From NCBI RefSeq assembly GCF_007558865.1, contig NZ_VLPK01000003.1, positions 434,001 through 498,000 on the forward strand: a stretch of 64,000 nt of DNA. Reading direction: 5' to 3'. Shown here piece by piece: positions 1 through 64,000 of the stretch. The stretch's first letter is position 1, and each line of letters begins with the position of its first letter. A program made the position numbers and the translations under genes. Source of the DNA: Mucilaginibacter corticis. GTDB lineage: Bacteria; Bacteroidota; Bacteroidia; Sphingobacteriales; Sphingobacteriaceae. Below the pieces are notes generated by a model. It saw nothing but the letters and a program-made list of their open reading frames with translations, searched no databases and was not told the origin of the DNA.

Positions 1-247
1 TGTAGCGGATACCGCCCTTTGTTGGTGACTGGTGGTGCGAGTGCTCTACGCGCCAGGCATCTATCACTTCAAAACCATTACCCCTGCGGATAGGGAAACG
101 GAAGCGGTAAACGCTGTTGCATGATTTTATCTGGTCTAATAAACCGGCGTCGTGTTTGGTAAATTGTGCGGCGTAGTCAAAATTGCTGCATACATCAGCA
201 AAGAAATGAGTATCCAGGGTTAAGGATGATGAATTAATGGTAGCCAT
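1..247 (-). CDS. gdhA: Glu/Leu/Phe/Val dehydrogenase, N-terminal part (cut by window edge)
   Basis: Reading the minus strand from the ATG at 247 gives about 82 residues that run off the left edge. They include [14 protein letters not shown], the substrate-binding dimerisation-domain motif of NAD(P)-dependent glutamate dehydrogenases, preceded by a stretch ([19 protein letters not shown]) typical of that family. The enzyme interconverts glutamate and 2-oxoglutarate plus ammonium in the cytoplasm. The NAD(P)-binding domain and catalytic lysine lie outside the window, so cofactor preference cannot be judged. About 150 bp separate it from the ccm genes upstream, so it probably has its own promoter. 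Confidence 0.88.
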
Positions 248-399
248 AGCTCGATGTTATAAATATGAATTTGTTAATAAACGATGCAAATTTGATACAT
301 ATTTTATCAAAATCGCAATTTATTATCACTGATGACAGTATACTTATATCAACAACAGTATGAAAACTATGTTTAAACAGCTACGGACTATTTTTCAGG

Positions 400-609
400 C
401 TATTTTTCTTTTTCGATTTTTTTTAACCGACGGTCTATTGAGAACAGGTAAATTGATAATCCGGCAAAAATTATAACAATTGTAGCTATAACAACATATA
501 TTTTACCCGAGCTGCGAAATGCATCGGCCATTTCAACAGACTGTGGTTGTTGTGCAAAAGTTGTCACGAAAGACAGGAGTAGTAATAATAAGATAAGTGA
601 CTTCTTCAT
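400..609 (-). CDS. ccmD: CcmD-family small membrane protein
   Basis: A 69-aa protein with a signal-peptide-like first segment (residues 4-19, ending TTFAQQ), a second membrane helix at about residues 37-56 and a basic tail (DRRLKKIEKEK). In the ccm system CcmD is a small single-helix factor that helps release holo-CcmE from the CcmABC haem exporter. Its ATG directly abuts the stop codon of ccmC, so the two are translationally linked. Assignment rests on size, topology and position; the sequence itself is too short to be decisive. Unlike E. coli CcmD it has an apparent cleavable leader, as I recall for Bacteroidota versions. Confidence 0.7.
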   Translation of the reverse strand: MKKSLILLLLLLSFVTTFAQQPQSVEMADAFRSSGKIYVVIATIVIIFAGLSIYLFSIDRRLKKIEKEK

Positions 610-1284
610 TTAATTTATGTTGTTTCTTTTGTTCTCAATTAAACGGATACGGTAACGCAAGGTGGCAATCCAAACTGCCATAAAGCTCCAACCCATCATA
701 GCAGGATAAAAAGCCAGTTTCATACCGTTATCCAAATCATATTTACCAAATGCAGGGTTACCGCCGCTGCCCGGGTGCAATGAATCTGTTAACCGTGGCA
801 ACACAAATATCAGCACGATCATTATCGGGAAAGCGAATATGTTGTAAATGGCAGAGATCTTTGCCCGCTTTTGTTCTTCGTCTATCGAGTTGCGTAATAC
901 CAGGTATGCGCAATACAGTAAAAAGGCTATGGCGGCGCTATTTTGCTTAGGATCACCGCTCCAAAACTCTCCCCAGGTATATTTGGCCCACATCATACCG
1001 GTTATCAACCCCATGGTAAAAAATACGAGACCGGTATTTACACATTCAACAGCTGCCAGGTCATACTCTTCTTTACCTGTATTTAAATATTTGATGCTAA
1101 AGTACACCGAGATCGAAAATACAGATAGCATCCCCATCCACATAGGTACGTGGAAGTACAGGTTCCTTATAGTTTCGTGAAGAACGGGTAACTTAGGAAC
1201 AGGCAGTATTAAACCGGTTATAAACGTAGAGAGTATCAGCAATACTACCAGTACCTTCCACCAAGTTTGATATATAAATTTCAT
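610..1284 (-). CDS. ccmC: Cytochrome c maturation haem-handling protein CcmC/CcsA family
   Basis: A 224-aa polytopic membrane protein with about six helices. It carries the tryptophan-rich haem-binding motif as WGEFWSGDPKQNSA (about residue 105), flanked by periplasmic histidines in FHVPMW (about residue 44) and in SLHPGSGG (about residue 170), the pattern expected of CcmC. CcmC presents haem to the chaperone CcmE for attachment to c-type cytochromes. It is the fourth of five minus-strand genes with ccmB and ccmD; a dihaem cytochrome c encoded at 33.7-34.2 kb is a possible client. No ccmE or ccmA is in view. Confidence 0.88.
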   Translation of the reverse strand: MKFIYQTWWKVLVVLLILSTFITGLILPVPKLPVLHETIRNLYFHVPMWMGMLSVFSISVYFSIKYLNTGKEEYDLAAVECVNTGLVFFTMGLITGMMWAKYTWGEFWSGDPKQNSAAIAFLLYCAYLVLRNSIDEEQKRAKISAIYNIFAFPIMIVLIFVLPRLTDSLHPGSGGNPAFGKYDLDNGMKLAFYPAMMGWSFMAVWIATLRYRIRLIENKRNNIN

Positions 1285-1326
1285 GTTGATTAGTTGGCAA
1301 ATGTAGTAATAATTTGTATTGACCGC

Positions 1327-2550
1327 TTATTTATGTTGTGTGTCGTCAAAGCTTTGCGTCGGCACATAATCAACCGGCAACAGCTCTGATAAGCGCGACT
1401 GGCTCCAGGTACCTTCATAAAGCGGCTCACCGTTTATCACTATGCCATTTTTATCAAATAAAGCATAAGGATTTTTATTGTCAGGCAGCGTAATTACACT
1501 TATCTCATAATTAGGCATATCCAGCGGCCTGAAAATATCTTTGTAATTAGCCTCATCACGTTTGCGGGTGTACATTACGTACAAGTAATTTGGGAAGGTT
1601 ATGGCATATATACCAGGTGTTGGTGTGGACCTCAATAGCTCGAATGAAAAATAAGGGATCTGCGTAAGCCGGTCCATATAATATTTTGAGAGATTAGCTA
1701 TCTCAACCCAATGATTGGCAGAATCAATACGGTTAATACTTTTGAATTTGTTTATTTTCTGGCGGATCACCTCATCAGACGGGCGGGTGGGGTTAAGGTA
1801 CCTGGTTAATCGGTGTACTTCAAACCCCTCTTCTTTCAATTTATCTGTATACAACGACCGGTAAAAATGCATTGCCGATCCATAATAAGCAATATCACGA
1901 TTTTTAGCCCAAAGCTTTTTTTGACCGGGCGAACCCGGCAGATCTTCAAACAACCGTTCGCCACCATAGGTGATTATGTTTGCAACGCCGTCACTTTTAA
2001 AATCCTTGAGTAAAAACTTAACCCTGTAGCCAAGGCCGCGGTTTTCTATCACTAAAAACTTATCGGTCTCAGCCTCTAAGATCAGTTTTCTTTTGCTGTA
2101 GGTAAAGTATAAAGCATCGGGATTCAGGATTTGGCAAAGCTTCGCGTTCTCATCCGTACCTATAAATTCTTTTTTAAATTGCTCGAAATTTCTTCGCCAG
2201 TCTGCTTTACTGTTGGTTGATATCACCACCTCTCTTAACTGGATGGTCTTGGGCTGCATTTCAACATCCACGTTTATGGACTCGTCCCCTACCTGCACCT
2301 TTTTAACAAAGTCTTCAAATCCAACCGCAGTTACCACAAGGGTATATTGGCCCGGTCTAAGCTTAGCTAATTCGAATGTACCGTCGTTAGCACTGATGGT
2401 GCCGAATGATGAGTTGCTTAAAAAAACACTTGCCCTTGCTACAGGCGATTTAGACTCTTTTGTTACGATCTTACCGGTAATGCTTACACTTTGCGCGACA
2501 GTAAAAACAGGCAACAAAATACACCATACCACTAACCGGAAAAACCGCAT
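1327..2550 (-). CDS. Exported CarboxypepD_reg-like protein, copy B
   Basis: A 407-aa secreted protein: signal peptide ending in TVAQS (residues 1-20), a carboxypeptidase-regulatory-like beta-sandwich at about 21-110 (SITGKIVTKESKSPVA, then GQYTLVVTAVGFED), the hinge VVIST at about 110, and a C-terminal domain of about 290 residues of unknown function. It is clearly paralogous to the gene just upstream (2663-3880) along its whole length, sharing for example SAMHFYRSL and LLPVDY near the end. The N-terminal domain resembles the start of TonB-dependent receptors but no receptor plug or barrel follows. Lying between ccmB and ccmC it may be co-transcribed with them; a role in haem or cytochrome handling is only inference. 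Confidence 0.8.
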   Translation of the reverse strand: MRFFRLVVWCILLPVFTVAQSVSITGKIVTKESKSPVARASVFLSNSSFGTISANDGTFELAKLRPGQYTLVVTAVGFEDFVKKVQVGDESINVDVEMQPKTIQLREVVISTNSKADWRRNFEQFKKEFIGTDENAKLCQILNPDALYFTYSKRKLILEAETDKFLVIENRGLGYRVKFLLKDFKSDGVANIITYGGERLFEDLPGSPGQKKLWAKNRDIAYYGSAMHFYRSLYTDKLKEEGFEVHRLTRYLNPTRPSDEVIRQKINKFKSINRIDSANHWVEIANLSKYYMDRLTQIPYFSFELLRSTPTPGIYAITFPNYLYVMYTRKRDEANYKDIFRPLDMPNYEISVITLPDNKNPYALFDKNGIVINGEPLYEGTWSQSRLSELLPVDYVPTQSFDDTQHK

Positions 2551-2662
2551 AGATAAATTGACATTAAGGTTTTTTTAAAAAACGCTAATTAAAACATTTA
2601 CCGCTAAATTATTGATCAAAAGAAACATAAAAAATGTTAAATACAGACATTCTAATCTCGTT

Positions 2663-3880
2663 CTAATCTTTACTTAATGGAACTTGGGGCTGTTTGTTAT
2701 AGGGGGTGTAATCAACCGGTAATAATACAGAGATCCGGGCCTTTGACCAGTTACCTTCATATAAAGGGCTATTGCCTACAACCGTTCCGTTACCATCAAG
2801 GGTTATATTGGTGTTGCCATTTATCAGGCTTACAATGGTTGTGGGATAGCTCAGATCATGAGGAACATGGTATACATCCCTGTAATAAGTATCGTCCCAG
2901 CGCATGGTGTACACTACATATAAATGATCAGGGAACGAAACGTTGGTTAACCCCGGTTTGTCCGAACTATGAACAATATCTTTCACAGCAAACGGCCCAA
3001 GAAACTTTTGATGAGTGTAGTGCGATGCTTTTTGCATCTGTGTCCAATATAAAAATGAATCGTCCTTAGCATCTTTGGCTTTTTCCAAATTTTGCTGTAT
3101 CACATCATCGGCAGGGCGTTTGGTGTTAATCTCGCGGCGCAAGCGGTAGATCTTGAATCCTGCATCTTCCAGGCTATCTTTAAAAAGCGACCTGTAAAAA
3201 TGCATGGCCGAGCCATAATAAGCTTCATCACGCTTTTGGTGCCATTTTTTTATTTCATAGCCCCGGCCGGGCAATTCTTCAAAAACTTCGTTACCACTGT
3301 AAACTACATTACCGGTAAGTAATTCGCTTTTAAAGTTTTTAAGGAGAAACTTAACCCGGTAACCTAAAGCATGGTTTTCAACGATCAAAAACTCGTTGGT
3401 ATAAGCCTCAAGAACGGTTTTATTTTCTGTATAACTAAAATTCAATACCTGCGGGTTAGTTATTTTACAATCCTGGGCATTATCATCCGTACCTATAAAA
3501 TCCAGTTTAAATTGGTCAAGGGCCTTCTTTTTATCGGCTTTTGAAATACCTGATATAACAACCTCTTTTAGCTGGGTAGTTTTTGGCGACAATTCGATAT
3601 TTAAGTTAACAGGATTATTGTTTAATGTGACTACCTCTGAATGATCTTCATAGCCTACGGTAGAAACTACCAGGTTATACTGACCCGGCTTAAGCCCGTT
3701 CAGGGTAAATGCCCCATCCTTATCCGTCGAGGTGCCAAAAGACGAATTGCTTAGAAAAACACTTGCCCCGGCTATCGGCGTTTTTGTATCTGCTGCAGAT
3801 ATTTTACCTGTTATCGCTACATTTTGCGCCAGGGTAATTACAGGCAGCAACATCAAAAACATTATTCGGAATAATTTCAT
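2663..3880 (-). CDS. Exported CarboxypepD_reg-like protein, copy A
   Basis: A 405-aa paralogue of the 1327-2550 product. Signal peptide to about residue 19 (VITLAQN), CarboxypepD_reg-like domain to about 110 (AITGKISAADTKTPIAG, GQYNLVVSTVGYED), VVISG hinge, then the same roughly 290-residue C-terminal domain with shared blocks such as FLLKNFKSE and SAMHFYRSLF. The C-terminal domain contains several aromatic and charged residues but no enzyme motif I recognise. Its stop lies 112 bp before the start of copy B and its start 60 bp after ccmB, so the duplication sits inside the ccm cluster. Probably periplasmic or outer-membrane associated. Confidence 0.8.
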   Translation of the reverse strand: MKLFRIMFLMLLPVITLAQNVAITGKISAADTKTPIAGASVFLSNSSFGTSTDKDGAFTLNGLKPGQYNLVVSTVGYEDHSEVVTLNNNPVNLNIELSPKTTQLKEVVISGISKADKKKALDQFKLDFIGTDDNAQDCKITNPQVLNFSYTENKTVLEAYTNEFLIVENHALGYRVKFLLKNFKSELLTGNVVYSGNEVFEELPGRGYEIKKWHQKRDEAYYGSAMHFYRSLFKDSLEDAGFKIYRLRREINTKRPADDVIQQNLEKAKDAKDDSFLYWTQMQKASHYTHQKFLGPFAVKDIVHSSDKPGLTNVSFPDHLYVVYTMRWDDTYYRDVYHVPHDLSYPTTIVSLINGNTNITLDGNGTVVGNSPLYEGNWSKARISVLLPVDYTPYNKQPQVPLSKD

Positions 3881-3940
3881 GCGGAAGAATTATACGCTTG
3901 TTTTAAAGTTTATTAAAACGCACATCGGGTGTTAGTATTG

Positions 3941-4624
3941 TTAATCTCGCCATAAATATGGAAAGAGTAATAAAGCTGTTGCTATCACTATCGCGTTTAT
4001 GGCGCAAAGCGCTCCTATATCGCCATAGCTCAGGCTACGCTCAATGCCGTCCATAGCATTTTTGCTCAGGCGGATCAGCATTAAAATAACAGGGATAATA
4101 ACCGGAAAACTCAATATAGCCATTAAAGTACCGTTATTGCCCGCTTTTGACGCGATGGCAGATATCATGGTAAACACAGTAGAAAAACTGATACTGCCCA
4201 AAATCACTACCAGGAAATAAAACAACGGATCGCCAATGGTATTGGTAAAAAAAAGCAGGTAAACTATCAATGCCAATGTGCTGAGTAACGACATCAGCAA
4301 AATATTGTAAATAGTTTTTGAAAGGATAATAGCGTGCGGGCTGGCAATTGAGTAATAGTACAGCAACCTGTTCTTACTCTCCTGCATAAAACTTTTGGCT
4401 ATAGCGTTAACCGATGCAAACAAAATAATGATCCAGAACAGCACATTCCACACCACTTTATAGCCCTGGCTTTTATCAAAACCCGGTGTTAGGTTAAAAG
4501 ATATATAACATATAAACACCGTAGAAACTACATACAGCAACACGCCGTTAAACGCGTATTTTGATCGCCACTCCAGCACTACTTCTTTTTTAAAAAGCTC
4601 CCACGTTTGGTCAAAGAGTTTCAT
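3941..4624 (-). CDS. ccmB: Haem exporter membrane subunit CcmB
   Basis: A 227-aa membrane protein with about six helices, opening with the CcmB-type cytoplasmic segment (WELFKKEVVLEWRSKYAFN) and ending in a short basic tail. CcmB is the permease-like partner of CcmC and the ATPase CcmA in system I cytochrome c maturation. It is the first gene of the minus-strand cluster running down to ccmD. Strikingly no ccmA is adjacent: upstream is a divergently oriented methyltransferase. The ATPase must be encoded elsewhere if the system is complete. Confidence 0.85.
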   Translation of the reverse strand: MKLFDQTWELFKKEVVLEWRSKYAFNGVLLYVVSTVFICYISFNLTPGFDKSQGYKVVWNVLFWIIILFASVNAIAKSFMQESKNRLLYYYSIASPHAIILSKTIYNILLMSLLSTLALIVYLLFFTNTIGDPLFYFLVVILGSISFSTVFTMISAIASKAGNNGTLMAILSFPVIIPVILMLIRLSKNAMDGIERSLSYGDIGALCAINAIVIATALLLFPYLWRD

Positions 4625-4636
4625 GGGGTAAAAATA

Positions 4637-4670
4637 GTGATTAGAGATTAGTTAATTGGTGATTAGTTAA
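4637..4670. repeat. GATTAG-type AT-rich interspersed repeat, copy 1
   Basis: The spacer between ccmB and the divergent methyltransferase holds GTGATTAGAGATTAGTTAAT followed by a further GGTGATTAG. The same words recur at 42472-42504, 45888-45917 and 52313-52346. This copy is the only one of the four not attached to a stop codon. Confidence 0.6.
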
Positions 4671-4690
4671 AAAGGAAGTAATTTTACATT

Positions 4691-5176
4691 ATGCCAGTTA
4701 CCTATTATAAAACGCCCGTGGGCATTTGCTCGATAACAGAAGAAGATGGCTTTATAAGCCGGGTACATATTTTGGATGAAGAACACGAGCCTACCCCGGC
4801 AGAAACACCTTTACTAAAAGAGGTTGTAAAACAAATGGACGAATATTTTGCAGGCACACGCAAGGTATTTGATTTCCCGATAAAACAGGCAGGCACTGAT
4901 TTTCAGCAACAGGTTTGGCAGGAACTGTTAAAAATAGATTACGGAACCACTATCAGTTATAACCAGCAATCTCAACGGATGAAAAGCCCGCTGGCTATCC
5001 GCGCTATCGCGTCGGCAAATGGTAAGAACAACCTTTGGGTTGTTGTACCCTGTCACCGGGTTATCGGCTCAAACGGCAGCCTTACCGGTTACGCGGGCGG
5101 CTTATGGCGCAAGCAATGGCTGCTTGAACATGAAGCTAAAATTATGGGTATAGGCCAGACTAAACTGGCCTTTTAA
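4691..5176 (+). CDS. ogt: Methylated-DNA--protein-cysteine S-methyltransferase
   Basis: A 161-aa O6-alkylguanine-DNA alkyltransferase. The suicide cysteine lies in VVPCHRVIGSNG (about residue 121), followed by the GYAGGLWRK turn of the active site; the helix-turn-helix arginine-finger region is FQQQVWQELLKIDYGTTISY. It transfers alkyl groups from O6-alkylguanine to its own cysteine. There is no AdaA-type domain, so it is a stand-alone repair protein. Its last 17 bp overlap the 3' end of the convergent sensor-kinase gene. Confidence 0.93.
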   Translation: MPVTYYKTPVGICSITEEDGFISRVHILDEEHEPTPAETPLLKEVVKQMDEYFAGTRKVFDFPIKQAGTDFQQQVWQELLKIDYGTTISYNQQSQRMKSPLAIRAIASANGKNNLWVVVPCHRVIGSNGSLTGYAGGLWRKQWLLEHEAKIMGIGQTKLAF

Positions 5177-7094
5177 CCAATAAGTTTTCTATTTTTTTGT
5201 GCAGTTGAGCAGATTGAAATGGCTTTGGTAACACATCATCCATACCTGAATCTAAAGCTTCCTGCTGCTCATAATCAAATGACGCGGCCGACAATGAAAT
5301 TATTGGAATGCTGCGTTTAGGCTCATCAAATTCGATCCTTATTTTTTTGGTAGCCTGGTAACCATTCATTTCCGGCATGTGCGTATCCATCAATATGATA
5401 TCGAAGTCTTTTTCTTTTAGTTTTTCAAGTACTTTAACACCGCTGTTTACAATCTCAACATGCGCATCCCAATCCTCTAAAATTTTTGATAAGAAAAACT
5501 GGTTAACCAGATTATCTTCAGCGACAAGGATTTTCACGTTGGTAAACGGTGTGAAGTCTTCATCTGCAACTATCGCTTTTTCATTTTTTGGTTTATTTGC
5601 AATGGTGTACCAATTAGTAAAAGTAAAGGTACTGCCGCTGCCGGGCCTGCTCACCACAGTAAGATCACCGCCTTTAAGATGGGCCAGTTTTTTTACTATG
5701 GCTAAACCTAAGCCTGTACCGCCATATTTTGCAGCCGTATCATCTGAGGCCTGTTCAAAAGACTCAAAAATATCATCCAAACGATGTGCGGGGATACCGA
5801 TACCGGTATCTTCCACCTCAAACTGAAGCTGTACGCCATCTGTTTTTTTATCAAGCATCTTTACTTTGAGCTTAACATGCCCGCGCTTGGTAAACTTAAT
5901 AGCATTACTTAACAGGTTCATCAGGATCTGGTTCAATCTCAATGAATCTATCATCAGATACTCAGGGATAGTGGGATCCATATCCAAAAAGAACTCTACA
6001 CCTTCTTCATCAGCTTTAAATTTAAGCAAACGATATACGGAGTCAACCAGGTCTGAAAGTTTATTGGGTGATCTGATAATACTGAATTTCCCGGCATCAA
6101 TCTTTGAGATATCCAACACATCATTGATCACGCCAAGCAATGATTGCGAAGAAACCTCTAACAGATCAAGCATATTGCTTTGCTGATCATTTATATGTGT
6201 TTTGCGCAGCAAAGAAGTTAATCCTATAATACCGTTAATGGGCGTACGCAATTCATGGCTCATGTTAGCCAGGAAAGTTTCTTTTGTTTTCTTACCGTAC
6301 TCGGCCAGTTCTTTTGATTTGATCAACTGGTTCTCATAACTTTTTTGCGGCGTAATATCATTGATATTAAAAAACAATGTTTTGTTGCGATACGCTACAC
6401 GGCATTCCACAAATATGGGGGCCTTTGAGAAAGTAGCAAACTGATAATCTAAAACTGCCAGGCTAAGGTTTTCTTTTATGATCTCACCCAGGCGTTTACG
6501 GAAAGGCAGCTTATCTTCTTCAACAACCGCGTCAATGATGCTTTTGCCGATCATCTCAACCGGTCTAAAGCCGAGTATGGTTTCAACAGCCGGGTTAATG
6601 CTTTTTACACGTAGTGTTTCGGCATCGACAACACAAATAATATCAGCCGAGTTTTTTACCACCAAAGCAAAATTTTCAAGCTCATCATTTTTTTGTTTTA
6701 CCTCGGCCTGCGCGCGGGCAAGCTGTATAAATGAATCTACCTTAGCAGCAGTTACATAAGGGTCAAGCGGTTTGTACAGATAATCAACCGCGCCGACACC
6801 TAAGCCTTTAACGGCATATTTGGCATCTTTTGATATCGCGGTAACAAACAATACCAATATATCCTTGGTGCGCGGGTTTGATTTTAGCATTTCTACAAAC
6901 TCAAAACCATCCATCTCGGGCATTTGAACGTCGACAAGTGCTATGGCAATATTATTTTCCCATGCGATTTTAAGGCCATCGTTTGGCGATGTGGTGGTGA
7001 AAAGTTTTATGTCGTTTCGGCTTAACAGTGCCTCAAGCGCAACAATATTTTCTTCTCTGTCGTCAACAATAAGGATATTTACAGGGGTGGGCAT
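5160..7094 (-). CDS. REC-PAS-histidine kinase-REC hybrid protein
   Basis: A soluble 644-aa signalling protein. Domain order: receiver at about 1-120 (phospho-acceptor in ALVDVQMPEMDGF), PAS at about 140-250, HisKA with the H-box FLANMSHELRTPINGI at about 275, HATPase with GGTGLGLAIVKKL at about 480, and a second receiver at about 515-640 (IILMDTHMPEMNGY). No membrane segment is visible. I start at the ATG at 7094 rather than at a TTG two codons upstream. It is the last gene of the kinase-cheR-cheB operon and could receive phosphate from the large CHASE3 kinase, feeding it onward through its own kinase core; output is unknown because no DNA-binding domain is present. Confidence 0.9.
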   Translation of the reverse strand: MPTPVNILIVDDREENIVALEALLSRNDIKLFTTTSPNDGLKIAWENNIAIALVDVQMPEMDGFEFVEMLKSNPRTKDILVLFVTAISKDAKYAVKGLGVGAVDYLYKPLDPYVTAAKVDSFIQLARAQAEVKQKNDELENFALVVKNSADIICVVDAETLRVKSINPAVETILGFRPVEMIGKSIIDAVVEEDKLPFRKRLGEIIKENLSLAVLDYQFATFSKAPIFVECRVAYRNKTLFFNINDITPQKSYENQLIKSKELAEYGKKTKETFLANMSHELRTPINGIIGLTSLLRKTHINDQQSNMLDLLEVSSQSLLGVINDVLDISKIDAGKFSIIRSPNKLSDLVDSVYRLLKFKADEEGVEFFLDMDPTIPEYLMIDSLRLNQILMNLLSNAIKFTKRGHVKLKVKMLDKKTDGVQLQFEVEDTGIGIPAHRLDDIFESFEQASDDTAAKYGGTGLGLAIVKKLAHLKGGDLTVVSRPGSGSTFTFTNWYTIANKPKNEKAIVADEDFTPFTNVKILVAEDNLVNQFFLSKILEDWDAHVEIVNSGVKVLEKLKEKDFDIILMDTHMPEMNGYQATKKIRIEFDEPKRSIPIISLSAASFDYEQQEALDSGMDDVLPKPFQSAQLHKKIENLLVKRPV

Positions 7095-7123
7095 TTGCAA
7101 TTATAAACGTTAGTTTTTTAATA

Positions 7124-7711
7124 TTATTTCTGAAAAAGTTCAAATATATCCTTCGTGTTCAAGATGTATTCTGCCGCGTTTTTATTGATAGCAGCCTGCG
7201 GCATTTCTTTCATTTCAGCATCATCCGGATCCTGGGCTATGGTTAACGAACCGTTTTTACGTAATTTTAGCAGTCCTTCTGCGCCATCGGCGTTTGCGCC
7301 TGAAAATAGAACTGCTGTACATCGATTTTTATAGATTTCTGAAGCGCTTTCAAAAGTTACATCAATTGATGGCTTTGAATACCAAACGGCCTCAGATACA
7401 TCTAAACTAAAAGACTTGTCCTTTTCAATTAGGGTATGGTAGTTGGCAGGCGCGATGTATATAGTATTTTTATTTAAAACGTCCTTATCCGTAACTTCTC
7501 TCATCAACATACGGCTATTATCGGCAAACAGTTTTTCTATCTCACTAAAAAAGTTTTTTTTTCTGTGAATTATAATTATTACGGTCTTGTTTAAATTTTT
7601 AGGAAATAATTTTACGCATTGGTAAATTGGCTTGAACGAACCGGCAGAACCACCCAGCAGAAGCAGTTCTGTATTGCGCCAGCGTTGTATTATGTTATCA
7701 TCAAGAGCCAA
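7124..7711 (-). CDS. cheB: CheB-type protein-glutamate methylesterase catalytic domain
   Basis: A 195-aa stand-alone CheB catalytic domain without the usual N-terminal receiver. The catalytic triad is visible: Ser22 in LGGSAGS, His49 in IIIHRKK and Asp142 in SGANADGAEG. Such enzymes hydrolyse glutamyl methyl esters and can deamidate glutamine. The first in-frame start I can find is a TTG at 7711 that overlaps the 3' end of cheR by 11 bp; the next in-frame ATG would delete the catalytic serine, so TTG is favoured. With no methyl-accepting chemotaxis protein nearby its substrate may be the adjacent CHASE3 kinase; this is inference. Confidence 0.88.
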   Translation of the reverse strand: MALDDNIIQRWRNTELLLLGGSAGSFKPIYQCVKLFPKNLNKTVIIIIHRKKNFFSEIEKLFADNSRMLMREVTDKDVLNKNTIYIAPANYHTLIEKDKSFSLDVSEAVWYSKPSIDVTFESASEIYKNRCTAVLFSGANADGAEGLLKLRKNGSLTIAQDPDDAEMKEMPQAAINKNAAEYILNTKDIFELFQK

Positions 7712-8531
7712 TTTTTTGATATATATTTTCTTTTTGATTAATTACCTTAAACTTCTTCCTGAAATTGTCTGAGCGGATGGTCTCTTTGGCGCCCAGGCAT
7801 AAAAAACCAAGTGGCGCCAGGCTTTTGTAAAACAGATCAAGTATCCGCTCCTGTAATGCTATTTCAAAATAGATGAACACATTACGGCAAGTTATCAGCT
7901 GAAATTCGTTAAACACATTGTCTGATACTAAATTATGAACCGAAAACAGCGTATTTTGTTTCAATTCGCTGTGGATACTGGCCGCGTCATACAGTATGGT
8001 AAAGTGATCTGTTATAGATCCTTCAAGCCCTGCAAGCTGGTAATTTTCTGCATAACTTTTTATTTTGCGCAGGCTATAAATACCTTTTCTTGCTTCTTTA
8101 AGGCATTCTGTATTAATATCTGTACCGTATATAAATGATTTCTTTCGCAAACCGGCTTGTTGTAGTAGTATCGCAAGTGAATAAGCTTCTTCTCCTGATG
8201 AGCAGCCAGCACACCAGATCTTGGCATGCTGATATGATGCCAGGTATGGTATTACCTGCTTGTTGAAAGACGAATAAAAAGTAGGATCGCGAAACATCTC
8301 GGTAACATTTACCGTGATCTCTTCTAAAAACTGCTGAAAGAAACCATTGTCATTTACCAGCGTATGTTTCAGATCATAAAACTGCAGCTTTTTCAGCTGC
8401 ATGATCCTGGTCATTCTTCTTTTTAACGATGCTTTGGTATAACTGCCAAAGTCAAACCCATAGATCTGTTTTACCAGGTCAATGACCTCGGTTACCTGTG
8501 GGGCTGTTATCGTTTCGGCGGTATCATGCAT
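7701..8531 (-). CDS. cheR: CheR-type protein-glutamate O-methyltransferase
   Basis: A 276-aa methyltransferase. The N-terminal helical CheR domain (about 10-70) is followed by a SAM-binding fold with CAGCSSGEEAYSLAILL (motif I, about residue 108), a central TCRNVFIYF and GFLCLGAKET near the end. CheR uses S-adenosylmethionine to methylate glutamates on receptor helices. I start at the ATG at 8531, one base past the kinase stop codon; a TTG four codons earlier is possible. Pairing with a receiverless CheB and hybrid kinases, not with MCP, CheA and CheW, suggests an alternative sensory system. Confidence 0.9.
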   Translation of the reverse strand: MHDTAETITAPQVTEVIDLVKQIYGFDFGSYTKASLKRRMTRIMQLKKLQFYDLKHTLVNDNGFFQQFLEEITVNVTEMFRDPTFYSSFNKQVIPYLASYQHAKIWCAGCSSGEEAYSLAILLQQAGLRKKSFIYGTDINTECLKEARKGIYSLRKIKSYAENYQLAGLEGSITDHFTILYDAASIHSELKQNTLFSVHNLVSDNVFNEFQLITCRNVFIYFEIALQERILDLFYKSLAPLGFLCLGAKETIRSDNFRKKFKVINQKENIYQKIGS

Positions 8532-8532
8532 G

Positions 8533-11500
8533 TTATTTATCAAGCCATAATTGCATTAATGCAATCAGTCTATCCATATCAACAGGTTTTGTAATATAAT
8601 CGTTTGCACCTGCCTCAATACATTTTTCACGATCATCCTTCATAGCCTTTGCAGTTAACGCGATAACTGGCAATCTGGCCCATTTACTTTGTTTCCTGAT
8701 ATATCGCGTGGCCTCGTAACCGTCCATCTTTGGCATCATGATATCCATTAATACAATATCAATGTCGCTCATCTCTTCCAGTTTGGCAATGGCTTCTTCG
8801 CCGTCGCCGGCTATCTCCACATTCATATCATAGCCTTGTAAAGCACTGCTTAACGCAAAGATGTTACGCATATCATCGTCAACTATCAATACTTTTTTGC
8901 CTTTAACTCCGTCTTTTCCTGACACTGCTGTAATTTTATTTACAGGCGTACCAATAGTTGTACCAGTTTGTTGCGGTGTGGTACTTATTTTATTTAAAAA
9001 CAGGTTTACTTCATCTATCAGCCTATCTGACGATTTATTGGTTTTTACCACCATAGCGTTTGCATATTTCATCAAACGGCTTACCGATGTCTTGTCAAGC
9101 TCCATAGCAGTGTTCACAATAACAGGCAATGATGCAAAACGCTCAACCTCCTTGATCTTATCCAATAGGTCAAGGCCTGAAATATCAGGCAGGTTAAGGT
9201 CAAGTATCACGCACTGGTATTCGTTATCATGCAGCATCTTAAAGGCCGACTCACCATCAAAGGCCTGGTCTACCGTAATGCCGTTTGCCTGCATCATTTC
9301 TTTCAGTGCCTGGCTTTGCGCTTTATGATCTTCAACCAATAATATCTGTTTGAATTTGGTACCGCTATTGGCCATAATATCGCCAAACAGTTTATCAAGC
9401 GTACCTGTATCAATTGGCTTTTTAAGGAAGCTTATAGCACCTTCTTTTCGTACCCTGGTAGCCGCGGCATCGCCTGCCGACATGAGGTGTACCGGAATCC
9501 CGGCAGTTTCAGGATCGTCTTTTAATTCTTTCAGGATTTGCCATCCATCTTTACCCGGCAGCATAATATCCAGTATTACCGCGTCCGGCATATTGTCCTT
9601 AACGGTCTGCACCGCGGTGGTACCTTCATTCACAATGACCGATTTATAACCATGATCGCGCGAGTAATCCTGCAAGATATTGGCAAAATTCTTATCGTCT
9701 TCAACAATCACTACCAAAGGATCGCGGCCATGATTTACCGGTAACTTTTTAACCGGTTTCAGTATTTCTTTTTCAGGCTTGAAAGTTTCAACTGTTGGCA
9801 GTTCTTCTTCATGAGTTGCGGCAACGTCTTTGGCTTTTACAGGTATGGTCAATGTAAACTCGCTGCCCTCGCCTTGCTTACTTTGCAGTGTAATTGCACC
9901 ACCCAATAAAGCGGCCAATTCACGGCTTATAGATAGGCCCAAGCCTGTGCCACCATACTTACGGCTGGTTGAGCCATCAGCCTGTTGAAATGCTTCAAAG
10001 ATCAGTTTTTGTTTATCAGCGGGGATACCTATACCCGAGTCGCGCACAGCGAAACTTATGGTTTGCGGCGATTTACCCGGCTCGACATTTATGGCTATAG
10101 ATCCACCGTCAGGTGTAAATTTAAACGCGTTTGATAACAGGTTTTTGATCACCTGCTCAACCCTTACTTTATCTGTAAATACTGTAGGGGCAATATTCTT
10201 AGCGCTTGTTGTAAACTTGATTTTTTTGTTGGTAGCAACCTCGGCAAACAGGCTTTCCATATCAGCCAGTATTTCTGATACCTTAATGTCCTCATTTTGC
10301 ATATCTAACTTGCCCGATTCAATTTTGGACAGATCCAAAATATCATTAATCAGCGTCAGCAGGTCATTACCGGCGTTAAAGATCACACTGGCATATTTTA
10401 TCTGGTCTTCTGATAAGTTAGCCGGTTTGTTATCTTTCAGTATCCGCGCCAATACCAAAATACTGTTTAGCGGCGTACGCAGCTCGTGGCTCATGTTAGC
10501 CAAAAACTCAGATTTGTATTTGCCGGTAGTTTCAAGCTCTTCAACCTTAATGTTGATGGCAGCACGCGCTTCTTCAATAGCCTGGTTCTTCTCTTCCAGC
10601 AGGCTTGCTTTTTCTTCCAACTCGGCATTGATGGTACGCAATTCTTCCTGTTGTACACGTAACTCTTCTTCTGATGCTTCCAACATTTCTGTTTTATTCA
10701 TCAGCTCTTCGTTGGTTACACGCATTTCCTCTTGCTGTGCCGCCAATTCTTCTGCCTGTTGCTGGGTTTCTTCAAACAGGTCATGCATAATGGTGCGGGC
10801 CTGCGCTGTGTTTACGGCAATGCCTATATCATTACCAATAATTTCCAGGTAATTACGGTTATGATCTTTTAATTCATTGCTGAAAGCGACTTCTAAAACA
10901 CCTTTCAATTTTTTATCGAAAAAGAAAGGCAGTACATAGGTCTCTACCGCACCGTCAAATACTACCGACGATTGAAGCTCAAGCTTATCATTAAGCTTGC
11001 CTTTTACCACAGCAGCCTTACCGTTTTTTGCAACCTGGCCTATCCAGCCCTCGCCTAATGCAACCGTATTTTTAATTACGTTAAAGTTTGAAAACGCATA
11101 TGTTGAATACAGATCCAGGTGGCTTTCTTTATCATTATACAGGTATATGGTACCGGTTAAAGCTTTGGTATAATCACATACTTCTGATAAAATATTTCCG
11201 GCTAATTCTTTCTCGCTTTGCTGGCCCTGCATTGTTTCGTTGAGCAAACCAGTACCGGTGAGCAGCCAGTTTTTAGCCTCGTTTTCGTTTAATACTTTTT
11301 CCAGTTCAATATTCGTGATCTTAATTTCGTCTTCTATTTTCTTTTGCGCAGCAAACGATGCCTGGATAAAACGGAACAAGAACAGAATAATGAACAGGAA
11401 GATTATGCAGCCAACAATTATAAATATAATAGCATTGGTTGATGCTGTTTTTGAGCTGGCTTTACGCGCATTTAGTAATTGGCTTTCAGTATCAATAACA

Positions 11501-11979
11501 TGTGCAATTACCTTACGGATACTATCCATATTTTGCTTACCATTGGCAAACATGTTATTTTGCACCATGTAGTCAAGCCCTTTTGTATCGCGCGCGTCAA
11601 CATTGGTCTTCAAGATATTTAGCTGATCACTTACCAGGTGGGTTAAAGAGTCTACCCGTCTAACCTGTATAGGGTTGTCAGGTATCAGTGATCTTAAATC
11701 TTCCAGATCTGAGTGAATGCTTGGTAAAGCAGCGTTGTACGGGTCAAGAAAAAGCTTTTTGTCGGTAGCACCATAGCCACGCATACCTGTTTCGGCATCA
11801 ATTAAAAGCTGCAGCAGGTTGGTTGATGTTTTGATCACCTTTTGAGTGTGATCAACCATTACGGTGTCGCTTTCTAATTGATCAATACTGTTGTATGATA
11901 ATATGCCAACAATAAATACAAGTACGATAGACACGGCAAAGCCTATTAACACCTGGTTACGGAAAGATAATTTTAGCAT
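8533..11979 (-). CDS. CHASE3-GAF hybrid histidine kinase with three receiver domains
   Basis: A 1148-aa membrane sensor. TM1 at about 8-30 and TM2 at about 182-205 bracket a CHASE3 helical sensor domain containing LIDAETGMRGYGATDKKLFL. Then come a GAF domain (about 240-395), a long Glu/Gln-rich coiled coil (about 400-490), HisKA with SHELRTPLNSIL, HATPase with GGTGLGLSISRELA, and three receivers (VILDIMLPGKDGW, VILDLNLPDISGL, VLMDIMMPKMDGY). The order kinase-cheR-cheB-kinase with tight spacing marks an operon. The coiled coil, rich in adjacent Glu and Gln, is an attractive substrate for CheR/CheB methylation, which remains untested. Confidence 0.92.
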   Translation of the reverse strand: MLKLSFRNQVLIGFAVSIVLVFIVGILSYNSIDQLESDTVMVDHTQKVIKTSTNLLQLLIDAETGMRGYGATDKKLFLDPYNAALPSIHSDLEDLRSLIPDNPIQVRRVDSLTHLVSDQLNILKTNVDARDTKGLDYMVQNNMFANGKQNMDSIRKVIAHVIDTESQLLNARKASSKTASTNAIIFIIVGCIIFLFIILFLFRFIQASFAAQKKIEDEIKITNIELEKVLNENEAKNWLLTGTGLLNETMQGQQSEKELAGNILSEVCDYTKALTGTIYLYNDKESHLDLYSTYAFSNFNVIKNTVALGEGWIGQVAKNGKAAVVKGKLNDKLELQSSVVFDGAVETYVLPFFFDKKLKGVLEVAFSNELKDHNRNYLEIIGNDIGIAVNTAQARTIMHDLFEETQQQAEELAAQQEEMRVTNEELMNKTEMLEASEEELRVQQEELRTINAELEEKASLLEEKNQAIEEARAAINIKVEELETTGKYKSEFLANMSHELRTPLNSILVLARILKDNKPANLSEDQIKYASVIFNAGNDLLTLINDILDLSKIESGKLDMQNEDIKVSEILADMESLFAEVATNKKIKFTTSAKNIAPTVFTDKVRVEQVIKNLLSNAFKFTPDGGSIAINVEPGKSPQTISFAVRDSGIGIPADKQKLIFEAFQQADGSTSRKYGGTGLGLSISRELAALLGGAITLQSKQGEGSEFTLTIPVKAKDVAATHEEELPTVETFKPEKEILKPVKKLPVNHGRDPLVVIVEDDKNFANILQDYSRDHGYKSVIVNEGTTAVQTVKDNMPDAVILDIMLPGKDGWQILKELKDDPETAGIPVHLMSAGDAAATRVRKEGAISFLKKPIDTGTLDKLFGDIMANSGTKFKQILLVEDHKAQSQALKEMMQANGITVDQAFDGESAFKMLHDNEYQCVILDLNLPDISGLDLLDKIKEVERFASLPVIVNTAMELDKTSVSRLMKYANAMVVKTNKSSDRLIDEVNLFLNKISTTPQQTGTTIGTPVNKITAVSGKDGVKGKKVLIVDDDMRNIFALSSALQGYDMNVEIAGDGEEAIAKLEEMSDIDIVLMDIMMPKMDGYEATRYIRKQSKWARLPVIALTAKAMKDDREKCIEAGANDYITKPVDMDRLIALMQLWLDK

Positions 11980-12092
11980 CTATAGATAGTTTGGTATTAC
12001 AAATATGTAAAAAAAGTCTATTTGATTTACGTTGTGCGAAAGTAAACTGCTGAATTTATTAATTATTAGTCAACCACCGTTTTTAAATAGAG

Positions 12093-12500
12093 CTACCTGG
12101 AATATTTTGATGTTTTTACCATTGATCCAGCAAGCGCGATAACCGGGCCTGCAAAAAGCAAGTACCAGCCCCATTTAAACTTGATCTGCCCTGCCAAAAA
12201 TCCGGCGAATGATTTAAAAGGAATAAAACTAAAAGTGGCATGCACTTTCATAAACGCGGCCACTAACAATAACAGCACTAAAACCAGCGAAATCCATCCG
12301 GTAAGTTTTACCAGTTTTATCTGGTTTAATATTACGCCCAATATGCCTACTACGGATATTAACAATACTACCATACCGTAAGGCCGGTTCAAATCATAAA
12401 CATCCCAATTCATGAGATGAAAAGGACGAAGCAACGGGCACCAGGTACCGGCCATTAATAAAACAAAGCCTATAAATGATATCAGCGATGGCAATCTCAT
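12093..12500 (-). CDS. Four-helix membrane protein of unknown function
   Basis: A 135-aa protein with four predicted membrane helices at about 5-20, 40-58, 64-84 and 108-128, and little hydrophilic sequence between them. No domain is recognised. Its ATG is 7 bp past the stop of gldC, so it is very likely the last gene of a three-gene operon with gldC and a second small membrane protein. Confidence 0.65.
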   Translation of the reverse strand: MRLPSLISFIGFVLLMAGTWCPLLRPFHLMNWDVYDLNRPYGMVVLLISVVGILGVILNQIKLVKLTGWISLVLVLLLLVAAFMKVHATFSFIPFKSFAGFLAGQIKFKWGWYLLFAGPVIALAGSMVKTSKYSR

Positions 12501-12507
12501 AACGGGT

Positions 12508-12837
12508 TTATTTAGAGATCTCCATTTTTTCGGCGAAGTGGGCGCAATAATCGCGCAGGTCTTCTATGATATTGGTTTCGCCGGTGGCGCGTAAAAAGCT
12601 GTCGCCCATGGTCATTAGTGTCTGGTAAAAAAATACTTTCATCTCGTCGACAGGCATATCTTTTGTCCAAAGATCAATACGCAAGGCGTTTTTATAGCTT
12701 TGATCCCATAAGGCCAGCATCATTGATTTTACAGGCACAGCCTCTTTATTGGTCGAGTCGGTTGATTCCCATAGGATATTTTCGGGCACATTATTTTCGT
12801 CAAGTTCGACGGTTACTTTTATTTCAGCGGTTTTCAT
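12508..12837 (-). CDS. gldC: Gliding motility protein GldC
   Basis: A 109-aa soluble protein that I recognise as GldC from its opening KTAEIKVTVELDENNVPENI, the segment MMLALWDQSYKNALRIDLWT and the end LRDYCAHFAEKMEISK. In Flavobacterium GldC is a small accessory protein that assists gliding motility but is not strictly essential; many non-gliding Bacteroidota retain it. It lies between two small membrane-protein genes with gaps of 5 and 7 bp. No gldB or other gld genes are visible here. Confidence 0.88.
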   Translation of the reverse strand: MKTAEIKVTVELDENNVPENILWESTDSTNKEAVPVKSMMLALWDQSYKNALRIDLWTKDMPVDEMKVFFYQTLMTMGDSFLRATGETNIIEDLRDYCAHFAEKMEISK

Positions 12838-12842
12838 CTAAG

Positions 12843-13109
12843 TTATTTAACAAGTAAAAATAGTATTGCGGCCAAAGTTATAAAGCTTAGTTCAATCAGC
12901 CATAACTTTTTAAGCTCGGGGAAGAAATTACGGAACATTAGATCCATAAATGACACTACAAAGGCAAACAGCAAAAATATCAGGCTAATGGCCCCACCCA
13001 AATGCGGAAACTTCATACCCGTAATGGCAGCGCCATTTATCCAAACGTAAACTGACAGAATCAGAAAAAAAGCGGTGGCGAAGTTTAGCGGGGTAATTTT
13101 GGTTTTCAT
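12843..13109 (-). CDS. Small three-helix membrane protein
   Basis: An 88-aa protein with hydrophobic segments at about 8-28, 36-58 and 68-87, so three membrane helices. I do not recognise the family. It is the first gene of the operon with gldC; the 83-bp palindromic repeat at 13131-13213 lies immediately upstream. Confidence 0.62.
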   Translation of the reverse strand: MKTKITPLNFATAFFLILSVYVWINGAAITGMKFPHLGGAISLIFLLFAFVVSFMDLMFRNFFPELKKLWLIELSFITLAAILFLLVK

Positions 13110-13130
13110 TTGTTATGCTGATAAAGCGGC

Positions 13131-13213
13131 TGTCATTTCGAACATAGTGAGAAATCTATATATTGCCAATTAGCACGTGTATAGATTTCTCCTCGTTCCT
13201 CATCGAAATGACA
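13131..13213. repeat. Palindromic interspersed repeat, TGTCATTTCGA family, copy 1
   Basis: The outer arms are TGTCATTTCGA and its reverse complement; the inner arms are GAGAAATCTATA and TATAGATTTCTC. Other members lie at 38136-38215 and 51716-51860. It separates the divergent-free gap between the gldC operon start and the helicase gene end (both minus strand), so it could act as a transcript-processing hairpin or as a terminator for neither or both. Confidence 0.75.
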
Positions 13214-13225
13214 TTTTGTATTTTC

Positions 13226-14572
13226 TTAATGTCTCTTTTTAAAATTCTTTGGCTTACCTTTTTTTGGTGGGCCATTCTCGCCGGTACGCTTGGCACGTTC
13301 AGCCTGGAATTTTTTCTTTTGATTTAATGTTTTCTTTTCGTGGAAAGCGCCCTTAAAATCAGGATCTTCACGGCGCTTTTGCATATCAATTTCCTTATTC
13401 TGATCCTGGCGTTCTTCGTAAGGTGTTTCCTCAACAAAAACCTCGTCGGGTATGGTAAATACCGGTATAGTTTGCCTGATCAGCTTTTGGATCTTATTTA
13501 AATAATATTCTTCTGCAGGGTTACAAAAGGTAATGGCTTCGCCCGATTGCAGCGCACGGCCGGTACGACCGATACGGTGTACATAGTCTTCTATTACAAC
13601 CGGCACATCAAAATTGATCACATGACTCACATCGCTCACATCAATTCCGCGCGACGCCACATCTGTAGCCACCAGGATCTTCACCTCGTCGTTTTTAAAA
13701 GCGTTCATGGAATTGATACGCGTATTTTGCCCTTTGTTAGCATGCAACACCCTTACCTGCCCCTCGCCAAACTTGCGGAGTAAAAACTTATATACATCCT
13801 CTGCCGCGGTGCGGGTTTTGCAAAAGATCATCAACTTGGTTATATCGCCTTCGTCCTTCAGCAACTCGCGCAGCAGGTTGATCTTGGTTTTCATGTTAGG
13901 CACATGATACACTTTTTGCGTAACCGTTTGTGCCGGCGTTGCCTGCGGTGTAACCTCAATAACCGTAGGAAACTCCAGGAAATTTGCCGAAAGTTCATGG
14001 ATCTTATCAGACATGGTAGCCGAAAACAGTAGGTTTTGCCGTTTTAAAGGTACTATCTCCAATATCCGGTTTATCTGCGGCATAAAACCCATATCCATCA
14101 TCTTATCGGCTTCGTCCAACACCAACACCTGCAAAGTTTTAGTAACGATATGACCTGCCAGGTAAATGTCCATAAAGCGGCCGGGCGTGGCAACGATAAT
14201 ATCCACGCCTTTATTAATGATCTCGATCTGTGTTTTTGGACCGAGGCCACCGTAAACAGATACAATGCGCAGATCAGTATACTTTGCATAGGCTTTGACA
14301 TTATCCTCTATCTGCATAGCCAGTTCACGCGTTGGCGCTATGATGAGCGCACGGGCATGATCACCCTGCGCATATTTAAGCCGCATAATGATAGGCAAAA
14401 CGTAGGCGGCAGTTTTGCCCGTGCCTGTCTGGGCGATACCCATTACATCCTGTCCGTTCAATATCGGCGGAATAGCTTTTTGCTGTACAGGGGTCGGTTC
14501 GGTATAACCTGAATCGGCAATGGCATTTAAAATTTGCCTGTTAAATTTAAAATCTTCAAATGTTGCTGCCAT
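13226..14572 (-). CDS. DEAD-box ATP-dependent RNA helicase, RhlE/SrmB-like
   Basis: A 448-aa helicase with every core motif visible: Q-motif phenylalanine and TPVQQKAIPPIL, motif I AQTGTGKT, Ia PTRELA, II DEAD in VLDEADKMMD, III SAT, and VI HRIGRTGR. The C-terminal tail of about 80 residues is highly basic (KKFQAERAKRTGENG and a run ending PKNFKKRH) and probably binds RNA. Expected roles are ribosome assembly and mRNA turnover. A perfect -7 box lies just 4 nt before the ATG, so the mRNA may be leaderless. Confidence 0.94.
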   Translation of the reverse strand: MAATFEDFKFNRQILNAIADSGYTEPTPVQQKAIPPILNGQDVMGIAQTGTGKTAAYVLPIIMRLKYAQGDHARALIIAPTRELAMQIEDNVKAYAKYTDLRIVSVYGGLGPKTQIEIINKGVDIIVATPGRFMDIYLAGHIVTKTLQVLVLDEADKMMDMGFMPQINRILEIVPLKRQNLLFSATMSDKIHELSANFLEFPTVIEVTPQATPAQTVTQKVYHVPNMKTKINLLRELLKDEGDITKLMIFCKTRTAAEDVYKFLLRKFGEGQVRVLHANKGQNTRINSMNAFKNDEVKILVATDVASRGIDVSDVSHVINFDVPVVIEDYVHRIGRTGRALQSGEAITFCNPAEEYYLNKIQKLIRQTIPVFTIPDEVFVEETPYEERQDQNKEIDMQKRREDPDFKGAFHEKKTLNQKKKFQAERAKRTGENGPPKKGKPKNFKKRH

Positions 14573-14576
14573 GGCG

Positions 14577-14584
14577 CAAAGATA
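14577..14584 (-). promoter_or_regulatory. -7 box of the DEAD helicase gene, leaderless configuration
   Basis: On the minus strand TATCTTTG matches the Bacteroidota -7 consensus TAnnTTTG, and only 4 nt separate it from the ATG at 14572. I see no clear -33 TTG at the usual distance of 17-23 nt, so the call rests on the -7 box alone. Confidence 0.5.
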
Positions 14585-14660
14585 GGGTTTTCTTTGAGGG
14601 TAAAGGCGAAAGCTAAAAGCTTAAAGGTTTTTCTGCGCTTAAAATCCTAATTTTAGCGCC

Positions 14661-15245
14661 ATGCAGACAGATAACAAAATACAAAAATGGACCGTACTGA
14701 ACGAACAGAATGTATCCCCCAGCCCGTGGTTCCCGCTGCTTAAGCATACTGTTAAACTGGCTAACGGTAGTATTATTGACGATTATTATTACTCGCCGCT
14801 TGGCGATGTGGCACAGGTTCTTGCTGTTACCAAAAACAACGAGGTGGTATTGGTTAAACAATATAAACACGCGTTAGGCGAAATTTTAATAGAGCTGCCG
14901 GGCGGCATGCAACAGAAAAATAAGACCATCATTGAATCGGCATTGAACGAACTGGAAGAAGAAACAGGGATCAGGGCAACTGCTGATCAACTGATATCGC
15001 TGGGCAAAATAGCCAATAATCCAACCAAACTTAACCAGGTAACTTATGGTTTCATACTTTTTGATGCCGAGTTTAATTCGGCACAAAAACTAGATGCGAC
15101 AGAAGACATACAGGTTTTGACCAAACCTGCGCCCGAGGTTTTAAAAATGGCTTTAAACGGCGAGATTTGGGTGACAGATTCCCTTAACTTTATTTTAAAG
15201 GCTGCTTTGACTTATCCGGATGTTTTTGGATTAACGGAAAGATAA
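14661..15245 (+). CDS. Nudix hydrolase, ADP-ribose pyrophosphatase-like
   Basis: A 194-aa Nudix protein. The Nudix helix region runs from ELPGGMQQKN to NELEEETGI at about residues 76-103. Relative to Gx5Ex7REUxEExGU, the first Glu is Lys and the Arg is Asn, while the metal-binding Glu cluster ELEEE is kept. The surrounding sequence (VLVKQYKHALGEILIELPGG) looks like the ADP-ribose/nucleoside-diphosphate-sugar subgroup. Substrate is not certain. A near-consensus -7 box (TAATTTTA) lies 5 nt before the ATG. Confidence 0.82.
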   Translation: MQTDNKIQKWTVLNEQNVSPSPWFPLLKHTVKLANGSIIDDYYYSPLGDVAQVLAVTKNNEVVLVKQYKHALGEILIELPGGMQQKNKTIIESALNELEEETGIRATADQLISLGKIANNPTKLNQVTYGFILFDAEFNSAQKLDATEDIQVLTKPAPEVLKMALNGEIWVTDSLNFILKAALTYPDVFGLTER

Positions 15246-15263
15246 CGTGCTCGATATCATTTA

Positions 15264-15632
15264 TTAAATAAGTTTAATATCCGGTAAAAAATTAAAGTCC
15301 TTTACATTATAAGTGAATAGCGGAATTTGATGAACGACTGCTGTTGCGCCAATAATCGCATCGGGTATTTGAAGATTATGGCTTAGTTTGAAATGCTCTA
15401 TAAAATCAGCAGCTAAATTAGAGGTGTTGTTATCTATTGCCACAACATTATAATATTTCATTCTCTTTTTCATCTGAGCCAATTCTGTTTTATTGCTCAT
15501 TCCCTGATATAACTCCATCACAGTAATGACGGAAACAGCTATCTGACTTAATCCAATTTCTTGAAGTTTATCAATTGTGTCTTGTCTGCCATTAAAAGCA
15601 TGTATAAAAATATTGGTATCACAAAGCACCAT
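15264..15632 (-). CDS. PIN-domain ribonuclease, VapC-like toxin
   Basis: A 122-aa PIN domain. The acidic metal ligands are visible: Asp5 in LCDTNIFIHAF, Glu in VMELYQG, Asp in IPDAIIGATA and Asp in TYNVKDF near the end. PIN toxins of VapBC modules are Mg-dependent RNases that usually cut tRNA or rRNA. Its start is 6 bp after the stop of the putative antitoxin gene, the standard antitoxin-first order. Confidence 0.88.
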   Translation of the reverse strand: MVLCDTNIFIHAFNGRQDTIDKLQEIGLSQIAVSVITVMELYQGMSNKTELAQMKKRMKYYNVVAIDNNTSNLAADFIEHFKLSHNLQIPDAIIGATAVVHQIPLFTYNVKDFNFLPDIKLI

Positions 15633-15638
15633 TGCTTA

Positions 15639-15863
15639 TTACCCGTTTTTTCTACTCCAGGCCTGGTTACGAATATCCTCTATGGTACGTGGATTGTTAG
15701 CCCAAATGCCAAATAACGGTATAGGATCGATATTTTTATCTCCGTTGGTTACAGGTATATCTTCATGCGTCAAAACATTAACAGAATTTATGTCAAACGC
15801 CTTCAACAAAGCAGATAATTTTTCCATCTCTTTATCACTGTCTATCTCTATTGTTATTCTCAT
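15639..15863 (-). CDS. Putative VapB-like antitoxin
   Basis: A 74-aa protein whose N-terminal part (ITIEIDSDKEMEKLSALL) is amphipathic and whose C-terminal end (PLFGIWANNPRTIEDIR, then AWSRKNG) looks like the toxin-neutralising tail of small VapB-type antitoxins. Position directly before the PIN gene with a 6-bp gap is the main argument. A DNA-binding domain is not obvious, so whether it represses the operon is open. Confidence 0.72.
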   Translation of the reverse strand: MRITIEIDSDKEMEKLSALLKAFDINSVNVLTHEDIPVTNGDKNIDPIPLFGIWANNPRTIEDIRNQAWSRKNG

Positions 15864-15923
15864 ACCAGTTTATCATTATCAACGTAATCAAAGTTACTAA
15901 TTTTATTTTTGAGTTTATGAGGA

Positions 15924-15956
15924 TTGACACATTCTGATTCTTTCAAACTATATTTG
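15924..15956 (+). promoter_or_regulatory. Promoter of dihydroorotase gene, leaderless configuration
   Basis: A -33 TTG at 15924-15926 and a perfect -7 TATATTTG at 15949-15956 are separated by 22 nt, inside the range known for Bacteroidota sigma-70. The ATG at 15961 follows after only 4 nt, so transcription would begin at or very near the start codon. Confidence 0.62.
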
Positions 15957-15960
15957 TCTC

Positions 15961-17295
15961 ATGGCATCCATCCTCATCAAATCAGCAACCGTAGTTAACG
16001 AGAACAAACAATTTATCGCAGACATCCTGGTTAAAGATGGCCTGATAGAAAAGATCGCTCCGCAGATCAACGTGACTGCAGATCAAACCATTAATGCTGA
16101 AGGCTTACACTTATTGCCCGGCGCAATTGACGACCAGGTGCATTTCCGCGAGCCGGGACTGACACATAAAGCTAATATCCATTCAGAGTCGCGCGCTGCT
16201 GTGGCGGGGGGTATCACCTCTTTTATGGAGATGCCCAATACAGTACCCAATACACTAACGCAAGAATTATTAGAGGATAAATACCAGATAGCTGCGCAAA
16301 ATTCGTTGGCTAACTATTCGTTTTTCATGGGCGCATCTAATAACAACCTCGACGAAGTTTTGCGCACCGACATAAAAAACGTTTGCGGCATTAAAGTTTT
16401 CATGGGCTCATCAACGGGGAATATGCTGGTGGATAACCCGGTTACTTTAGAGCACCTTTTCGCACAAGCGCCCATGCTGATTGCTACCCACTGCGAGGAT
16501 GAGGCTACCATTCAAAGCAATTTAAATCATTATAAACAACTACTGGGCGAAAACATCCCGGTTAGGCTGCACCCTAAGATCCGCAGCGAAGAGGCTTGCT
16601 ATTTATCATCGTCTATGGCTGTCGCGTTAGCAAAAAAACACAACACAAGGCTTCATATTCTGCATATCTCGACAGAAAAAGAAACGCATCTTTTTGACAA
16701 TACCACACCGTTAAAAGACAAACGCATTACTGCCGAGGCCTGCGTACACCATCTATGGTTTAGTAATAAGGATTATGAAACAAAGGGCAACCTGATAAAA
16801 TGGAACCCTGCTGTAAAAACCGAGGCCGACCGCGATGGCATTTTAGCCGCAGTATTGGATGGCCGGATAGACGTAATAGCAACCGACCATGCCCCCCATA
16901 CCATTGAAGAAAAAGCCCTGCCTTACCTGCAGGCACCGTCAGGCGGTCCGTTGGTACAACACGCGTTGCCGGCCATGCTTGAGCTATACCACCACGGCAA
17001 AATAACGTTGGAACAAATAGCCGAAAAAATGGCGCATAACGTAGCCATCTGCTTCGAGATTGAAAAACGCGGCTTTATCCGTGAAGGCTATTTTGCCGAC
17101 CTGGTACTGGTAGACCTGAACAAACCATGGCAGGTAAATAAAGACAATATTCTGTACAAATGCCAGTGGAGCCCGTTTGAAGGAACAACCTTTAAATCAA
17201 CTGTCAAACACACCATCGTATCAGGCAACCTGGCCTGGAGTGATGGCAAGTTTACTACAGATGTGAGTGGTAAACGGTTAAGTTTTGCACGATAG
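15961..17295 (+). CDS. pyrC: Dihydroorotase, class I
   Basis: A 444-aa amidohydrolase catalysing cyclisation of carbamoyl-aspartate to dihydroorotate in pyrimidine synthesis. Zinc ligands appear in DDQVHFREPG (about residue 60), in histidines of HILHIST, and in IATDHAPH (about residue 309). Length and the VDLNKPW C-terminal region fit class I enzymes. Convergent with the AHSA1 gene across a palindromic repeat. No other pyr gene is adjacent. Confidence 0.93.
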   Translation: MASILIKSATVVNENKQFIADILVKDGLIEKIAPQINVTADQTINAEGLHLLPGAIDDQVHFREPGLTHKANIHSESRAAVAGGITSFMEMPNTVPNTLTQELLEDKYQIAAQNSLANYSFFMGASNNNLDEVLRTDIKNVCGIKVFMGSSTGNMLVDNPVTLEHLFAQAPMLIATHCEDEATIQSNLNHYKQLLGENIPVRLHPKIRSEEACYLSSSMAVALAKKHNTRLHILHISTEKETHLFDNTTPLKDKRITAEACVHHLWFSNKDYETKGNLIKWNPAVKTEADRDGILAAVLDGRIDVIATDHAPHTIEEKALPYLQAPSGGPLVQHALPAMLELYHHGKITLEQIAEKMAHNVAICFEIEKRGFIREGYFADLVLVDLNKPWQVNKDNILYKCQWSPFEGTTFKSTVKHTIVSGNLAWSDGKFTTDVSGKRLSFAR

Positions 17296-17302
17296 ACAAA
17301 AA

Positions 17303-17377
17303 GGGTGTCACACTGAGGCACTCGAAGTGTAAGCGCGCGGGCCTGCCCCCATGCTTCGAGGCCTCAGCATGACACCC
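17303..17377. repeat. Palindromic element between convergent genes
   Basis: Arms GGGTGTCA...TGACACCC enclose a second pair CTGAGGC/GCCTCAG and CTCGAAG/CTTCGAG. It is a long imperfect hairpin between the pyrC and AHSA1 stop codons and may serve as a bidirectional terminator, though there is no T-tract. It resembles the TGTCATTTCGA elements in plan but not in sequence. Confidence 0.7.
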
Positions 17378-17385
17378 GGGCTATC

Positions 17386-17823
17386 TTAGTCCGCTTTACC
17401 ACTTTCCACCATATCCCTCATCGCACCAAAAATATGCTGCCAGTTTTGTTCTGAATGTTGTTTGGCATCTTCGGTTTTGATGTTGTCCTGGCCTATTTCT
17501 AAAATGGTTACCCCATCTTTTTCTGTAAGCTTGTAACTTACGTTCTGGTAGTTTTCGGGTTTATCTTCGGTGCCGCTCATACTGCTCCAATAGCTATATT
17601 TTACGTAGGTGCCGGGCGTTATCTCCAGAATCTTTCCGTGATCCTGGTAGGTTTTACCTTCCCATTCGCCGGTCCAGGTTATATCACTGCCCGTTTTCCA
17701 GTCAGATTTTTGGTCGGTGCCAAAAAAATATTGCTTAACAATTTCTGCATCTGTTAATGCTTTCCAAACTTTTGCCGCCGGGGCCTTAATGTCAATGGAT
17801 GTTTTTAAACTGATGTTTGCCAT
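17386..17823 (-). CDS. SRPBCC/AHSA1-domain protein
   Basis: A 145-aa protein of the START-like AHSA1 family: opening IDIKAPAAKVWKALTD, then WTGEWEGKTYQDHGKILE and the end helix HSEQNWQHIFGAMRDMVE. These proteins have a hydrophobic ligand cavity; bacterial members have no general assigned reaction. Followed 35 bp upstream by the EVE-domain gene on the same strand, possibly co-transcribed. Confidence 0.83.
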   Translation of the reverse strand: MANISLKTSIDIKAPAAKVWKALTDAEIVKQYFFGTDQKSDWKTGSDITWTGEWEGKTYQDHGKILEITPGTYVKYSYWSSMSGTEDKPENYQNVSYKLTEKDGVTILEIGQDNIKTEDAKQHSEQNWQHIFGAMRDMVESGKAD

Positions 17824-17858
17824 GGTGATTGTTTTTATTTAAGAATTTTTAAACAGCT

Positions 17859-18296
17859 TTATTGTTTGATGATGGTTGTATTTTCTTTTAGCATTTCGGT
17901 TTTTATCAAGTCAAAATCGTGCTGATTTATCTCAAAGAAACCAAAACGGAACGGATATCCCCACGAGTTTTTATTGGGGATAAAATCAAGCTTGTCAATA
18001 AGCGGAGTTATGGGTGTTTGTGTGACTTCGTAGAATTTAATATTACGGCGAAAAGGTATAAAATCTTCGGTCATTTTACACTGGTAAACCTCGTTGTCGG
18101 CTGCCTGCCCTATGGCGGTAAAGGCCTGGCAAACTTCATTGCCTTTAAAGGTTTGTTTGGGCGAATAAAAAATCACCCAATCGCCCGCTTTCATACGCCT
18201 TAGCGGACCGGCCTTGCCATGATTAGCCTGCATAAAACCACCGGCTATGTGATCTTTTGATACAACGGTTATCCAATACCGGGTGCTGTTTTCCAT
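17859..18296 (-). CDS. EVE-domain protein
   Basis: A 145-aa EVE domain (PUA-like fold), recognised from YWITVVSKDHIAGG, then WVIFYSPKQ and the C-terminal WGYPFRFGFFEI. EVE domains bind modified bases or RNA and occur alone or in restriction systems. I chose the ATG at 18296; the longer reading frame to 18341 would place the start upstream of a good -7 box (TAATTTTG at 18318-18325 on the minus strand). Neighbours give no hint of a defence role. Confidence 0.85.
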   Translation of the reverse strand: MENSTRYWITVVSKDHIAGGFMQANHGKAGPLRRMKAGDWVIFYSPKQTFKGNEVCQAFTAIGQAADNEVYQCKMTEDFIPFRRNIKFYEVTQTPITPLIDKLDFIPNKNSWGYPFRFGFFEINQHDFDLIKTEMLKENTTIIKQ

Positions 18297-18370
18297 ATTA
18301 CCAATTATTTGATAACACAAAATTAGGGCCGCTATTGACAACTGTATGTCAGCAGGAAATAAATTGATCT

Positions 18371-18546
18371 ATGATTACTCACCCGATCTGCGCTTCGCTG
18401 GATCACCCTCTCTTTGCCTTCGGCAGAAAGAGGATTGGTTTATTTTTTTCAATTAGATTATTTGCCCTCTTTCCCGCTTGCGGAAGAGAGTGCCGGCAAG
18501 CGAAGTCCCGATAGCTATCGGGATCGGAGTGAGTCGACGGCGATTA
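18371..18546. repeat. Modular palindromic repeat, GAGTCGACGGCG family, copy 1
   Basis: Left module: ACTCACCCGATCTGCGC through CACCCTCTCTTTGCCTTCGG to AGAAAGAGG. Right module: CCCTCTTTCCCGC through CCCGATAGCTATCGGG to GGAGTGAGTCGACGGCG. Both modules recur in swapped order at 39357-39524. The right edge abuts the stop codon of the WYL regulator gene. Confidence 0.75.
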
Positions 18547-18547
18547 C

Positions 18548-19507
18548 TCAGTATGCAACCGAATTAAAATTCCGTTGCATCAATTTCTCGGCAAGTTCTC
18601 TCACCCGGTCTTTCAAACTATCAGGCGTAATTATTTCGGCGCGTTCGCCATACATCATGTACCAGCGCGCAAAACCTTCTAAAGATTCAGTTAAAAAGGT
18701 CATTTCTACAGCATCGCCAACCGTTTTTTCAGATATAAATCCGCTGAAATATTTTTGGTTTTCAAGATGCGGGTGTATGGCTTTATCCACCACAATCACT
18801 ACCGCGTCAAGTACCTTTTCTTTGGTCTTTTTAGTGATGTAGTCCTTTAGGGATGGGTGTTCGTCAGTATAATATTCATCGGTGATCGACAGGTTTTTTA
18901 TCCGGTCTATCCTGAAATCGCGGTAATCATTGCGCAGGCGGCAATAACCTATCAAATGCCAAAAGCCTGCCATGTAAAATATGCCTACAGGCTCAACAAA
19001 GCGTTTGGTATGCTCCTGGCTATGCTGGGCAAAATAATTAAGCGACAAGACATTTTTCAACGCTATGCTGTTCAGTATAGTTTGAATATGGTCGTTATTG
19101 CCGGTGACAGGCCGTTCAATCGTTTTCACAACCGCTATCCGGTCGTCCATACTTTCCAATAGATCCTTTTCAGTAGTTTTTAATATCGCCCTCACCTTAT
19201 ACATGGCCGATTTATAATTTGCCGATGTCGACGTATCCGTCAGTTTCTCTACAAATTTTTCGGCAGTTAAGAAGGCGGTAGCTTCTTCTTTGGTAAACAT
19301 AACCGGTGGTAGGCGGTAGCCATCCATAATGGAATACCCTACCCCGGCTTCACCAATTAAGGGGATGCCGGCTTCTTCCAGCGTTTTTACATCGCGATAA
19401 ACCGTGCGCAGGCTGATATTGAAACGCTCGGCAATATCAGACGCTTTTACAACCCTGCGTGATTGCAATTGAATTAAAATAGCCGATATGCGGTCGATGC
19501 GATTCAT
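18548..19507 (-). CDS. YafY-type HTH/WYL-domain transcriptional regulator
   Basis: A 319-aa protein with an N-terminal winged HTH (NRIDRISAILIQL, then SLRTVYRDVKTLEEAGIPL) and a WYL domain (about 140-220; IGYCRLRNDYRDFRIDRI carries the conserved arginines), ending in a WCX-like domain. WYL domains sense nucleic acids or small ligands. I start at the ATG at 19507; a TTG three codons upstream is possible. It has no divergent partner that would reveal its target; the DUF2007 gene is the nearest divergent gene. Confidence 0.88.
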   Translation of the reverse strand: MNRIDRISAILIQLQSRRVVKASDIAERFNISLRTVYRDVKTLEEAGIPLIGEAGVGYSIMDGYRLPPVMFTKEEATAFLTAEKFVEKLTDTSTSANYKSAMYKVRAILKTTEKDLLESMDDRIAVVKTIERPVTGNNDHIQTILNSIALKNVLSLNYFAQHSQEHTKRFVEPVGIFYMAGFWHLIGYCRLRNDYRDFRIDRIKNLSITDEYYTDEHPSLKDYITKKTKEKVLDAVVIVVDKAIHPHLENQKYFSGFISEKTVGDAVEMTFLTESLEGFARWYMMYGERAEIITPDSLKDRVRELAEKLMQRNFNSVAY

Positions 19508-19559
19508 TACCGCCAAATTAAAAAAAACTAACTACATTAGCTAAACCTAACCGTTAATT

Positions 19560-19973
19560 ATGGAAGACAAAATTGTAACCCTCGAATCTTATTACGACCC
19601 AATGCTTGCCCAGATCATTCGCGGGCGGTTAGAGGCTAATGACATTCCATGCTTTATTGCCGATGATAATACACTTGCTGCAAATCCATTTTATAACCAG
19701 GCCATAGGCGGCATCAAAATAAAAGTATTTGAGCGCGATCTGGAAAAATGCAAAGCGATACTGGCAGAAGATGTTGAAATTGCACCTGGTGAAGAAGGAC
19801 TGATCACCTGCCCTAATTGCAAATCAAAGAATGTGTATTACGGCCCGGCATCCGTAAAAAAGAACTGGTTTAGCATTTTGATATCGTTTGTACTAAGTAC
19901 TTATCCTTTTTATTTGCGTAAAACATGGATCTGTACAGATTGCGGTGCAAATTTTGACCAACCTGCTGAATAA
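19560..19973 (+). CDS. DUF2007-like protein with zinc ribbon
   Basis: A 137-aa protein with a DUF2007 (putative signal-transducing, GlnB-fold-like) domain at about 1-75 (VTLESYYDPMLAQIIRGRL) and a C-terminal split zinc ribbon: CPNCKSK at about 82 and CTDCGANFD at about 127, separated by a hydrophobic stretch (SILISFVLSTYPFYL) that could be a membrane-associated hairpin. Function unknown. Confidence 0.78.
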   Translation: MEDKIVTLESYYDPMLAQIIRGRLEANDIPCFIADDNTLAANPFYNQAIGGIKIKVFERDLEKCKAILAEDVEIAPGEEGLITCPNCKSKNVYYGPASVKKNWFSILISFVLSTYPFYLRKTWICTDCGANFDQPAE

Positions 19974-20040
19974 TTTAGTGTTTTTTATAATTATCTGCAC
20001 GGCCTGATGGCTGTACGGCGCTAATTTTTTATATTGCACT

Positions 20041-21057
20041 ATGTATAACCGCAGAAAATTCATAAAACTATCCTCTATAAGCGCTTCCCTTACAGCAATT
20101 TCGGCATCGGGTGTGGCAAAATCTGTTTTGCACAATGCACCGGCAAATCTGCCCATCGTGATATCAACCTGGGATTTTGGTGTTGCTGCCAATAAAGAAG
20201 CCTGGAAAATTTTAGAAAAAGGCGGTCGCGCGCTTGACGCTGTTGAAGCAGGCGCGCGCGTACCCGAAGCGGATATGAACAACCACAGTGTCGGCCGGGC
20301 GGGCTATCCTGACCGTGACGGGCATGTTACTTTGGATGCCTGTATCATGGACGAACAAGGTAACTGTGGTGCTGTAGCAGGTATGGAGAATATCGCCCAC
20401 CCTATATCGGTAGCACGTTTGGTGATGGAAAAAACACCCCACGTTTTGTTGGTTGGCGATGGCGCACGCCAGTTTGCTATTGAGCATGGTTTTAAGAAAG
20501 AAAAACTACTGACCCCTGAATCAGAAAAAGCATGGAAAGAGTGGCTGATAAAGCATGAGTATAAGCCAATAATGAACAGCGAGAACCAAATGCCCGGCGG
20601 CAAATACAACCATGACACCATTGGTATGCTGGCTATTGATGCCAAGGGAAATATATCAGGCGCATGTACTACCAGCGGTATGGCCTGGAAAATGCATGGC
20701 CGTGTTGGCGACAGCCCCATCATTGGTGCCGGGCTATATGTGGATAACGAAGTAGGCGGCGCGACATCAACCGGCGTGGGCGAAGAGGTGATCCGCAATG
20801 TGGGCAGCTTTTTAGTGGTTGAACTGATGCGCCAGGGCTACTCGCCCACTGACGCTTGTAAAGAAGCTTGTAAACGGATCATCAAACGGAAACCGGATAC
20901 ATCAAAAGAGATCCAGGTTGGATTTTTGGCGATTAATAAAAAAGGCGAATATGGCGCATACGCACTGCATAAAGGTTTTACCTATGCGGTGTGTGATGCT
21001 AAAAAACAAGATTTAATAATACCGGGAGAGAGTTTCTACGAAACAGTGAAGGATTAA
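20041..21057 (+). CDS. Glycosylasparaginase/isoaspartyl peptidase, Ntn hydrolase
   Basis: A 338-aa precursor of the N4-(beta-N-acetylglucosaminyl)-L-asparaginase family. The autoprocessing site is HD|TIGMLA, making Thr193 the N-terminal nucleophile of the beta chain; GRVGDSPIIGAG and TGVGEE are substrate-binding loops. The first 28 residues contain a twin-arginine motif (NRRKFIKLSS) and a hydrophobic run, so it is probably Tat-exported to the periplasm. It would remove GlcNAc-Asn linkages or degrade isoaspartyl/asparaginyl peptides. cutC follows 38 bp later, likely in the same transcript. Confidence 0.9.
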   Translation: MYNRRKFIKLSSISASLTAISASGVAKSVLHNAPANLPIVISTWDFGVAANKEAWKILEKGGRALDAVEAGARVPEADMNNHSVGRAGYPDRDGHVTLDACIMDEQGNCGAVAGMENIAHPISVARLVMEKTPHVLLVGDGARQFAIEHGFKKEKLLTPESEKAWKEWLIKHEYKPIMNSENQMPGGKYNHDTIGMLAIDAKGNISGACTTSGMAWKMHGRVGDSPIIGAGLYVDNEVGGATSTGVGEEVIRNVGSFLVVELMRQGYSPTDACKEACKRIIKRKPDTSKEIQVGFLAINKKGEYGAYALHKGFTYAVCDAKKQDLIIPGESFYETVKD

Positions 21058-21095
21058 TATTTAACTAAATTATTAACCCCCTAATTATCTACCAA

Positions 21096-21848
21096 ATGAT
21101 CTTATTAGAGGTATGCGCCAATTCGATTATGTCGGCAATGGCGGCGCAGGAGGGTGGCGCACAAAGAGTTGAGCTTTGTGAAAACCTGAACGAAGGCGGT
21201 GTTACACCGTCGCCGGGTCAAATTTCAATTGCACGTAAAAAGCTTCATATAGAACTTTATGTATTGATTCGTCCGCGGGGCAGTGATTTCCTGTACACCG
21301 ATATCGAGTTTGAAACCATGCTTGCCGATATACAGTATTGTATTGATTGCGGCTGTGACGGTATTGTAACCGGCGTACTCAATGCCGACGGAACCATAGA
21401 TAAAAAACGCTCGACACAATTGGTGCAGCTGGCAAAAAAGGCCGGGCTGGGTGCTACGTTTCACCGGGCGTTTGATATGTGTGTTGATCAAATGCAGGCT
21501 TTAGATGATATTATTGATATGGGATATGACCGTATCCTAACCTCGGGTGGCAGAAGTACCGCTATTGAAGGTTCACGCATAATTGCCGACCTGGTAAAAA
21601 AGGCAAATGGCCGTATCTCCATCATGGCAGGCAGCGGCGTTTCAGAATTAAATGTTGCAGACCTGATCCTTTTTACCGGCGTGAAAGAAATTCATGGCAC
21701 TTTACTAACCCGGGTAAAAAGCCAGATGCACTATAACAACGACCACATTGTGATGGGTAGTGATATTGGCGACGAATACGCTTATGAAATTACCGGTGTT
21801 GACCGCGTTAAAAATGTCCTTGCAAAAGCAAACGAAAAACCTGCTTAA
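21096..21848 (+). CDS. cutC: CutC family protein
   Basis: A 250-aa TIM-barrel CutC protein: MILLEVCANSIMSAMAAQEGGA, the block VELCENLNEGGVTPSPG, then LYVLIRPRGSDFLY and TFHRAFDM. CutC was linked to copper tolerance in E. coli but its molecular activity is unsettled, so the name denotes the family only. Downstream of the glycosylasparaginase gene in the same direction. Confidence 0.92.
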   Translation: MILLEVCANSIMSAMAAQEGGAQRVELCENLNEGGVTPSPGQISIARKKLHIELYVLIRPRGSDFLYTDIEFETMLADIQYCIDCGCDGIVTGVLNADGTIDKKRSTQLVQLAKKAGLGATFHRAFDMCVDQMQALDDIIDMGYDRILTSGGRSTAIEGSRIIADLVKKANGRISIMAGSGVSELNVADLILFTGVKEIHGTLLTRVKSQMHYNNDHIVMGSDIGDEYAYEITGVDRVKNVLAKANEKPA

Positions 21849-21866
21849 GACTTTATCCGGTCTGTA

Positions 21867-24704
21867 TTAAAAGAAGCTGACAGGCAATACAATCTCAACT
21901 ACATCGCGCCCGGTATTGCCGGTAAAAATATTCTGGTCTAACAAATGGCTGTAACGCACTCCAAACGTTAACGACTGTTGGTTAAACCATTTGGTATCAA
22001 AATATAGTTCAACACCTGTAGATCTAAAGTTTCTTGTTGCCATGGCGGTATTACTGATGTTAAAGCTGCCGCGGGTATAATCATAAAACAGGTTACCCCT
22101 TAAGCGCAACAAATAAACCGTATTTGCTATGCCCGCATCCGGGTATGCTATCGGGAAATGATAATCTACGCCTATCTTGTTCATGGTCTGCAAATTCTCT
22201 GCAGCGTATCCCCTGCTAAACGGAAAATCATTTGAGAAGCTAACTGTGCTGCCTTGCGCTTTTTGCTGATGAGCACCGCTGATCAGCAGGTTATGATTAA
22301 CAAATAATCCGGGTAAATAAAATGTACCTATTGCTAAAAACTGGTTAGCGTATACCCCGCTGATGGCTGTTTTATAATTTAAAACAAAGCTTTCTCCAAA
22401 ACGGGGATAGATATTTTTCTTTGCCTGCTGAATGGTATTGGAAAATATAACCGTATTGTTCAAGTAAGTATAAGACGTATTTAAAATACGCTGATATACT
22501 TCCTGAAACGATGTTGTACTGTAATGCACAGAACTGCTTAAATTTAAAGAAGTTAATTGTCTGCCATTACTTAAATTTAACGGAAGCTGCACCCCGGCAT
22601 GGATATCGCTTTCGTTCCAGTATATATTTGTAGATTGATACAACGCGCGCCTGTCAAGCGTGTAATCAAAGCCGGCCAGCAGGTAAGGGAACCAGGCACC
22701 GTAAGCTACGTCGAAACCAAACTCTTTATAACCCTCATCGCGGTTATAGTTAAACACCACCTGCGATTGAAAAGTATTCAATACGTTCTCGCCTTCTAAA
22801 GTAACCGTATAATTGGGGTCGCTAAAGTCGGGCACCAGGCTATGAAAATTAAAAAGATGATAGGCGTTATTGTAATTGGTGACAGGTAAAGGCTTGTAAG
22901 GCACAGTGGCCAATACATCGGTAGACGAATCTCTTTTTAAAGCTGATATATTAAAGCTGGCTAAGCCGCCCGGGATAGCGTTACCGGGTAAAGCCTTCCA
23001 TTGCGTGGGGTTGTTTTCATTTTGCCGTACCTGGTAGCCAAACGCTGTAAACTCAACCCAAGCCAGTTTTTTTTCAGTTATAGCCGGTTCATATTTATTG
23101 ATCCCGGCATGGTCTATCGCATATAGTTTGCCGGTACCTGTATTAATCGCAAATAAGCGATCGTTTATACCGGTGGTTGCCGAAAAATAAATGGTATCGC
23201 CATGTACAATCGGGAAAGCTATTGGCTGGTAAGAAAACGCCAGGAGATATTTGGCATCGCCTGTTTTAATATCAATAAGCGCCAGGCTCATTTGGCCCTT
23301 AGTATTGCGCACGGCAGCTACTATCTGTTTACTGTTATAATATTTTGGATAAGTATAAAAAAGGTTTTCTTTATCCGGTACTACAGAAATAAGCGCGCCG
23401 TTATGCGCATTTAAAATATGCAGGTGATTTTTACCCGACGGGTCAACCTGCACCGCTACTATATTTTTACCATCATTACTAAAAGCAGGCGAAAAATACT
23501 TGGTGCGCTTAGTGAGACGCTGTTCTTTACTGGTTTTAAGGTCTAATACCTCTATCTCGCTGTAATCCCTGTAACTCCAACGCGCGTCAGGGTGCAATGC
23601 CGAATAAACTATTTTACCGTCATGGTATGCAAAATAATTATCAAGCGATACTGACCGTACGCTAATCGCTTTTTCTTTACCATTGGTATTGATCACAAAT
23701 TGCGGTAAATGATCATAGGTGCTTTTCAGGTAAACAAGCGTGCTGTCATTAATATAAGCAGGGTATTCCTGGCTGCTGATAAAATGCTGATGTTTATCAG
23801 CGATCAACGCTTTAGACAAAGTGCTATCAGACAGCTTACCTGTATAAAGCCGCTTAAAATGATCAAAGCCGTTGTTTGTAAATTGGTCGAAGCTTTGCCC
23901 CGAGTATTTTTGAATGGCACGCTGCATCGGAAAAAACAAACCTTTATAAGCCGCGGCGTCTTGTGTTACCTTTTTCCAGAAATCATCGCCATACTTTTCG
24001 CGGCCGTAAGCCACCATCATATAGCCCATAGGGTACCAATCAGGTATATAATCAACAAACGACCCGTTACGCAACTTCATCCAACTGTAATCACGTTTGG
24101 CATCCCATAATGCGCGGTAGCCATTAAAAAAATAAGGTAACCGGCCCCTGCCCTGTTCGCTTACTTGGGTTTCATTAAAAACAGCATCGCCTTCAAAAAA
24201 CCAATCGGGTATGGCAATATCATTACCAAGCGCCTGCCCGCTCTCGCCAAAAACGGTATGCAGGGCTTTTGATAAACCCACGTTAAAATTGTTGTACTGC
24301 TGTACATGCCTGAACTCGTGGATAGCCAATTGGGTTGACCACGGTAAACTGCCTATCTCAAAGCTATTCTGATCGGGCGTTAAATAAAATTCGCTCCTGA
24401 AAGGTGCCAGCCCTACATAAGCATTTGATATAGTGGTTTGATTTTGCAGCAGTATGCTTACCGGCTTTTGTTTGTAACCAATGGTGGGTTGTACCGCGCT
24501 GTTCATGCGTTGCACAATGTCAGCTACCCGCGACGCTACAGAATCCATCCCCGCAGGGAAAATAACCTTGGCAACCGGTACATTCACCTGTTTCCATTTA
24601 ATGGATGGCGGGTTGCCGCCAAACTCCTGCGCCCTTACAGTTACAGCGGCTGCAACAAAAAACAAGAATAAAAATATACTTAGTTTATACGTACGGGTTA
24701 GCAT
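21867..24704 (-). CDS. Outer-membrane metallopeptidase/beta-propeller/beta-barrel protein
   Basis: A 945-aa exported protein (signal peptide to about residue 25, ending VRAQ). The N-terminal part carries a gluzincin-like zinc motif HEFRH at 129-133 with a plausible third ligand in WFFEGDAVF (about 171). A TolB-like beta-propeller with repeats such as YFSPAFSNDGKNIVAV follows (about 310-600), and the last 300 residues alternate like strands of an outer-membrane barrel, ending in the terminal Phe expected for barrel recognition. I infer an outer-membrane-anchored peptidase. The minus-strand -7 box TAATTTTG lies at 24724-24731. Confidence 0.78.
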   Translation of the reverse strand: MLTRTYKLSIFLFLFFVAAAVTVRAQEFGGNPPSIKWKQVNVPVAKVIFPAGMDSVASRVADIVQRMNSAVQPTIGYKQKPVSILLQNQTTISNAYVGLAPFRSEFYLTPDQNSFEIGSLPWSTQLAIHEFRHVQQYNNFNVGLSKALHTVFGESGQALGNDIAIPDWFFEGDAVFNETQVSEQGRGRLPYFFNGYRALWDAKRDYSWMKLRNGSFVDYIPDWYPMGYMMVAYGREKYGDDFWKKVTQDAAAYKGLFFPMQRAIQKYSGQSFDQFTNNGFDHFKRLYTGKLSDSTLSKALIADKHQHFISSQEYPAYINDSTLVYLKSTYDHLPQFVINTNGKEKAISVRSVSLDNYFAYHDGKIVYSALHPDARWSYRDYSEIEVLDLKTSKEQRLTKRTKYFSPAFSNDGKNIVAVQVDPSGKNHLHILNAHNGALISVVPDKENLFYTYPKYYNSKQIVAAVRNTKGQMSLALIDIKTGDAKYLLAFSYQPIAFPIVHGDTIYFSATTGINDRLFAINTGTGKLYAIDHAGINKYEPAITEKKLAWVEFTAFGYQVRQNENNPTQWKALPGNAIPGGLASFNISALKRDSSTDVLATVPYKPLPVTNYNNAYHLFNFHSLVPDFSDPNYTVTLEGENVLNTFQSQVVFNYNRDEGYKEFGFDVAYGAWFPYLLAGFDYTLDRRALYQSTNIYWNESDIHAGVQLPLNLSNGRQLTSLNLSSSVHYSTTSFQEVYQRILNTSYTYLNNTVIFSNTIQQAKKNIYPRFGESFVLNYKTAISGVYANQFLAIGTFYLPGLFVNHNLLISGAHQQKAQGSTVSFSNDFPFSRGYAAENLQTMNKIGVDYHFPIAYPDAGIANTVYLLRLRGNLFYDYTRGSFNISNTAMATRNFRSTGVELYFDTKWFNQQSLTFGVRYSHLLDQNIFTGNTGRDVVEIVLPVSFF

Positions 24705-24723
24705 CAGTGGTTGAAAGGTACAA

Positions 24724-24756
24724 CAAAATTAGAAAAACAAATAAGTCAATTCACAA
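24724..24756 (-). promoter_or_regulatory. Promoter of the outer-membrane peptidase gene
   Basis: On the minus strand a TTG (24754-24756) and the -7 box TAATTTTG (24724-24731) are 22 nt apart, giving a 19-nt leader to the ATG at 24704. Pairs divergently with the Hsp70 promoter. Confidence 0.45.
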
Positions 24757-24786
24757 TAACATGACATACCGTGCGCCAAAACTGAC

Positions 24787-24794
24787 TACATTTG
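24787..24794 (+). promoter_or_regulatory. -7 box of the Hsp70 gene
   Basis: TACATTTG is a perfect TAnnTTTG match, 22 nt before the ATG at 24817. No convincing -33 element is seen, and no CIRCE-like inverted repeat is present, so heat-shock control by HrcA is not supported. Confidence 0.45.
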
Positions 24795-24816
24795 TCCCTC
24801 TGGTAACGCATAAGTA

Positions 24817-26673
24817 ATGGCTAAAGTATCTATCAACCTGGCAACAGGCTCTATACAAAAAGAAGAAATTATAGTAGGCATTGATCTGGGCACCACTAAT
24901 TCGTTGGTGGCTTTTATTAACCCTGACAAAAACGCGCAGGTAATTAATGATACCGGCAAAGGTGTGCTGGTGCCTTCCATTGTACATTTTGGCCCTGCAG
25001 GCGATGTTACTGTGGGTAACGAAGCGAAAGAGTTTTTGATAACAGACCCGTACAACACCATATTCTCTGTAAAAAGATTACTTGGCCGGAGTTATAAAGA
25101 CATTGAAAATTACAAAGACTTTTTTAGCTATAAAGTTATTGACGACGATAGCGAAAGCCTAGTAAAAATAAACGTAGGCGATAAGTTTTATACGCCTATT
25201 GAACTTTCGGGCCTGATATTAAAAGAATTAAAGGCACGTGCCGAGCATGCTTTAAAAACCCCTGTAAACCGCGCTGTTATTACCGTCCCTGCTTATTTTA
25301 ACGACTCGCAGCGCCAGGCAACACGAGATGCCGGCAAACTGGCCGGGCTTGATGTTTTACGCATTGTTAACGAACCTACCGCCGCGAGCTTAGCTTACGG
25401 CATAGGCTTAAATCCCGAAGAAACAAAGACGATAGCGGTTTACGACCTGGGCGGCGGTACATTTGATGTATCTATCCTGCAGATCCAGAGCGGCATTTTT
25501 GAAGTACTGTCAACCAATGGCGATACCTTTTTGGGCGGTGATGATTTTGACCGTGCCATTGTTGATTACTGGATAGAAAAAAACCAGCTTAATAAAGCCG
25601 AATTGGTTGCTAACCATGAGCTGGCACAGGAATTACGTTTAAAAGCAGAGGAAGCCAAGAAAGCATTTAGTCACCAAAGCTTGTTTAACGAAAAAGTGGG
25701 CGACATTTGGTGTACGCTTGACCGTGATACCTTTGAGCAGCTAATATTACCCAAAGTACAGCAAACCATTACCGCCTGTGAGAACGCTTTACGCGATGCA
25801 AAATTAAGCATTGAACAAATTGATGAAGTAGTGATGGTTGGCGGATCTACCCGTACAGGGCTGGTGAAAAAGATGGTGGGCGATTTCTTTAAACGCCCGG
25901 TGCATGACGAAGTGAACCCTGACGAGGTAGTTGCTTTAGGCGCGGCTATCCAGGCTGATATTTTGGCCGGTAACCGTAAAGATATTTTATTGCTGGATGT
26001 TACGCCCCTGTCCCTGGGTATCGAGACTATGGGCGGGCTGATGGATGTGATCATACCGCGTAACAGCAAGGTACCTACTAAAGCGGGAAGGCAATACACC
26101 ACTTCAAAAGACGGGCAGGTAAACATGAAGATAGCGGTTTACCAGGGCGAGCGCGACCTGATCAAAGAAAACCGTAAACTGGCCGAATTTGAATTGAAAG
26201 GTATCCCGGCAATGCCGGCAGGTTTCCCTAAGGTGGATATCAACTTTTTACTGAATGCCGATGGGATCCTGAAGATCCAGGCGATAGAACTACGCTCAGG
26301 CGTTAAGCAGGAGGTTGAGGTTAAACCAACTTATGGTATTACCGACGACCAGGTAGAGCAAATGCTGATGGACAGTATAACCCACGCCAAAGAGGATGTG
26401 AGCCAGCGGATGCTGATAGAGGCCCGTACCGAAGGCGAGCAAATGGTGTATACGGTTGAAGGCTTTATTAAAAAACACGGAGCCTACCTGTCTGCCAATG
26501 AGATAACCGCTACAGAAAAATATATCGCCGACCTTAAATCTATTTTAGCTACCGGCGAAAAAGACGCGATACTAAAACAGATAGACGCGGTTAACGAGTT
26601 TACCCGTCCCTTTGCCGAGCGCTTGATGGATCAGGCTATCAATACGGCTATGAAGGGAAAGAGTATAGAATAA
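24817..26673 (+). CDS. hscA: Hsp70 chaperone, HscA-like
   Basis: A 618-aa Hsp70. ATPase signatures: [42 protein letters not shown]; then the substrate-binding domain ([15 protein letters not shown] onward) and a helical lid. It lacks the acidic EEVK-type tail of DnaK and has an N-terminal extension of about 18 residues ([14 protein letters not shown]) like HscA of iron-sulphur assembly. The assignment to HscA rather than a second DnaK is therefore likely but not proven, since no hscB or iscU is adjacent. Confidence 0.82.
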
Positions 26674-26724
26674 GTTATAGGTATTTGGCTGCTTTAATTA
26701 TATTTGAGAGCCAACACTCTTTTT

Positions 26725-27405
26725 ATGATTAAATACTTCAAAACCCTGCTATTTCTGCTTTCAGTTATTTTGTTTTCCTCTTTAGCCGACAATTCGTTCG
26801 CCCAATATCCGGGGATGGCAAAAGTTTATTCTAATATAAATCAACAAATGATGAATCAGCGGATGAACAGCTTGATGATGATGAATTTAAATAATCGAAA
26901 TGACATACATAACTCGAAATATGAGTATAACGTATTGATGAAAGACAGTACGCAGCTTAAAGTCAAATCAAAAATGTTAAGCGATACAGGCTCACGTAAA
27001 AATTATTTGTTGCTTGTGGATAAAAAATATCCAAAATCTGATCCGAAAAGAGAGCAAAAAATATTTCCGGATCAAACTGTTAAAATTACCCGGACAGAAG
27101 AAATTGGCAATGGAAGTAAACCGTTTGAAATCAATGGCATAGCTAAAGATAGTTGCTGGATGTTTAAAGTAATTACCGGCCGGATAAACGCCTATTCTTA
27201 TTTAAGTGAAGTGGATATGTTTTTTCAACCTGAAACTATTTGTGGAATACAGTTAAATGACGGACCTATTGTGAAATTAAATGCAGATGAACTAACAACC
27301 ATGGTTGGGAATAAAGAAGATGCACTTAAATTCATCAAAAAGAAAAATTATTATAAAGCAATAAAGCGTTACAATAAAGACTTTGAAAAGGCCGATACAA
27401 AATAA
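26725..27405 (+). CDS. Exported protein of unknown function
   Basis: A 226-aa protein with a signal peptide (YFKTLLFLLSVILFSS, ending NSFAQYPG), a Met/Asn-rich stretch (QQMMNQRMNSLMMMNLNNR) at about 36-55 and a basic hydrophilic C-terminal part. I start at the ATG at 26725; a TTG at 26704 overlaps the putative -7 box TATATTTG (26699-26706) and so is unlikely to be the start. No family recognised. Confidence 0.68.
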   Translation: MIKYFKTLLFLLSVILFSSLADNSFAQYPGMAKVYSNINQQMMNQRMNSLMMMNLNNRNDIHNSKYEYNVLMKDSTQLKVKSKMLSDTGSRKNYLLLVDKKYPKSDPKREQKIFPDQTVKITRTEEIGNGSKPFEINGIAKDSCWMFKVITGRINAYSYLSEVDMFFQPETICGIQLNDGPIVKLNADELTTMVGNKEDALKFIKKKNYYKAIKRYNKDFEKADTK

Positions 27406-27419
27406 AATCCAGCTATTAG

Positions 27420-28127
27420 CTAACACTTCACCGTCTTTTTCTTTTTACCCAAATTACCTTTAACTTTTACTTTATCAATATAATCTGTAGCTAAAGGCAC
27501 TTTGCAGGCAGTACCTTCTTTTATTATCGTTACCGGCCCTATCCGGTTAGCAACCGCAATGGCCTCTTCAGTTAAAGCGGTTACATAACTGCCAACACTA
27601 ATAATAAAGGTATTCATGCCTGATCGTACCCTGTTTGGCGCAGTATGTATAGTTTTCTCAACCCTTGCCAATAAACCTTTTAATTGTCCTGTATCCAGTT
27701 CACTGTCCGGTTTAAGCGCTACAATATTGCTTAATGTAAACCATCCCGCTGATGCAATGTGTTCCTGCGGATTGTCTATCCACCCAACTGCCAGTTCATA
27801 CCCATAGTTACCTTCGGCAGCTACCCATGGCACAGTATAATCAGCAATATTGTTTGATACAGCTTGTTGTACCCAGGTTTGCAGGTCATCTTTTGTCATC
27901 TGTTTATCGTCGGCAACTAACCCGGCAAGGTACATGGCATCGGCATTACCTGTGGCATAAAGCTCTTTGGCTAAATGATAATCTTTTTTAATTTTTTTTT
28001 GGATGATCTTTAAATATTCAACCTTTACGCCGAAAAAAGGCTCTTTTACGCCATGCTTTAACAACACTTTTTTTATGCCTTCACTGCCGTGTGATTTCAG
28101 TTCGGCCATTACATCTTCAACAGTCAT
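27420..28127 (-). CDS. DNA alkylation repair protein, AlkD-like HEAT-repeat
   Basis: A 235-aa alpha-helical protein of the AlkC/AlkD-like DNA glycosylase superfamily: opening VMAELKSHGSEGIKKVLLKHG, then PFFGVKVEYLKIIQKKIKKD and a basic tail ending KGNLGKKKKTVKC. AlkD-type proteins excise positively charged N3- and N7-alkyl purines through HEAT repeats without base flipping. I chose the ATG at 28127 because the extension to 28190 has no family similarity. With ogt at 4.7 kb it gives two alkylation-repair genes in the window, not linked. Confidence 0.78.
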   Translation of the reverse strand: MTVEDVMAELKSHGSEGIKKVLLKHGVKEPFFGVKVEYLKIIQKKIKKDYHLAKELYATGNADAMYLAGLVADDKQMTKDDLQTWVQQAVSNNIADYTVPWVAAEGNYGYELAVGWIDNPQEHIASAGWFTLSNIVALKPDSELDTGQLKGLLARVEKTIHTAPNRVRSGMNTFIISVGSYVTALTEEAIAVANRIGPVTIIKEGTACKVPLATDYIDKVKVKGNLGKKKKTVKC

Positions 28128-28247
28128 AACAGTTTCATAATTAGCACATTTAATGTAAAAATAACATTTCTTAAAAAAAGATAGGCACACCTTTTGTTAT
28201 GATGTTGATAGTTTATTATTTTATCTATTTATCTAACATCTAAGAAA

Positions 28248-28784
28248 ATGAAACGCATATTATTGTTAATCGTAGCTGCAGTAGGTATTCATACTGCTTA
28301 CGCTCAAGACCAACCAAAAACATCGGCAGCAGACATTAAAAAAATTGTCGATACAAAAAAATTCAAGTTTAATGCTACAACCGCTACTTTGGAAGTTGAC
28401 CCTGACCATACCAGCGGATCAACAGGTGTTTCCGGAGTTCCGGATAATCATTATGATTTGACCGGGTCATACTATGCTAAGCTGACACCAGACTCAGTAG
28501 CATCTTATCTTCCTTTTTATGACAAGAGTAAAACAACAGCTGCAGGCGAAACCAGCAGTACTACTATACTGGAAGATCCCAACAAATCTTTAGCTGCTAC
28601 TTATGACTTTAAAGTAAAAGAGAAGAAAGATGGTAAAGTGGATATTACTGTAAATCCGAAAACTGATACTGATAAAGCCAGTAAATATGTTTTTGAGTTT
28701 GCACCTGATGGCACAGCAAAATTGGAACTAACTGTTAATAATTACAAGGTGATCACTTACACAGGTACCGTTACCGCGATGTAA
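28248..28784 (+). CDS. Exported DUF4251-like protein
   Basis: A 178-aa protein with a signal peptide ending TAYAQDQ. The body fits DUF4251: FKFNATTATLEVDP, then YYAKLTPDSVASYLPFYDK, YDFKVKEKKDGKVDIT and a final ELTVNNYKVITYTG. The family is Bacteroidota-restricted and of unknown function. A strong terminator follows immediately. Confidence 0.75.
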   Translation: MKRILLLIVAAVGIHTAYAQDQPKTSAADIKKIVDTKKFKFNATTATLEVDPDHTSGSTGVSGVPDNHYDLTGSYYAKLTPDSVASYLPFYDKSKTTAAGETSSTTILEDPNKSLAATYDFKVKEKKDGKVDITVNPKTDTDKASKYVFEFAPDGTAKLELTVNNYKVITYTGTVTAM

Positions 28785-28802
28785 TCGGTCATTTTAACCA
28801 AC

Positions 28803-28841
28803 AAAAAAATCCCCCACAATTAAATTGTGGGGGATTTTTTT
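28803..28841. terminator. Bidirectional intrinsic terminator
   Basis: Perfect stem TCCCCCACAATT / AATTGTGGGGGA flanked by an A-tract on the left and a T-tract on the right, so it can end both the DUF4251 gene and the convergent coiled-coil gene. Confidence 0.92.
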
Positions 28842-28852
28842 ATTTAAAGTAA

Positions 28853-29140
28853 TTAAACTTTTAAAGCTTCCTGCTCTTTTAAAGCGCTGATGTTGTTTTT
28901 ATTGCTGAAAGCATCTGTTTTACTTGCAAAGTCCTCCAACAAACCGGCTATAGTATCCAGGTTGTCTGACACACGCTGGTGCATATCAGGCAGGTCGTTT
29001 TCTAATTTTTTGTCGCCAAGATCAATATTGTCGACTTCAATTTTTGTCAGTTTGGTTATAATAGCCTGCTGGCTGTTTTTAAGGTCCTCTAATTCATGGA
29101 CTATCTTTTCCATCAATGCAAATTTCTTTAACGTATCCAT
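28853..29140 (-). CDS. Small coiled-coil protein of unknown function
   Basis: A 95-aa hydrophilic, helix-rich protein (ALMEKIVHELEDLKNSQQAI, later NLDTIAGLLEDFASKT) without cysteine or signal peptide. Heptad-like spacing of Leu and Ile suggests a coiled coil. No family recognised. It ends at the shared terminator at 28803-28841. Confidence 0.6.
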   Translation of the reverse strand: MDTLKKFALMEKIVHELEDLKNSQQAIITKLTKIEVDNIDLGDKKLENDLPDMHQRVSDNLDTIAGLLEDFASKTDAFSNKNNISALKEQEALKV

Positions 29141-29235
29141 AGGTTGTGTTTTTAGTTAATACTTCAATTACAACATCATTAACCAAAAATTGTTCCGAAT
29201 TTGGAAATATCGTTTATAACTAATAATTTAGTTAA

Positions 29236-30387
29236 ATGAAAAACCTATTCCTTCTTTCCCTTTTAAGTATAGTAATTATCAATGTTTGCAACGCGCAGCA
29301 ACCACGTAAAGCGGATGATGCCCGGTTATTAGATTATTACCAAAACCAACGCTTTGCAGACGCACTAACCTATCTTAAAAGCGTTTACACCGAACCTGTA
29401 ACCGATGCAAAAGAACTATCAAGACTGGCATATACATCAGCAATGGCACACCGACTGCCGGAGGCAGAAAGTTATTATCAACAGATGTATGATAAAGATA
29501 CAACCAATGTATCTGTAATATACAACCTGGCCAATATCAATCAGCGACGTAACAATAACTCAAAGGCCGAACTTTACTTTAAAAAGCTGGTGGTTATCGA
29601 TTCAACAAATTTTAATGCCTACAATAATTTAGCACAGCTGTATCGAGACAAAGGCGACCTGACAAACGAAACAATAAATTTTGAAAAAGCAAATCATTTA
29701 AATCCGGTTGATGCCGATGTAGCTTTTGACCTAAGCCAGGTTTATATGATGCAGGAACAATCGCCAAAGGCGGAAAAAATATTAACTACAGCTATTGCAG
29801 CCGACCCGCAAAATGTGTTGCTGCAGCAAGCTATGCTTAAACTTAATTATATTGAAGGTAAATGGCATGAAACAGTAGCCACCGGCGAACAGCTTTTGTT
29901 GGCGGGTGATAGTTCTGTTTCGACCATATCAAAATTAGGCCGGGCTTATTATCAGGTTAAAAACTATACCTGCGGTATCGCCGTGCTTACATCATTACCA
30001 GAAACAAACCAAACCGAAAACACGGCTTACACCACCGCTATTTGCTATAAGATGCTTAAGGATCAGAAAAACGCTATCCTGCATTTCAATAAAGCCATTG
30101 ATATGAGCATCTCAAAAGGCACCGCTACCTACTACAGTGAAATGGCCGACAGCTATGAAAATACCCGCCAGCTTAAAAAAGCGCAGGTCGCCTACCAAAA
30201 AGCGTTGCTGTATGATGAAAGCCCCCTAACCTATTATTACTTGGCGACATTGCTTGACACCAAACTGAATGATAAACGTAACGCGTTAAAATACTTTAAG
30301 AAATACTTGGCGGCACAACCCGGTAAAAAACAACAGGCCTATATTGATTACAGCGCGCAGAGGATTACTGCTTTAAGCAGTAAATAA
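29236..30387 (+). CDS. Exported tetratricopeptide-repeat protein
   Basis: A 383-aa protein with a signal peptide (FLLSLLSIVIINVCNAQQ) and at least six TPR-like helix pairs, for example NVSVIYNLANINQRRNNNSK, then NFNAYNNLAQLYRDKGDL and DADVAFDLSQVYMMQEQS. Probably a periplasmic protein-interaction scaffold. No operon partner is visible: the riboflavin synthase gene downstream is convergent. Confidence 0.85.
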   Translation: MKNLFLLSLLSIVIINVCNAQQPRKADDARLLDYYQNQRFADALTYLKSVYTEPVTDAKELSRLAYTSAMAHRLPEAESYYQQMYDKDTTNVSVIYNLANINQRRNNNSKAELYFKKLVVIDSTNFNAYNNLAQLYRDKGDLTNETINFEKANHLNPVDADVAFDLSQVYMMQEQSPKAEKILTTAIAADPQNVLLQQAMLKLNYIEGKWHETVATGEQLLLAGDSSVSTISKLGRAYYQVKNYTCGIAVLTSLPETNQTENTAYTTAICYKMLKDQKNAILHFNKAIDMSISKGTATYYSEMADSYENTRQLKKAQVAYQKALLYDESPLTYYYLATLLDTKLNDKRNALKYFKKYLAAQPGKKQQAYIDYSAQRITALSSK

Positions 30388-30392
30388 TTTAG

Positions 30393-30421
30393 ATAGCGAT
30401 GGGTTTTAAACCCGTCGCTAT
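30393..30421. repeat. AGCGATGGGTTTTAAA palindrome, copy 1
   Basis: ATAGCGATGGG and CCCGTCGCTAT flank TTTTAAA; almost the same palindrome recurs at 49265-49292. It lies between the convergent TPR and ribE stops and may work as a terminator hairpin. Confidence 0.65.
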
Positions 30422-30436
30422 ATATAATTATAGTAT

Positions 30437-31021
30437 TTAACGGTTCATTAACCGGGCAACATATTTGCCTATAATATCAAACTCCAGGTTCACAACCGAC
30501 CCAACCCTTACATTGTGCAGATTGGTATGCTCAAAAGTATAAGGAATAATAGCCACCGAAAAACTGTTGGCCTGCGAGTTCACAACCGTTAAGCTGATAC
30601 CGTTAACGCAGATAGAGCCTTTCTCTACGGTTACATTACCGATAGACGCGTCATATTCAAACGTATATTCCCAGCTGCCGTCAAGTTCATCAAACTGTGT
30701 ACAGATTGCTGTCTGGTCTACGTGGCCTTGTACAATATGGCCGTCAAGCCGGGCATTCATTTGCATGCAGCGTTCAAGATTTACCGGCTCGCCTGTTTTC
30801 AAATGGCCCAGGCTGGTTTTGTTCAGCGTTTCTTCAATAGCGGTTACGGTGTGTTTACCATCAGCCACGGCTACCACCGTAAGGCACACACCATTATGCG
30901 CTACCGATTGGTCTATTTTCAATTCGTTTGATATAGTCGATTCGACCGTGATGTGTAAATTACCATGTTCCGCGCGCAGGTCGGTTATTTTTCCTAATGT
31001 TTCAATTATTCCGGTAAACAT
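30437..31021 (-). CDS. ribE: Riboflavin synthase, alpha chain
   Basis: A 194-aa protein with two lumazine-binding repeats: MFTGIIETLGKI and VAHNGVCLTVVAV in the first half, GHIVQGHVD at the junction and KGSICVNGISLTVV in the second. It dismutates two 6,7-dimethyl-8-ribityllumazine molecules to riboflavin. No other rib gene is adjacent and no FMN riboswitch is seen in the short divergent spacer with the Nudix gene. A -7 box TAGTTTTG lies at 31045-31052 on the minus strand. Confidence 0.93.
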   Translation of the reverse strand: MFTGIIETLGKITDLRAEHGNLHITVESTISNELKIDQSVAHNGVCLTVVAVADGKHTVTAIEETLNKTSLGHLKTGEPVNLERCMQMNARLDGHIVQGHVDQTAICTQFDELDGSWEYTFEYDASIGNVTVEKGSICVNGISLTVVNSQANSFSVAIIPYTFEHTNLHNVRVGSVVNLEFDIIGKYVARLMNR

Positions 31022-31082
31022 ATTGCCCTTGTGGAGTTAAATTGCAAAACTAATTATATTAATTCAGGTTTATTAGTCACGT

Positions 31083-31550
31083 ATGCATATCTCTAATCAA
31101 AGCGCAGGAATTTTACTGTACCGCAACAATAACGCCCGGCTTGAAGTTTTCCTGGTGCATCCCGGCGGGCCATTCTTTAAAAACAAGGATGAAGGCGCCT
31201 GGTCTATCCCCAAAGGCGAGTTCCTGGATGATGAGGACCCGCTGCTGGCCGCACGGCGCGAATTTTTAGAAGAAACAGGCCAAAAGCTGGTGTCCGATAA
31301 ATTTATTGCGCTATCGCCTATCAGACAAAAAAGCGGTAAAACAGTAGTCGCCTGGGCAGTTGAAGGTGATATTGATCCGGTTGCGATTGTAAGCAACCTG
31401 TTTGAAATAGAATGGCCGCCCAAATCAGGCAAACAAGCCAGCTTTCCCGAGGTTGACCGTGGCGGTTGGTTTAGCTTTGATGAGGCTAAGATAAAGATCA
31501 ACCCTGCGCAGGTAGCGTTGATTGATGAGTTGGTTTCAGTGTTGAAATAG
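31083..31550 (+). CDS. Nudix hydrolase, diadenosine-polyphosphatase-like
   Basis: A 155-aa Nudix protein with a canonical box GEFLDDEDPLLAARREFLEE (residues about 49-68, followed by TG). The start AGILLYRNNNARLEVFLVHP and the WSIPKGE segment resemble MutT/Ap4A-hydrolase types and predicted NTP pyrophosphohydrolases. It carries the intact Glu cluster that the other Nudix protein of this window partly lacks. Confidence 0.86.
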   Translation: MHISNQSAGILLYRNNNARLEVFLVHPGGPFFKNKDEGAWSIPKGEFLDDEDPLLAARREFLEETGQKLVSDKFIALSPIRQKSGKTVVAWAVEGDIDPVAIVSNLFEIEWPPKSGKQASFPEVDRGGWFSFDEAKIKINPAQVALIDELVSVLK

Positions 31551-32066
31551 ATATATAGTAATTGAGATGATCCGTCCGCTCAATCGCCGCGGGTATGCTT
31601 TGTTCTTTTCCTTGATGAAAAGAACCAAAAATCAAGTCAGCAAAGAGGCTTCTTTGCGCTCATAGCCTTTGCCCGGCAGTACAGGTAAAACCTCGGGCCG
31701 CGCCTCTTTTGCCCCGCTATCGCACCCACACCTCCCACGCTTCAACAAAACCTGCGAATGCCAGTTCCTACGCACAAAGCCACCATTGTTTTACCTTCCC
31801 CCACCCGAAGCTTTTTTGCTGACATTTCTGTTATAAACAATGATTTCGTATCTGAATAAAATTAAAAAAAGGAGTGTAAAGGCCTGCCAATTCGCCGGGC
31901 CGGGAGTATGGCCTGTGCGGATGAAGCGATCGAATTGGCTTGATGTTTGGTTACTTTGCATCTAAGGTAAAGTAACTGGCCTCCGCGGCCAAGGGCGGAC
32001 TGCTTATCTCAATGTGCACTGTATCCGGTATAAGCAAGAATAATCCAATTCTTTGAAAATTATAAA
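31551..32066. repeat. 516-bp non-coding intergenic element with nested hairpins
   Basis: The spacer between the convergent Nudix and accC stop codons has no credible gene. It contains three inverted repeats: 31599-31630 (TTGTTCTTTTC with GAAAAGAACCAA), 31886-31939 (GCCAATTCG with CGAATTGGC) and 31950-31976 (GTTACTTT with AAAGTAAC). The words CTTTGTTCTTTTCCTTGATG and TTGGTTACTTT are, from memory, frequent intergenic sequences in related genomes, so I read this as an interspersed repeat of REP/MITE character. Confidence 0.65.
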
Positions 32067-33545
32067 CTAAAACACTCTCCTATTCTTAACCCAATTCGAC
32101 ACCCCATCAACCGAAACATCAACCGTATTTTTGGTAGCGCTTAACAGTCGCTCCATTACCAAAGCAGCAATTAAAGCCTCATCTTCATTACCGGTGTGCA
32201 ATACTTCAGGTGTAAAGTATTTCTTTACAAAATGGGTATCAAAATTACCCGATGTAAAAGCCTTATGCTGCATTACAAATTTACCGAAGCCGAGTGTGGT
32301 GGTGATGCCCGTTATCTGGTATTCGTTTATGGCGCGTACCATGCGTTCTATCGCCTCAGCACGGTCTTTACCGTAGGCGATCAGTTTGGCAATCATCGGA
32401 TCATAATAGATCGGGATCTCCATACCTTGTTCAAACCCATCATCCACCCTGATACCCGGGCCTTTTGGGGTGATGTAACTTTGCAGTGTGCCGATATCCG
32501 GAAGGAAATTATTGGCAGGGTCTTCGGCGTATACGCGTAGTTCTACGGCGTGGCCTATTATTTCCAGGTCGTCTTGCTTAAAGCTGATGGCCTCTCCCCT
32601 CGCAATTTTTATTTGTTCTTTTACCAGGTCAATACCGGTTATCAGTTCTGTCACCGGGTGCTCCACCTGCAGGCGGGTATTCATCTCCAGGAAATAAAAG
32701 TTAAGCTTATCGTCCATGATAAACTCGACCGTACCCGCACCGGTATAATTTACTGACCGTGCCACATCCACCGCGCATTTACCCATAGCCTTGCGGATCT
32801 CGGGGGTTAATATAGCCGATGGCGCTTCCTCAATTACCTTTTGATGCCGGCGCTGTACCGAGCAATCGCGTTCAAACAGGTGGACGATATTGCCGTGCGT
32901 ATCGCCCAGTACCTGGATCTCGATATGTTTGGGTGATGATACATATCGCTCAATAAAAACAGAACCATCGCCAAAAGCCGATGTAGCTTCTGAAACAGCC
33001 AGTTGCATTTGTTCCTCAAAATCGGCCACGATATCAACAATACGCATGCCTTTACCGCCGCCACCAGCCGCCGCTTTTATCAGGATGGGGAAACCAACCT
33101 CAACCGCACGTTTTTTTGCTTCATTTACGTCAGTGATCGCCTCTTCGGTACCGGGTACCATTGGGATATTGTATTTCATAGCCGCAGCCTTGGCCGACAG
33201 TTTATTACCCATGATCTCCATAGCTTCGGGCGATGGGCCAATCAAAGTCAGTCCAGCCTCACGCACCTGCCGGGCAAAAGCGGCATTCTCACTTAAAAAA
33301 CCATAGCCGGGATGAATACCCTCCGCGCAGGTTTGGCGGCAGGCATCAATGATCTTTTGGCCAACTAAGTAGGATTGGTTTGATGGGGCCTCGCCGATAT
33401 ATACAGCCTCGTCGGCGTAACGAACATGAAGCGCGTCCCTGTCGGCAGCTGAATATACCGCCACGGTTTTAATGCCCATCTCGCGCGCCGAACGCATTAC
33501 TCTTAAAGCGATCTCACCCCTGTTGGCGATCAGTATTTTTTGCAT
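32067..33545 (-). CDS. accC: Acetyl-/acyl-CoA carboxylase biotin carboxylase subunit
   Basis: A 492-aa biotin carboxylase with ATP-grasp motifs: KILIANRGEIALRVMRSA, HPGYGFLSENA, the glycine loop KAAAGGGGKGMR, the lysine/Glu site in YFLEMNTRLQVEHPVTE and ERDCSVQRRHQK. It carboxylates biotin on a carrier protein using ATP and bicarbonate. There is no BCCP domain or neighbouring accB, so it could belong to acetyl-CoA or propionyl-CoA carboxylase; the extra C-terminal 40 residues lean to the acyl-CoA type. A leaderless-type promoter precedes it. Confidence 0.9.
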   Translation of the reverse strand: MQKILIANRGEIALRVMRSAREMGIKTVAVYSAADRDALHVRYADEAVYIGEAPSNQSYLVGQKIIDACRQTCAEGIHPGYGFLSENAAFARQVREAGLTLIGPSPEAMEIMGNKLSAKAAAMKYNIPMVPGTEEAITDVNEAKKRAVEVGFPILIKAAAGGGGKGMRIVDIVADFEEQMQLAVSEATSAFGDGSVFIERYVSSPKHIEIQVLGDTHGNIVHLFERDCSVQRRHQKVIEEAPSAILTPEIRKAMGKCAVDVARSVNYTGAGTVEFIMDDKLNFYFLEMNTRLQVEHPVTELITGIDLVKEQIKIARGEAISFKQDDLEIIGHAVELRVYAEDPANNFLPDIGTLQSYITPKGPGIRVDDGFEQGMEIPIYYDPMIAKLIAYGKDRAEAIERMVRAINEYQITGITTTLGFGKFVMQHKAFTSGNFDTHFVKKYFTPEVLHTGNEDEALIAALVMERLLSATKNTVDVSVDGVSNWVKNRRVF

Positions 33546-33550
33546 AAAAA

Positions 33551-33579
33551 CAAATGTAGCAGATTTGATTAAACGACAA
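33551..33579 (-). promoter_or_regulatory. Promoter of accC, leaderless configuration
   Basis: Minus strand: TTG at 33577-33579, 18-nt spacer, perfect -7 TACATTTG at 33551-33558, then 5 nt to the ATG at 33545. Confidence 0.62.
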
Positions 33580-33616
33580 TGGAAAGCTCATTTTTTGTAA
33601 CCGGATTTTTGACTAA

Positions 33617-33656
33617 CAAAAATGCCTTCCGTTTTATCCGGAAGGCATTTTTTTAT
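33617..33656. terminator. Intrinsic terminator of the cytochrome gene
   Basis: Stem AATGCCTTCCG / CGGAAGGCATT around a TTTTATC loop, with T-runs on both strands. It lies 15 bp past the stop codon of the minus-strand dihaem cytochrome gene. Confidence 0.88.
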
Positions 33657-33670
33657 TATTTCTTATTAGC

Positions 33671-34192
33671 TTAGCGGCCACCACCTTGTGGTGCAGGCTG
33701 GCCGGCCGGGGCACCCATACCCGGTGCCGGCGGATGCGGCGCATCACCACGCTTAGGCCATATTGCTGTCTCTAAATGCGCAACCCCATTGTGGCAGGTA
33801 TAGCAATTAACGCTACTCAATTTAGCTACGCCCAGGCTATCTTTCTCGCCTTTAAAATATTTTTTGTTCAGTTTGGCTGCCATCACATACATTTCGCGCG
33901 CCATTTGTTTTTCGGGCTTGGCATCACTTGCAAAATTCATCCCTTTACCGTCGGCATTACGCTCGTGGCAAAAATTACATTTTACACCTAAGGCTGCTGC
34001 CCAGTTATCCATGATATGATCTACCTGTTTAAAAGTTAATTTTTTTGGCAATACCTTTAAATTGGTTATCGGCGGGTCAACACGTTGCTGTTGCGGCGGT
34101 TGCTGTATAAACGTCATTGAAGCCAGGACGATCATTCCCGAAAACAACCCTATGGGAATAAAGAGCTTTTTATTAAAATGCATGTTTGTCAT
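33671..34192 (-). CDS. Dihaem c-type cytochrome of the CytoC_RC-like family
   Basis: A 173-aa periplasmic or membrane-anchored protein: hydrophobic N-terminus (KLFIPIGLFSGMIVLASM), first haem motif CNFCH at about residue 77 and second CYTCH at about 134, and a Pro/Gly-rich tail. The spacing with NLKVLPKKLTFKQVDHIMD and FASDAKPEKQMAREMYVMA matches the family named after the photosynthetic reaction-centre cytochrome subunit, found widely in non-phototrophs. It should be a client of the ccm system. Upstream ATGs at 34192 and 34183 are both possible. Confidence 0.8.
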   Translation of the reverse strand: MTNMHFNKKLFIPIGLFSGMIVLASMTFIQQPPQQQRVDPPITNLKVLPKKLTFKQVDHIMDNWAAALGVKCNFCHERNADGKGMNFASDAKPEKQMAREMYVMAAKLNKKYFKGEKDSLGVAKLSSVNCYTCHNGVAHLETAIWPKRGDAPHPPAPGMGAPAGQPAPQGGGR

Positions 34193-34259
34193 ATTTAAGT
34201 CACCTAAATTAGCCGATTCTTTTCAATGTTCCAACAATTATTTGAATGTATTGTGTTTA

Positions 34260-35102
34260 TTACACATCAAAATTTTTAACTAATTCTTCGCTCAACGTCC
34301 ATAATTGATTGCGCGCATCTGCATCGTCGGCAATAGCGGCAACTTTAGCTACATTCTTCTTTACAAAATATTGGCCGCTTTTGCTATCCAGCTTATTCTC
34401 AGTCGCCAGGTACACAGATGTTTCAGCGCCTTTTTCAGGTGTGATCATAAATGGAGTCGCCAGTGAAAAAATTAATTTTAACCGCCCTGTAAGTTTGGAG
34501 TTAAATTGTGTCTTCACAACGCCGGGATGCAGTGCATAGGCGGTAACCCCTTTTGCAGCATAGCGCTCGGCTAATGATTTTGTGAAATAAATATTGAAAA
34601 GTTTACTGGTACCGTACGCTTTCATTCCCGAATAGCTATCCGGGTTTTGTAGTTGGTCAAACCGGGGTTTGCCCATTTTATGCATATCAGAACTCACGTT
34701 GATAATACGCGCATGGCCGCGCTCCAGCAATGGGATTAACCGTTTGGTCAGCAAAAAATGTCCCAGGTGATTTAAAGCGAAGGTCATTTCAAAACCGTTC
34801 TTACTTAAAGTAAAATCATTAAACATACCGCCGGCATTGTTTATAAGCACGTTTATGTTGAATAATTTGGAGTGCAACTGATCAGCAGCGGTTAAAACAC
34901 TTTCAAGATCGGTAAGGTCACAATGAACTATAAAGATGTTTTTGTTCCCCGTTTGTTTGATGATCTCTTGCTTAAGGCCCTCACCTTTTTGCACATCCCG
35001 CACCAGTAAGTAAAGTGTATGTTTTCTTTCGGCCAAAGCAAACGCCGTAGCCTCGCCAATGCCTGATGTTGCACCTGTTAATACGGTAGTTGTAATTGCC
35101 AT
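34260..35102 (-). CDS. Short-chain dehydrogenase/reductase
   Basis: A 280-aa Rossmann-fold SDR similar to retinol-dehydrogenase-like members. Motifs: TGATSGIGEATA (NAD(P) loop), NVLINNAGG, INVSSDMHKM and the catalytic YGTSK (Tyr and Lys). Substrate cannot be deduced. It is transcribed divergently from blaI with 104 bp between the start codons, so the BlaI-like operators at 35166-35202 could also affect it. Confidence 0.87.
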   Translation of the reverse strand: MAITTTVLTGATSGIGEATAFALAERKHTLYLLVRDVQKGEGLKQEIIKQTGNKNIFIVHCDLTDLESVLTAADQLHSKLFNINVLINNAGGMFNDFTLSKNGFEMTFALNHLGHFLLTKRLIPLLERGHARIINVSSDMHKMGKPRFDQLQNPDSYSGMKAYGTSKLFNIYFTKSLAERYAAKGVTAYALHPGVVKTQFNSKLTGRLKLIFSLATPFMITPEKGAETSVYLATENKLDSKSGQYFVKKNVAKVAAIADDADARNQLWTLSEELVKNFDV

Positions 35103-35151
35103 GCTGTTAAATTATGTTAAAATGGCTAATAAACTGTTAAATTATTAAAAA

Positions 35152-35159
35152 TAAATTTG
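35152..35159 (+). promoter_or_regulatory. -7 box of the blaI-M56 operon
   Basis: TAAATTTG, a perfect TAnnTTTG, ends 6 bp before the first operator dyad. No clear -33 TTG is present upstream. Confidence 0.5.
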
Positions 35160-35165
35160 GACAAT

Positions 35166-35180
35166 TACGAATAGTTCGTA
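35166..35180. promoter_or_regulatory. BlaI-like operator 1
   Basis: Perfect inverted repeat TACGAA-TAG-TTCGTA directly downstream of the -7 box, where a bound repressor would block initiation. BlaI/MecI dimers recognise TACA-type dyads of similar size. Confidence 0.7.
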
Positions 35181-35181
35181 G

Positions 35182-35202
35182 ATTTACGAAACAATCGTAA
35201 AT
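35182..35202. promoter_or_regulatory. BlaI-like operator 2
   Basis: Perfect inverted repeat ATTTACGA-AACAA-TCGTAAAT ending 4 bp before the blaI ATG. It shares the half-site TTACGA with operator 1, consistent with autoregulation by two repressor dimers. Confidence 0.7.
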
Positions 35203-35206
35203 AGTT

Positions 35207-35569
35207 ATGGAAAAATTATCAGTACAGGAAGAAGAAGCCATGCAAGCCGTATGGCAATTAGGCGAAGGATTTATTAAAGATTTTTTGGATGTAATGCCCG
35301 AGCCGAAACCACCCTACACTACCCTGGCATCAACCATTAAAAACCTGGAACGCAAAGAATTTTTATCGGCCGAAAAAATGGGCAACTCGTTTCGGTACAA
35401 AGCAGCTATAAAAGAAGAAGAATATAAAAAACGCTTTATGAGCGGTTTTGTAAGCGATTATTTTGAAAACTCATATAAAGATCTGGTTACCTTTTTCGCC
35501 AAAAACAAAAAAATAAGCGCCAGCGAATTAAAAGAGATCATTAACCTGATTGAGAACCCTAAATCCTGA
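35207..35569 (+). CDS. BlaI/MecI/CopY-family repressor
   Basis: A 120-aa winged-helix repressor: LSVQEEEAMQAVWQLG, then YTTLASTIKNLERKEFL as the recognition region and a C-terminal dimerisation helix ending LKEIINLIEN. Such repressors are inactivated by cleavage triggered by the partner membrane protease. The M56 gene starts 4 bp after its stop. Two dyads upstream of its ATG are the likely operators. Confidence 0.93.
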   Translation: MEKLSVQEEEAMQAVWQLGEGFIKDFLDVMPEPKPPYTTLASTIKNLERKEFLSAEKMGNSFRYKAAIKEEEYKKRFMSGFVSDYFENSYKDLVTFFAKNKKISASELKEIINLIENPKS

Positions 35570-35573
35570 AACC

Positions 35574-37241
35574 ATGCCTGCATTATTTGTTTTTCTGCTA
35601 AAAGTAAATATAGCGCTGCTGGTATTTTGCCTGGGCTATTACCTTGTGCTGCGCAAGCTTACTTTTTACACGCTTAACCGGGTGTACCTGGTTTTAGCTA
35701 TCCTAATATCATCAGTTTACCCTGTAATAAACATCAATAATTTTGCACAGCAGCACCGGCAATTAATTGCCCCTGTACAAAAGGTTGCCATAAACTGGCA
35801 GATGCCGGCCCAACGTTTTGCCGAAGAGCCCGCTTATTGGTATTGGGCCGGCATTTTGTTTTGGCTGGGTGCAATAGTTTTTGCCGCGAAGTTGGCTATG
35901 CAGTTATTATCGTTATACAGGCTATACCGTAATTCATCACCCGGCAAGATCCAGGACCATGCAGTACGCATCACAGCAGCTAATGTAAGCCCCTTCTCTT
36001 TCTGGCAAAACATTTACATTAACCCGGATAATGTTGAAACCAAAGACCTGAAAAGCATTTTACAGCATGAGCAGGTACACGTTAATCAATGGCATACGCT
36101 GGATATTTTACTGGCCGAGATCAGCGTGATATTTTACTGGTTTAATCCCGGCGTATGGTTCATGAAAAAAGCCGTACGTGAAAATATAGAATTTATAACC
36201 GACCGCAAGATCCTGCAAAAAGGCACGGATAGCAAAGCTTACCAGTACAGTCTGCTTAACGTAAGCATTGCAGCTACCGCTTCGGCCGGGATAACCAACC
36301 ACTTTAATTTTTCAACCTTAAAAAAACGTATAAAAATGATGAACGCTAAAAGATCTTCAAACCTAAACCTTACACGCTACGCGTTTTTAGTACCGGCTGT
36401 TTTGATATGCCTGTTTGTTTTCAGCATATCAAAAGCCGAATTGGTTAAAAACACCAAGGTAACCTATAAAAAGGTTGCTGCATCAGTAAATAATCTTGTA
36501 TCCGCAGCCGCACAACAGTCTGTGATCATAAAGAAAAAATTTGCGCTTACAGACACTAACAAAAAAATCAGGAAAGACGTTACTTATCGTATTACTACCG
36601 ATACCGGTGTGCATAAAAGCTTTAGCTACAGTCAACACGGCGATTCATCTGCATATTATGTAGATGGTAAAAAAGTAACCAAAGAGGAGTTTCAAAAACT
36701 ACAACCCGGCGGTGATTTCCAAAATATGCAGGTAATGGATGATCATGTTCAAATAAATCCTGACGGCAAAAAGATAAATGTCGTTAAAGTGAATGGAAAA
36801 GTTATTGTTGTAAACCGGGCCACCGTACACCCAGTGATCATTAAATCAGGAAAAGACTCAATAAAAACCAATGTTGTTTATACTGTCAGAACGGATGATG
36901 ACAGTGATTCTGATTCGAAAACAGGTACAAAGGTTTATAAGTCTAATATAAATTATACTTATTCAACTGATGATAAAAATGATGCCGCCAAACAAAAGAC
37001 CATAGATGTGGTATTAAGCCCGCCACCAGGTCAAACCGACTTTAACAACAAATTAATTTTAATAAACGGCAAGGAAGCCGACGCTCGGAAGTTAAAAAAG
37101 CTGTCGGCATCAGATATTGAAACAGTTACTCCGTGTAAGGGACAAGATGAGGATCCAAGCGATGGCATAACCTACATTAAAAAATATGGCGATAAAGCTA
37201 AAAATGGAGTAACATGGATCACCACTAAAAAGAATAAATAA
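35574..37241 (+). CDS. BlaR1-like M56 metallopeptidase with TonB-plug-like tail
   Basis: A 555-aa membrane protease. Helices lie at about 4-24, 36-50, 88-110 and 270-290; the zinc motif HEQVH is at 165-169 in the cytoplasmic protease domain, with IEFITDRK downstream. The extracellular part has no penicillin-binding domain; instead it is Lys/Asp-rich and ends in DIETVTPCKG and NGVTWITTKK, imitating the end of a TonB-receptor plug domain (ievLK...NGVIlItTKk). I start at the ATG at 35574. It should sense a signal at the envelope and trigger BlaI cleavage; the ligand is unknown. Confidence 0.86.
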   Translation: MPALFVFLLKVNIALLVFCLGYYLVLRKLTFYTLNRVYLVLAILISSVYPVININNFAQQHRQLIAPVQKVAINWQMPAQRFAEEPAYWYWAGILFWLGAIVFAAKLAMQLLSLYRLYRNSSPGKIQDHAVRITAANVSPFSFWQNIYINPDNVETKDLKSILQHEQVHVNQWHTLDILLAEISVIFYWFNPGVWFMKKAVRENIEFITDRKILQKGTDSKAYQYSLLNVSIAATASAGITNHFNFSTLKKRIKMMNAKRSSNLNLTRYAFLVPAVLICLFVFSISKAELVKNTKVTYKKVAASVNNLVSAAAQQSVIIKKKFALTDTNKKIRKDVTYRITTDTGVHKSFSYSQHGDSSAYYVDGKKVTKEEFQKLQPGGDFQNMQVMDDHVQINPDGKKINVVKVNGKVIVVNRATVHPVIIKSGKDSIKTNVVYTVRTDDDSDSDSKTGTKVYKSNINYTYSTDDKNDAAKQKTIDVVLSPPPGQTDFNNKLILINGKEADARKLKKLSASDIETVTPCKGQDEDPSDGITYIKKYGDKAKNGVTWITTKKNK

Positions 37242-37263
37242 TAAGATCAGTTAATTATAGTGC

Positions 37264-37293
37264 AGCCACGCCGGGGATCGGTGTGGCTTTTTT
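37264..37293 (+). terminator. Intrinsic terminator of the blaI-M56 operon
   Basis: Stem GCCACGCC / GGTGTGGC (one G-T pair) with a GGGGATC loop, followed by six T. Confidence 0.85.
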
Positions 37294-37334
37294 GTTAAAC
37301 TTTTTAAGCTATCCTATTAATGACTTGTTTTAAT

Positions 37335-37342
37335 TAAATTTG
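37335..37342 (+). promoter_or_regulatory. -7 box of the CBM9-like gene
   Basis: TAAATTTG, 21 nt before the ATG at 37364. No clear -33 element was found. Confidence 0.42.
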
Positions 37343-37363
37343 ATATACTAACCAAAGCCTATC

Positions 37364-38125
37364 ATGAAAACATTAGTTATTGCAGTAATTTCGCTTTTTA
37401 ATACAACTTTATTGAATGCACAAGACGTATTATCAGGTAATAAATACAGTTTACGGGCACCGGCTAATATAAAAATTGATGGCATGCTTACCGAGTGGAA
37501 TGGCAAGCTAAAAGAATACAGTAGCCATACTCAATTCTACTACGCTGTATCAAACGACGACAAATACCTTTATTTAACCATACAGATTACTAAAAGAGAA
37601 ATTATTGATCGTATTATGAATGGTGGAATAACCTTAACCGTAAATAAATCCGGCACCAGGACAGACCCTAACAGTATACATGTTACATATCCTGTAGTTG
37701 ACCATCCTATTTTAACAGTTAGATACGCACCGGATGTAAAACATGGCGGTACTGCTACAGTGGCCAGTTTAGATAGTTTTGTTAATGAAAAAAATACACA
37801 ACTAGCAGCCAAAACAAAATTCATTAAAGTGTTGGGCGTAAAAGGTGTTGATAGTTTGATCTCTGTTTATAACAAGGATGGAATTAAAGCTGCAAGCAAG
37901 TTCGATAAGCAATTAAGTTTGAACTATGAATTGGCTGTCTCGCTTGCTGACCTTGATCTGGATATTAAAAATCCACAGAAATTTAGCTACCAGGTGATGA
38001 TCAACGAGGTAATGCCTATTGATATGACTGCTAAAGATCACAAACCGGGCGAAATATATGTTTCAGTAACGCTGCCCGGACAGACTGCTACTGATTTCTG
38101 GGGTGAGTATACGTTAGCTAAGTAA
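37364..38125 (+). CDS. Exported protein with CBM9/DOMON-like fold
   Basis: A 253-aa protein with a signal peptide ending LLNAQDV. The segment IKIDGMLTEWNGKL, then FYYAVSNDDKYLYLTIQI, is the signature of CBM9-like/DOMON-like beta-sandwich domains that bind carbohydrate or haem. The rest has no recognised enzyme motif. Stands alone between the BlaR-like operon and topoisomerase IB. Confidence 0.7.
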   Translation: MKTLVIAVISLFNTTLLNAQDVLSGNKYSLRAPANIKIDGMLTEWNGKLKEYSSHTQFYYAVSNDDKYLYLTIQITKREIIDRIMNGGITLTVNKSGTRTDPNSIHVTYPVVDHPILTVRYAPDVKHGGTATVASLDSFVNEKNTQLAAKTKFIKVLGVKGVDSLISVYNKDGIKAASKFDKQLSLNYELAVSLADLDLDIKNPQKFSYQVMINEVMPIDMTAKDHKPGEIYVSVTLPGQTATDFWGEYTLAK

Positions 38126-38135
38126 TAAAATAATT

Positions 38136-38215
38136 GCATTTCGACCAACGGGAGAAATCTACACACTGCTTTTTCACCTATCTTGTAGACCTCTCACTAT
38201 CGTTCGAGATGACAC
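38136..38215. repeat. Palindromic interspersed repeat, TGTCATTTCGA family, copy 2
   Basis: GCATTTCGACCAACGGGAGA followed by AATCTACA on the left pairs with TGTAGACCTCTCAC and GTTCGAGATGAC on the right. It lies between the convergent CBM9-like and topoisomerase genes. More degraded than the other copies. Confidence 0.68.
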
Positions 38216-38225
38216 ATTTAAATTT

Positions 38226-39311
38226 TCAACTCGCTTCTGCCAGTTTTTCTTTATCCAGCAGTTCAAGCAACGCCTTTTCGGCTACGTTTAGTTCTGAGGC
38301 TTTGATGTCTTTATCTTCGTCAAGGTGTTTAATATAATTGAACAGCGTGCCTTCTTCGTAGCTTTTTATTACCGTAGGGTGAACGTAGTATTTTTTGCAA
38401 ACCGTGCGGGTATTACCCAGGTTTATGGCTACTTCGTCTAACACACTTACTATTTTTTTCTTGCACTCGGTTACCGTATCAAACTCGCCGGCTTCCTTGA
38501 AGGCATACAGAGCGCTTACGCTGCCTGCCCAGGTCCTGAAATCTTTTGCGGTGAAATCTTCGCCGGTAATATCTTTTAAATAGGTATTGATATCGCCCGA
38601 CCCAATCGAGCAACGCTTACCCTCGGCATTATAAAACTGGAACAACTCTTTACCCGGGATATCGCGGCATTGCTTTACCAGTTTGGCCAGTTTACGGCTT
38701 TGCAGCGATACCTTATGAAAAACGCCTTTCTTGCCTTTAAATTCAAATTTAAGGCTGCTTCCATCTATTTTAACATGCCTGTCCTGCAGGGTAGTTAAGC
38801 CGAATGAGCCATATAGTTTTTTGTAGGATTCATTACCCACCCTGATACTGGTCAGTTCCATTAAGCGAACTACCAATGCCACCACTTTTTCATGATCAAG
38901 ATTATGCCGTGCCAGGTCCTTATCTACCCGCCTGCGGATATCAGGCAAGTGCGCGGCAAAAGTTTGCAGGCGGTGGTATTTTGACTGGTTGCGGATCTTG
39001 TTCCAGTCGGCATGGTAGCGGTATTGCTTGCGGCCGGCGGCATCTGTACCGGTAAACTGTAGGTGCCCATTGTCATAAGGCGAGATCCAGACATTGGTAT
39101 AAGCCGGCGGGATAACCAGTTTATTGAACCGGTTGATCAACTCTTTATCCTTAACCATTTTGCCATCGGCATCCAGGTAAGTCCACCCCTCGCCTGCCTT
39201 TTTACGTGTATAACCGGGGCTTGAATCTGCAACATAACGCAGGCCCACGGCTTTGGCGGTTATTTTAGGGTCGCGGCCAATTTTTTCGAGTTTTTTTACC
39301 AATCTGTCCAT
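38226..39311 (-). CDS. DNA topoisomerase IB
   Basis: A 361-aa poxvirus/eukaryote-type topoisomerase IB. The catalytic tyrosine is in CKKYYVHP at about residue 308, the catalytic arginine in LTSIRVGNE and the second in TAKDFRTWAGS, with lysine in FEFKGKKGV. It relaxes supercoils by a 3'-phosphotyrosyl nick without ATP. The N-terminal WTYLDADGKMVKD and LVIPPAYTNVWI blocks match bacterial TopIB proteins. Chromosomal TopIB is scattered in Bacteria and common in Sphingobacteriaceae. Confidence 0.92.
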   Translation of the reverse strand: MDRLVKKLEKIGRDPKITAKAVGLRYVADSSPGYTRKKAGEGWTYLDADGKMVKDKELINRFNKLVIPPAYTNVWISPYDNGHLQFTGTDAAGRKQYRYHADWNKIRNQSKYHRLQTFAAHLPDIRRRVDKDLARHNLDHEKVVALVVRLMELTSIRVGNESYKKLYGSFGLTTLQDRHVKIDGSSLKFEFKGKKGVFHKVSLQSRKLAKLVKQCRDIPGKELFQFYNAEGKRCSIGSGDINTYLKDITGEDFTAKDFRTWAGSVSALYAFKEAGEFDTVTECKKKIVSVLDEVAINLGNTRTVCKKYYVHPTVIKSYEEGTLFNYIKHLDEDKDIKASELNVAEKALLELLDKEKLAEAS

Positions 39312-39356
39312 TGATGATACAACGATTGATGCAATAATAAGTTTGACAAATAATTA

Positions 39357-39524
39357 CCGGAAAAACCCTCTTTATGCCAAGGCAAAGAGAGGGTCGACGA
39401 GCAAAGCGATGTCGGGGTGAGTCGACGGCGCGTTATTGCCTGGCACAGTCGCGGACTCACCCGGTCTGCGCTACGCTGGACCACCCTCTCTTCACCTTCG
39501 GTAGAAAGAGGGTTATTTTTTACC
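39357..39524. repeat. Modular palindromic repeat, GAGTCGACGGCG family, copy 2
   Basis: First module runs from ACCCTCTTTATGCC to GGGGTGAGTCGACGGCG; second from GGACTCACCCGGTCTGCGC to CTTCGGTAGAAAGAGGGT. Compared with 18371-18546 the two modules are in reversed order. Lies upstream of topoisomerase IB and the divergent aldo/keto reductase; the flanking sequence 39312-39595 holds no gene. Confidence 0.75.
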
Positions 39525-39595
39525 ATCCCCTGACCTTTTATTTAAACACAATAGCCAATTTTATGGTTTAACTCACAACAAACCAATCAACTTTT

Positions 39596-40627
39596 ATGAA
39601 ATACAATTTTTTAGGAAATACCGGTGTGCTGGTATCCGAGATCTGTTTTGGCACCATGACCTTTGGCGGTAGCGAAGAAGGTATTTGGGGCAATATAGGC
39701 CGTGTACAACAGGATGAAGTTAACCAGATGATGAAAACCGTTGTAGACGCGGGCATCAATTTTATCGACACCGCCAACGTGTATTCGTTTGGCAAATCTG
39801 AAGAGCTATTGGGCCAGTCAATTATCGACCTTGGGCTTAACCGCAATAACCTGGTTATCGCTACCAAAGTTCGCGGGCGCATGAGCCCGGATGTGAACGA
39901 CGTTGGCTTGAGCCGCTTTAACATTTTTCAATCGGTTGATGCCAGCCTGAAACGCCTGCAGCTTGATCACATTGATATTTTATATGTGCACGGTGTGGAT
40001 ATCATGACACCTGTGGAAGAAACTGTTCGCGCCTTGAACGATATTGTACTAACCGGCAAAGTACGTTACATTGCCATTTGCAACTGGCCTGCCTGGATGG
40101 TAATGAAGGCGCAGGGCATTATTGAAAAACACGGTTGGAATAAATTTGTGGGACTGCAGTATTTCTATTCCTTGTCAGGACGTGATATTGAGCGCGAGAT
40201 TGTACCGATGGCGCAGGACCAAAACCTGGCTATTTTCCCGTGGAGCCCGCTGGCCGGTGGCTTCCTGTCGGGCAAGTACACCCGTAATAACGAAACAGCT
40301 GGTGATTCGCGCCGTGATAAATTTGATTTCCCGCCGATAAATAAGGAGAAAGCTTATGATATTATTGATGTACTGGCAGAAATTGGTAAACAACACAATG
40401 TATCTGTAGCGCAGTTGGCGTTAGCCTGGGTGCGCCTGCAAAAAGGCGTTACCAGCACCATAATCGGCGCTAAAACTATCGATCAGTTAAATGATAATTT
40501 AAAATCTGTCGATATCGAACTATCAGCAGACGAACTAAAAAGAATTGACGAAGTAAGCGCCCTGCCAAAAGAATATCCGGGATGGATGGTTGAAAGGCAA
40601 ATGAGCGACAGGTTGTTGAAAAAGTAA
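39596..40627 (+). CDS. Aldo/keto reductase
   Basis: A 343-aa NADPH-dependent oxidoreductase. Catalytic Asp in INFIDTANVY (with Tyr of VYSFGKSEELLG), Lys in VIATKVRG and His in YVHGVDIMTPVEE; the cofactor loop is TSTIIGAKTIDQLNDNL. Similar to the YajO/YhdN group reducing aldehydes or sugars; the substrate is unknown. Confidence 0.92.
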   Translation: MKYNFLGNTGVLVSEICFGTMTFGGSEEGIWGNIGRVQQDEVNQMMKTVVDAGINFIDTANVYSFGKSEELLGQSIIDLGLNRNNLVIATKVRGRMSPDVNDVGLSRFNIFQSVDASLKRLQLDHIDILYVHGVDIMTPVEETVRALNDIVLTGKVRYIAICNWPAWMVMKAQGIIEKHGWNKFVGLQYFYSLSGRDIEREIVPMAQDQNLAIFPWSPLAGGFLSGKYTRNNETAGDSRRDKFDFPPINKEKAYDIIDVLAEIGKQHNVSVAQLALAWVRLQKGVTSTIIGAKTIDQLNDNLKSVDIELSADELKRIDEVSALPKEYPGWMVERQMSDRLLKK

Positions 40628-40635
40628 CCTATACC

Positions 40636-40709
40636 GTAGAGACGCAATACGTTGCGTCTCTATACTTTCGAAAAAAAATGTAAGAGGCGCAAAGTATTGC
40701 GCCTCTACG
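40636..40709. repeat. Two palindromes between convergent genes
   Basis: 40636-40665 is GTAGAGACGCAA-TACG-TTGCGTCTCTATAC and 40680-40709 is GTAAGAGGCGCAA-AGTA-TTGCGCCTCTACG. The two are related variants of one palindrome and lie tail-to-tail between the aldo/keto reductase and threonine aldolase stops. Palindromes of this wording are, from memory, interspersed in many Bacteroidota and cyanobacterial genomes. Confidence 0.75.
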
Positions 40710-40713
40710 TTGT

Positions 40714-41727
40714 TTATAGATTCCTGATCACCCGTACCACGTGCTCTACCTGCTCGGGGTGGACATCCAGATGCAGTACAAAGCGGATGCGGTGTTTATC
40801 GGTTGACATGGCGTGAATGCCATACTCCGCCAATTTTTTCAACACCAAATCAGCCGGCTCAACGGTATCGAATAAAATAATATTGGTTTCGGCGGGTAAT
40901 ACATTGCTTACTGCCGCCGATCTTGTCAGCGCTTCGGCAATGATCTGCGCGTGGGCATGGTCTATCTTTAAACGTTCTACATGATGATCTAATGCGTAAA
41001 TACCTGCAGCCGCTAAAAAACCCGCCTGGCGCATGCCACCGCCCAATACCTTGCGGATCCGCCGCGCGTATTTGATGGTATCCTTATCGGCCAATAAAAC
41101 AGAACCTACCGGCGCACCTAATCCTTTAGATAAACAAACCGAAATACCGTCGAAATATTTACCATATTCGATAGCTTTATCACCAGTATAAGCAAGGGCG
41201 TTAAAAATGCGCGCCCCATCCAAATGCAGTTTAAGCCCTTTTGCTTTGCAAAGTGTGGCAATAGGTTTTATTTGATCGAGCGTATAGCAACTGCCACCAC
41301 CTTTGTTCACCGTATTTTCTAAAACAACCAGGCTGGTGCGCGGGTAATGGATATTTTCGGCATTGATCTCCGGCTCGATCATTTCGGGGGTTAGTATCCC
41401 GCGGTAACCATTTAGCAAACGGGTTGACACGCCCGAATTAAACGCTATACCCCCACCCTCGTAACGGTAAACGTGCGCGGTTTGGTCGGCAATCAGTTCG
41501 TCAAGCGGCTGGGTAAAACATTTAATTGCTATCTGGTTGGTCATGGTGCCCGACGGGCAATATAGCCCGGCTTCCATACCGAAGATGGCTGCAGTTTTTT
41601 CTTCCAGTTCGTTAACGCTTTCATCTTCGCCAAAAACGTCGTCGCCAATGCGGGCATTAAACATGGCTTCGCGCATGCCGGCGGTGGGTTTGGTTACGGT
41701 ATCGCTGCGTAAATCAACAGTAGTCAT
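40714..41727 (-). CDS. ltaE: Low-specificity L-threonine aldolase
   Basis: A 337-aa PLP-dependent fold-type I enzyme: DLRSDTVTKPTAGMREAM, FGEDESVNELEEK, then LHLDGARIFNAL and the Schiff-base lysine in SVCLSKGLGAPVGSVL. Cleaves L-threonine or allo-threonine to glycine and acetaldehyde. Monocistronic. Confidence 0.93.
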   Translation of the reverse strand: MTTVDLRSDTVTKPTAGMREAMFNARIGDDVFGEDESVNELEEKTAAIFGMEAGLYCPSGTMTNQIAIKCFTQPLDELIADQTAHVYRYEGGGIAFNSGVSTRLLNGYRGILTPEMIEPEINAENIHYPRTSLVVLENTVNKGGGSCYTLDQIKPIATLCKAKGLKLHLDGARIFNALAYTGDKAIEYGKYFDGISVCLSKGLGAPVGSVLLADKDTIKYARRIRKVLGGGMRQAGFLAAAGIYALDHHVERLKIDHAHAQIIAEALTRSAAVSNVLPAETNIILFDTVEPADLVLKKLAEYGIHAMSTDKHRIRFVLHLDVHPEQVEHVVRVIRNL

Positions 41728-41769
41728 ATTAAATATGTTAAAAATGCGTTATTTGTATTTTTATATCTT

Positions 41770-42471
41770 ATGCGCCCAATTTTAATCATTTTATGCCTGA
41801 TGCTGTTGGGTATAACAGCAAAATCACAATCATGGCAGCCCGGCTATTTTTATGATGTTAAAGGAACAAAAAATACTGGACTTATACGTGTAGACCCGCG
41901 CGGAAAAGGCCCTATTAAAGACGAAGGTTTTATTGAATATAAAGAGAATGCTAAAGCCGAATCTATCAAACTAAGCGCCAGCGACCTGCGCTCATTTGTT
42001 GCAGGTAAAGACAGCTTTATTGTAGCGGCCGCACCAAGGCAGGGCTGGTCAAAATACGATCTTGACTTTGTGCAGGTGGTGGTTGATGCTCCGCTTAGGT
42101 TGTTTATAGCACAGGGAGGCTCGGGCGGTGGCGGCGGTGGTTTTAGCCCCGGTTTGAGTATTGGCGCAGGTGCAGGAGCCGGAACAGGTGGCTATGGCGG
42201 CGGCTTCGGAGGAGGAGTTGGCGGCGGCGTGTCCATCCCGATCTTTGGCGGCGGTGGTGGCCGGGGCGACGGCAAAGCACAATATTTTTATGGCGCTAAT
42301 ACCGCCGAAATGCAGCCCATCACTAACGAAAACTTTATTGACGTAATGAGCGAGATCATGGGCGACGAGCCCGAGGTGGTAGAAAAGATCCAAACCAAAA
42401 AATTTGGGCCTAATAATATGGCGAAGCTGATCGCTTATTTCAAGCAGGTGCAGGCCAGTCATGGGCAGTGA
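41770..42471 (+). CDS. Exported glycine-rich protein
   Basis: A 233-aa protein with a signal peptide (ILIILCLMLLGITAKSQ), a domain at about 25-110 (GYFYDVKGTKNTGLIRVDP) of the kind seen in small Bacteroidota exported proteins, a central run of about 55 residues dominated by Gly at about 113-170, and a C-terminal helical part (NEIMGDEPEVVEKIQTKKFG-like). The glycine run is low-complexity and coding on this strand, as the flanking sequence is in frame. Function unknown. Confidence 0.72.
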   Translation: MRPILIILCLMLLGITAKSQSWQPGYFYDVKGTKNTGLIRVDPRGKGPIKDEGFIEYKENAKAESIKLSASDLRSFVAGKDSFIVAAAPRQGWSKYDLDFVQVVVDAPLRLFIAQGGSGGGGGGFSPGLSIGAGAGAGTGGYGGGFGGGVGGGVSIPIFGGGGGRGDGKAQYFYGANTAEMQPITNENFIDVMSEIMGDEPEVVEKIQTKKFGPNNMAKLIAYFKQVQASHGQ

Positions 42472-42504
42472 TTAGTAATTAGAGGTTAGTTAATCAGAGA
42501 TTAG
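42472..42504. repeat. GATTAG-type AT-rich interspersed repeat, copy 2
   Basis: TTAGTAATTAGAGGTTAGTT, then AATCAGAGATTAG, begins at the TGA stop of the glycine-rich gene. Confidence 0.62.
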
Positions 42505-42552
42505 TTTTTTATTTGCTATAGTTGTTTATCCATCTTTGCAATGTAACCTCTC

Positions 42553-44493
42553 ATGAAATATCTGTTCGTTTTATTTGCATCGTTTATTTTCACTGATAGG
42601 ATTCTTGCGCAGGGAGTTCAAACAGCTTATCCTTTCGGGAAAGATCTTTCGCAAACCATGACCTACAAGATCATGCTGCGTTGCGCTACTGCCGACCAGG
42701 TATCAAACCTTGACCTTGGCGCGGTATTAAAATACATCAAACAAATAGACAACATAACCAGGGGGCTGCCTAAAATAGTGATACTTGGCGGTTACCAGCA
42801 AGACGGTCATGACCATCAATACCCATGGTGGACCCCGGCGGACAATACCCTCTTTGCACCCGGCGGGTTAAAAGGAAAGCCGGCGCTAAGCTGGCTGATG
42901 AAAGAAGCTATTAAATACCATACCCATTGCACATTTCATGTTAACCCGTTTGATGCTTATATGGAAAGCCCAAAATGGAATTATTACGCGGGCAAAGATC
43001 TGATCTGCAAAGAAACGGACGGAAGCTATGTAAAGGGTGGCAAATGGTGGGGCCGGCAAAGCTATTTTGTGGATCTGGTGAATGAATGGAGATCAGGTGT
43101 TACAAAAGAACGGATAGATGATCTTATCGCTACTTTTCCGCAATTAAAGGAGACAGGCGTTTTATATTTTGATAACGTAACGCAATACCCGGCAAGCCCT
43201 TACCATCATCAAACAAGTGATGACCAGCGAAACATTATCAAACAGATTGCGCTGTACCTGAAGCAAAAATATGGTATTCAACTGATCGGCGAGTATGCCG
43301 ATAAACAGCTATACGGTTATCTTTCGCAGGGCATCACCTGGGATTGGGGCGAATATTCGTTAGGCATCGATCAGATGGAAGTACCACCCTACCTGATATG
43401 CGGCGGACGCGATATCGCTCATGATAAATTATTGAACCAACGGCTCGATATCAAACCCGCGTTGCAGGTATTTGGCAGCAGTGTGCAGTTTGAAGACATC
43501 CAGTTTCAACACTTCCCTGAGCGCGCTCAACGCGAATTTGTACACCATACGCTTACCTATTTTAACCTGAACCGCTTATTACGCGAAAAATACACTGCTG
43601 ATAATGGCAACTACACGCTGTATCTGTCTGACAACACCATCAGCAATTATAAAGACAGTTTACAAACTATAACCCGGGATGGTAACCTGATCAAATCAGG
43701 CTATGATGTTTTCATGCCGGTTTACTGGCTTGATCATTTAGAAACGATGTGTTATTCGTTAAAGGGAAATACACGCACCTGGACATTCCCAAAAACCTGG
43801 AATAAGGTAAAATCAGCAGACCTTTATCTGATTACGCCAGATACCATAACGTTAAAAGAAACCGGCAGAAATATCACAGGTCTCTCCATAGCATTAGCCA
43901 TGAAAGCAGGAGAATGCTTGAGTATAGTTCCGCATGGTACAGACATGCGTCATATCCGGACCATATATCAACTTCCTGCAACAGGTATAGTTGCTTTTAA
44001 TGGACGGGATAGCACAACAAAAGGCAGTTGGGTGGGCAGCTATGGTAAATCAGGTTACGATATTATTGGCGGCAAGCATAACCTGCCTGCTTCCGTAAGC
44101 GTAAGCTATTTGGCCAACCATACAGAGACATGGGATTCTAATCCGACGGATCCGCGTGCGCCTTACAAGTCCGCTAAAAAAGACGGGCGCGTTGCTGCGG
44201 GTAATACAGCGGTACTCCATGAGATAATTGACGTCAGATTAAAAGACCGGTTAAGGAAAAAAGTATCGCTTTATTTCCTCGACTGGCAACACCATCACCG
44301 GCAAATATTGGTTGATGTGATTGATACTGACACCAAAAAGGTATTACAATCAAACGTATTATCTGATTTTGACAACGGTAGCTATTTAAATTACGCCATA
44401 ACAGGACATGTGCAGTTTCGTTTAACCCGCTTTTTTTATGATGGTTATAAGAACCCCGGCTACCCTACTTTTTCCGGCATTTTCTTCGACTGA
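42553..44493 (+). CDS. Exported GH101-like glycosidase with C-terminal beta-sandwich
   Basis: A 646-aa exported protein (signal peptide ending RILAQG). Residues about 30-420 look like a TIM-barrel of the endo-alpha-N-acetylgalactosaminidase (GH101-like) type: KIVILGGYQQDGHDHQYPWW, THCTFHVNPFDAYM, VLYFDNVTQYP and WDWGEYSLGID give candidate carboxylates. The last roughly 140 residues form a separate domain (GSYGKSGYDIIGG, LYFLDWQHHHRQILV, ending YPTFSGIFFD) that I know as a recurrent C-terminal beta-sandwich of Bacteroidota and Planctomycetes glycan-active proteins. Substrate not known; no SusCD pair is adjacent. Confidence 0.68.
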   Translation: MKYLFVLFASFIFTDRILAQGVQTAYPFGKDLSQTMTYKIMLRCATADQVSNLDLGAVLKYIKQIDNITRGLPKIVILGGYQQDGHDHQYPWWTPADNTLFAPGGLKGKPALSWLMKEAIKYHTHCTFHVNPFDAYMESPKWNYYAGKDLICKETDGSYVKGGKWWGRQSYFVDLVNEWRSGVTKERIDDLIATFPQLKETGVLYFDNVTQYPASPYHHQTSDDQRNIIKQIALYLKQKYGIQLIGEYADKQLYGYLSQGITWDWGEYSLGIDQMEVPPYLICGGRDIAHDKLLNQRLDIKPALQVFGSSVQFEDIQFQHFPERAQREFVHHTLTYFNLNRLLREKYTADNGNYTLYLSDNTISNYKDSLQTITRDGNLIKSGYDVFMPVYWLDHLETMCYSLKGNTRTWTFPKTWNKVKSADLYLITPDTITLKETGRNITGLSIALAMKAGECLSIVPHGTDMRHIRTIYQLPATGIVAFNGRDSTTKGSWVGSYGKSGYDIIGGKHNLPASVSVSYLANHTETWDSNPTDPRAPYKSAKKDGRVAAGNTAVLHEIIDVRLKDRLRKKVSLYFLDWQHHHRQILVDVIDTDTKKVLQSNVLSDFDNGSYLNYAITGHVQFRLTRFFYDGYKNPGYPTFSGIFFD

Positions 44494-44517
44494 TTGTACC
44501 TAATCTTTAATCTTCAA

Positions 44518-45735
44518 TTAACTGATCTTCACTAACCAATCTTTATTCATTAGCCGTTCGTATTGCTGATCAATCTTTGAGTTTTGCACTACGAAATCTT
44601 TAAACAACAGTTCGTAAACTATTTTGGCCCAAATGATAATTACCGGCCAGGCTTTCATAGAATAGCGGGCAATGTAGGGTTGCCGTATAAACTTAGGCAC
44701 AGCGTCTGTAAGGCCCAACCCGGTTAGTACCAGCACCAATACCAGTAAGATGATATTTGTGGTGGTATAGGGCTTGTCCTGGATCAGCATCCATATAAAC
44801 ACACCTGTTACAGCAATGATGTAGGTTGGATGCTCGGCGCCTGTGCTGAAAATCACAATAAATATTAATGCCGATGCCAGCACCTGTGCCCGGTACATAA
44901 ACGATTTGTACTGGCTAAAGCGCAATAACGGCAATAAAAACAATATGGCCCCGGCAATGATAAACGGCGGGTTTGGTATATTGATATTACCTGTGATACG
45001 CCTTACTACCCCCATTACGCAAATATCCTGCGGCGAATCAAAATAAGCATTCAAACCAACCTTTCTGTGTAAGTTGGCAAACCATTCGGCATATGAGTTA
45101 AGCACGAACGACGGGCTGCTTATGGCCATTGGTAAGACCAAAAATACTACGAACCATATGGCCGACCATAATATAAACTTACCCTTGTTCCTGGAGAACA
45201 GGAAGAACGTAAGCCCTATTACCGGGTAAAGCTTGATCAAAAATCCTAATACTATGAACAGCGTAGCCCATTGGTCTTTACCCCGCTCTACCAATATAAA
45301 GCTAAGCAATATCATAGCCGTTATGGCCGGGTTAAACTGCATATAAAATACCGAGTTGGCATATTCTATAGCGCAGAGCAGCAATAATTGGTTCTTCTGC
45401 CGGGTGGTAAATGGCAATAAGTGTATGGCTACTAAGATGGCTATCGCGTTAGCCAATTCCCACAATAAAAAGCCCAGGCCATGCGGTAACAAAGCAGATG
45501 GCGCAATTATGGCCGTAAAAGTGGGGCCATAAAAATATTCGTCGCCATACTCGTTCGGGTAAAACCCGTACAGCGTTTTTTCTTCGCGGGCATGATAGTA
45601 TGAGGCGCGGAAGATCTTGTAATTATTATCGATATGCCGCGTGTATTTAAACAGGCAGGTATAAGCCGCTACCGCGATATATAATACCCAAAGCCATTGG
45701 TAGCCGCTTAAATAAAGAACCCGTTTGTTGCTCAT
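44518..45735 (-). CDS. GT87/DUF2029-type polyprenol-linked mannosyltransferase-like membrane protein
   Basis: A 405-aa integral membrane protein with about ten helices. The first periplasmic loop contains Asp/His (RHIDNNYKIFRASYYH) as in GT-C enzymes, and KLYPVIGLTFFLFSRNKGK is the DUF2029/GT87 signature. GT87 enzymes transfer mannose or arabinose from polyprenyl phosphate. Here the acceptor is unknown; there are no glycan-synthesis neighbours. Confidence 0.78.
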   Translation of the reverse strand: MSNKRVLYLSGYQWLWVLYIAVAAYTCLFKYTRHIDNNYKIFRASYYHAREEKTLYGFYPNEYGDEYFYGPTFTAIIAPSALLPHGLGFLLWELANAIAILVAIHLLPFTTRQKNQLLLLCAIEYANSVFYMQFNPAITAMILLSFILVERGKDQWATLFIVLGFLIKLYPVIGLTFFLFSRNKGKFILWSAIWFVVFLVLPMAISSPSFVLNSYAEWFANLHRKVGLNAYFDSPQDICVMGVVRRITGNINIPNPPFIIAGAILFLLPLLRFSQYKSFMYRAQVLASALIFIVIFSTGAEHPTYIIAVTGVFIWMLIQDKPYTTTNIILLVLVLVLTGLGLTDAVPKFIRQPYIARYSMKAWPVIIIWAKIVYELLFKDFVVQNSKIDQQYERLMNKDWLVKIS

Positions 45736-45750
45736 GCCGGCAAATATAAG

Positions 45751-45815
45751 TGGTGAGTGGTGAATAGTGAGTGGTGAGTGATAAAAAGTGAATGGTTAGT
45801 GGTGAATGGTTTGAT
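45751..45815. repeat. Degenerate AGTGGTGAAT short tandem array
   Basis: Six to seven imperfect copies of a 7-10-bp word (GTGAGTGGTGAATAGTGAG, then GTGGTGAGTG and GTTAGTGGTGAATGG) upstream of the GT87 gene. The 178 bp between this gene and the next hold no gene. Confidence 0.6.
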
Positions 45816-45887
45816 GTGTAAAATTAAAAACAATCAACTTATCTTTAATCTTCAATCACCAATCTTTAAAATTAAAGATCGACAGGC

Positions 45888-45917
45888 CTAATCTCTAATT
45901 AACTAATCTCTAATCAC
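45888..45917. repeat. GATTAG-type AT-rich interspersed repeat, copy 3
   Basis: On the minus strand it reads TGATTAGAGATTAGTTAATT followed by AGAGATTAG and begins with the TGA stop of the BaiN-like gene. Confidence 0.62.
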
Positions 45918-47128
45918 AAATTCTGCGCTATCACAAACCCACTGGCCCAGGCCCACTGAAAATTGTAGCCGCCCAGCCAGCCGGTAACATCAACACATTC
46001 GCCGCCAAAAAACAGGCCCGGTACTTTTTTAGCTTCCAGCGATTTTGACGACAGCTCATCTGTAGATACGCCGCCGCGCATTACTTCGGCTTTGTCATAA
46101 CCCTTATCGCCGGCAGGCTTAACCTTAAAATTATGGATCAGGGCATCAATAGCTTCAAAGTCGGTTTTGCTTAATGATGCCAGGTTCTTGTCTACCGGTA
46201 AATAGCCGCTTAAAGCCTCGGCAAATTTGCGGGTATAAATACCCGAGAGGTAATTAAGCAATGTCTTTCTGCCGTTTACTTCGCGTTCTTCCTGTATCAG
46301 TTGTGTGATGTTTTCATTTGGCAGCAAGTCAATATAAATAAACTCCCCCGCTTTCCAGTATGACGAGATCTGTAATATCGCCGGGCCGCTCAAACCCCAG
46401 TGTGTAAACAATATGTTTTCTTCAAAGCTGGCCCTGTCGTTCCACACCCGGCAAAAAATACTATTGCCCGACAGTTGCTCATACCATTGCTGGTCTTTAC
46501 CCGTAATGGTGAGCGGCACCAGCGCCGGGGCGGTATCAATAATTTTCAGGCCGAACTTACGGGCTACGCGCAGTCCGAAATCTGTAGCGCCCATTTTTTG
46601 TATGGGCAAGCCGCCGGCAGCTATAACAACCTTTCCTGCTGATAAACGTGTCTCGCGCCCATGCTTCTCATACACAACTTCAAAACCTCCGTTGCTTTGT
46701 TCAACGCTTTTAACATCGGCTTCGCAGCGGATCTCCTGGCCCAGGTCATGACACAGGTTTGTAAAAACCTGGACAATATCTTTAGCTTTATCACTCACCG
46801 GGAACAATTGGCCCAGCGTTTTTTCTTTACCTGTAATGCCATAAGTTTCAAAAAAACTAATGGTATCATCCACCGTCCACTGCGCAAAGGCCGACTTGCT
46901 AAAGTGTTCATTTTGTGAGATAAACTGCTTGGGCGAAGCGTACAGATTGGTATAATTACACCGCCCGCCGCCACTGATCAGGATCTTGGCACCTACTTTA
47001 TCGTTCTTCTCCAGGATCAGTGTACGCTTGCCTAAAAAACCTACCTGTACGGCACACATCAATCCACAGGCACCGCCGCCAATAATTATAGCATCAAAAT
47101 CTGTTTGTTTTATTAAATTTGCCGGCAT
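45914..47128 (-). CDS. BaiN/HI0933-family FAD-dependent oxidoreductase
   Basis: A 404-aa flavoprotein. FAD-binding motif IIIGGGACGLMCAVQ at residues about 12-26, then GAKILISGGGRCNYTN and the C-terminal GLFFGGECVDVTGWLGGYNF, both hallmarks of the HI0933/YhiN group. Members reduce bile-acid or other enoyl substrates; the reaction here is unknown. I place the start at the ATG at 47128, which shares the four bases CATG with the nuoA start on the other strand; the longer frame to 47239 would run far into nuoA. Confidence 0.85.
   Translation of the reverse strand: MPANLIKQTDFDAIIIGGGACGLMCAVQVGFLGKRTLILEKNDKVGAKILISGGGRCNYTNLYASPKQFISQNEHFSKSAFAQWTVDDTISFFETYGITGKEKTLGQLFPVSDKAKDIVQVFTNLCHDLGQEIRCEADVKSVEQSNGGFEVVYEKHGRETRLSAGKVVIAAGGLPIQKMGATDFGLRVARKFGLKIIDTAPALVPLTITGKDQQWYEQLSGNSIFCRVWNDRASFEENILFTHWGLSGPAILQISSYWKAGEFIYIDLLPNENITQLIQEEREVNGRKTLLNYLSGIYTRKFAEALSGYLPVDKNLASLSKTDFEAIDALIHNFKVKPAGDKGYDKAEVMRGGVSTDELSSKSLEAKKVPGLFFGGECVDVTGWLGGYNFQWAWASGFVIAQNL
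47114..47121 (+). promoter_or_regulatory. -7 box of nuoA, leaderless configuration
   Basis: TAAATTTG, a perfect match, lies 5 nt before the nuoA ATG at 47127. It is inside the first codons of the divergent BaiN-like gene. No clear -33. Confidence 0.52.
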
Positions 47129-47735
47129 GGTTGAAGTTTCGCAAATATCAGAATTTGGAAAGATACTTATCTTTTTAATAACAGGAATTATTGCTGTCGG
47201 CCTGATGTTTTTTTTGAACCGATTGATCGCGCCCAGCAACCCAACTACCGAAAAGCTGACATCATACGAATGCGGTGAAGAACCGATAGGTAATGCCTGG
47301 CTCCCTTTTAACTCGCGCTTTTACGTAATAGCACTGATATTTTTATTGTTTGATGTAGAGATGGTATTCATCTTTCCGTGGGCGACGGTGTTTGGCAGTC
47401 ATGAGATCATAACCGCCGACGCGCGCTGGGGCTGGTTCTCGTTAGCAGAAATGTTTATTTTCCTGGGGATATTGATACTGGGCCTGGTTTACGTTTGGTG
47501 CAAAGGCGACCTGGATTGGATAAAACCCAAACCGGCTGTACCAACCACCAACGCAAATATCCCGGCATCATTATATGATCAGTTAAACATTGAACAGGGT
47601 ACATTTAAAGTAAGGCCCTTTGCTGCAGAACCTGCTTTAGCAACAACGACAGCGCCCGTAGCAGCAACTACAGAACCTGCGCCTGTACGCAAGCCTATGT
47701 TTAAACCCACCTTTAAAAAACCGGCAGATGAGTAA
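47127..47735 (+). CDS. nuoA: NADH-quinone oxidoreductase subunit A with extended C-terminus
   Basis: A 202-aa complex I membrane subunit with three helices (about 11-30, 74-95 and 103-125), the conserved [12 protein letters not shown] loop and [15 protein letters not shown]. NuoA is part of the proton-pumping arm near the quinone site. Usual length is about 120-140 residues; here some 65 extra residues rich in Ala, Pro and Thr follow the third helix ([14 protein letters not shown], then [12 protein letters not shown]). Overlaps nuoB by 8 bp. The frame extends upstream but the ATG at 47127 fits the family and the -7 box. Confidence 0.92.
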
Positions 47736-48210
47736 CGATATCAACAGCGAAGGCGGCGGCGTAGTTGTCACCAAATTAAATGACCTGCTAAACTGGTCAA
47801 GATTGTCATCGCTCTGGCCAATGGGCTTTGGCATTGCCTGCTGCGCGATAGAAATGATGGGATCATACGCGTCTACCTACGATATGGACAGGCTGGGTGT
47901 TTTCCCGCGGCCATCAGCCCGGCAGTCGGACGTGATCATTATTGCCGGAACGGTAACCTTTAAAATGGCCGAACGCATTAAACGCCTTTACGAACAAATG
48001 CCCGAGCCAAAATATGTCATCTCCATGGGTTCATGTTCTAATTGCGGCGGCCCGTATTGGCAGCATGGCTACCACGTGGTTAAGGGTGTTGACCGTGTTA
48101 TCCCGGTTGATGTATATGTACAAGGCTGCCCGCCGCGCCCCGAGGCATTGATAGGCGCCATTATTGAACTGCAGAAAAAAATAGAAGGCGAAAGTTTGGT
48201 AAAAAGCTAA
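47728..48210 (+). CDS. nuoB: NADH-quinone oxidoreductase subunit B
   Basis: A 160-aa subunit carrying cluster N2: tandem cysteines in [10 protein letters not shown], plus [10 protein letters not shown] and [10 protein letters not shown]. It passes electrons to quinone at the interface with NuoD. It overlaps nuoA, and a GNAT gene follows 4 bp later instead of nuoC. Confidence 0.96.
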
Positions 48211-48214
48211 TGTC

Positions 48215-48766
48215 ATGGACAAGGCTACAGGATTTAGCAAACTCTTTACCGAACGGCTTGCCTTGCGAAAATTAAAAGCCGAAGATGCCGATGCCTTATT
48301 TGCACTAAGAACCAATAGCGACGTTAATCAATATCTCGACCGACCCGAAACTACCGGTATCAGCCAGGTTCTTGATTTCATTAAAAAGATCCAGACCAGT
48401 GTTGATAGCGGCCAATCTTTCTATTGGGCAATTACATTTCCGGCTGATGATAAACTGATAGGTACCATCTGTCTCTATAATTTAAGCGAAGATCATATAG
48501 AGGCTGAAATAGGCTATGAGCTATACCCGGATTTCCAGGGAAAAGGATTAATGCAGGAAGCCATGGCAAAAGTTATCGGGTTTGGCTTTAATAATCTCGG
48601 GGTTAAAACAATTACGGCTTTGCCCCATGAAAAAAATGAACGTTCAATAATGCTATTGAAGAAAAACCATTTCGAAATTGATAACGCTCTTATGGATAAA
48701 AACAAAAACAACGAGGAGTTTGATAATTTGCTTTGCTATTCGCTTTTTAAAAATGTGAGCAAATAA
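48215..48766 (+). CDS. GNAT-family N-acetyltransferase, RimJ/RimL-like
   Basis: A 183-aa acetyltransferase: LFTERLALRKLKAEDADALF opening, IEAEIGYELYPDFQGKGLMQ (acetyl-CoA loop), and KTITALPHEKNERSIMLLKK. Probably acetylates a protein N-terminus or small amine; target unknown. Only 4 bp after nuoB, so likely co-transcribed with complex I genes. Confidence 0.88.
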   Translation: MDKATGFSKLFTERLALRKLKAEDADALFALRTNSDVNQYLDRPETTGISQVLDFIKKIQTSVDSGQSFYWAITFPADDKLIGTICLYNLSEDHIEAEIGYELYPDFQGKGLMQEAMAKVIGFGFNNLGVKTITALPHEKNERSIMLLKKNHFEIDNALMDKNKNNEEFDNLLCYSLFKNVSK

Positions 48767-48790
48767 TATCGGCGCTTAATAAATTCAATC

Positions 48791-49255
48791 ATGTCAAAAT
48801 CTAACGATAACAAAATAAAAACACTACTTACCATCCTTTGGTTAAGCCTTTTAACCGGTACATTGGATGGCATTGCAGCCATATTACTTAATTTAAGTTT
48901 GGGTCCTGAAACTATCTTTAGATATATAGCCAGCGGCATGTTTGGCCGTGCCGCTTTTGAAGGCGGTACCGAAATGATAGTTTCGGGCGTAATATTTCAT
49001 TATTTGATCGCTATTTTATTCACAACGGTATTTTACAGGCTATACCCGCTGTTTAACACGGTATTTAAAAATAAATACATCGTAGCCATCGTATTCGGGG
49101 CATTAGCGTGGGTAATTATGAATATTGCAGTGATCCCTTTAAGCAAAATAGGCCCCCACCCTATTAAGATACAAGACGTTATAACCGGGCTGTTCGCGTT
49201 GATATTATGTTTGGGATTGCCGATTGCTACGGTGGCGGATAAACAGGAAAATTAA
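48791..49255 (+). CDS. Four-helix membrane protein of unknown function
   Basis: A 154-aa protein with hydrophobic segments at about 12-32, 64-84, 95-115 and 127-146. The GTLDGIAAILL and GALAWVIMN segments suggest a conserved small membrane family (DUF1440/YagU-like is one possibility), but I cannot confirm this. Same strand as nuoB and GNAT. Confidence 0.6.
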   Translation: MSKSNDNKIKTLLTILWLSLLTGTLDGIAAILLNLSLGPETIFRYIASGMFGRAAFEGGTEMIVSGVIFHYLIAILFTTVFYRLYPLFNTVFKNKYIVAIVFGALAWVIMNIAVIPLSKIGPHPIKIQDVITGLFALILCLGLPIATVADKQEN

Positions 49256-49264
49256 ATATTTTAA

Positions 49265-49292
49265 TGGCGATGGGTTTAAAACCCATCGCTAT
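49265..49292. repeat. AGCGATGGGTTTTAAA palindrome, copy 2
   Basis: TGGCGATGGGTTTAAAACCC then ATCGCTAT, almost the same as the palindrome at 30393-30421, between the membrane-protein gene and purK. Confidence 0.65.
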
Positions 49293-49367
49293 GGTGTGCA
49301 CACCTCTCCACAAAACCAAAATTCCTCATCAATTTTTGAAAGATTTAGGGTAAACTTGCAGTTGAAA

Positions 49368-50510
49368 ATGAAAGCATTTTACGGAGATCTTAAACTTGGA
49401 ATTTTAGGCGGCGGTCAGCTTGGCCGTATGCTGATACAGCAAGCCATTAATTATAACGTAACCGTTAAAGTACTCGACCCTGATCGCGAGGCACCCTGCC
49501 GTAAACTATGCGACGAATTTACAGTTGGCTCGTTAGGCGATTATGAAACCGTGTATAAATTTGGCAAAAAGGTCGACCTGCTTACTATCGAGATAGAAAA
49601 GGTAAATGTAGACGCGCTGGAGCAATTGGAGAAAGAAGGTGTGTTGGTATACCCCCAGCCAAGAATTATCCGTCTGATACAGGATAAGGGCCTGCAAAAA
49701 CAATTTTTTAAAGAGAACAACATACCCACTGCCGAGTTTAAGGTGATCTCGTCCATTGCGGACCTGAAACAGCAAACCGATATCCCTTATCCTTACATTC
49801 AAAAACTAAGACGCGATGGTTATGACGGTCGCGGCGTATATAAGGTGTCTGACGAAACTTACCTGGCTAACGCTTTTAAAGAACCCAGCCTTGTAGAGTG
49901 CTTAATTGATTTTGAAAAAGAAATAGCAGTTATTGTGGCCCGTAACGAAAGCGGCGAGGTGAGTACTTTCCCATTGGTTGAGATGGAGTTTAACTCGGAA
50001 GTTAACCTGGTGGAGTTCCTGATATCGCCGTCTACCCTTTCGTTCGAGATCCAGCAGGAAGCCGAGCGCATCGCCAAGAAAATAGCCGAAGATCTAAAGA
50101 TCGTTGGCTTATTGGCTGTCGAAATGTTTTTAACAAAAGACGGGCAGATCCTGGTGAACGAACTTGCCCCGCGCCCGCATAACAGCGGACACCAAAGTAT
50201 TGAGGGCAATGTTGTATCACAATTTGAGCAGCATTTAAGGGCGATTTTTGACCAGCCCATGGGCGATACCGCCTGCTTAGGCAACGCGGTGATGATAAAC
50301 GTATTAGGCGAACCCGGTTTTGAAGGCCCAGCCGTTTACCAGGGGATCGAAAAGATCTTAAAATGTCCCGGAGTATATGTGCATTTATATGGCAAGGCAT
50401 TAACCAAACCGTTCCGCAAAATGGGCCATGTTACCGTGGTAGATAATGACCGCGAGAAAGCGATAGAAAAAGCCCGCTTTGTGCAGAAAACGCTTAAGGT
50501 AGTTGCCTGA
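49368..50510 (+). CDS. purK: 5-(carboxyamino)imidazole ribonucleotide synthase
   Basis: A 380-aa ATP-grasp enzyme converting AIR, bicarbonate and ATP to N5-CAIR in purine synthesis. Motifs: LGILGGGQLGRMLIQQA at the N-terminus, YPYIQKLRRDGYDGRG at the ATP-binding loop and VNELAPRPHNSGHQSIE at the C-terminal part. I start at the ATG at 49368; the upstream extension is not family-like and crosses the palindrome. Works with PurE encoded at 51208. Confidence 0.95.
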   Translation: MKAFYGDLKLGILGGGQLGRMLIQQAINYNVTVKVLDPDREAPCRKLCDEFTVGSLGDYETVYKFGKKVDLLTIEIEKVNVDALEQLEKEGVLVYPQPRIIRLIQDKGLQKQFFKENNIPTAEFKVISSIADLKQQTDIPYPYIQKLRRDGYDGRGVYKVSDETYLANAFKEPSLVECLIDFEKEIAVIVARNESGEVSTFPLVEMEFNSEVNLVEFLISPSTLSFEIQQEAERIAKKIAEDLKIVGLLAVEMFLTKDGQILVNELAPRPHNSGHQSIEGNVVSQFEQHLRAIFDQPMGDTACLGNAVMINVLGEPGFEGPAVYQGIEKILKCPGVYVHLYGKALTKPFRKMGHVTVVDNDREKAIEKARFVQKTLKVVA

Positions 50511-50521
50511 TCAACTTACGA

Positions 50522-51163
50522 ATGAGAAAAATAGTTTCTTTCTTAGTTTTATTCCTTTTGTCGATACCTGCTTTCTGCCAGTTAATTTATACACAAAATC
50601 TTAAGCAGATAGCGCAAATTAATTTCCCGGGGCAACCTGTTGTTAAGGAATTGCCTAACGGGATAACCATGTACTATCTTAAAGTAAATAGTGAGATCTA
50701 TTTTGCACAGGTTGCTTCTTATAAAAAAACGTTAAGCCAGCTTTTCACCAACAATGTAAATCAAAAAATATATGACACTTACATCCATGGTAATGTAAAT
50801 ACAGCAAAAGGCAAACTTTTATATAAGAAAAAAATCTCGATAGCTAATCTTGACGCGGTAGCATACACTTACACTTCTAAATTGCCTAAAAAAGAGCTTT
50901 ACGCTTACAGTCGTTTAGTTTTTTTAAATGATAAACTGCTTAATATTTCGCTGCTGTCAAGAGACTCTTTGCCGGACAACGATACCACGCTAAACGCATA
51001 TTTTAATTCGTTAAAAATTAACATACCTGCTAATAAAATTGTTACTGATAATGGCCCTGAACTGTTAAGCCGTTTTGGTTATGTTATTGGTATAGCGGCA
51101 ATCTTATTGGCAGGAGTAATACTGGTTTACAAAAGATCACTTCAAAGAAAAAATCTCAGTTAG
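50522..51163 (+). CDS. Exported protein with C-terminal membrane anchor
   Basis: A 213-aa protein with a signal peptide (IVSFLVLFLLSIPAFCQ), a beta-rich body (AQINFPGQPVVKELPNGITM) and a C-terminal helix (GYVIGIAAILLAGVILVY) followed by KRSLQRKN, so probably a periplasmic domain held in the inner membrane. 11 bp after purK and 44 bp before purE. No known family. Confidence 0.68.
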   Translation: MRKIVSFLVLFLLSIPAFCQLIYTQNLKQIAQINFPGQPVVKELPNGITMYYLKVNSEIYFAQVASYKKTLSQLFTNNVNQKIYDTYIHGNVNTAKGKLLYKKKISIANLDAVAYTYTSKLPKKELYAYSRLVFLNDKLLNISLLSRDSLPDNDTTLNAYFNSLKINIPANKIVTDNGPELLSRFGYVIGIAAILLAGVILVYKRSLQRKNLS

Positions 51164-51207
51164 GATGGGTTTTAGCTTAAAGTGTATTATCTTCAATTAT
51201 TAAAAAT

Positions 51208-51708
51208 ATGAATTCTCCAAAAATAGGTATAATCATGGGCAGCAAATCGGATCTTCCGGTTATGCAGGATGCCGCTGATGTTTTAACAGAACTGGGTGTT
51301 GAGTACGAAATAACTGTAGTATCGGCACACCGCACGCCCGACCGTATGTTCACTTACGCCCGCGAGGCCGCAGGCCGTGGCATCAAGGTAATTATTGCCG
51401 GTGCCGGTGGTGCCGCGCATTTACCGGGTATGGTGGCCTCATTAACGCATTTACCTGTTATTGGCGTGCCAGTTAAGTCAAGCAACTCTATTGATGGCTG
51501 GGATTCTATCCTGTCTATCCTGCAAATGCCAAATGGTATCCCTGTTGCCACGGTAGCTTTAAATGCCGCTAAAAACGCGGGCATCCTTGCCGCGCAGATC
51601 ATATCAACCGCCGACGAAACGATAGTTAAAAACCTGATCGTGTTTAAAGAAAACCTAAAGAAAAAGGTTGAGGAATCGGCAGAAGAGATGTTAAAAGATC
51701 TTAAATAA
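51208..51708 (+). CDS. purE: N5-carboxyaminoimidazole ribonucleotide mutase
   Basis: A 166-aa class I Pur[21 protein letters not shown], then [11 protein letters not shown] (catalytic His in SAHRTP) and [15 protein letters not shown]. It rearranges N5-CAIR to CAIR, using the product of purK. A 39-residue C-terminal helix completes the octamer fold. Confidence 0.95.
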
Positions 51709-51715
51709 TAGAAGG

Positions 51716-51860
51716 TGTCATTTCGATAGAGCAATGCGGGGAGATTGCGGGAAGCTGCGAAAGAGAAATCTTCTACAATATACAAGGCGGAAATGCACGG
51801 TGTAGAAGATTTCTCCTCACACCAAAGCGCTATACCCTTCACCGTTCGTTCGAAATGACA
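51716..51860. repeat. Palindromic interspersed repeat, TGTCATTTCGA family, copy 3
   Basis: The outer arms TGTCATTTCGA and TCGAAATGACA are perfect; the inner arms AGAAATCTTCTACA and TGTAGAAGATTTCT too. At 145 bp it is the longest copy, with extra sequence between outer and inner arms. Between convergent purE and a lipoprotein gene. Confidence 0.78.
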
Positions 51861-51891
51861 CTGCGGTTTCCTTATCCCGAAATTACGTTAT

Positions 51892-52308
51892 TTAATCAAA
51901 CGCCACCGTATCCACCCCAGACACCTTATTCACATGGCAATTACATCCGCCGGATAATTTCAGGGTAACGGTTTTGGTTTGATTGGTTGAAGGATCAGTT
52001 GCTGATACCAGCACGTCATCGCCCTCGGTTGATAGTTGTGATTTGGCACTGTCGTCAGCAACTAAATAATAGCCATAAGCCAAGTCTATGATTGTTGAAC
52101 CAGGGTCGATAATTTTTAAATGCGTACGCAGATTAGTAACACTGTAATTTTGCACAGTAATAGCATTCCCATTTTTATCGGTAAATTTTATGTTGATGAT
52201 GGCAAATATGTCGGTACATACCTGTGTGCCGCAGCCGGCCTTTTGTTGGTTTTTATGGCACCCCAAACAACTGCCAATAAATAGCAGGATCAAAAGTTTT
52301 TTAAGCAT
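51892..52308 (-). CDS. Lipoprotein of unknown function
   Basis: A 138-aa lipoprotein. The lipobox is GSCLGC with cysteine at residue 17, preceded by KKLLILLFI. Four further cysteines (CGTQVC and CNCH near the end) may form disulphides. No family recognised. Confidence 0.7.
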   Translation of the reverse strand: MLKKLLILLFIGSCLGCHKNQQKAGCGTQVCTDIFAIINIKFTDKNGNAITVQNYSVTNLRTHLKIIDPGSTIIDLAYGYYLVADDSAKSQLSTEGDDVLVSATDPSTNQTKTVTLKLSGGCNCHVNKVSGVDTVAFD

Positions 52309-52312
52309 AACA

Positions 52313-52346
52313 ACTAATCTCTAACCTCTAATTAACTAATCTCTTA
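52313..52346. repeat. GATTAG-type AT-rich interspersed repeat, copy 4
   Basis: On the minus strand it starts TAAGAGATTAGTTAATTAGA, then GGTTAGAGATTAG, with the TAA stop of the YqgE-like gene at its first bases. Confidence 0.62.
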
Positions 52347-52907
52347 ATTCAACTGCGGATTCTCGGGGAAATTAGCAATGTGCGCGTACCTGCTGCCCAG
52401 GCTAATAACCACTTCTTTCCACATATTTTGTTCTGAAACGTTAAATATGGTATCGGCGCTACACTTCTCGGCAACTATCCAGCTATTTTCTTTTAATTCT
52501 TCATCAAGTTGGGCGGGTGTCCAGCCGGAATAGCCCATAAAAAGCTTTATTTCTGATTGGTTTAACCGGTAACCGGCTATCTGTTCTTTAACAGATTCAA
52601 AATCGCCGCCCCAATATATTCCGGGGCAGATCTCAATGCCGCCCTCTATTTTCTCGGGCACGCAGTGAATAAAATGCAACGTATTGGCTGCTACCGGCCC
52701 GCCTACGTAAACTGGCAGTTCTGAATATGCAGTATCGGGCAAAACATCGCCCAATAAATAGTCGCTTTGGTGGTTAAGAATAAAGCCCATGGCCCCGCTG
52801 TCGGCATATTCTGTTAACAGGATAACCGATCTTTTAAAATTCGGATCCGTCATAAAGGGTTCCGAAATTAACAAGCGGCCTGCCGCAGCTGTGATAGAAT
52901 TTAACAT
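52344..52907 (-). CDS. YqgE/AlgH family protein
   Basis: A 187-aa protein of the UPF0301 family: LLISEPFMTDPNFKRSVILL, then GAMGFILNHQSD and FMGYSGWTPAQLDEELKENSW. No catalytic activity is known; AlgH affects alginate regulation in Pseudomonas. Divergent from pdxH. Confidence 0.9.
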   Translation of the reverse strand: MLNSITAAAGRLLISEPFMTDPNFKRSVILLTEYADSGAMGFILNHQSDYLLGDVLPDTAYSELPVYVGGPVAANTLHFIHCVPEKIEGGIEICPGIYWGGDFESVKEQIAGYRLNQSEIKLFMGYSGWTPAQLDEELKENSWIVAEKCSADTIFNVSEQNMWKEVVISLGSRYAHIANFPENPQLN

Positions 52908-53011
52908 AAACGTAGTTTATAATATAGATTGGTTTAACAATGTAACGTAAAATATGTTCAAACCGTTACCATTGAAATACAATTATAACTATTTACGGTA
53001 TATTTAATTTG

Positions 53012-53019
53012 TAAGTTTG
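53012..53019 (+). promoter_or_regulatory. -7 box of pdxH, leaderless configuration
   Basis: TAAGTTTG, a perfect match to TAnnTTTG, ends 5 nt before the ATG at 53025. A -33 TTG at the normal spacing was not found. Confidence 0.52.
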
Positions 53020-53024
53020 CACAA

Positions 53025-53672
53025 ATGAATAAAGAAGAACTACAAAATTTAAGACAGGATTACAGTGCTGCCACCCTATCGGAAAAGAGCATAAATGTAA
53101 ACCCGATAAAACAGTTTGATATATGGTTTAATGAGGCCGTAGCAGCCGAAATACATGAACCTAACGCCATGACCCTGGCAACCGCAACTGCTGATGGGCG
53201 CCCGTCGGCACGGATAGTTTTGCTGAAAGGGTTTGACGCCAATGGCTTTGCTTTTTACACCAATTACTTAAGTCGCAAAGGCAAAGAGCTAACCAAAAAC
53301 CCCAATGCCGCTATTGTATTTTTTTGGGGCGAATTAGAGCGCCAGGTACGTATTGAAGGCACTATTGAAAAATTAAGCAAAGAGCAGTCTGAACAATATT
53401 TTCACTCTCGTCCTAAGTTAAGCCAGATAGGCGCGCTGGCATCGCCGCAAAGCCAGGAAATTGCTGGCCGCGATGAATTGGAAGCTAAAATGAGCCAACT
53501 GGAGGGCGAGTACGCCGATAAAGAGGTGCCCAAACCATCATACTGGGGCGGTTACATTTTAAAGCCACGCCTGATCGAGTTTTGGCAGGGACGTCGCAGC
53601 CGCCTGCATGACCGTATTGTATTTAAAAAGATAGATAACAAAAGCTGGAAGAAAGTACGCCTTGCACCATGA
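53025..53672 (+). CDS. pdxH: Pyridoxamine 5'-phosphate oxidase
   Basis: A 215-aa FMN enzyme oxidising pyridoxamine/pyridoxine phosphate to pyridoxal phosphate. Motifs: PNAMTLATATADGRPSARIV, LLKGFDANGFAFYTNY, then FFWGELERQVRIEG and the C-terminal EFWQGRRSRLHDR. The 4-bp ATGA overlap with nuoC shows translational coupling. Confidence 0.95.
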   Translation: MNKEELQNLRQDYSAATLSEKSINVNPIKQFDIWFNEAVAAEIHEPNAMTLATATADGRPSARIVLLKGFDANGFAFYTNYLSRKGKELTKNPNAAIVFFWGELERQVRIEGTIEKLSKEQSEQYFHSRPKLSQIGALASPQSQEIAGRDELEAKMSQLEGEYADKEVPKPSYWGGYILKPRLIEFWQGRRSRLHDRIVFKKIDNKSWKKVRLAP

Positions 53673-54166
53673 GTTTTGAGGATATTAAATTATTGCTAAC
53701 CAATACATTCGGCGCGGACGTTATAGAAGGCGAAGAAACCGGCGGCTTACAACCGGCGTTATTGATAGCGCCCGACCGGATAGCAGATGTTTGCCTTGAG
53801 TTGCGCAATAATTCAAAAACCTATTTTGATTTTCTGTCATGCCTTACCGGCGTTGACTATGGTGTTGAGGCCGGTCGCTTTGGTGTGGTTTATCACCTGG
53901 CATCCATCCCTTATAAATTGCAGCTTACGTTGAAGATCAGCAAGGAACATGATCGTACCAATGGCGAACCTGTTTTTAAAAGCGTGACACCTGTTTACCG
54001 CACCGCCGACTGGCATGAACGCGAAGCGTATGACCTTGTAGGGATATTTTTTGAAGGCCACCCAGACTTGCGCCGGATTTTATTGCCGGATGATTGGGAA
54101 GGATATCCCTTACGTAAAGACTATAAGACTGCAGAGTATTATAAAGGAATAAAGATTGATTTTTAG
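53669..54166 (+). CDS. nuoC: NADH-quinone oxidoreductase subunit C
   Basis: A 165-aa complex I peripheral-arm subunit. The 30-kDa-subunit signature is visible: YRTADWHEREAYDLVGIFFE, then GHPDLRRILLPDDWEGYPLR. Begins within the pdxH stop (ATGA) and is followed by nuoD after a 31-bp spacer with a G/C hairpin. Confidence 0.95.
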   Translation: MSFEDIKLLLTNTFGADVIEGEETGGLQPALLIAPDRIADVCLELRNNSKTYFDFLSCLTGVDYGVEAGRFGVVYHLASIPYKLQLTLKISKEHDRTNGEPVFKSVTPVYRTADWHEREAYDLVGIFFEGHPDLRRILLPDDWEGYPLRKDYKTAEYYKGIKIDF

Positions 54167-54174
54167 CCCCCCAG

Positions 54175-54188
54175 CCCCCTAAAGGGGG
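54175..54188. repeat. CCCCC-TAAA-GGGGG hairpin between nuoC and nuoD
   Basis: Perfect 5-bp stem in a 31-bp spacer; the GGGGGAG part lies 7 nt before the nuoD ATG at 54198 and could pair with anti-Shine-Dalgarno. The longer word GCCCCCTAAAGGGGG is, from memory, a common intergenic repeat in Bacteroidota. Confidence 0.65.
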
Positions 54189-54197
54189 AGTTTGACG

Positions 54198-55385
54198 ATG
54201 ATAAATACAGCTTTAGAGAACTATAATCACAAGATCGCTGCAGCCAGCGTTGAGGACATGGTGCTGAACATGGGGCCGCAACACCCGTCGACGCATGGGG
54301 TTTTGCGGCTGGAGCTGATCACCGATGGGGAGATCGTTAAAGAGGTTATCCCACACATGGGTTACCTGCATCGCTGTTTTGAAAAACATGCCGAGTCGCT
54401 TACCTATCAGCAAACTATTCCGTTTACCGACAGGCTGGATTACCTGGCATCCATGAATAACAGCCATGCCTGGGTAATGGGTGTTGAGCGCATGCTGGGT
54501 ATCGACAAAGATATCCCAAAACGGGTAGAATATATCCGCGTACTGGTATGCGAAATGAACCGTATCGCGTCGCACCTGATAGCTATTGGCACCTATGGTA
54601 TTGATATTGGTGCCTTTACCCCTTTCCTTTGGTTGTTTAAGGACCGTGAGCATATTATGGGCATGCTTGAATGGGCCTCGGGCTCGCGCATGCTGTATAA
54701 TTATATTTGGGTTGGCGGCTTGTTTTACGACCTGCCCGTAGGCTTTGAAGAACGCGCCCGCGAGTTTGTTAATTACTTCAGGCCCAAAATGGCCGAGCTT
54801 AATCAGTTGCTAACAGAAAATCAGATCTTCATCAGCCGTACTGCAAATGTTGGCGTATTGCCGCGTGATGTAGCCATTAACTATGGCTGCTCTGGCCCTA
54901 TGCTGCGTGGTTCCGGTTTAAAATGGGACCTGCGCCGGATAGATAATTATTCGGTTTACCCGGAGATAGATTTTGAGATCCCGGTAGGTAAAGGCGAAAT
55001 GGGTACCGTTGGCGATTGCTGGGACCGTTACAAAGTGCGCGTCGATGAGATTGAACAATCATTAAGGATCATGGAACAATGCCTTGACCGTTTGCAAAAC
55101 GAGTTAAAGCGCACCACCGATTTTGACCCGCGCGCTAAGCTACCCCGCAAACTCACCCCAAAACCACAGGACTACTATATAAGATGCGAAGGCGCAAAAG
55201 GCGAACTCGGTTTTTACTTTATGCATACCGACGCGCGTTCAGAGATACCTTTCCGCGCAAAAGTACGCGCGCCCAGCTTTAACAATTTGTCTGTATTGCC
55301 GGAGATTGCCAAAGGCGTTATGATTGCTGATTTGATAGCTATTGTAGGCAGTATTGATTTTGTTTTGGGGGAAGTAGATAGATAG
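54198..55385 (+). CDS. nuoD: NADH-quinone oxidoreductase subunit D
   Basis: A 395-aa complex I 49-kDa subunit: [17 protein letters not shown], then [14 protein letters not shown] and [14 protein letters not shown], ending [11 protein letters not shown], all quinone-site hallmarks. I start at the ATG at 54198. No nuoE-N follows: after the stop comes repeat sequence and an oppositely oriented protease gene. Confidence 0.96.
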
Positions 55386-55469
55386 ACCTTGATTTTAGGA
55401 TTTAAGGATTTCCTTGATTTGATAATTAACATTAATCATGGTAATCATCAAATCCTAAAAATCAAGGTC
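55385..55469. repeat. Long palindrome after nuoD (GACCTTGATTTTAGGATTT family)
   Basis: Left arm GACCTTGATTTTAGGATTT and right arm AAATCCTAAAAATCAAGGTC pair along 19-20 bp around a central A/T-rich part. From memory a recurrent intergenic element in related genomes. Confidence 0.7.
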
Positions 55470-55476
55470 AAACAAG

Positions 55477-55499
55477 AAAGGCGCCTTACAGCGCCTTTT
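55477..55499. terminator. Small intrinsic terminator after nuoD
   Basis: AAAGGCGC-CTTACA-GCGCCTTTT: seven to eight base pairs with T-tract on both sides, between the convergent nuoD and protease genes. Confidence 0.65.
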
Positions 55500-55526
55500 C
55501 CAGTCCATAGGTAAATGGAGTATTTA

Positions 55527-56636
55527 TCAGTTATAAACTTTAACCATAAATACAAAGTTCTTGGTCTTTTCTGTTTTTTGCGCTTCGCTTAGGCCGGCAA
55601 GAGTATTCTTTTTGTTTAGGATAACTTTCTTGTCCAGCGAATCTGCAGGAATATTTTTGATGGCATTTAACAGGTATCTTGATTTGATGGCAAAATGCTC
55701 ACCTTCAGCCTGCGATTGCTTGGCATCTGTAATACCGATGATATTTCCTTTACTGTCCCATAGCGGGCCGCCGCTGTTGCCGGGATTGATCGGTATAGTA
55801 ACCTTATAATGTACGCTGTCGCCGTTCTGACCAACCAGTGATGATAACGAACCGGGGCTGTAAGCAGGATATCCGTCAGGATAACCATAGGTAGAGATCT
55901 GCTCGGCTATATTACCTTCCGCACGTTTAAAGGTGTAAGGTACAGCATCAAGGCCTTCAAAAGTCTTATCAACTATTTTCAGGATAGCAATATCATGCTG
56001 CGGCTCGGCATATAATACCTCTGCCTTGTAGCTATCGCCCTGTGCGTTTTGTACAGAAACCGCGTTGGCACCATCTACCACGTGGTAGTTGGTAGCGATC
56101 AGACCATCGGCAGTAATAGCAAAACCGGTACCGGTAAAGGTGGATTTATCAACAACGGGTTTACCTTTTACTGATTTATCTGATTTAATAGCGTTGATAG
56201 AACGGCTTAAGTTGGTGTTTGATCTATCCAGCCTTTCTACCTTGTTTTTCAATTCGATGATGTTCGGGTTATCGCTGTTGGTTAGTTTACCGGTAAACAG
56301 CAACACGCTTAACACGGTAAATATAGCCACCGACGCGGCAACCGAGATCTTTGAATGATGGTTACGCCACATCTGCACGATCCACATCGGGTGGATCATC
56401 AGATTTTCTTTCAGCGTGTGCACATCTATTTCATCATGGATAGCGTTAAGGCGGCTTTCCATTTCAACACGTTCGCCGTATTGTTTTAAAAGGCTTATAA
56501 AAAGTTTATGTTCCACAACTTTTCCATCCACCTCGGCATCCTCCTTGCGCAGCAATTCAAATTTCTTACGCTCATCCGGTTTCATTTCACCGTTAAGGTA
56601 ACGTTCAATTACTTCTAAAAGCTGGTCATCACTCAT
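55527..56636 (-). CDS. Anti-sigma-like/transmembrane/S1C serine protease fusion
   Basis: A 369-aa protein. Residues 1-75 (DDQLLEVIERYLNGEMKPDE, then KKFELLRKEDAEV) look like the cytoplasmic head of Bacteroidota anti-sigma factors; a helix at 97-116 (VAASVAIFTVLSVLLFTG) crosses the membrane; a trypsin-like domain at about 160-320 has His185 (NYHVVD), Asp215 (HDIAIL) and Ser288 (PGNSGGPL). There is no PDZ domain. I start at the ATG at 56636, with GGAG 9 nt upstream; the sigma-factor gene ends 14 bp earlier, so they form one operon. Confidence 0.83.
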   Translation of the reverse strand: MSDDQLLEVIERYLNGEMKPDERKKFELLRKEDAEVDGKVVEHKLFISLLKQYGERVEMESRLNAIHDEIDVHTLKENLMIHPMWIVQMWRNHHSKISVAASVAIFTVLSVLLFTGKLTNSDNPNIIELKNKVERLDRSNTNLSRSINAIKSDKSVKGKPVVDKSTFTGTGFAITADGLIATNYHVVDGANAVSVQNAQGDSYKAEVLYAEPQHDIAILKIVDKTFEGLDAVPYTFKRAEGNIAEQISTYGYPDGYPAYSPGSLSSLVGQNGDSVHYKVTIPINPGNSGGPLWDSKGNIIGITDAKQSQAEGEHFAIKSRYLLNAIKNIPADSLDKKVILNKKNTLAGLSEAQKTEKTKNFVFMVKVYN

Positions 56637-56650
56637 TTTCTTACTCCTTT

Positions 56651-57223
56651 TTATTTCTGCTGAAAAAATAGTTTCTTCAGCCTTTGCAGGCACTTATATT
56701 TTTGCGTTTTGGCATTGTCTGCATTGGTATAACCAAAACGTTCGCAGATATCCTGCATTGATTTATTGTGGATATAAAAGTCCTCCATAATGGTTTTGCA
56801 GGGTTCGCCTAATAACCTTAACGCGCTTTCCATTTTGTTAAACTGGATATCGCGGTCACTATGCTGGTCTACCTCCTCTTCCTCTATCGGCAAAAACTCC
56901 TGGAAATCCCTGATATCCCCGCCATATCGGTTAAGCTGACTCAACCTTTTTAACCACAGCCTGCGGCAAACCGAATAGATATAAGTTTTCAGCTTACTAC
57001 TTAATTCAAAATCGCCGGCTTTAACCTTATTATAAAGAACAATTATTGCTTCCTGATATATATCCTTAGCATCATCTTCATCGCCGCTATTATTAATGAT
57101 CAATTGTAATACCATCGGAAAATAAGCTGTGTAGAGCTTTCTTAATGCGCTTTCCGAATTATTTAGTATCCCAAGAATAACCTCGCTGTCTGTTGGCGTT
57201 GAATCTTTTAACTGTTTATTCAC
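56651..57223 (-). CDS. ECF-type RNA polymerase sigma factor
   Basis: A 190-aa sigma-70-like factor: region 2 (LRKLYTAYFPMVLQLIINNS, then AKDIYQEAIIVLYNKV) and region 4 (FYIHNKSMQDICERFGYTN). The start is a GTG at 57223, as no in-frame ATG precedes region 2. It is followed 14 bp later by the membrane protease with an anti-sigma-like head, its probable regulator. Confidence 0.86.
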   Translation of the reverse strand: MNKQLKDSTPTDSEVILGILNNSESALRKLYTAYFPMVLQLIINNSGDEDDAKDIYQEAIIVLYNKVKAGDFELSSKLKTYIYSVCRRLWLKRLSQLNRYGGDIRDFQEFLPIEEEEVDQHSDRDIQFNKMESALRLLGEPCKTIMEDFYIHNKSMQDICERFGYTNADNAKTQKYKCLQRLKKLFFQQK

Positions 57224-57446
57224 TATTAATACTATTTATACAAAATTGTAACCCATTGCAGGTAAGAAAAATCTAAATTAAATAAATATTGTGTTTGGCC
57301 TTTCAATATTTTGCCCTCATTGCAGCCCAAGGTACTAACATTATCATTTGCAAACAGTTAAAAAAGCGTAATAAATTGGTTTGGCATGTTTAATGTGTGG
57401 TGTTTTTAAATTATTAAACAAATTATACTTATTTAAACACACAACC

Positions 57447-57698
57447 ATGAAAACTACATTAAAAAACGGCTTCTTAGCTTTAGTTATTGCAGCATCATTT
57501 GCTGCATGTAAAGGCAAAGGGTCAAGCGGTGGTGCTGATTCTGTAAAAACTGATTCATCAAGCGTTACCACTACAACAGATTCTGTTAAAAAAGACACCA
57601 GCTCTGCCACGCCTGATTCATTGAAAAAAGACACCACCATCAGCACACAAAAAACTGAGGTAAAAACCAAAACTACCGAAACCCACAACAAGAAATAA
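57447..57698 (+). CDS. Small Asp/Ser/Lys/Thr-rich lipoprotein, copy 1
   Basis: An 83-aa lipoprotein with lipobox SFAAC followed by KGKGSSGGADSVKTDSSS and a low-complexity tail of repeats like DSVKKDTSS. Paralogous to the next two genes (identical ACKG motif and DSVKTD/DSVKKD words). The longer frame to 57381 lacks a signal sequence, so I start at 57447. Surface or periplasmic; function unknown. Confidence 0.78.
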   Translation: MKTTLKNGFLALVIAASFAACKGKGSSGGADSVKTDSSSVTTTTDSVKKDTSSATPDSLKKDTTISTQKTEVKTKTTETHNKK

Positions 57699-57721
57699 GT
57701 ACTTTTAATTGCAAATTGATA

Positions 57722-57755
57722 GGGACACGCCTTAAAATGCCGTGTCCCTTTTTTT
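57722..57755 (+). terminator. Intrinsic terminator of lipoprotein copy 1
   Basis: GGGACACG / CGTGTCCC stem with seven T. Confidence 0.88.
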
Positions 57756-57862
57756 ATGCGAATTATTTATGCATGATACGCTGTATAATTGGGTCACCTT
57801 TTAGTAAAAAATGTATTAATACCAATAAATCACATTTATAAACAACAACAAAACGACAAAAA

Positions 57863-58075
57863 ATGAAAAATGCATTCAAAATTGCCGCGGTTGCTTTAAC
57901 AATCACCGCTTTTGCAGCTTGTAAAGGAAAAGGTTCTGCTGGCGCTGATTCTGTAAAAACTGATTCAGTTAAAAAAGACACTACAGTTAAAGTTGATACT
58001 TCTAAAAAAGACTCAACTAAAAAAGACACTACTGTAAAAACTACTACAGTTAAAAAAGATTCTGTTAAAAAATAA
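57863..58075 (+). CDS. Small Asp/Ser/Lys/Thr-rich lipoprotein, copy 2
   Basis: A 70-aa lipoprotein: lipobox TAFAAC, then KGKGSAGADSVKTDSVKK and repeats of KKDTTVK and KKDSTKK to the end. High charge and no predicted fold. Its 3' flank and terminator (58117-58146) recur at 58267-58307. Confidence 0.78.
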   Translation: MKNAFKIAAVALTITAFAACKGKGSAGADSVKTDSVKKDTTVKVDTSKKDSTKKDTTVKTTTVKKDSVKK

Positions 58076-58116
58076 TTTTAACAATTTTAAAAGCTGATTA
58101 CTTAGTTTTTTTTAGC

Positions 58117-58146
58117 AAAAGGTAACTCATTTGGGTTACCTTTTTT
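58117..58146 (+). terminator. Intrinsic terminator of lipoprotein copy 2
   Basis: AAAAGGTAAC / GTTACCTTTT stem followed by T-rich sequence. Confidence 0.82.
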
Positions 58147-58218
58147 GTTGCCTGATATTAATAATATCAGATCAAACGATAGTACTATTATTACTAAAAC
58201 TGTTATAAAACACCGATA

Positions 58219-58307
58219 TAAAAAATAATTTTAGCAACTTTTATACTTGATTATTAGTTTTTTAGCAAAAGGTAACCCACTATTTTACAAATAGTGGGTT
58301 ACCTTTT
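58219..58307 (+). repeat. Orphan copy of the lipoprotein 3' flank with terminator
   Basis: 58219-58275 repeats 58066-58125: AAAAAATAATTTTA, then GATTAYTAGTTTTTT, then AGCAAAAGGTAACYC. It ends in a perfect terminator stem (AAAAGGTAACCCACTATTT / AAATAGTGGGTTACCTTTT, 58267-58307). No gene ends before it. I read it as the remnant of a deleted paralogue or a duplicated 3' flank. Confidence 0.72.
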
Positions 58308-58361
58308 GTGTTTTACAGTATTAAGAGAAAAACTATATAGTCACTTTTTAAAAAACTTAAC

Positions 58362-58547
58362 ATGAAAAATTCATTAAAAATCGCTGCTTTAGCTCTTGTT
58401 GTAGCTTCTTTCGCAGCTTGCAAAGGTTCAAGCTCAACTACTACTACTGATTCAGTAAAAACTGACACTACCAAAATGGCTGACACTTCTAAGAAAGACA
58501 CAACCAAAATGGACACTACTAAAAAAGATACTACTAAAAAAATGTAA
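58362..58547 (+). CDS. Small Asp/Ser/Lys/Thr-rich lipoprotein, copy 3
   Basis: A 61-aa lipoprotein: MKNSLKIAALALVVASFAAC, then KGSSSTTTTDSVKTDTTK, then repeats of KKDTTK. The N-terminal 20 residues are nearly those of copy 2, and the tail differs in the number of repeats, as expected for slippage. Confidence 0.78.
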   Translation: MKNSLKIAALALVVASFAACKGSSSTTTTDSVKTDTTKMADTSKKDTTKMDTTKKDTTKKM

Positions 58548-58566
58548 TCTTTGTTAGTTACAAAAC

Positions 58567-58603
58567 AAAAAAGCCTCCGGAAGTTCATCCCGGAGGCTTT
58601 TTT
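58567..58603. terminator. Bidirectional intrinsic terminator
   Basis: AAAAAAGCCTCCGG / CCGGAGGCTTTTTT around AAGTTCATC, between the convergent lipoprotein copy 3 and DUF2383 genes. Confidence 0.9.
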
Positions 58604-58610
58604 GTTGCTG

Positions 58611-59087
58611 TTAACTTTGTTGAGGATTAAGTTCAACAACCGAATCACGCAGGGCTTTGATCTCGTCATGCGATTGATCGATGATCGCCTTTTGATCGTT
58701 CAGGATATCCCTGATATATGCCGGTAGATGCTGTTCGTTCAAGGCTGTTTGGTAAGCTTTTTTGATAGCGTCTTCGCCAAACTCGCAATCTTCTAAAATA
58801 CTTCTTTCGCTATGGCCCCTAAATGCTGCCTTAACTTCAAGCCAGGTACGGTGTATGGCACCGCTAACGGTTGTGGCATTTTCAACATCGGCACCCAATA
58901 CCTCAATCTCTTCGGCAAGGGTTGATTTCAGCTGCTGGCTTTCCAATATCTTATTGTTAAACACAGCTACCAGGTTGTCATCGTTATCCTTAGTTTCTTT
59001 AATGGCATTCATGTAGCCTTTGATCCTGTCATTGTTGATCTGTACCAGATCATTCAATGTTTCGATAGTTGCTTTGTTGTTTTCCAT
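58611..59087 (-). CDS. PA2169/DUF2383-family four-helix protein
   Basis: A 158-aa ferritin-like helical-bundle protein of the DUF2383 group: IETLNDLVQINNDRIKGYM, then AIHRTWLEVKAAFRGHSERS and ILEDCEFGEDAIKKAYQTAL. Commonly stress-associated but with no defined reaction. A 56-aa membrane lipoprotein lies 85 bp upstream on the same strand. Confidence 0.85.
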   Translation of the reverse strand: MENNKATIETLNDLVQINNDRIKGYMNAIKETKDNDDNLVAVFNNKILESQQLKSTLAEEIEVLGADVENATTVSGAIHRTWLEVKAAFRGHSERSILEDCEFGEDAIKKAYQTALNEQHLPAYIRDILNDQKAIIDQSHDEIKALRDSVVELNPQQS

Positions 59088-59172
59088 GGTTTTGATTATT
59101 TATTTACCATGTGTGTAACCAAAAGCTTGCCAATAATTAACTTTTGAATAAATTAATATCAAAAAAGTAAAA

Positions 59173-59343
59173 TCATTTACCACCGCCCATAAACAGCGAG
59201 ATGATCCAGATAATTACGCCAATTACAACTACTACTGCTAAGATGCCTACAAATACGCCGGCTTTAAAAATACCGGTTATAACAGAACAGCTGCTAAGCG
59301 CCATCATGGTTAGTACTAAAAGGGAGATGTTTAATTTTTTCAT
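59173..59343 (-). CDS. 56-aa membrane lipoprotein
   Basis: Reading from the ATG at 59343 gives MKKLNISLLVLTMMALSSCS, then a hydrophobic segment VGILAVVVVIGVIIWIISLF and the end MGGGK. Lipobox ALSSC at residue 19 and one strong membrane helix. Too short for most gene finders. Similar small proteins sit beside stress genes in related genomes, from memory; function unknown. Confidence 0.68.
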   Translation of the reverse strand: MKKLNISLLVLTMMALSSCSVITGIFKAGVFVGILAVVVVIGVIIWIISLFMGGGK

Positions 59344-59526
59344 GGTTAATAGGGTTTTAAATTACAGCAATAACTAACATTACGCACCAAATGTTTTTGG
59401 GCGGAGTAAACATTGTTTATACATCATGTACATCAATAGCTACACAGCATACTACATCGATAAAATTGCTTAATTATTGGCGTGATAAGTTGGGCTTATT
59501 GGCACAGATGCCTAATTTTACCGGCT

Positions 59527-61029
59527 ATGACATCTCCTGTATTTTCTGCACAAAACATCACCGTAAGGTTTTTAAATAATGTATTGTTTGATCATTTAAA
59601 CTTTACTATCAACAAAGGCGAGAACTGGGCCCTGGTAGGCGAAAGCGGATCGGGCAAAAGCGCTTTGCTGCAAACCATAGCGGGTAATTTCAATATTACA
59701 GGCGGCGAGGTCCGTTATCACTTTTTCGAGGATTATCTTGACCGGCATCCCGGCAATCCCGAAAACTTAACACACCATAAACTGGTGGCCATGGTTGAGG
59801 CTAAGCATCATTTTAAAAACCTATCGAACACCGGCGATTTTTATTACCAGCAGCGTTATAATTCGTCTGACAGTGAGGATGCCTTAACCGTTACCGAATA
59901 CCTGCATACCATAAAACCCGCTCCGCGGGCTGATGTGTATTGGGATTTTGATAAGATCATAACGACCTTAAAATTAGACCGCTTAAGCCGCAAGCAGCTC
60001 ATCAAATTATCAAATGGCGAAACAAAACGCCTGCGCATTGCTGCTGCCTTATTGAAAAACCCTGTTCTATTATTGCTGGATAGCCCGCTTACCGGCCTGG
60101 ATATTGAAACGCGGCAGGAGTTTAATGCTATTATTAACGAGATCATTGCATCGGGTATTACTGTTGTGATGGCTACATCGCCTTATGAGATCCCTGATGC
60201 TATTACCAATGTGGCCGTATTGAAAAATGGTGTGATCACTCACGTTGTTACGAAGGCTGATTTTAGCCCTAAACTGGTAGAACTGCAGCAAACTGATAAC
60301 ATTGACAAGGATGAATTACGGTCGCTTTTAAATACCGGCGCCGCATCTTTTGATTACGGGAAGATAATCAGCATGAATAAGGTACATGTACAATATGGCG
60401 AAAACGTGATCTTGAATGATGTGGACTGGCAGGTAAACCCCGGCGACCGCTGGGCGCTGCTTGGGCATAATGGCGCCGGTAAATCAACCCTGCTAAGTTT
60501 AATAAACGGCGATAACCCGCAGGCCTATGCCAATGATATTATCCTGTTTGATAAAAAACGCGGCAGCGGCGAAAGTATTTGGGACATTAAAAAGAAAATA
60601 GGTTTTGTATCGCCGGAACTGCACCAATACTTCCCGACGGATAACAGTTGTTTGCAGGTGATCGAATCGGGTTATTATGATACCCTGGGCCTTTTCAGGC
60701 CAAGCAACAAAGAACGTGCGGAAATAGCCCTGCGCTGGATGAAAGCTTTAGAGATCGATAAATACGCGCGTACGCTGTTAAAAAACATCCCGGCCAGTGC
60801 GCAACGCTTATGCCTGCTGGCCCGTGCACTGATCAAAAACCCGCCCCTGCTGATATTTGACGAACCCTGCCAGGGCATGGACACACACCAGCAGCAACAT
60901 TTTAAAAGCCTGGTAGATACCATTTGCGGACTGAGTAAGGTTACACTGATCTACGTGACCCATTACCAGCATGAGATACCGGAGAGCGTGGACAAGGTTT
61001 TGAAATTGGAGAAGGGGAATGTGGTGTAA
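59527..61029 (+). CDS. modF: Double ABC ATPase, ModF/PhrA-like
   Basis: A 500-aa protein of two fused ABC ATPase domains with no membrane region. Walker A: GESGSGKSALLQ and GHNGAGKSTLLS; Walker B: VLLLLDSPLTG and LLIFDEPCQG; signatures KLSNGETKRL (first) and a degenerate PASAQRLCLL (second). This is the plan of ModF, a molybdate-linked ATPase of unclear role. I start at the ATG at 59527. No modABC is adjacent. Confidence 0.85.
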   Translation: MTSPVFSAQNITVRFLNNVLFDHLNFTINKGENWALVGESGSGKSALLQTIAGNFNITGGEVRYHFFEDYLDRHPGNPENLTHHKLVAMVEAKHHFKNLSNTGDFYYQQRYNSSDSEDALTVTEYLHTIKPAPRADVYWDFDKIITTLKLDRLSRKQLIKLSNGETKRLRIAAALLKNPVLLLLDSPLTGLDIETRQEFNAIINEIIASGITVVMATSPYEIPDAITNVAVLKNGVITHVVTKADFSPKLVELQQTDNIDKDELRSLLNTGAASFDYGKIISMNKVHVQYGENVILNDVDWQVNPGDRWALLGHNGAGKSTLLSLINGDNPQAYANDIILFDKKRGSGESIWDIKKKIGFVSPELHQYFPTDNSCLQVIESGYYDTLGLFRPSNKERAEIALRWMKALEIDKYARTLLKNIPASAQRLCLLARALIKNPPLLIFDEPCQGMDTHQQQHFKSLVDTICGLSKVTLIYVTHYQHEIPESVDKVLKLEKGNVV

Positions 61030-61103
61030 CAATATCAAATTGTTTATATTTTATTGTTATAATTTAATTAATTTAATAATAAGAAATAACAGGAAACTAT
61101 TTT

Positions 61104-61189
61104 CCTTCAAATTACGTTAATTGGGTAACGAGGCATATCGTTCCAACCTCTTCTGTAGCTTATGCATCGGTTACCAATTAATTTGAAGG
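61104..61189. repeat. Long imperfect hairpin before the XRE gene
   Basis: CCTTCAAATTA and TTAATTGGGTAACG pair with CGGTTACCAATTAA and TAATTTGAAGG with small bulges, arms of about 29-34 nt, loop of about 23. The right arm supplies the AAGGA ribosome-binding site, 7 nt before the XRE ATG at 61196, so the hairpin would sequester it. Confidence 0.7.
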
Positions 61190-61195
61190 AATAAA

Positions 61196-61405
61196 ATGCC
61201 ATTGAACCTCAAAAAAACATTAATGAATATCAGGCTTAGGCGCGAAAACTTGCACTACAGCCAGGAATACGTTGCATCAAAACTAAAATTAACCCAGCAC
61301 GCCTACAGCAAAATAGAATGTGGCGTCACAAAAATAACCCTGGAAAGATTAGTACAAATATCAGACGTGTTGCTAACGCTGCCGTCTGCTTTAATTGAAA
61401 TCTAG
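61196..61405 (+). CDS. Small XRE-family DNA-binding protein
   Basis: A 69-aa protein that is little more than a helix-turn-helix: IRLRRENLHYSQEYVASKLK, then LTQHAYSKIECGVTKITLER. No effector domain. Its ribosome-binding site is inside the right arm of the hairpin. The next gene overlaps or closely follows. Confidence 0.85.
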   Translation: MPLNLKKTLMNIRLRRENLHYSQEYVASKLKLTQHAYSKIECGVTKITLERLVQISDVLLTLPSALIEI

Positions 61406-61413
61406 TGCGAGAG

Positions 61414-61665
61414 ATGCGGTGGAACCAGTATGAATATGCTGAGCTGGATTTTTACAAAGATATAGACCTGTTAGACGAAGATTTTGCTGAAATACTTTCG
61501 CCTACCCCGGTTAAATCCATCAGGCAGTTTTTTTGGATAGAGCGCGATTATATCAGTCCGGATCTGATAAAACCCGTTTTAATTTTTAATAAGGAGCTTG
61601 AAATTCCTTCCAACATTATTTTCGCCATAGGGCTTAAATATGCCAAGCACTTTCTGCAATGGTAA
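61414..61665 (+). CDS. Small hypothetical protein after the XRE gene
   Basis: An 83-aa acidic-then-hydrophobic protein (YAELDFYKDIDLLDEDFAEI, later RQFFWIERDYISPDLIKPV) starting at the ATG at 61414, 8 bp after the XRE stop; a GTG at 61405 is also possible. No family recognised. Composition and compact reading suggest a true gene. Confidence 0.55.
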   Translation: MRWNQYEYAELDFYKDIDLLDEDFAEILSPTPVKSIRQFFWIERDYISPDLIKPVLIFNKELEIPSNIIFAIGLKYAKHFLQW

Positions 61666-61916
61666 GTCATCAGCAATGCAACTTCGCACGTTTCGTACCT
61701 GACGGCACGAATTTTACATTTGGTTTTTTTGCTACCGACCTTTAGCACCTACGGTGCACGGAATCTTGTTAGTAGGCCGTAAGCCATAACGGCCATTAGC
61801 GCCACGACACGGTCAATTGTGACAAACATTTACCAACAAATGCTTTGTTAGCTTTCGGTAAAGTTTTTCAATAAAATACCTTTTACCTATCCGCTTTCAC
61901 CTTTAACCTTACTACT
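61666..61916. other. Intergenic stretch with small palindromes
   Basis: About 250 bp without a gene. It contains GCACC-TAC-GGTGC (61745-61757) and GGCCGT...ACGGCC (61775-61794). Nothing else recognisable. Confidence 0.55.
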
Positions 61917-61927
61917 TTGTATATTTG
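61895..61927 (+). promoter_or_regulatory. Promoter of mqnC, leaderless configuration
   Basis: The -7 TATATTTG (61920-61927) ends 4 nt before the ATG at 61932. A weak -33 TTTC (61895-61898) lies 21 nt upstream of it. Confidence 0.55.
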
Positions 61928-61931
61928 CTGT

Positions 61932-63056
61932 ATGAATACTGCCGATCTGTTACAACGCGCTTCGCGGTTTGAGTTTTTGAGTATTGAGGAAGGCGTTTAC
62001 CTGCACTATAATGCATCAACAGCCGACCTGATGTATGTGGCAAACGAACTGCGTAAAAAGCAGGTTCCGCATGGCAAGGTAACCTGGCAGATAGACCGTA
62101 ATGTTAATACTACCAACGTTTGTATAGCTAACTGCAAGTTTTGCAATTTCTTCCGTCGCCCCGGCCACGAGGATAGCTATATCACTGATATTGAAACTTA
62201 TAAACAAAAGATAGAAGAAACGTTCCGCCTGGGCGGCGATCAGCTTTTGCTGCAAGGCGGCCACCACCCCGACCTGGGCCTGAGTTTCTATACTGATCTG
62301 TTTAAAAAGCTGAAAGAATTATACCCTACGCTTAAACTGCACTCGTTAGGCCCGCCTGAAATAGCGCACGTAGCCAAACTGGAGAACATGAGCCATATCG
62401 ATGTGCTGCGTGCCATGAAGGAATCGGGATTAGATTCACTGCCGGGCGCAGGTGCGGAAATATTGAACGACCGTGTACGCAGGCTGATATCAAAAGGTAA
62501 ATGCGGCGGTAAGGAATGGCTGGACGTAATGCGCGCCGCGCACCAGCTGAACCTGCCAAGCTCGGCCACCATGATGTTTGGCCACGTAGAAACCATTGAA
62601 GAACGTTTTGAGCACCTGGTATGGATCCGCGAGGTACAGTCAGAAAAACCTGAAGGGCATCATGGCTTTATCGCGTTCATCCCCTGGCCGTTCCAAGATG
62701 ACGGTACTTTATTACGTAAAGTGCGGGGTATCACCAATAACGTTACCGGCGATGAATATATCCGCATGATAGCCCTGAGCCGTATTATGCTGCCGAACAT
62801 TAAAAATATACAGGCCTCATGGTTAACCGTTGGTAAACAGGTGGCACAGATCTGCTTAAACGCAGGCGCTAATGATTTCGGGTCCATCATGATCGAAGAG
62901 AACGTGGTATCCGCCGCAGGTGCGCCGCACCGTTTTACCGCTAAAGGTATCCAGGATTCTATCAAAGCCGCAGGGTTTGAGCCGCAACTCCGCAACCAAA
63001 AATACGACTGGCGCGAAATGCCGACACAGTTGGAAGAACAGGTGATTAACTATTAA
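61932..63056 (+). CDS. mqnC: Cyclic dehypoxanthinyl futalosine synthase
   Basis: A 374-aa radical-SAM enzyme. The iron-sulphur motif CIANCKFCNFFRR lies at about residues 64-76, with the TIM-barrel blocks LGGDQLLLQGGHHPDLGL, SLGPPEIAHVAK and SLPGAGAEIL. It cyclises dehypoxanthinyl futalosine in the futalosine route to menaquinone, the quinone that complex I (nuo genes above) would reduce. I start at the ATG at 61932, directly after the -7 box. Confidence 0.94.
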   Translation: MNTADLLQRASRFEFLSIEEGVYLHYNASTADLMYVANELRKKQVPHGKVTWQIDRNVNTTNVCIANCKFCNFFRRPGHEDSYITDIETYKQKIEETFRLGGDQLLLQGGHHPDLGLSFYTDLFKKLKELYPTLKLHSLGPPEIAHVAKLENMSHIDVLRAMKESGLDSLPGAGAEILNDRVRRLISKGKCGGKEWLDVMRAAHQLNLPSSATMMFGHVETIEERFEHLVWIREVQSEKPEGHHGFIAFIPWPFQDDGTLLRKVRGITNNVTGDEYIRMIALSRIMLPNIKNIQASWLTVGKQVAQICLNAGANDFGSIMIEENVVSAAGAPHRFTAKGIQDSIKAAGFEPQLRNQKYDWREMPTQLEEQVINY

Positions 63057-63057
63057 T

Positions 63058-63116
63058 CATTGGGTCATTACGTCATTAGTCATTGGAACATGTACTAATG
63101 ACGTAATGACCCAATG
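63058..63116. repeat. Perfect 23-bp inverted repeat between mqnC and GH26 gene
   Basis: Arms from CATTGGGTCATTACG to GTCATTAGT and the exact reverse complement, 13-nt loop. It lies between convergent genes and begins 1 nt past the mqnC stop. No T-tract. Confidence 0.85.
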
Positions 63117-63117
63117 A

Positions 63118-64000
63118 CTAATGACTACTCACCGCCCTCATCTTCAACCGTTTAAGCGACAACGGTGTTTGGTCTAATGTATGGCCCACGCCGCCATCGG
63201 GCAGGTTAAAATAGCAAACGTACAGGCAACCGTAATTACAAGTTTTTACCCAATCGTAAATAGCGTCAATATATTCGGGGCAATCGCCTACTCCGTGTAA
63301 TTCGTTAGGTTTATTTCCTTTAGGGGCAACATTACCAAACTCGCCTATGCAGGTTGGCTTTTTATGCTGATTGGCAAAACTTGCCTGCCACTGCAGCATG
63401 TAGTCGCCTTTGGTTATCCTGTCCAGCATTTGTTGTTGAGTAGGGTCTTTGTCTCCCCAGATCATCCCGTATGTATCAGACCCGATAACATCTACCACAT
63501 CATCACCCGGATAAAACGGCACAGGGTTTGGGTTACCGGCATTTACACACCACACGATATTAACTATTTGCCCGTTAACCGCTGCCGATTTAAATCCTTT
63601 TTTGATCAGTGGCACCGCCCTGCGCCAGGCGGCTATAAACAGATCGGGTGTTTGCCGCATAGGGTTCATGTTAAACTCCCACCATAACCGGGCGTACACG
63701 GCTTTCGGTCCGTACTTAGCCAGGCATCTGCCCAAAGAAATGAAAGTACTATCTTGTGATCCCGATATGATCTCCTTTAAATATTCATTATAATTAACGC
63801 CCATATCGGTAGGTATCAATGGCACGCCCACATCAATGGGGCGGTCGAAATGGTTTGCCTTCCAGGCTGGCACGCCACTCTCTTTAGCCCAGAGCCAATC
63901 ACCATTAGCAATATTCTTCCAGCTTGAACGCCCCATCCAGGTACCCATTATTTCCTGTTTGATGCCGTACTGCTCTATGCTTTTGCCGCTGTTACCGGTT
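63118..64000 (-). CDS. GH26-like glycoside hydrolase (cut by window edge)
   Basis: A minus-strand frame of at least 294 codons open to the right edge (TGNSGKSIEQYGIKQEIMG precedes the first in-window ATG at 63948). The acid/base Glu is in LWWEFNMNP and the nucleophile in CIGEFGNVAPK, as in family 26 glycoside hydrolases (beta-mannanases and relatives). TPDLFIAAWRRAV and VVDVIGSDTYGM support the barrel. Signal peptide and N-terminus lie outside the window, so substrate and export cannot be judged. Confidence 0.78.
   Translation of the reverse strand, partial: TGNSGKSIEQYGIKQEIMGTWMGRSSWKNIANGDWLWAKESGVPAWKANHFDRPIDVGVPLIPTDMGVNYNEYLKEIISGSQDSTFISLGRCLAKYGPKAVYARLWWEFNMNPMRQTPDLFIAAWRRAVPLIKKGFKSAAVNGQIVNIVWCVNAGNPNPVPFYPGDDVVDVIGSDTYGMIWGDKDPTQQQMLDRITKGDYMLQWQASFANQHKKPTCIGEFGNVAPKGNKPNELHGVGDCPEYIDAIYDWVKTCNYGCLYVCYFNLPDGGVGHTLDQTPLSLKRLKMRAVSSH

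Follow-up and report, generated by a model that had tools for sequence, protein, structure and literature searches.

Envelope stress in Escherichia coli is signalled by the RpoE-RseA-DegS-RseP system, in which an ECF sigma factor is held by a single-pass anti-sigma factor and DegS, an S1C site-1 protease, the RseP-type site-2 protease and ClpXP act in turn on RseA (PMC8103513). Class I anti-sigma domains such as those of RsiW, RslA, MucA, ChrR and RseA share an N-terminal helical head, one membrane helix and a position beside an ECF gene. They adjoin only 6% of the ECF sigma factors of Bacteroidetes (PMC7406223), leaving ECF control in Bacteroidota largely open. An S1C-type ectodomain on an anti-sigma factor has been described for RsgI9 from Clostridium thermocellum (S1C-NTF2 ectodomain, PDB 7sjy), an orphan RsgI of the SigI class, where the S1C-type domain is protease-like and cellulose-binding, autocleavage takes place in the periplasmic domain, and, as in other RsgI proteins, the membrane helix contains an XAA motif recognised by ClpXP (PMC12203970). 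A third relative is HtrAw from Brevibacillus sp. WF146, an S1C-type protease behind an N-terminal anchor, which is set off by denatured or unstructured protein and, when given unstructured protein, sheds its own membrane anchor by substrate-induced intermolecular autoprocessing; HtrAw has its own PDZ domain, important for its effect, and is not known to carry an anti-sigma head (PMC5359297). In our literature search, a fusion of an anti-sigma factor with an S1C protease was not found described in Bacteroidota or for ECF systems.

The locus studied here lies in a window of 64,000 nt, the whole stretch of DNA that was analysed, which corresponds to positions 434001-498000 of contig C8 in a 5.3-Mb Mucilaginibacter genome. 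Reading frame and profiles place an ECF sigma factor of 190 aa with a GTG start at 56651..57223 (-), followed after a gap of 14 nt by a predicted anti-sigma factor with an S1C protease ectodomain, 369 aa long with an ATG start, at 55527..56636 (-); both genes, which the original prediction had located at 55527-57223, are therefore where it put them. For the second gene, the ATG at 56636 is preferred over a GTG at 56693 (388 aa), and the catalytic Ser288 named in the original prediction fits the 369-aa numbering. The sigma factor matches the sigma70-ECF family TIGR02937 with 70.9 bits (cut-off, 42.9) in NCBIfam and Sigma70_r2 above the cut-off in Pfam, while a region-4 Pfam match is absent and the C-terminal stretch is highly conserved. 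The SigI family is absent among the best 25 of its 43 NCBIfam matches, as is the RsgI family among the Pfam and NCBIfam matches of the anti-sigma protease and its head. The Mucilaginibacter protein thus pairs with a sigma70-ECF factor, unlike RsgI9, and it differs from the RpoE chain in that its S1C protease forms one polypeptide with the anti-sigma factor, lacks a PDZ domain and is encoded in an operon of two genes only, without an rseB-like third gene. The S1C-type ectodomain was known already, from RsgI9, in another sigma class, and the present locus is best read from its sequence as an ECF/anti-sigma pair that would work as if DegS had moved into RseA.

A search for this architecture across Bacteroidota, suggested together with the original prediction, yields 224 loci with head and protease, collected from genus, family and phylum samples and further regions; ten of them repeat a protein, leaving 214 distinct homologues. 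The homologous sigma gene lies directly upstream in 221 of the 224 loci (211 of the 214 distinct proteins), and the three loci without it (L112, L167, and L175) all end at a contig edge. Homologues in the genus sample are 49 to 93% identical over their full length, which, together with the upstream sigma gene, rules out a chance architecture or a misjoined frame. The anti-sigma protease is present in 58 of the 61 genomes of the genus sample, one of them partial at a contig edge, the other three genomes being 70 to 71% complete, and in 137 of the 151 genomes of the family sample, three of them partial or split. Among the 395 genomes of the phylum sample, only four families of the class have matches beginning in the head; in other families the match covers the protease part only. 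An alignment of the sigma factor identifies a close orthologue (at least 261 bits; next best, 169) in 21 of 296 phylum-sample genomes, each of which also encodes the protease anti-sigma protein, although in two of them (G445 and G273) the protein match begins only at model positions 39 and 82. Named carriers are Mucilaginibacter, Pedobacter, Daejeonella, Albibacterium, Sphingobacterium, Chitinophaga, Hymenobacter, and Pontibacter. One head-plus-protease homologue, that of L112, is found on a contig labelled Bifidobacterium breve MAG, where it is cut at the contig edge; the contig is presumably mis-binned.

Profiles, AF2 models and the 214 distinct homologues all agree with the predicted membrane protein of one head, one membrane helix and one S1C domain without PDZ. 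The S1C domain (residues 167-327; 55656..56138, -) is supported by Pfam (Trypsin_2 at residues 169-302, E 1.6e-26), by the alignment, by a confident AF2 fold over 167-327, and by Foldseek, in which it is closest to DegS without its PDZ domain (best E 1.6e-12). A PDZ domain is about 80 to 90 aa long. Only 42 residues are left after the S1C fold, ending in a helix and a strand (residues 351-369; 55530..55586, -) recognised by AF2 and alignment, and none of the Pfam PDZ profiles matches the 369-aa protein at E<=1, which rules out a PDZ domain concealed in the C-terminus and sets the protein apart from DegS and DegP, the HtrA proteases with PDZ. The codons of the catalytic residues lie on the minus strand at 56082-56084 (H185), 55992-55994 (D215), and 55773-55775 (S288), and the triad, predicted to be intact, is invariant in 214/214 distinct homologues, supporting the prediction that the protease is active. 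Variants of the serine motif occur in seven loci (GNSGSP, GNSGAP, GNSGGF, GHSGGP, and GISGGP among them; L033 included), all of which retain the serine, so that a reading as pseudo-protease is ruled out.

Other Bacteroidota families contain PDZ-less S1C-type proteases with a similar C-terminal tail (L081, L276, L277, L278, L279, L280, and L281). Several of these are apparently lipoproteins, they have neither this head nor an adjacent homologous sigma gene, and they are a possible source of the fused domain. The protease part has two additional matches elsewhere in the Mucilaginibacter genome, one at C1:1795957 (E 1.3e-16) and one at C1:2331568 (E 2.9e-4, 57 residues only). The first of these (L002; G000 C1:1795957-1796427) is found in an open frame of 315 aa with 35% identity to the protease part.

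The membrane helix comprises residues 97-114 (56295..56348, -) according to AF2 and hydrophobicity. All but one of the 214 distinct homologues (213) have a hydrophobic segment, the N-side is more positive in 188 of the 214, and this charge bias indicates a cytoplasmic head and a periplasmic protease. At the cytoplasmic start of the helix, the dipeptide A100-A101 is invariant (214/214), against a background rate of 0.9% for A-A in the homologues, and position 99 is V, I or L in 202/214. RseA reportedly carries V-A-A at the cytoplasmic end of its membrane helix, which would leave the same head end after cleavage. The protein has the features of a RIP-type substrate: its single membrane helix starts, on the cytoplasmic side, with an XAA, and the genome encodes one RseP-type protein (PF02163). 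We propose A100-A101 as a degron like those of RseA and RsgI; judging from conservation and the RsgI XAA motif (PMC12203970), Val-Ala-Ala (residues 99-101; 56334..56342, -) would become accessible to ClpXP after site-2 cleavage.

Between the membrane helix and the protease lies a variable periplasmic linker (residues 115-165; 56142..56294, -; alignment and AF2) with a low-confidence helix at 124-151, which we propose as the site-1 cleavage region; the homologue alignment reveals no conserved cleavage motif in it. Self-cleavage by the fused S1C domain is a likely but putative step, favoured by the V-A-A where the membrane helix begins, by the RseP-type protein of the genome and by the autoprocessing of HtrAw (PMC5359297). 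The original prediction of a one-protein replacement for separate anti-sigma and DegS-type proteases is overstated, because the chain would still depend on site-2 and cytosolic proteases. A different division of labour would make the S1C domain a ligand-binding sensor and leave the site-1 cut of the linker to a separate HtrA/DegS-type protease. The precedent is RsgI9, whose S1C-like domain is described as cellulose-binding (PMC12203970; PDB 7sjy), so that proteolysis is not a necessary role of an S1C ectodomain, and the two further protease-part matches in the genome are in line with a separate enzyme. A pure binding domain, however, would not need the triad that is invariant in all distinct homologues from four families, and we regard this alternative as rather unlikely, while giving it a real chance. 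Self-cleavage remains the preferred reading.

The main addition to the original prediction, from which both are absent, is a shared promoter and a set of lipoproteins packed with sequons. The regions upstream of the sigma genes share the motif GGGTTAC-N15-GTATTAA, which is exact in 188 of 221 loci and has one mismatch in 15 (203/221 in total); among the remaining 18, 16 have both boxes intact with the spacing longer by one base, and two (L073 and L200) have a wider spacing and an altered -10 box. The relaxed pattern GGTTAC-N14-17-GTATTA is found in 211/221 and the reversed-pattern control in 0/221. Of 101 family genomes, 89 have the module, and all but three of these (86) contain the exact motif, compared with none of the 12 without the module (Fisher p 4e-13, kinship ignored). 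The window holds four copies with at most two mismatches versus 0.64 expected, a number reached by 1 of 100 shuffles. One copy, exact, is the promoter of the sigma operon, 2 nt upstream of the GTG start (57226..57254, -). The other three are on the plus strand, two with one mismatch (57791..57819 and 58133..58161) and one exact (58296..58324).

The plus-strand genes divergent from the sigma gene encode three small lipoproteins, two of them preceded by the motif. The first (57447..57698, +; 83 aa) contains four D[ST][AILVMT] sequons and has no motif copy with up to two mismatches in front; the second (57863..58075, +; 70 aa, six sequons) begins 43 nt behind the copy at 57791, and the third (58362..58547, +; 61 aa, five sequons) begins 37 nt behind the exact copy at 58296. 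The -35 box of the latter copy falls within the 3' arm of an inverted repeat (58266-58308; perfect 20-bp arms, 3-nt spacer), so a terminator-like hairpin and the promoter of lipoprotein 3 may overlap. The copy at 58133 has no ORF of its own behind it and is flanked by repeats (95% over 22 nt and 94% over 18 nt); the region 58108-58312 is probably a decayed lipoprotein unit that has lost its gene. A DUF2383 protein (PF09537, 84.6 bits) adjoins the lipoproteins at 58611-59087 (-).

The arrangement is common among the homologous loci: of the 99 that extend 800 nt or more upstream, 66 show a motif-driven lipoprotein gene in divergent orientation, a further 20 show a lipoprotein-like ORF in that orientation under a looser criterion that does not require the strict motif, and 13 show neither. 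Lipoprotein profile matches are found in 89/89 family genomes with the module and in 3/12 without it, the latter being weak (E 5e-7 to 2e-5, with the weakest carriers, in genus g5, at about 1e-7). In six genomes of a single genus (g4), the lipoprotein lies on a contig other than that of the sigma gene and has an exact promoter 44 to 46 nt upstream. These six are included in the nine sites before a lipoprotein among 20 chosen distal exact-motif sites; the other 11 lie before other genes, some encoding larger lipoprotein-like proteins, or before nothing clear, and a regulon reaching beyond the lipoproteins was therefore dismissed. The Mucilaginibacter genome has three exact copies; the one at C1:1836753 precedes an ORF for a membrane protein-like product of 103 aa. 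At one mismatch it has seven sites versus two for the reversed control, which is why we make no claim for distant sites with a single mismatch.

One feature of the sigma promoter counts against the model. GTATTAA ends close to the GTG start of the sigma gene in the window (57221-57254, -), and in 146 of the 203 loci with up to one mismatch the -10 box ends 2 to 3 nt before the GTG, so the promoter would require a leaderless transcript; the sequences suggest that the sigma mRNA is leaderless or that the start is unusual. Leaderless mRNAs make up 5.5% in Flavobacterium psychrophilum (PMC9723704).

The lipoproteins are mostly 50 to 90 aa long with a lipobox and the consensus MKN.FK.GFLALAI..S.AAC. 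Their mature part of about 45 residues is of low complexity and looks disordered; T, K, S, A, D, and V are abundant in it, whereas aromatics and Arg are nearly absent. Across the 86 distinct mature parts that motif-driven genes encode, 519 of the 537 D residues stand directly before S or T, and there are 454 occurrences of D[ST][AILVMT] versus 81 expected (sd 8, maximum 103, 500 shuffles). Pedobacter heparinus belongs to the same family as Mucilaginibacter. A fucosyltransferase of protein O-glycosylation has been studied in this species (PMC8698959), and D(S/T)(A/I/L/V/M/T) is the O-glycosylation motif of Bacteroidota (PMC8550257, PMC12871550). The small lipoproteins are, by their sequons, probably O-glycosylated. 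They resemble the O-glycoproteins of Bacteroidota in a mature part packed with (predicted) sites but differ in consisting almost wholly of sequons and spacers.

These lipoproteins also bear on what the protease cuts. It might mainly cleave other envelope proteins, lipoproteins or misfolded proteins, with the head coupling the amount or occupancy of the protease in the membrane to sigma release, and it would be consistent with this that disordered-looking lipoproteins have the same promoter as the sigma gene and that an HtrA protease is triggered by unstructured protein (PMC5359297). The invariant A-A, however, points to degradation of the anti-sigma head itself, and this account is fairly improbable. 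We also consider, as a long shot, that the module watches over lipoprotein maturation and keeps O-glycosylation or lipoprotein export in balance. The lipoproteins would then be the signal, the disordered tails of unglycosylated or unexported ones triggering the anti-sigma protease to cut neighbouring copies of itself, and glycosylation would close the loop; if so, sensor, protease and anti-sigma factor of a homeostat would reside in one protein.

The reading we prefer takes the head (residues 1-95; 56352..56636, -; AF2 with profile and fold comparison) to be an anti-sigma domain. AF2 predicts confident helices at 3-14, 20-32, and 34-69 and low-confidence helices at 72-79 and 84-99, with a pLDDT of 83 for the head modelled alone; a three-helix head with a fourth helix (of low confidence in AF2), cytoplasmic by charge bias, is the layout of class I anti-sigma domains. 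In contrast to described members of the class, the head is not recognised by Pfam, lacks a zinc motif and is joined to a protease ectodomain. It gives no match above the curated cut-off in Pfam and none in NCBIfam, and there is no conserved Cys in the homologue alignment of the head and hence no Hx3Cx2C zinc motif, a feature that is not obligatory, being present in about 56% of class I anti-sigma domains (PMC7406223). Foldseek with the head model returns only five PDB matches (E 3.6 to 7.8), namely, RslA twice, MucA, RsiW, and the kinase inhibitor Sda; four of the five are thus anti-sigma domains, each match being weak alone. The VIA Z scores, on a DALI-like scale, are 5.9 for RsiW, 5.6 for RslA, 5.5 for MucA, and 2.6 for Sda, where values below 6 often arise from the arrangement of a helical bundle alone. 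A search of PDB sequences with the head profile gave only chance-like matches, mostly nuclear receptors (best E 0.009), and was discarded.

Kinship in sequence is seen beside cousin sigma factors, whose partners have either a zinc-less head of like type (L340-342) or a zinc-motif head, the two of the latter that were tested (L345 and L346) both exceeding the Pfam zf-HC2 cut-off. In hhalign, the head profile aligns to these zf-HC2 anti-sigma heads with a probability of 93.9 (E 1.6e-7, 57 columns), whereas the best of 60 column shuffles reaches 9.1; a further control, the head aligned to its own linker, was set aside as invalid owing to overlapping columns. The original prediction of an anti-sigma-like head was to fall if the head aligned with a non-anti-sigma family; it aligns with anti-sigma heads, and its kinship with class I anti-sigma domains is supported at the level of sequence profiles. 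The cousin sigma factors of L340, L341, and L342 score 167 to 170 bits, and behind the zinc-less head their partners have another C-terminal region; heads of this type thus seem to come with more than one kind of ectodomain.

Residue couplings between sigma factor and head were calculated for 219 of the 221 pairs, two being lost to the coverage filter. Pairs between sigma region 2 and head helix 4 are overrepresented (18 among the top 100 versus 5.7 expected; 17 in a rerun), and this is the published interface for class I anti-sigma domains (PMC7406223). In the partner-swap control, a swap with the nearest genome scores 21 and more distant swaps score 9 and 3; since nearest-genome swaps score as high, kinship could explain the couplings, and we rejected them as proof of contact. 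That the head instead serves the sigma factor as a scaffold or positive regulator would agree with its lack of matches to curated anti-sigma profiles and with the putative status of head-sigma binding, but the zf-HC2 alignment, the few structural matches, the operon order, the membrane anchor, and the proposed degron all fit an inhibitor, which makes this reading very improbable.

Our preferred model, which we hold to be about evenly balanced between right and wrong, is an autoregulated envelope-stress module of ECF sigma factor, anti-sigma protease and lipoprotein with a self-cleavage chain. The head would bind the ECF sigma factor and keep it silent, while the periplasmic PDZ-less S1C protease would act as the sensor, engaged by an envelope signal such as unfolded or exposed protein. 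Neighbouring copies would then cut one another's juxtamembrane linker, a site-1 step corresponding to the role of DegS on RseA, after which the RseP-type protease would cleave within the membrane, and the exposed V-A-A end of the head would be taken by ClpXP, freeing the sigma factor. The latter would transcribe its own operon and the small lipoproteins from GGGTTAC-N15-GTATTAA, and the lipoproteins may in turn have a role in the envelope and exert feedback on the sensor. The sequences themselves establish the architecture, the invariant triad and A-A, the kinship of the head with anti-sigma domains, the constant pairing with the sigma gene, the common promoter and the joint occurrence of the three parts; sigma binding, site-1 self-cleavage, the sequence of the cuts, glycosylation, feedback and the nature of the signal we infer.

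With a defined sigma factor, a predicted inhibitor, a promoter and an output, this compact module, found in 137 of the 151 genomes of one family, lends itself to experiments in Pedobacter or Mucilaginibacter. Should the protease cleave the protein that carries it, the anti-sigma factor would have the DegS step built in. The function of O-glycosylation in Bacteroidota is described as largely unknown (PMC12871550), and the sequon-packed lipoproteins may connect this modification with envelope stress.
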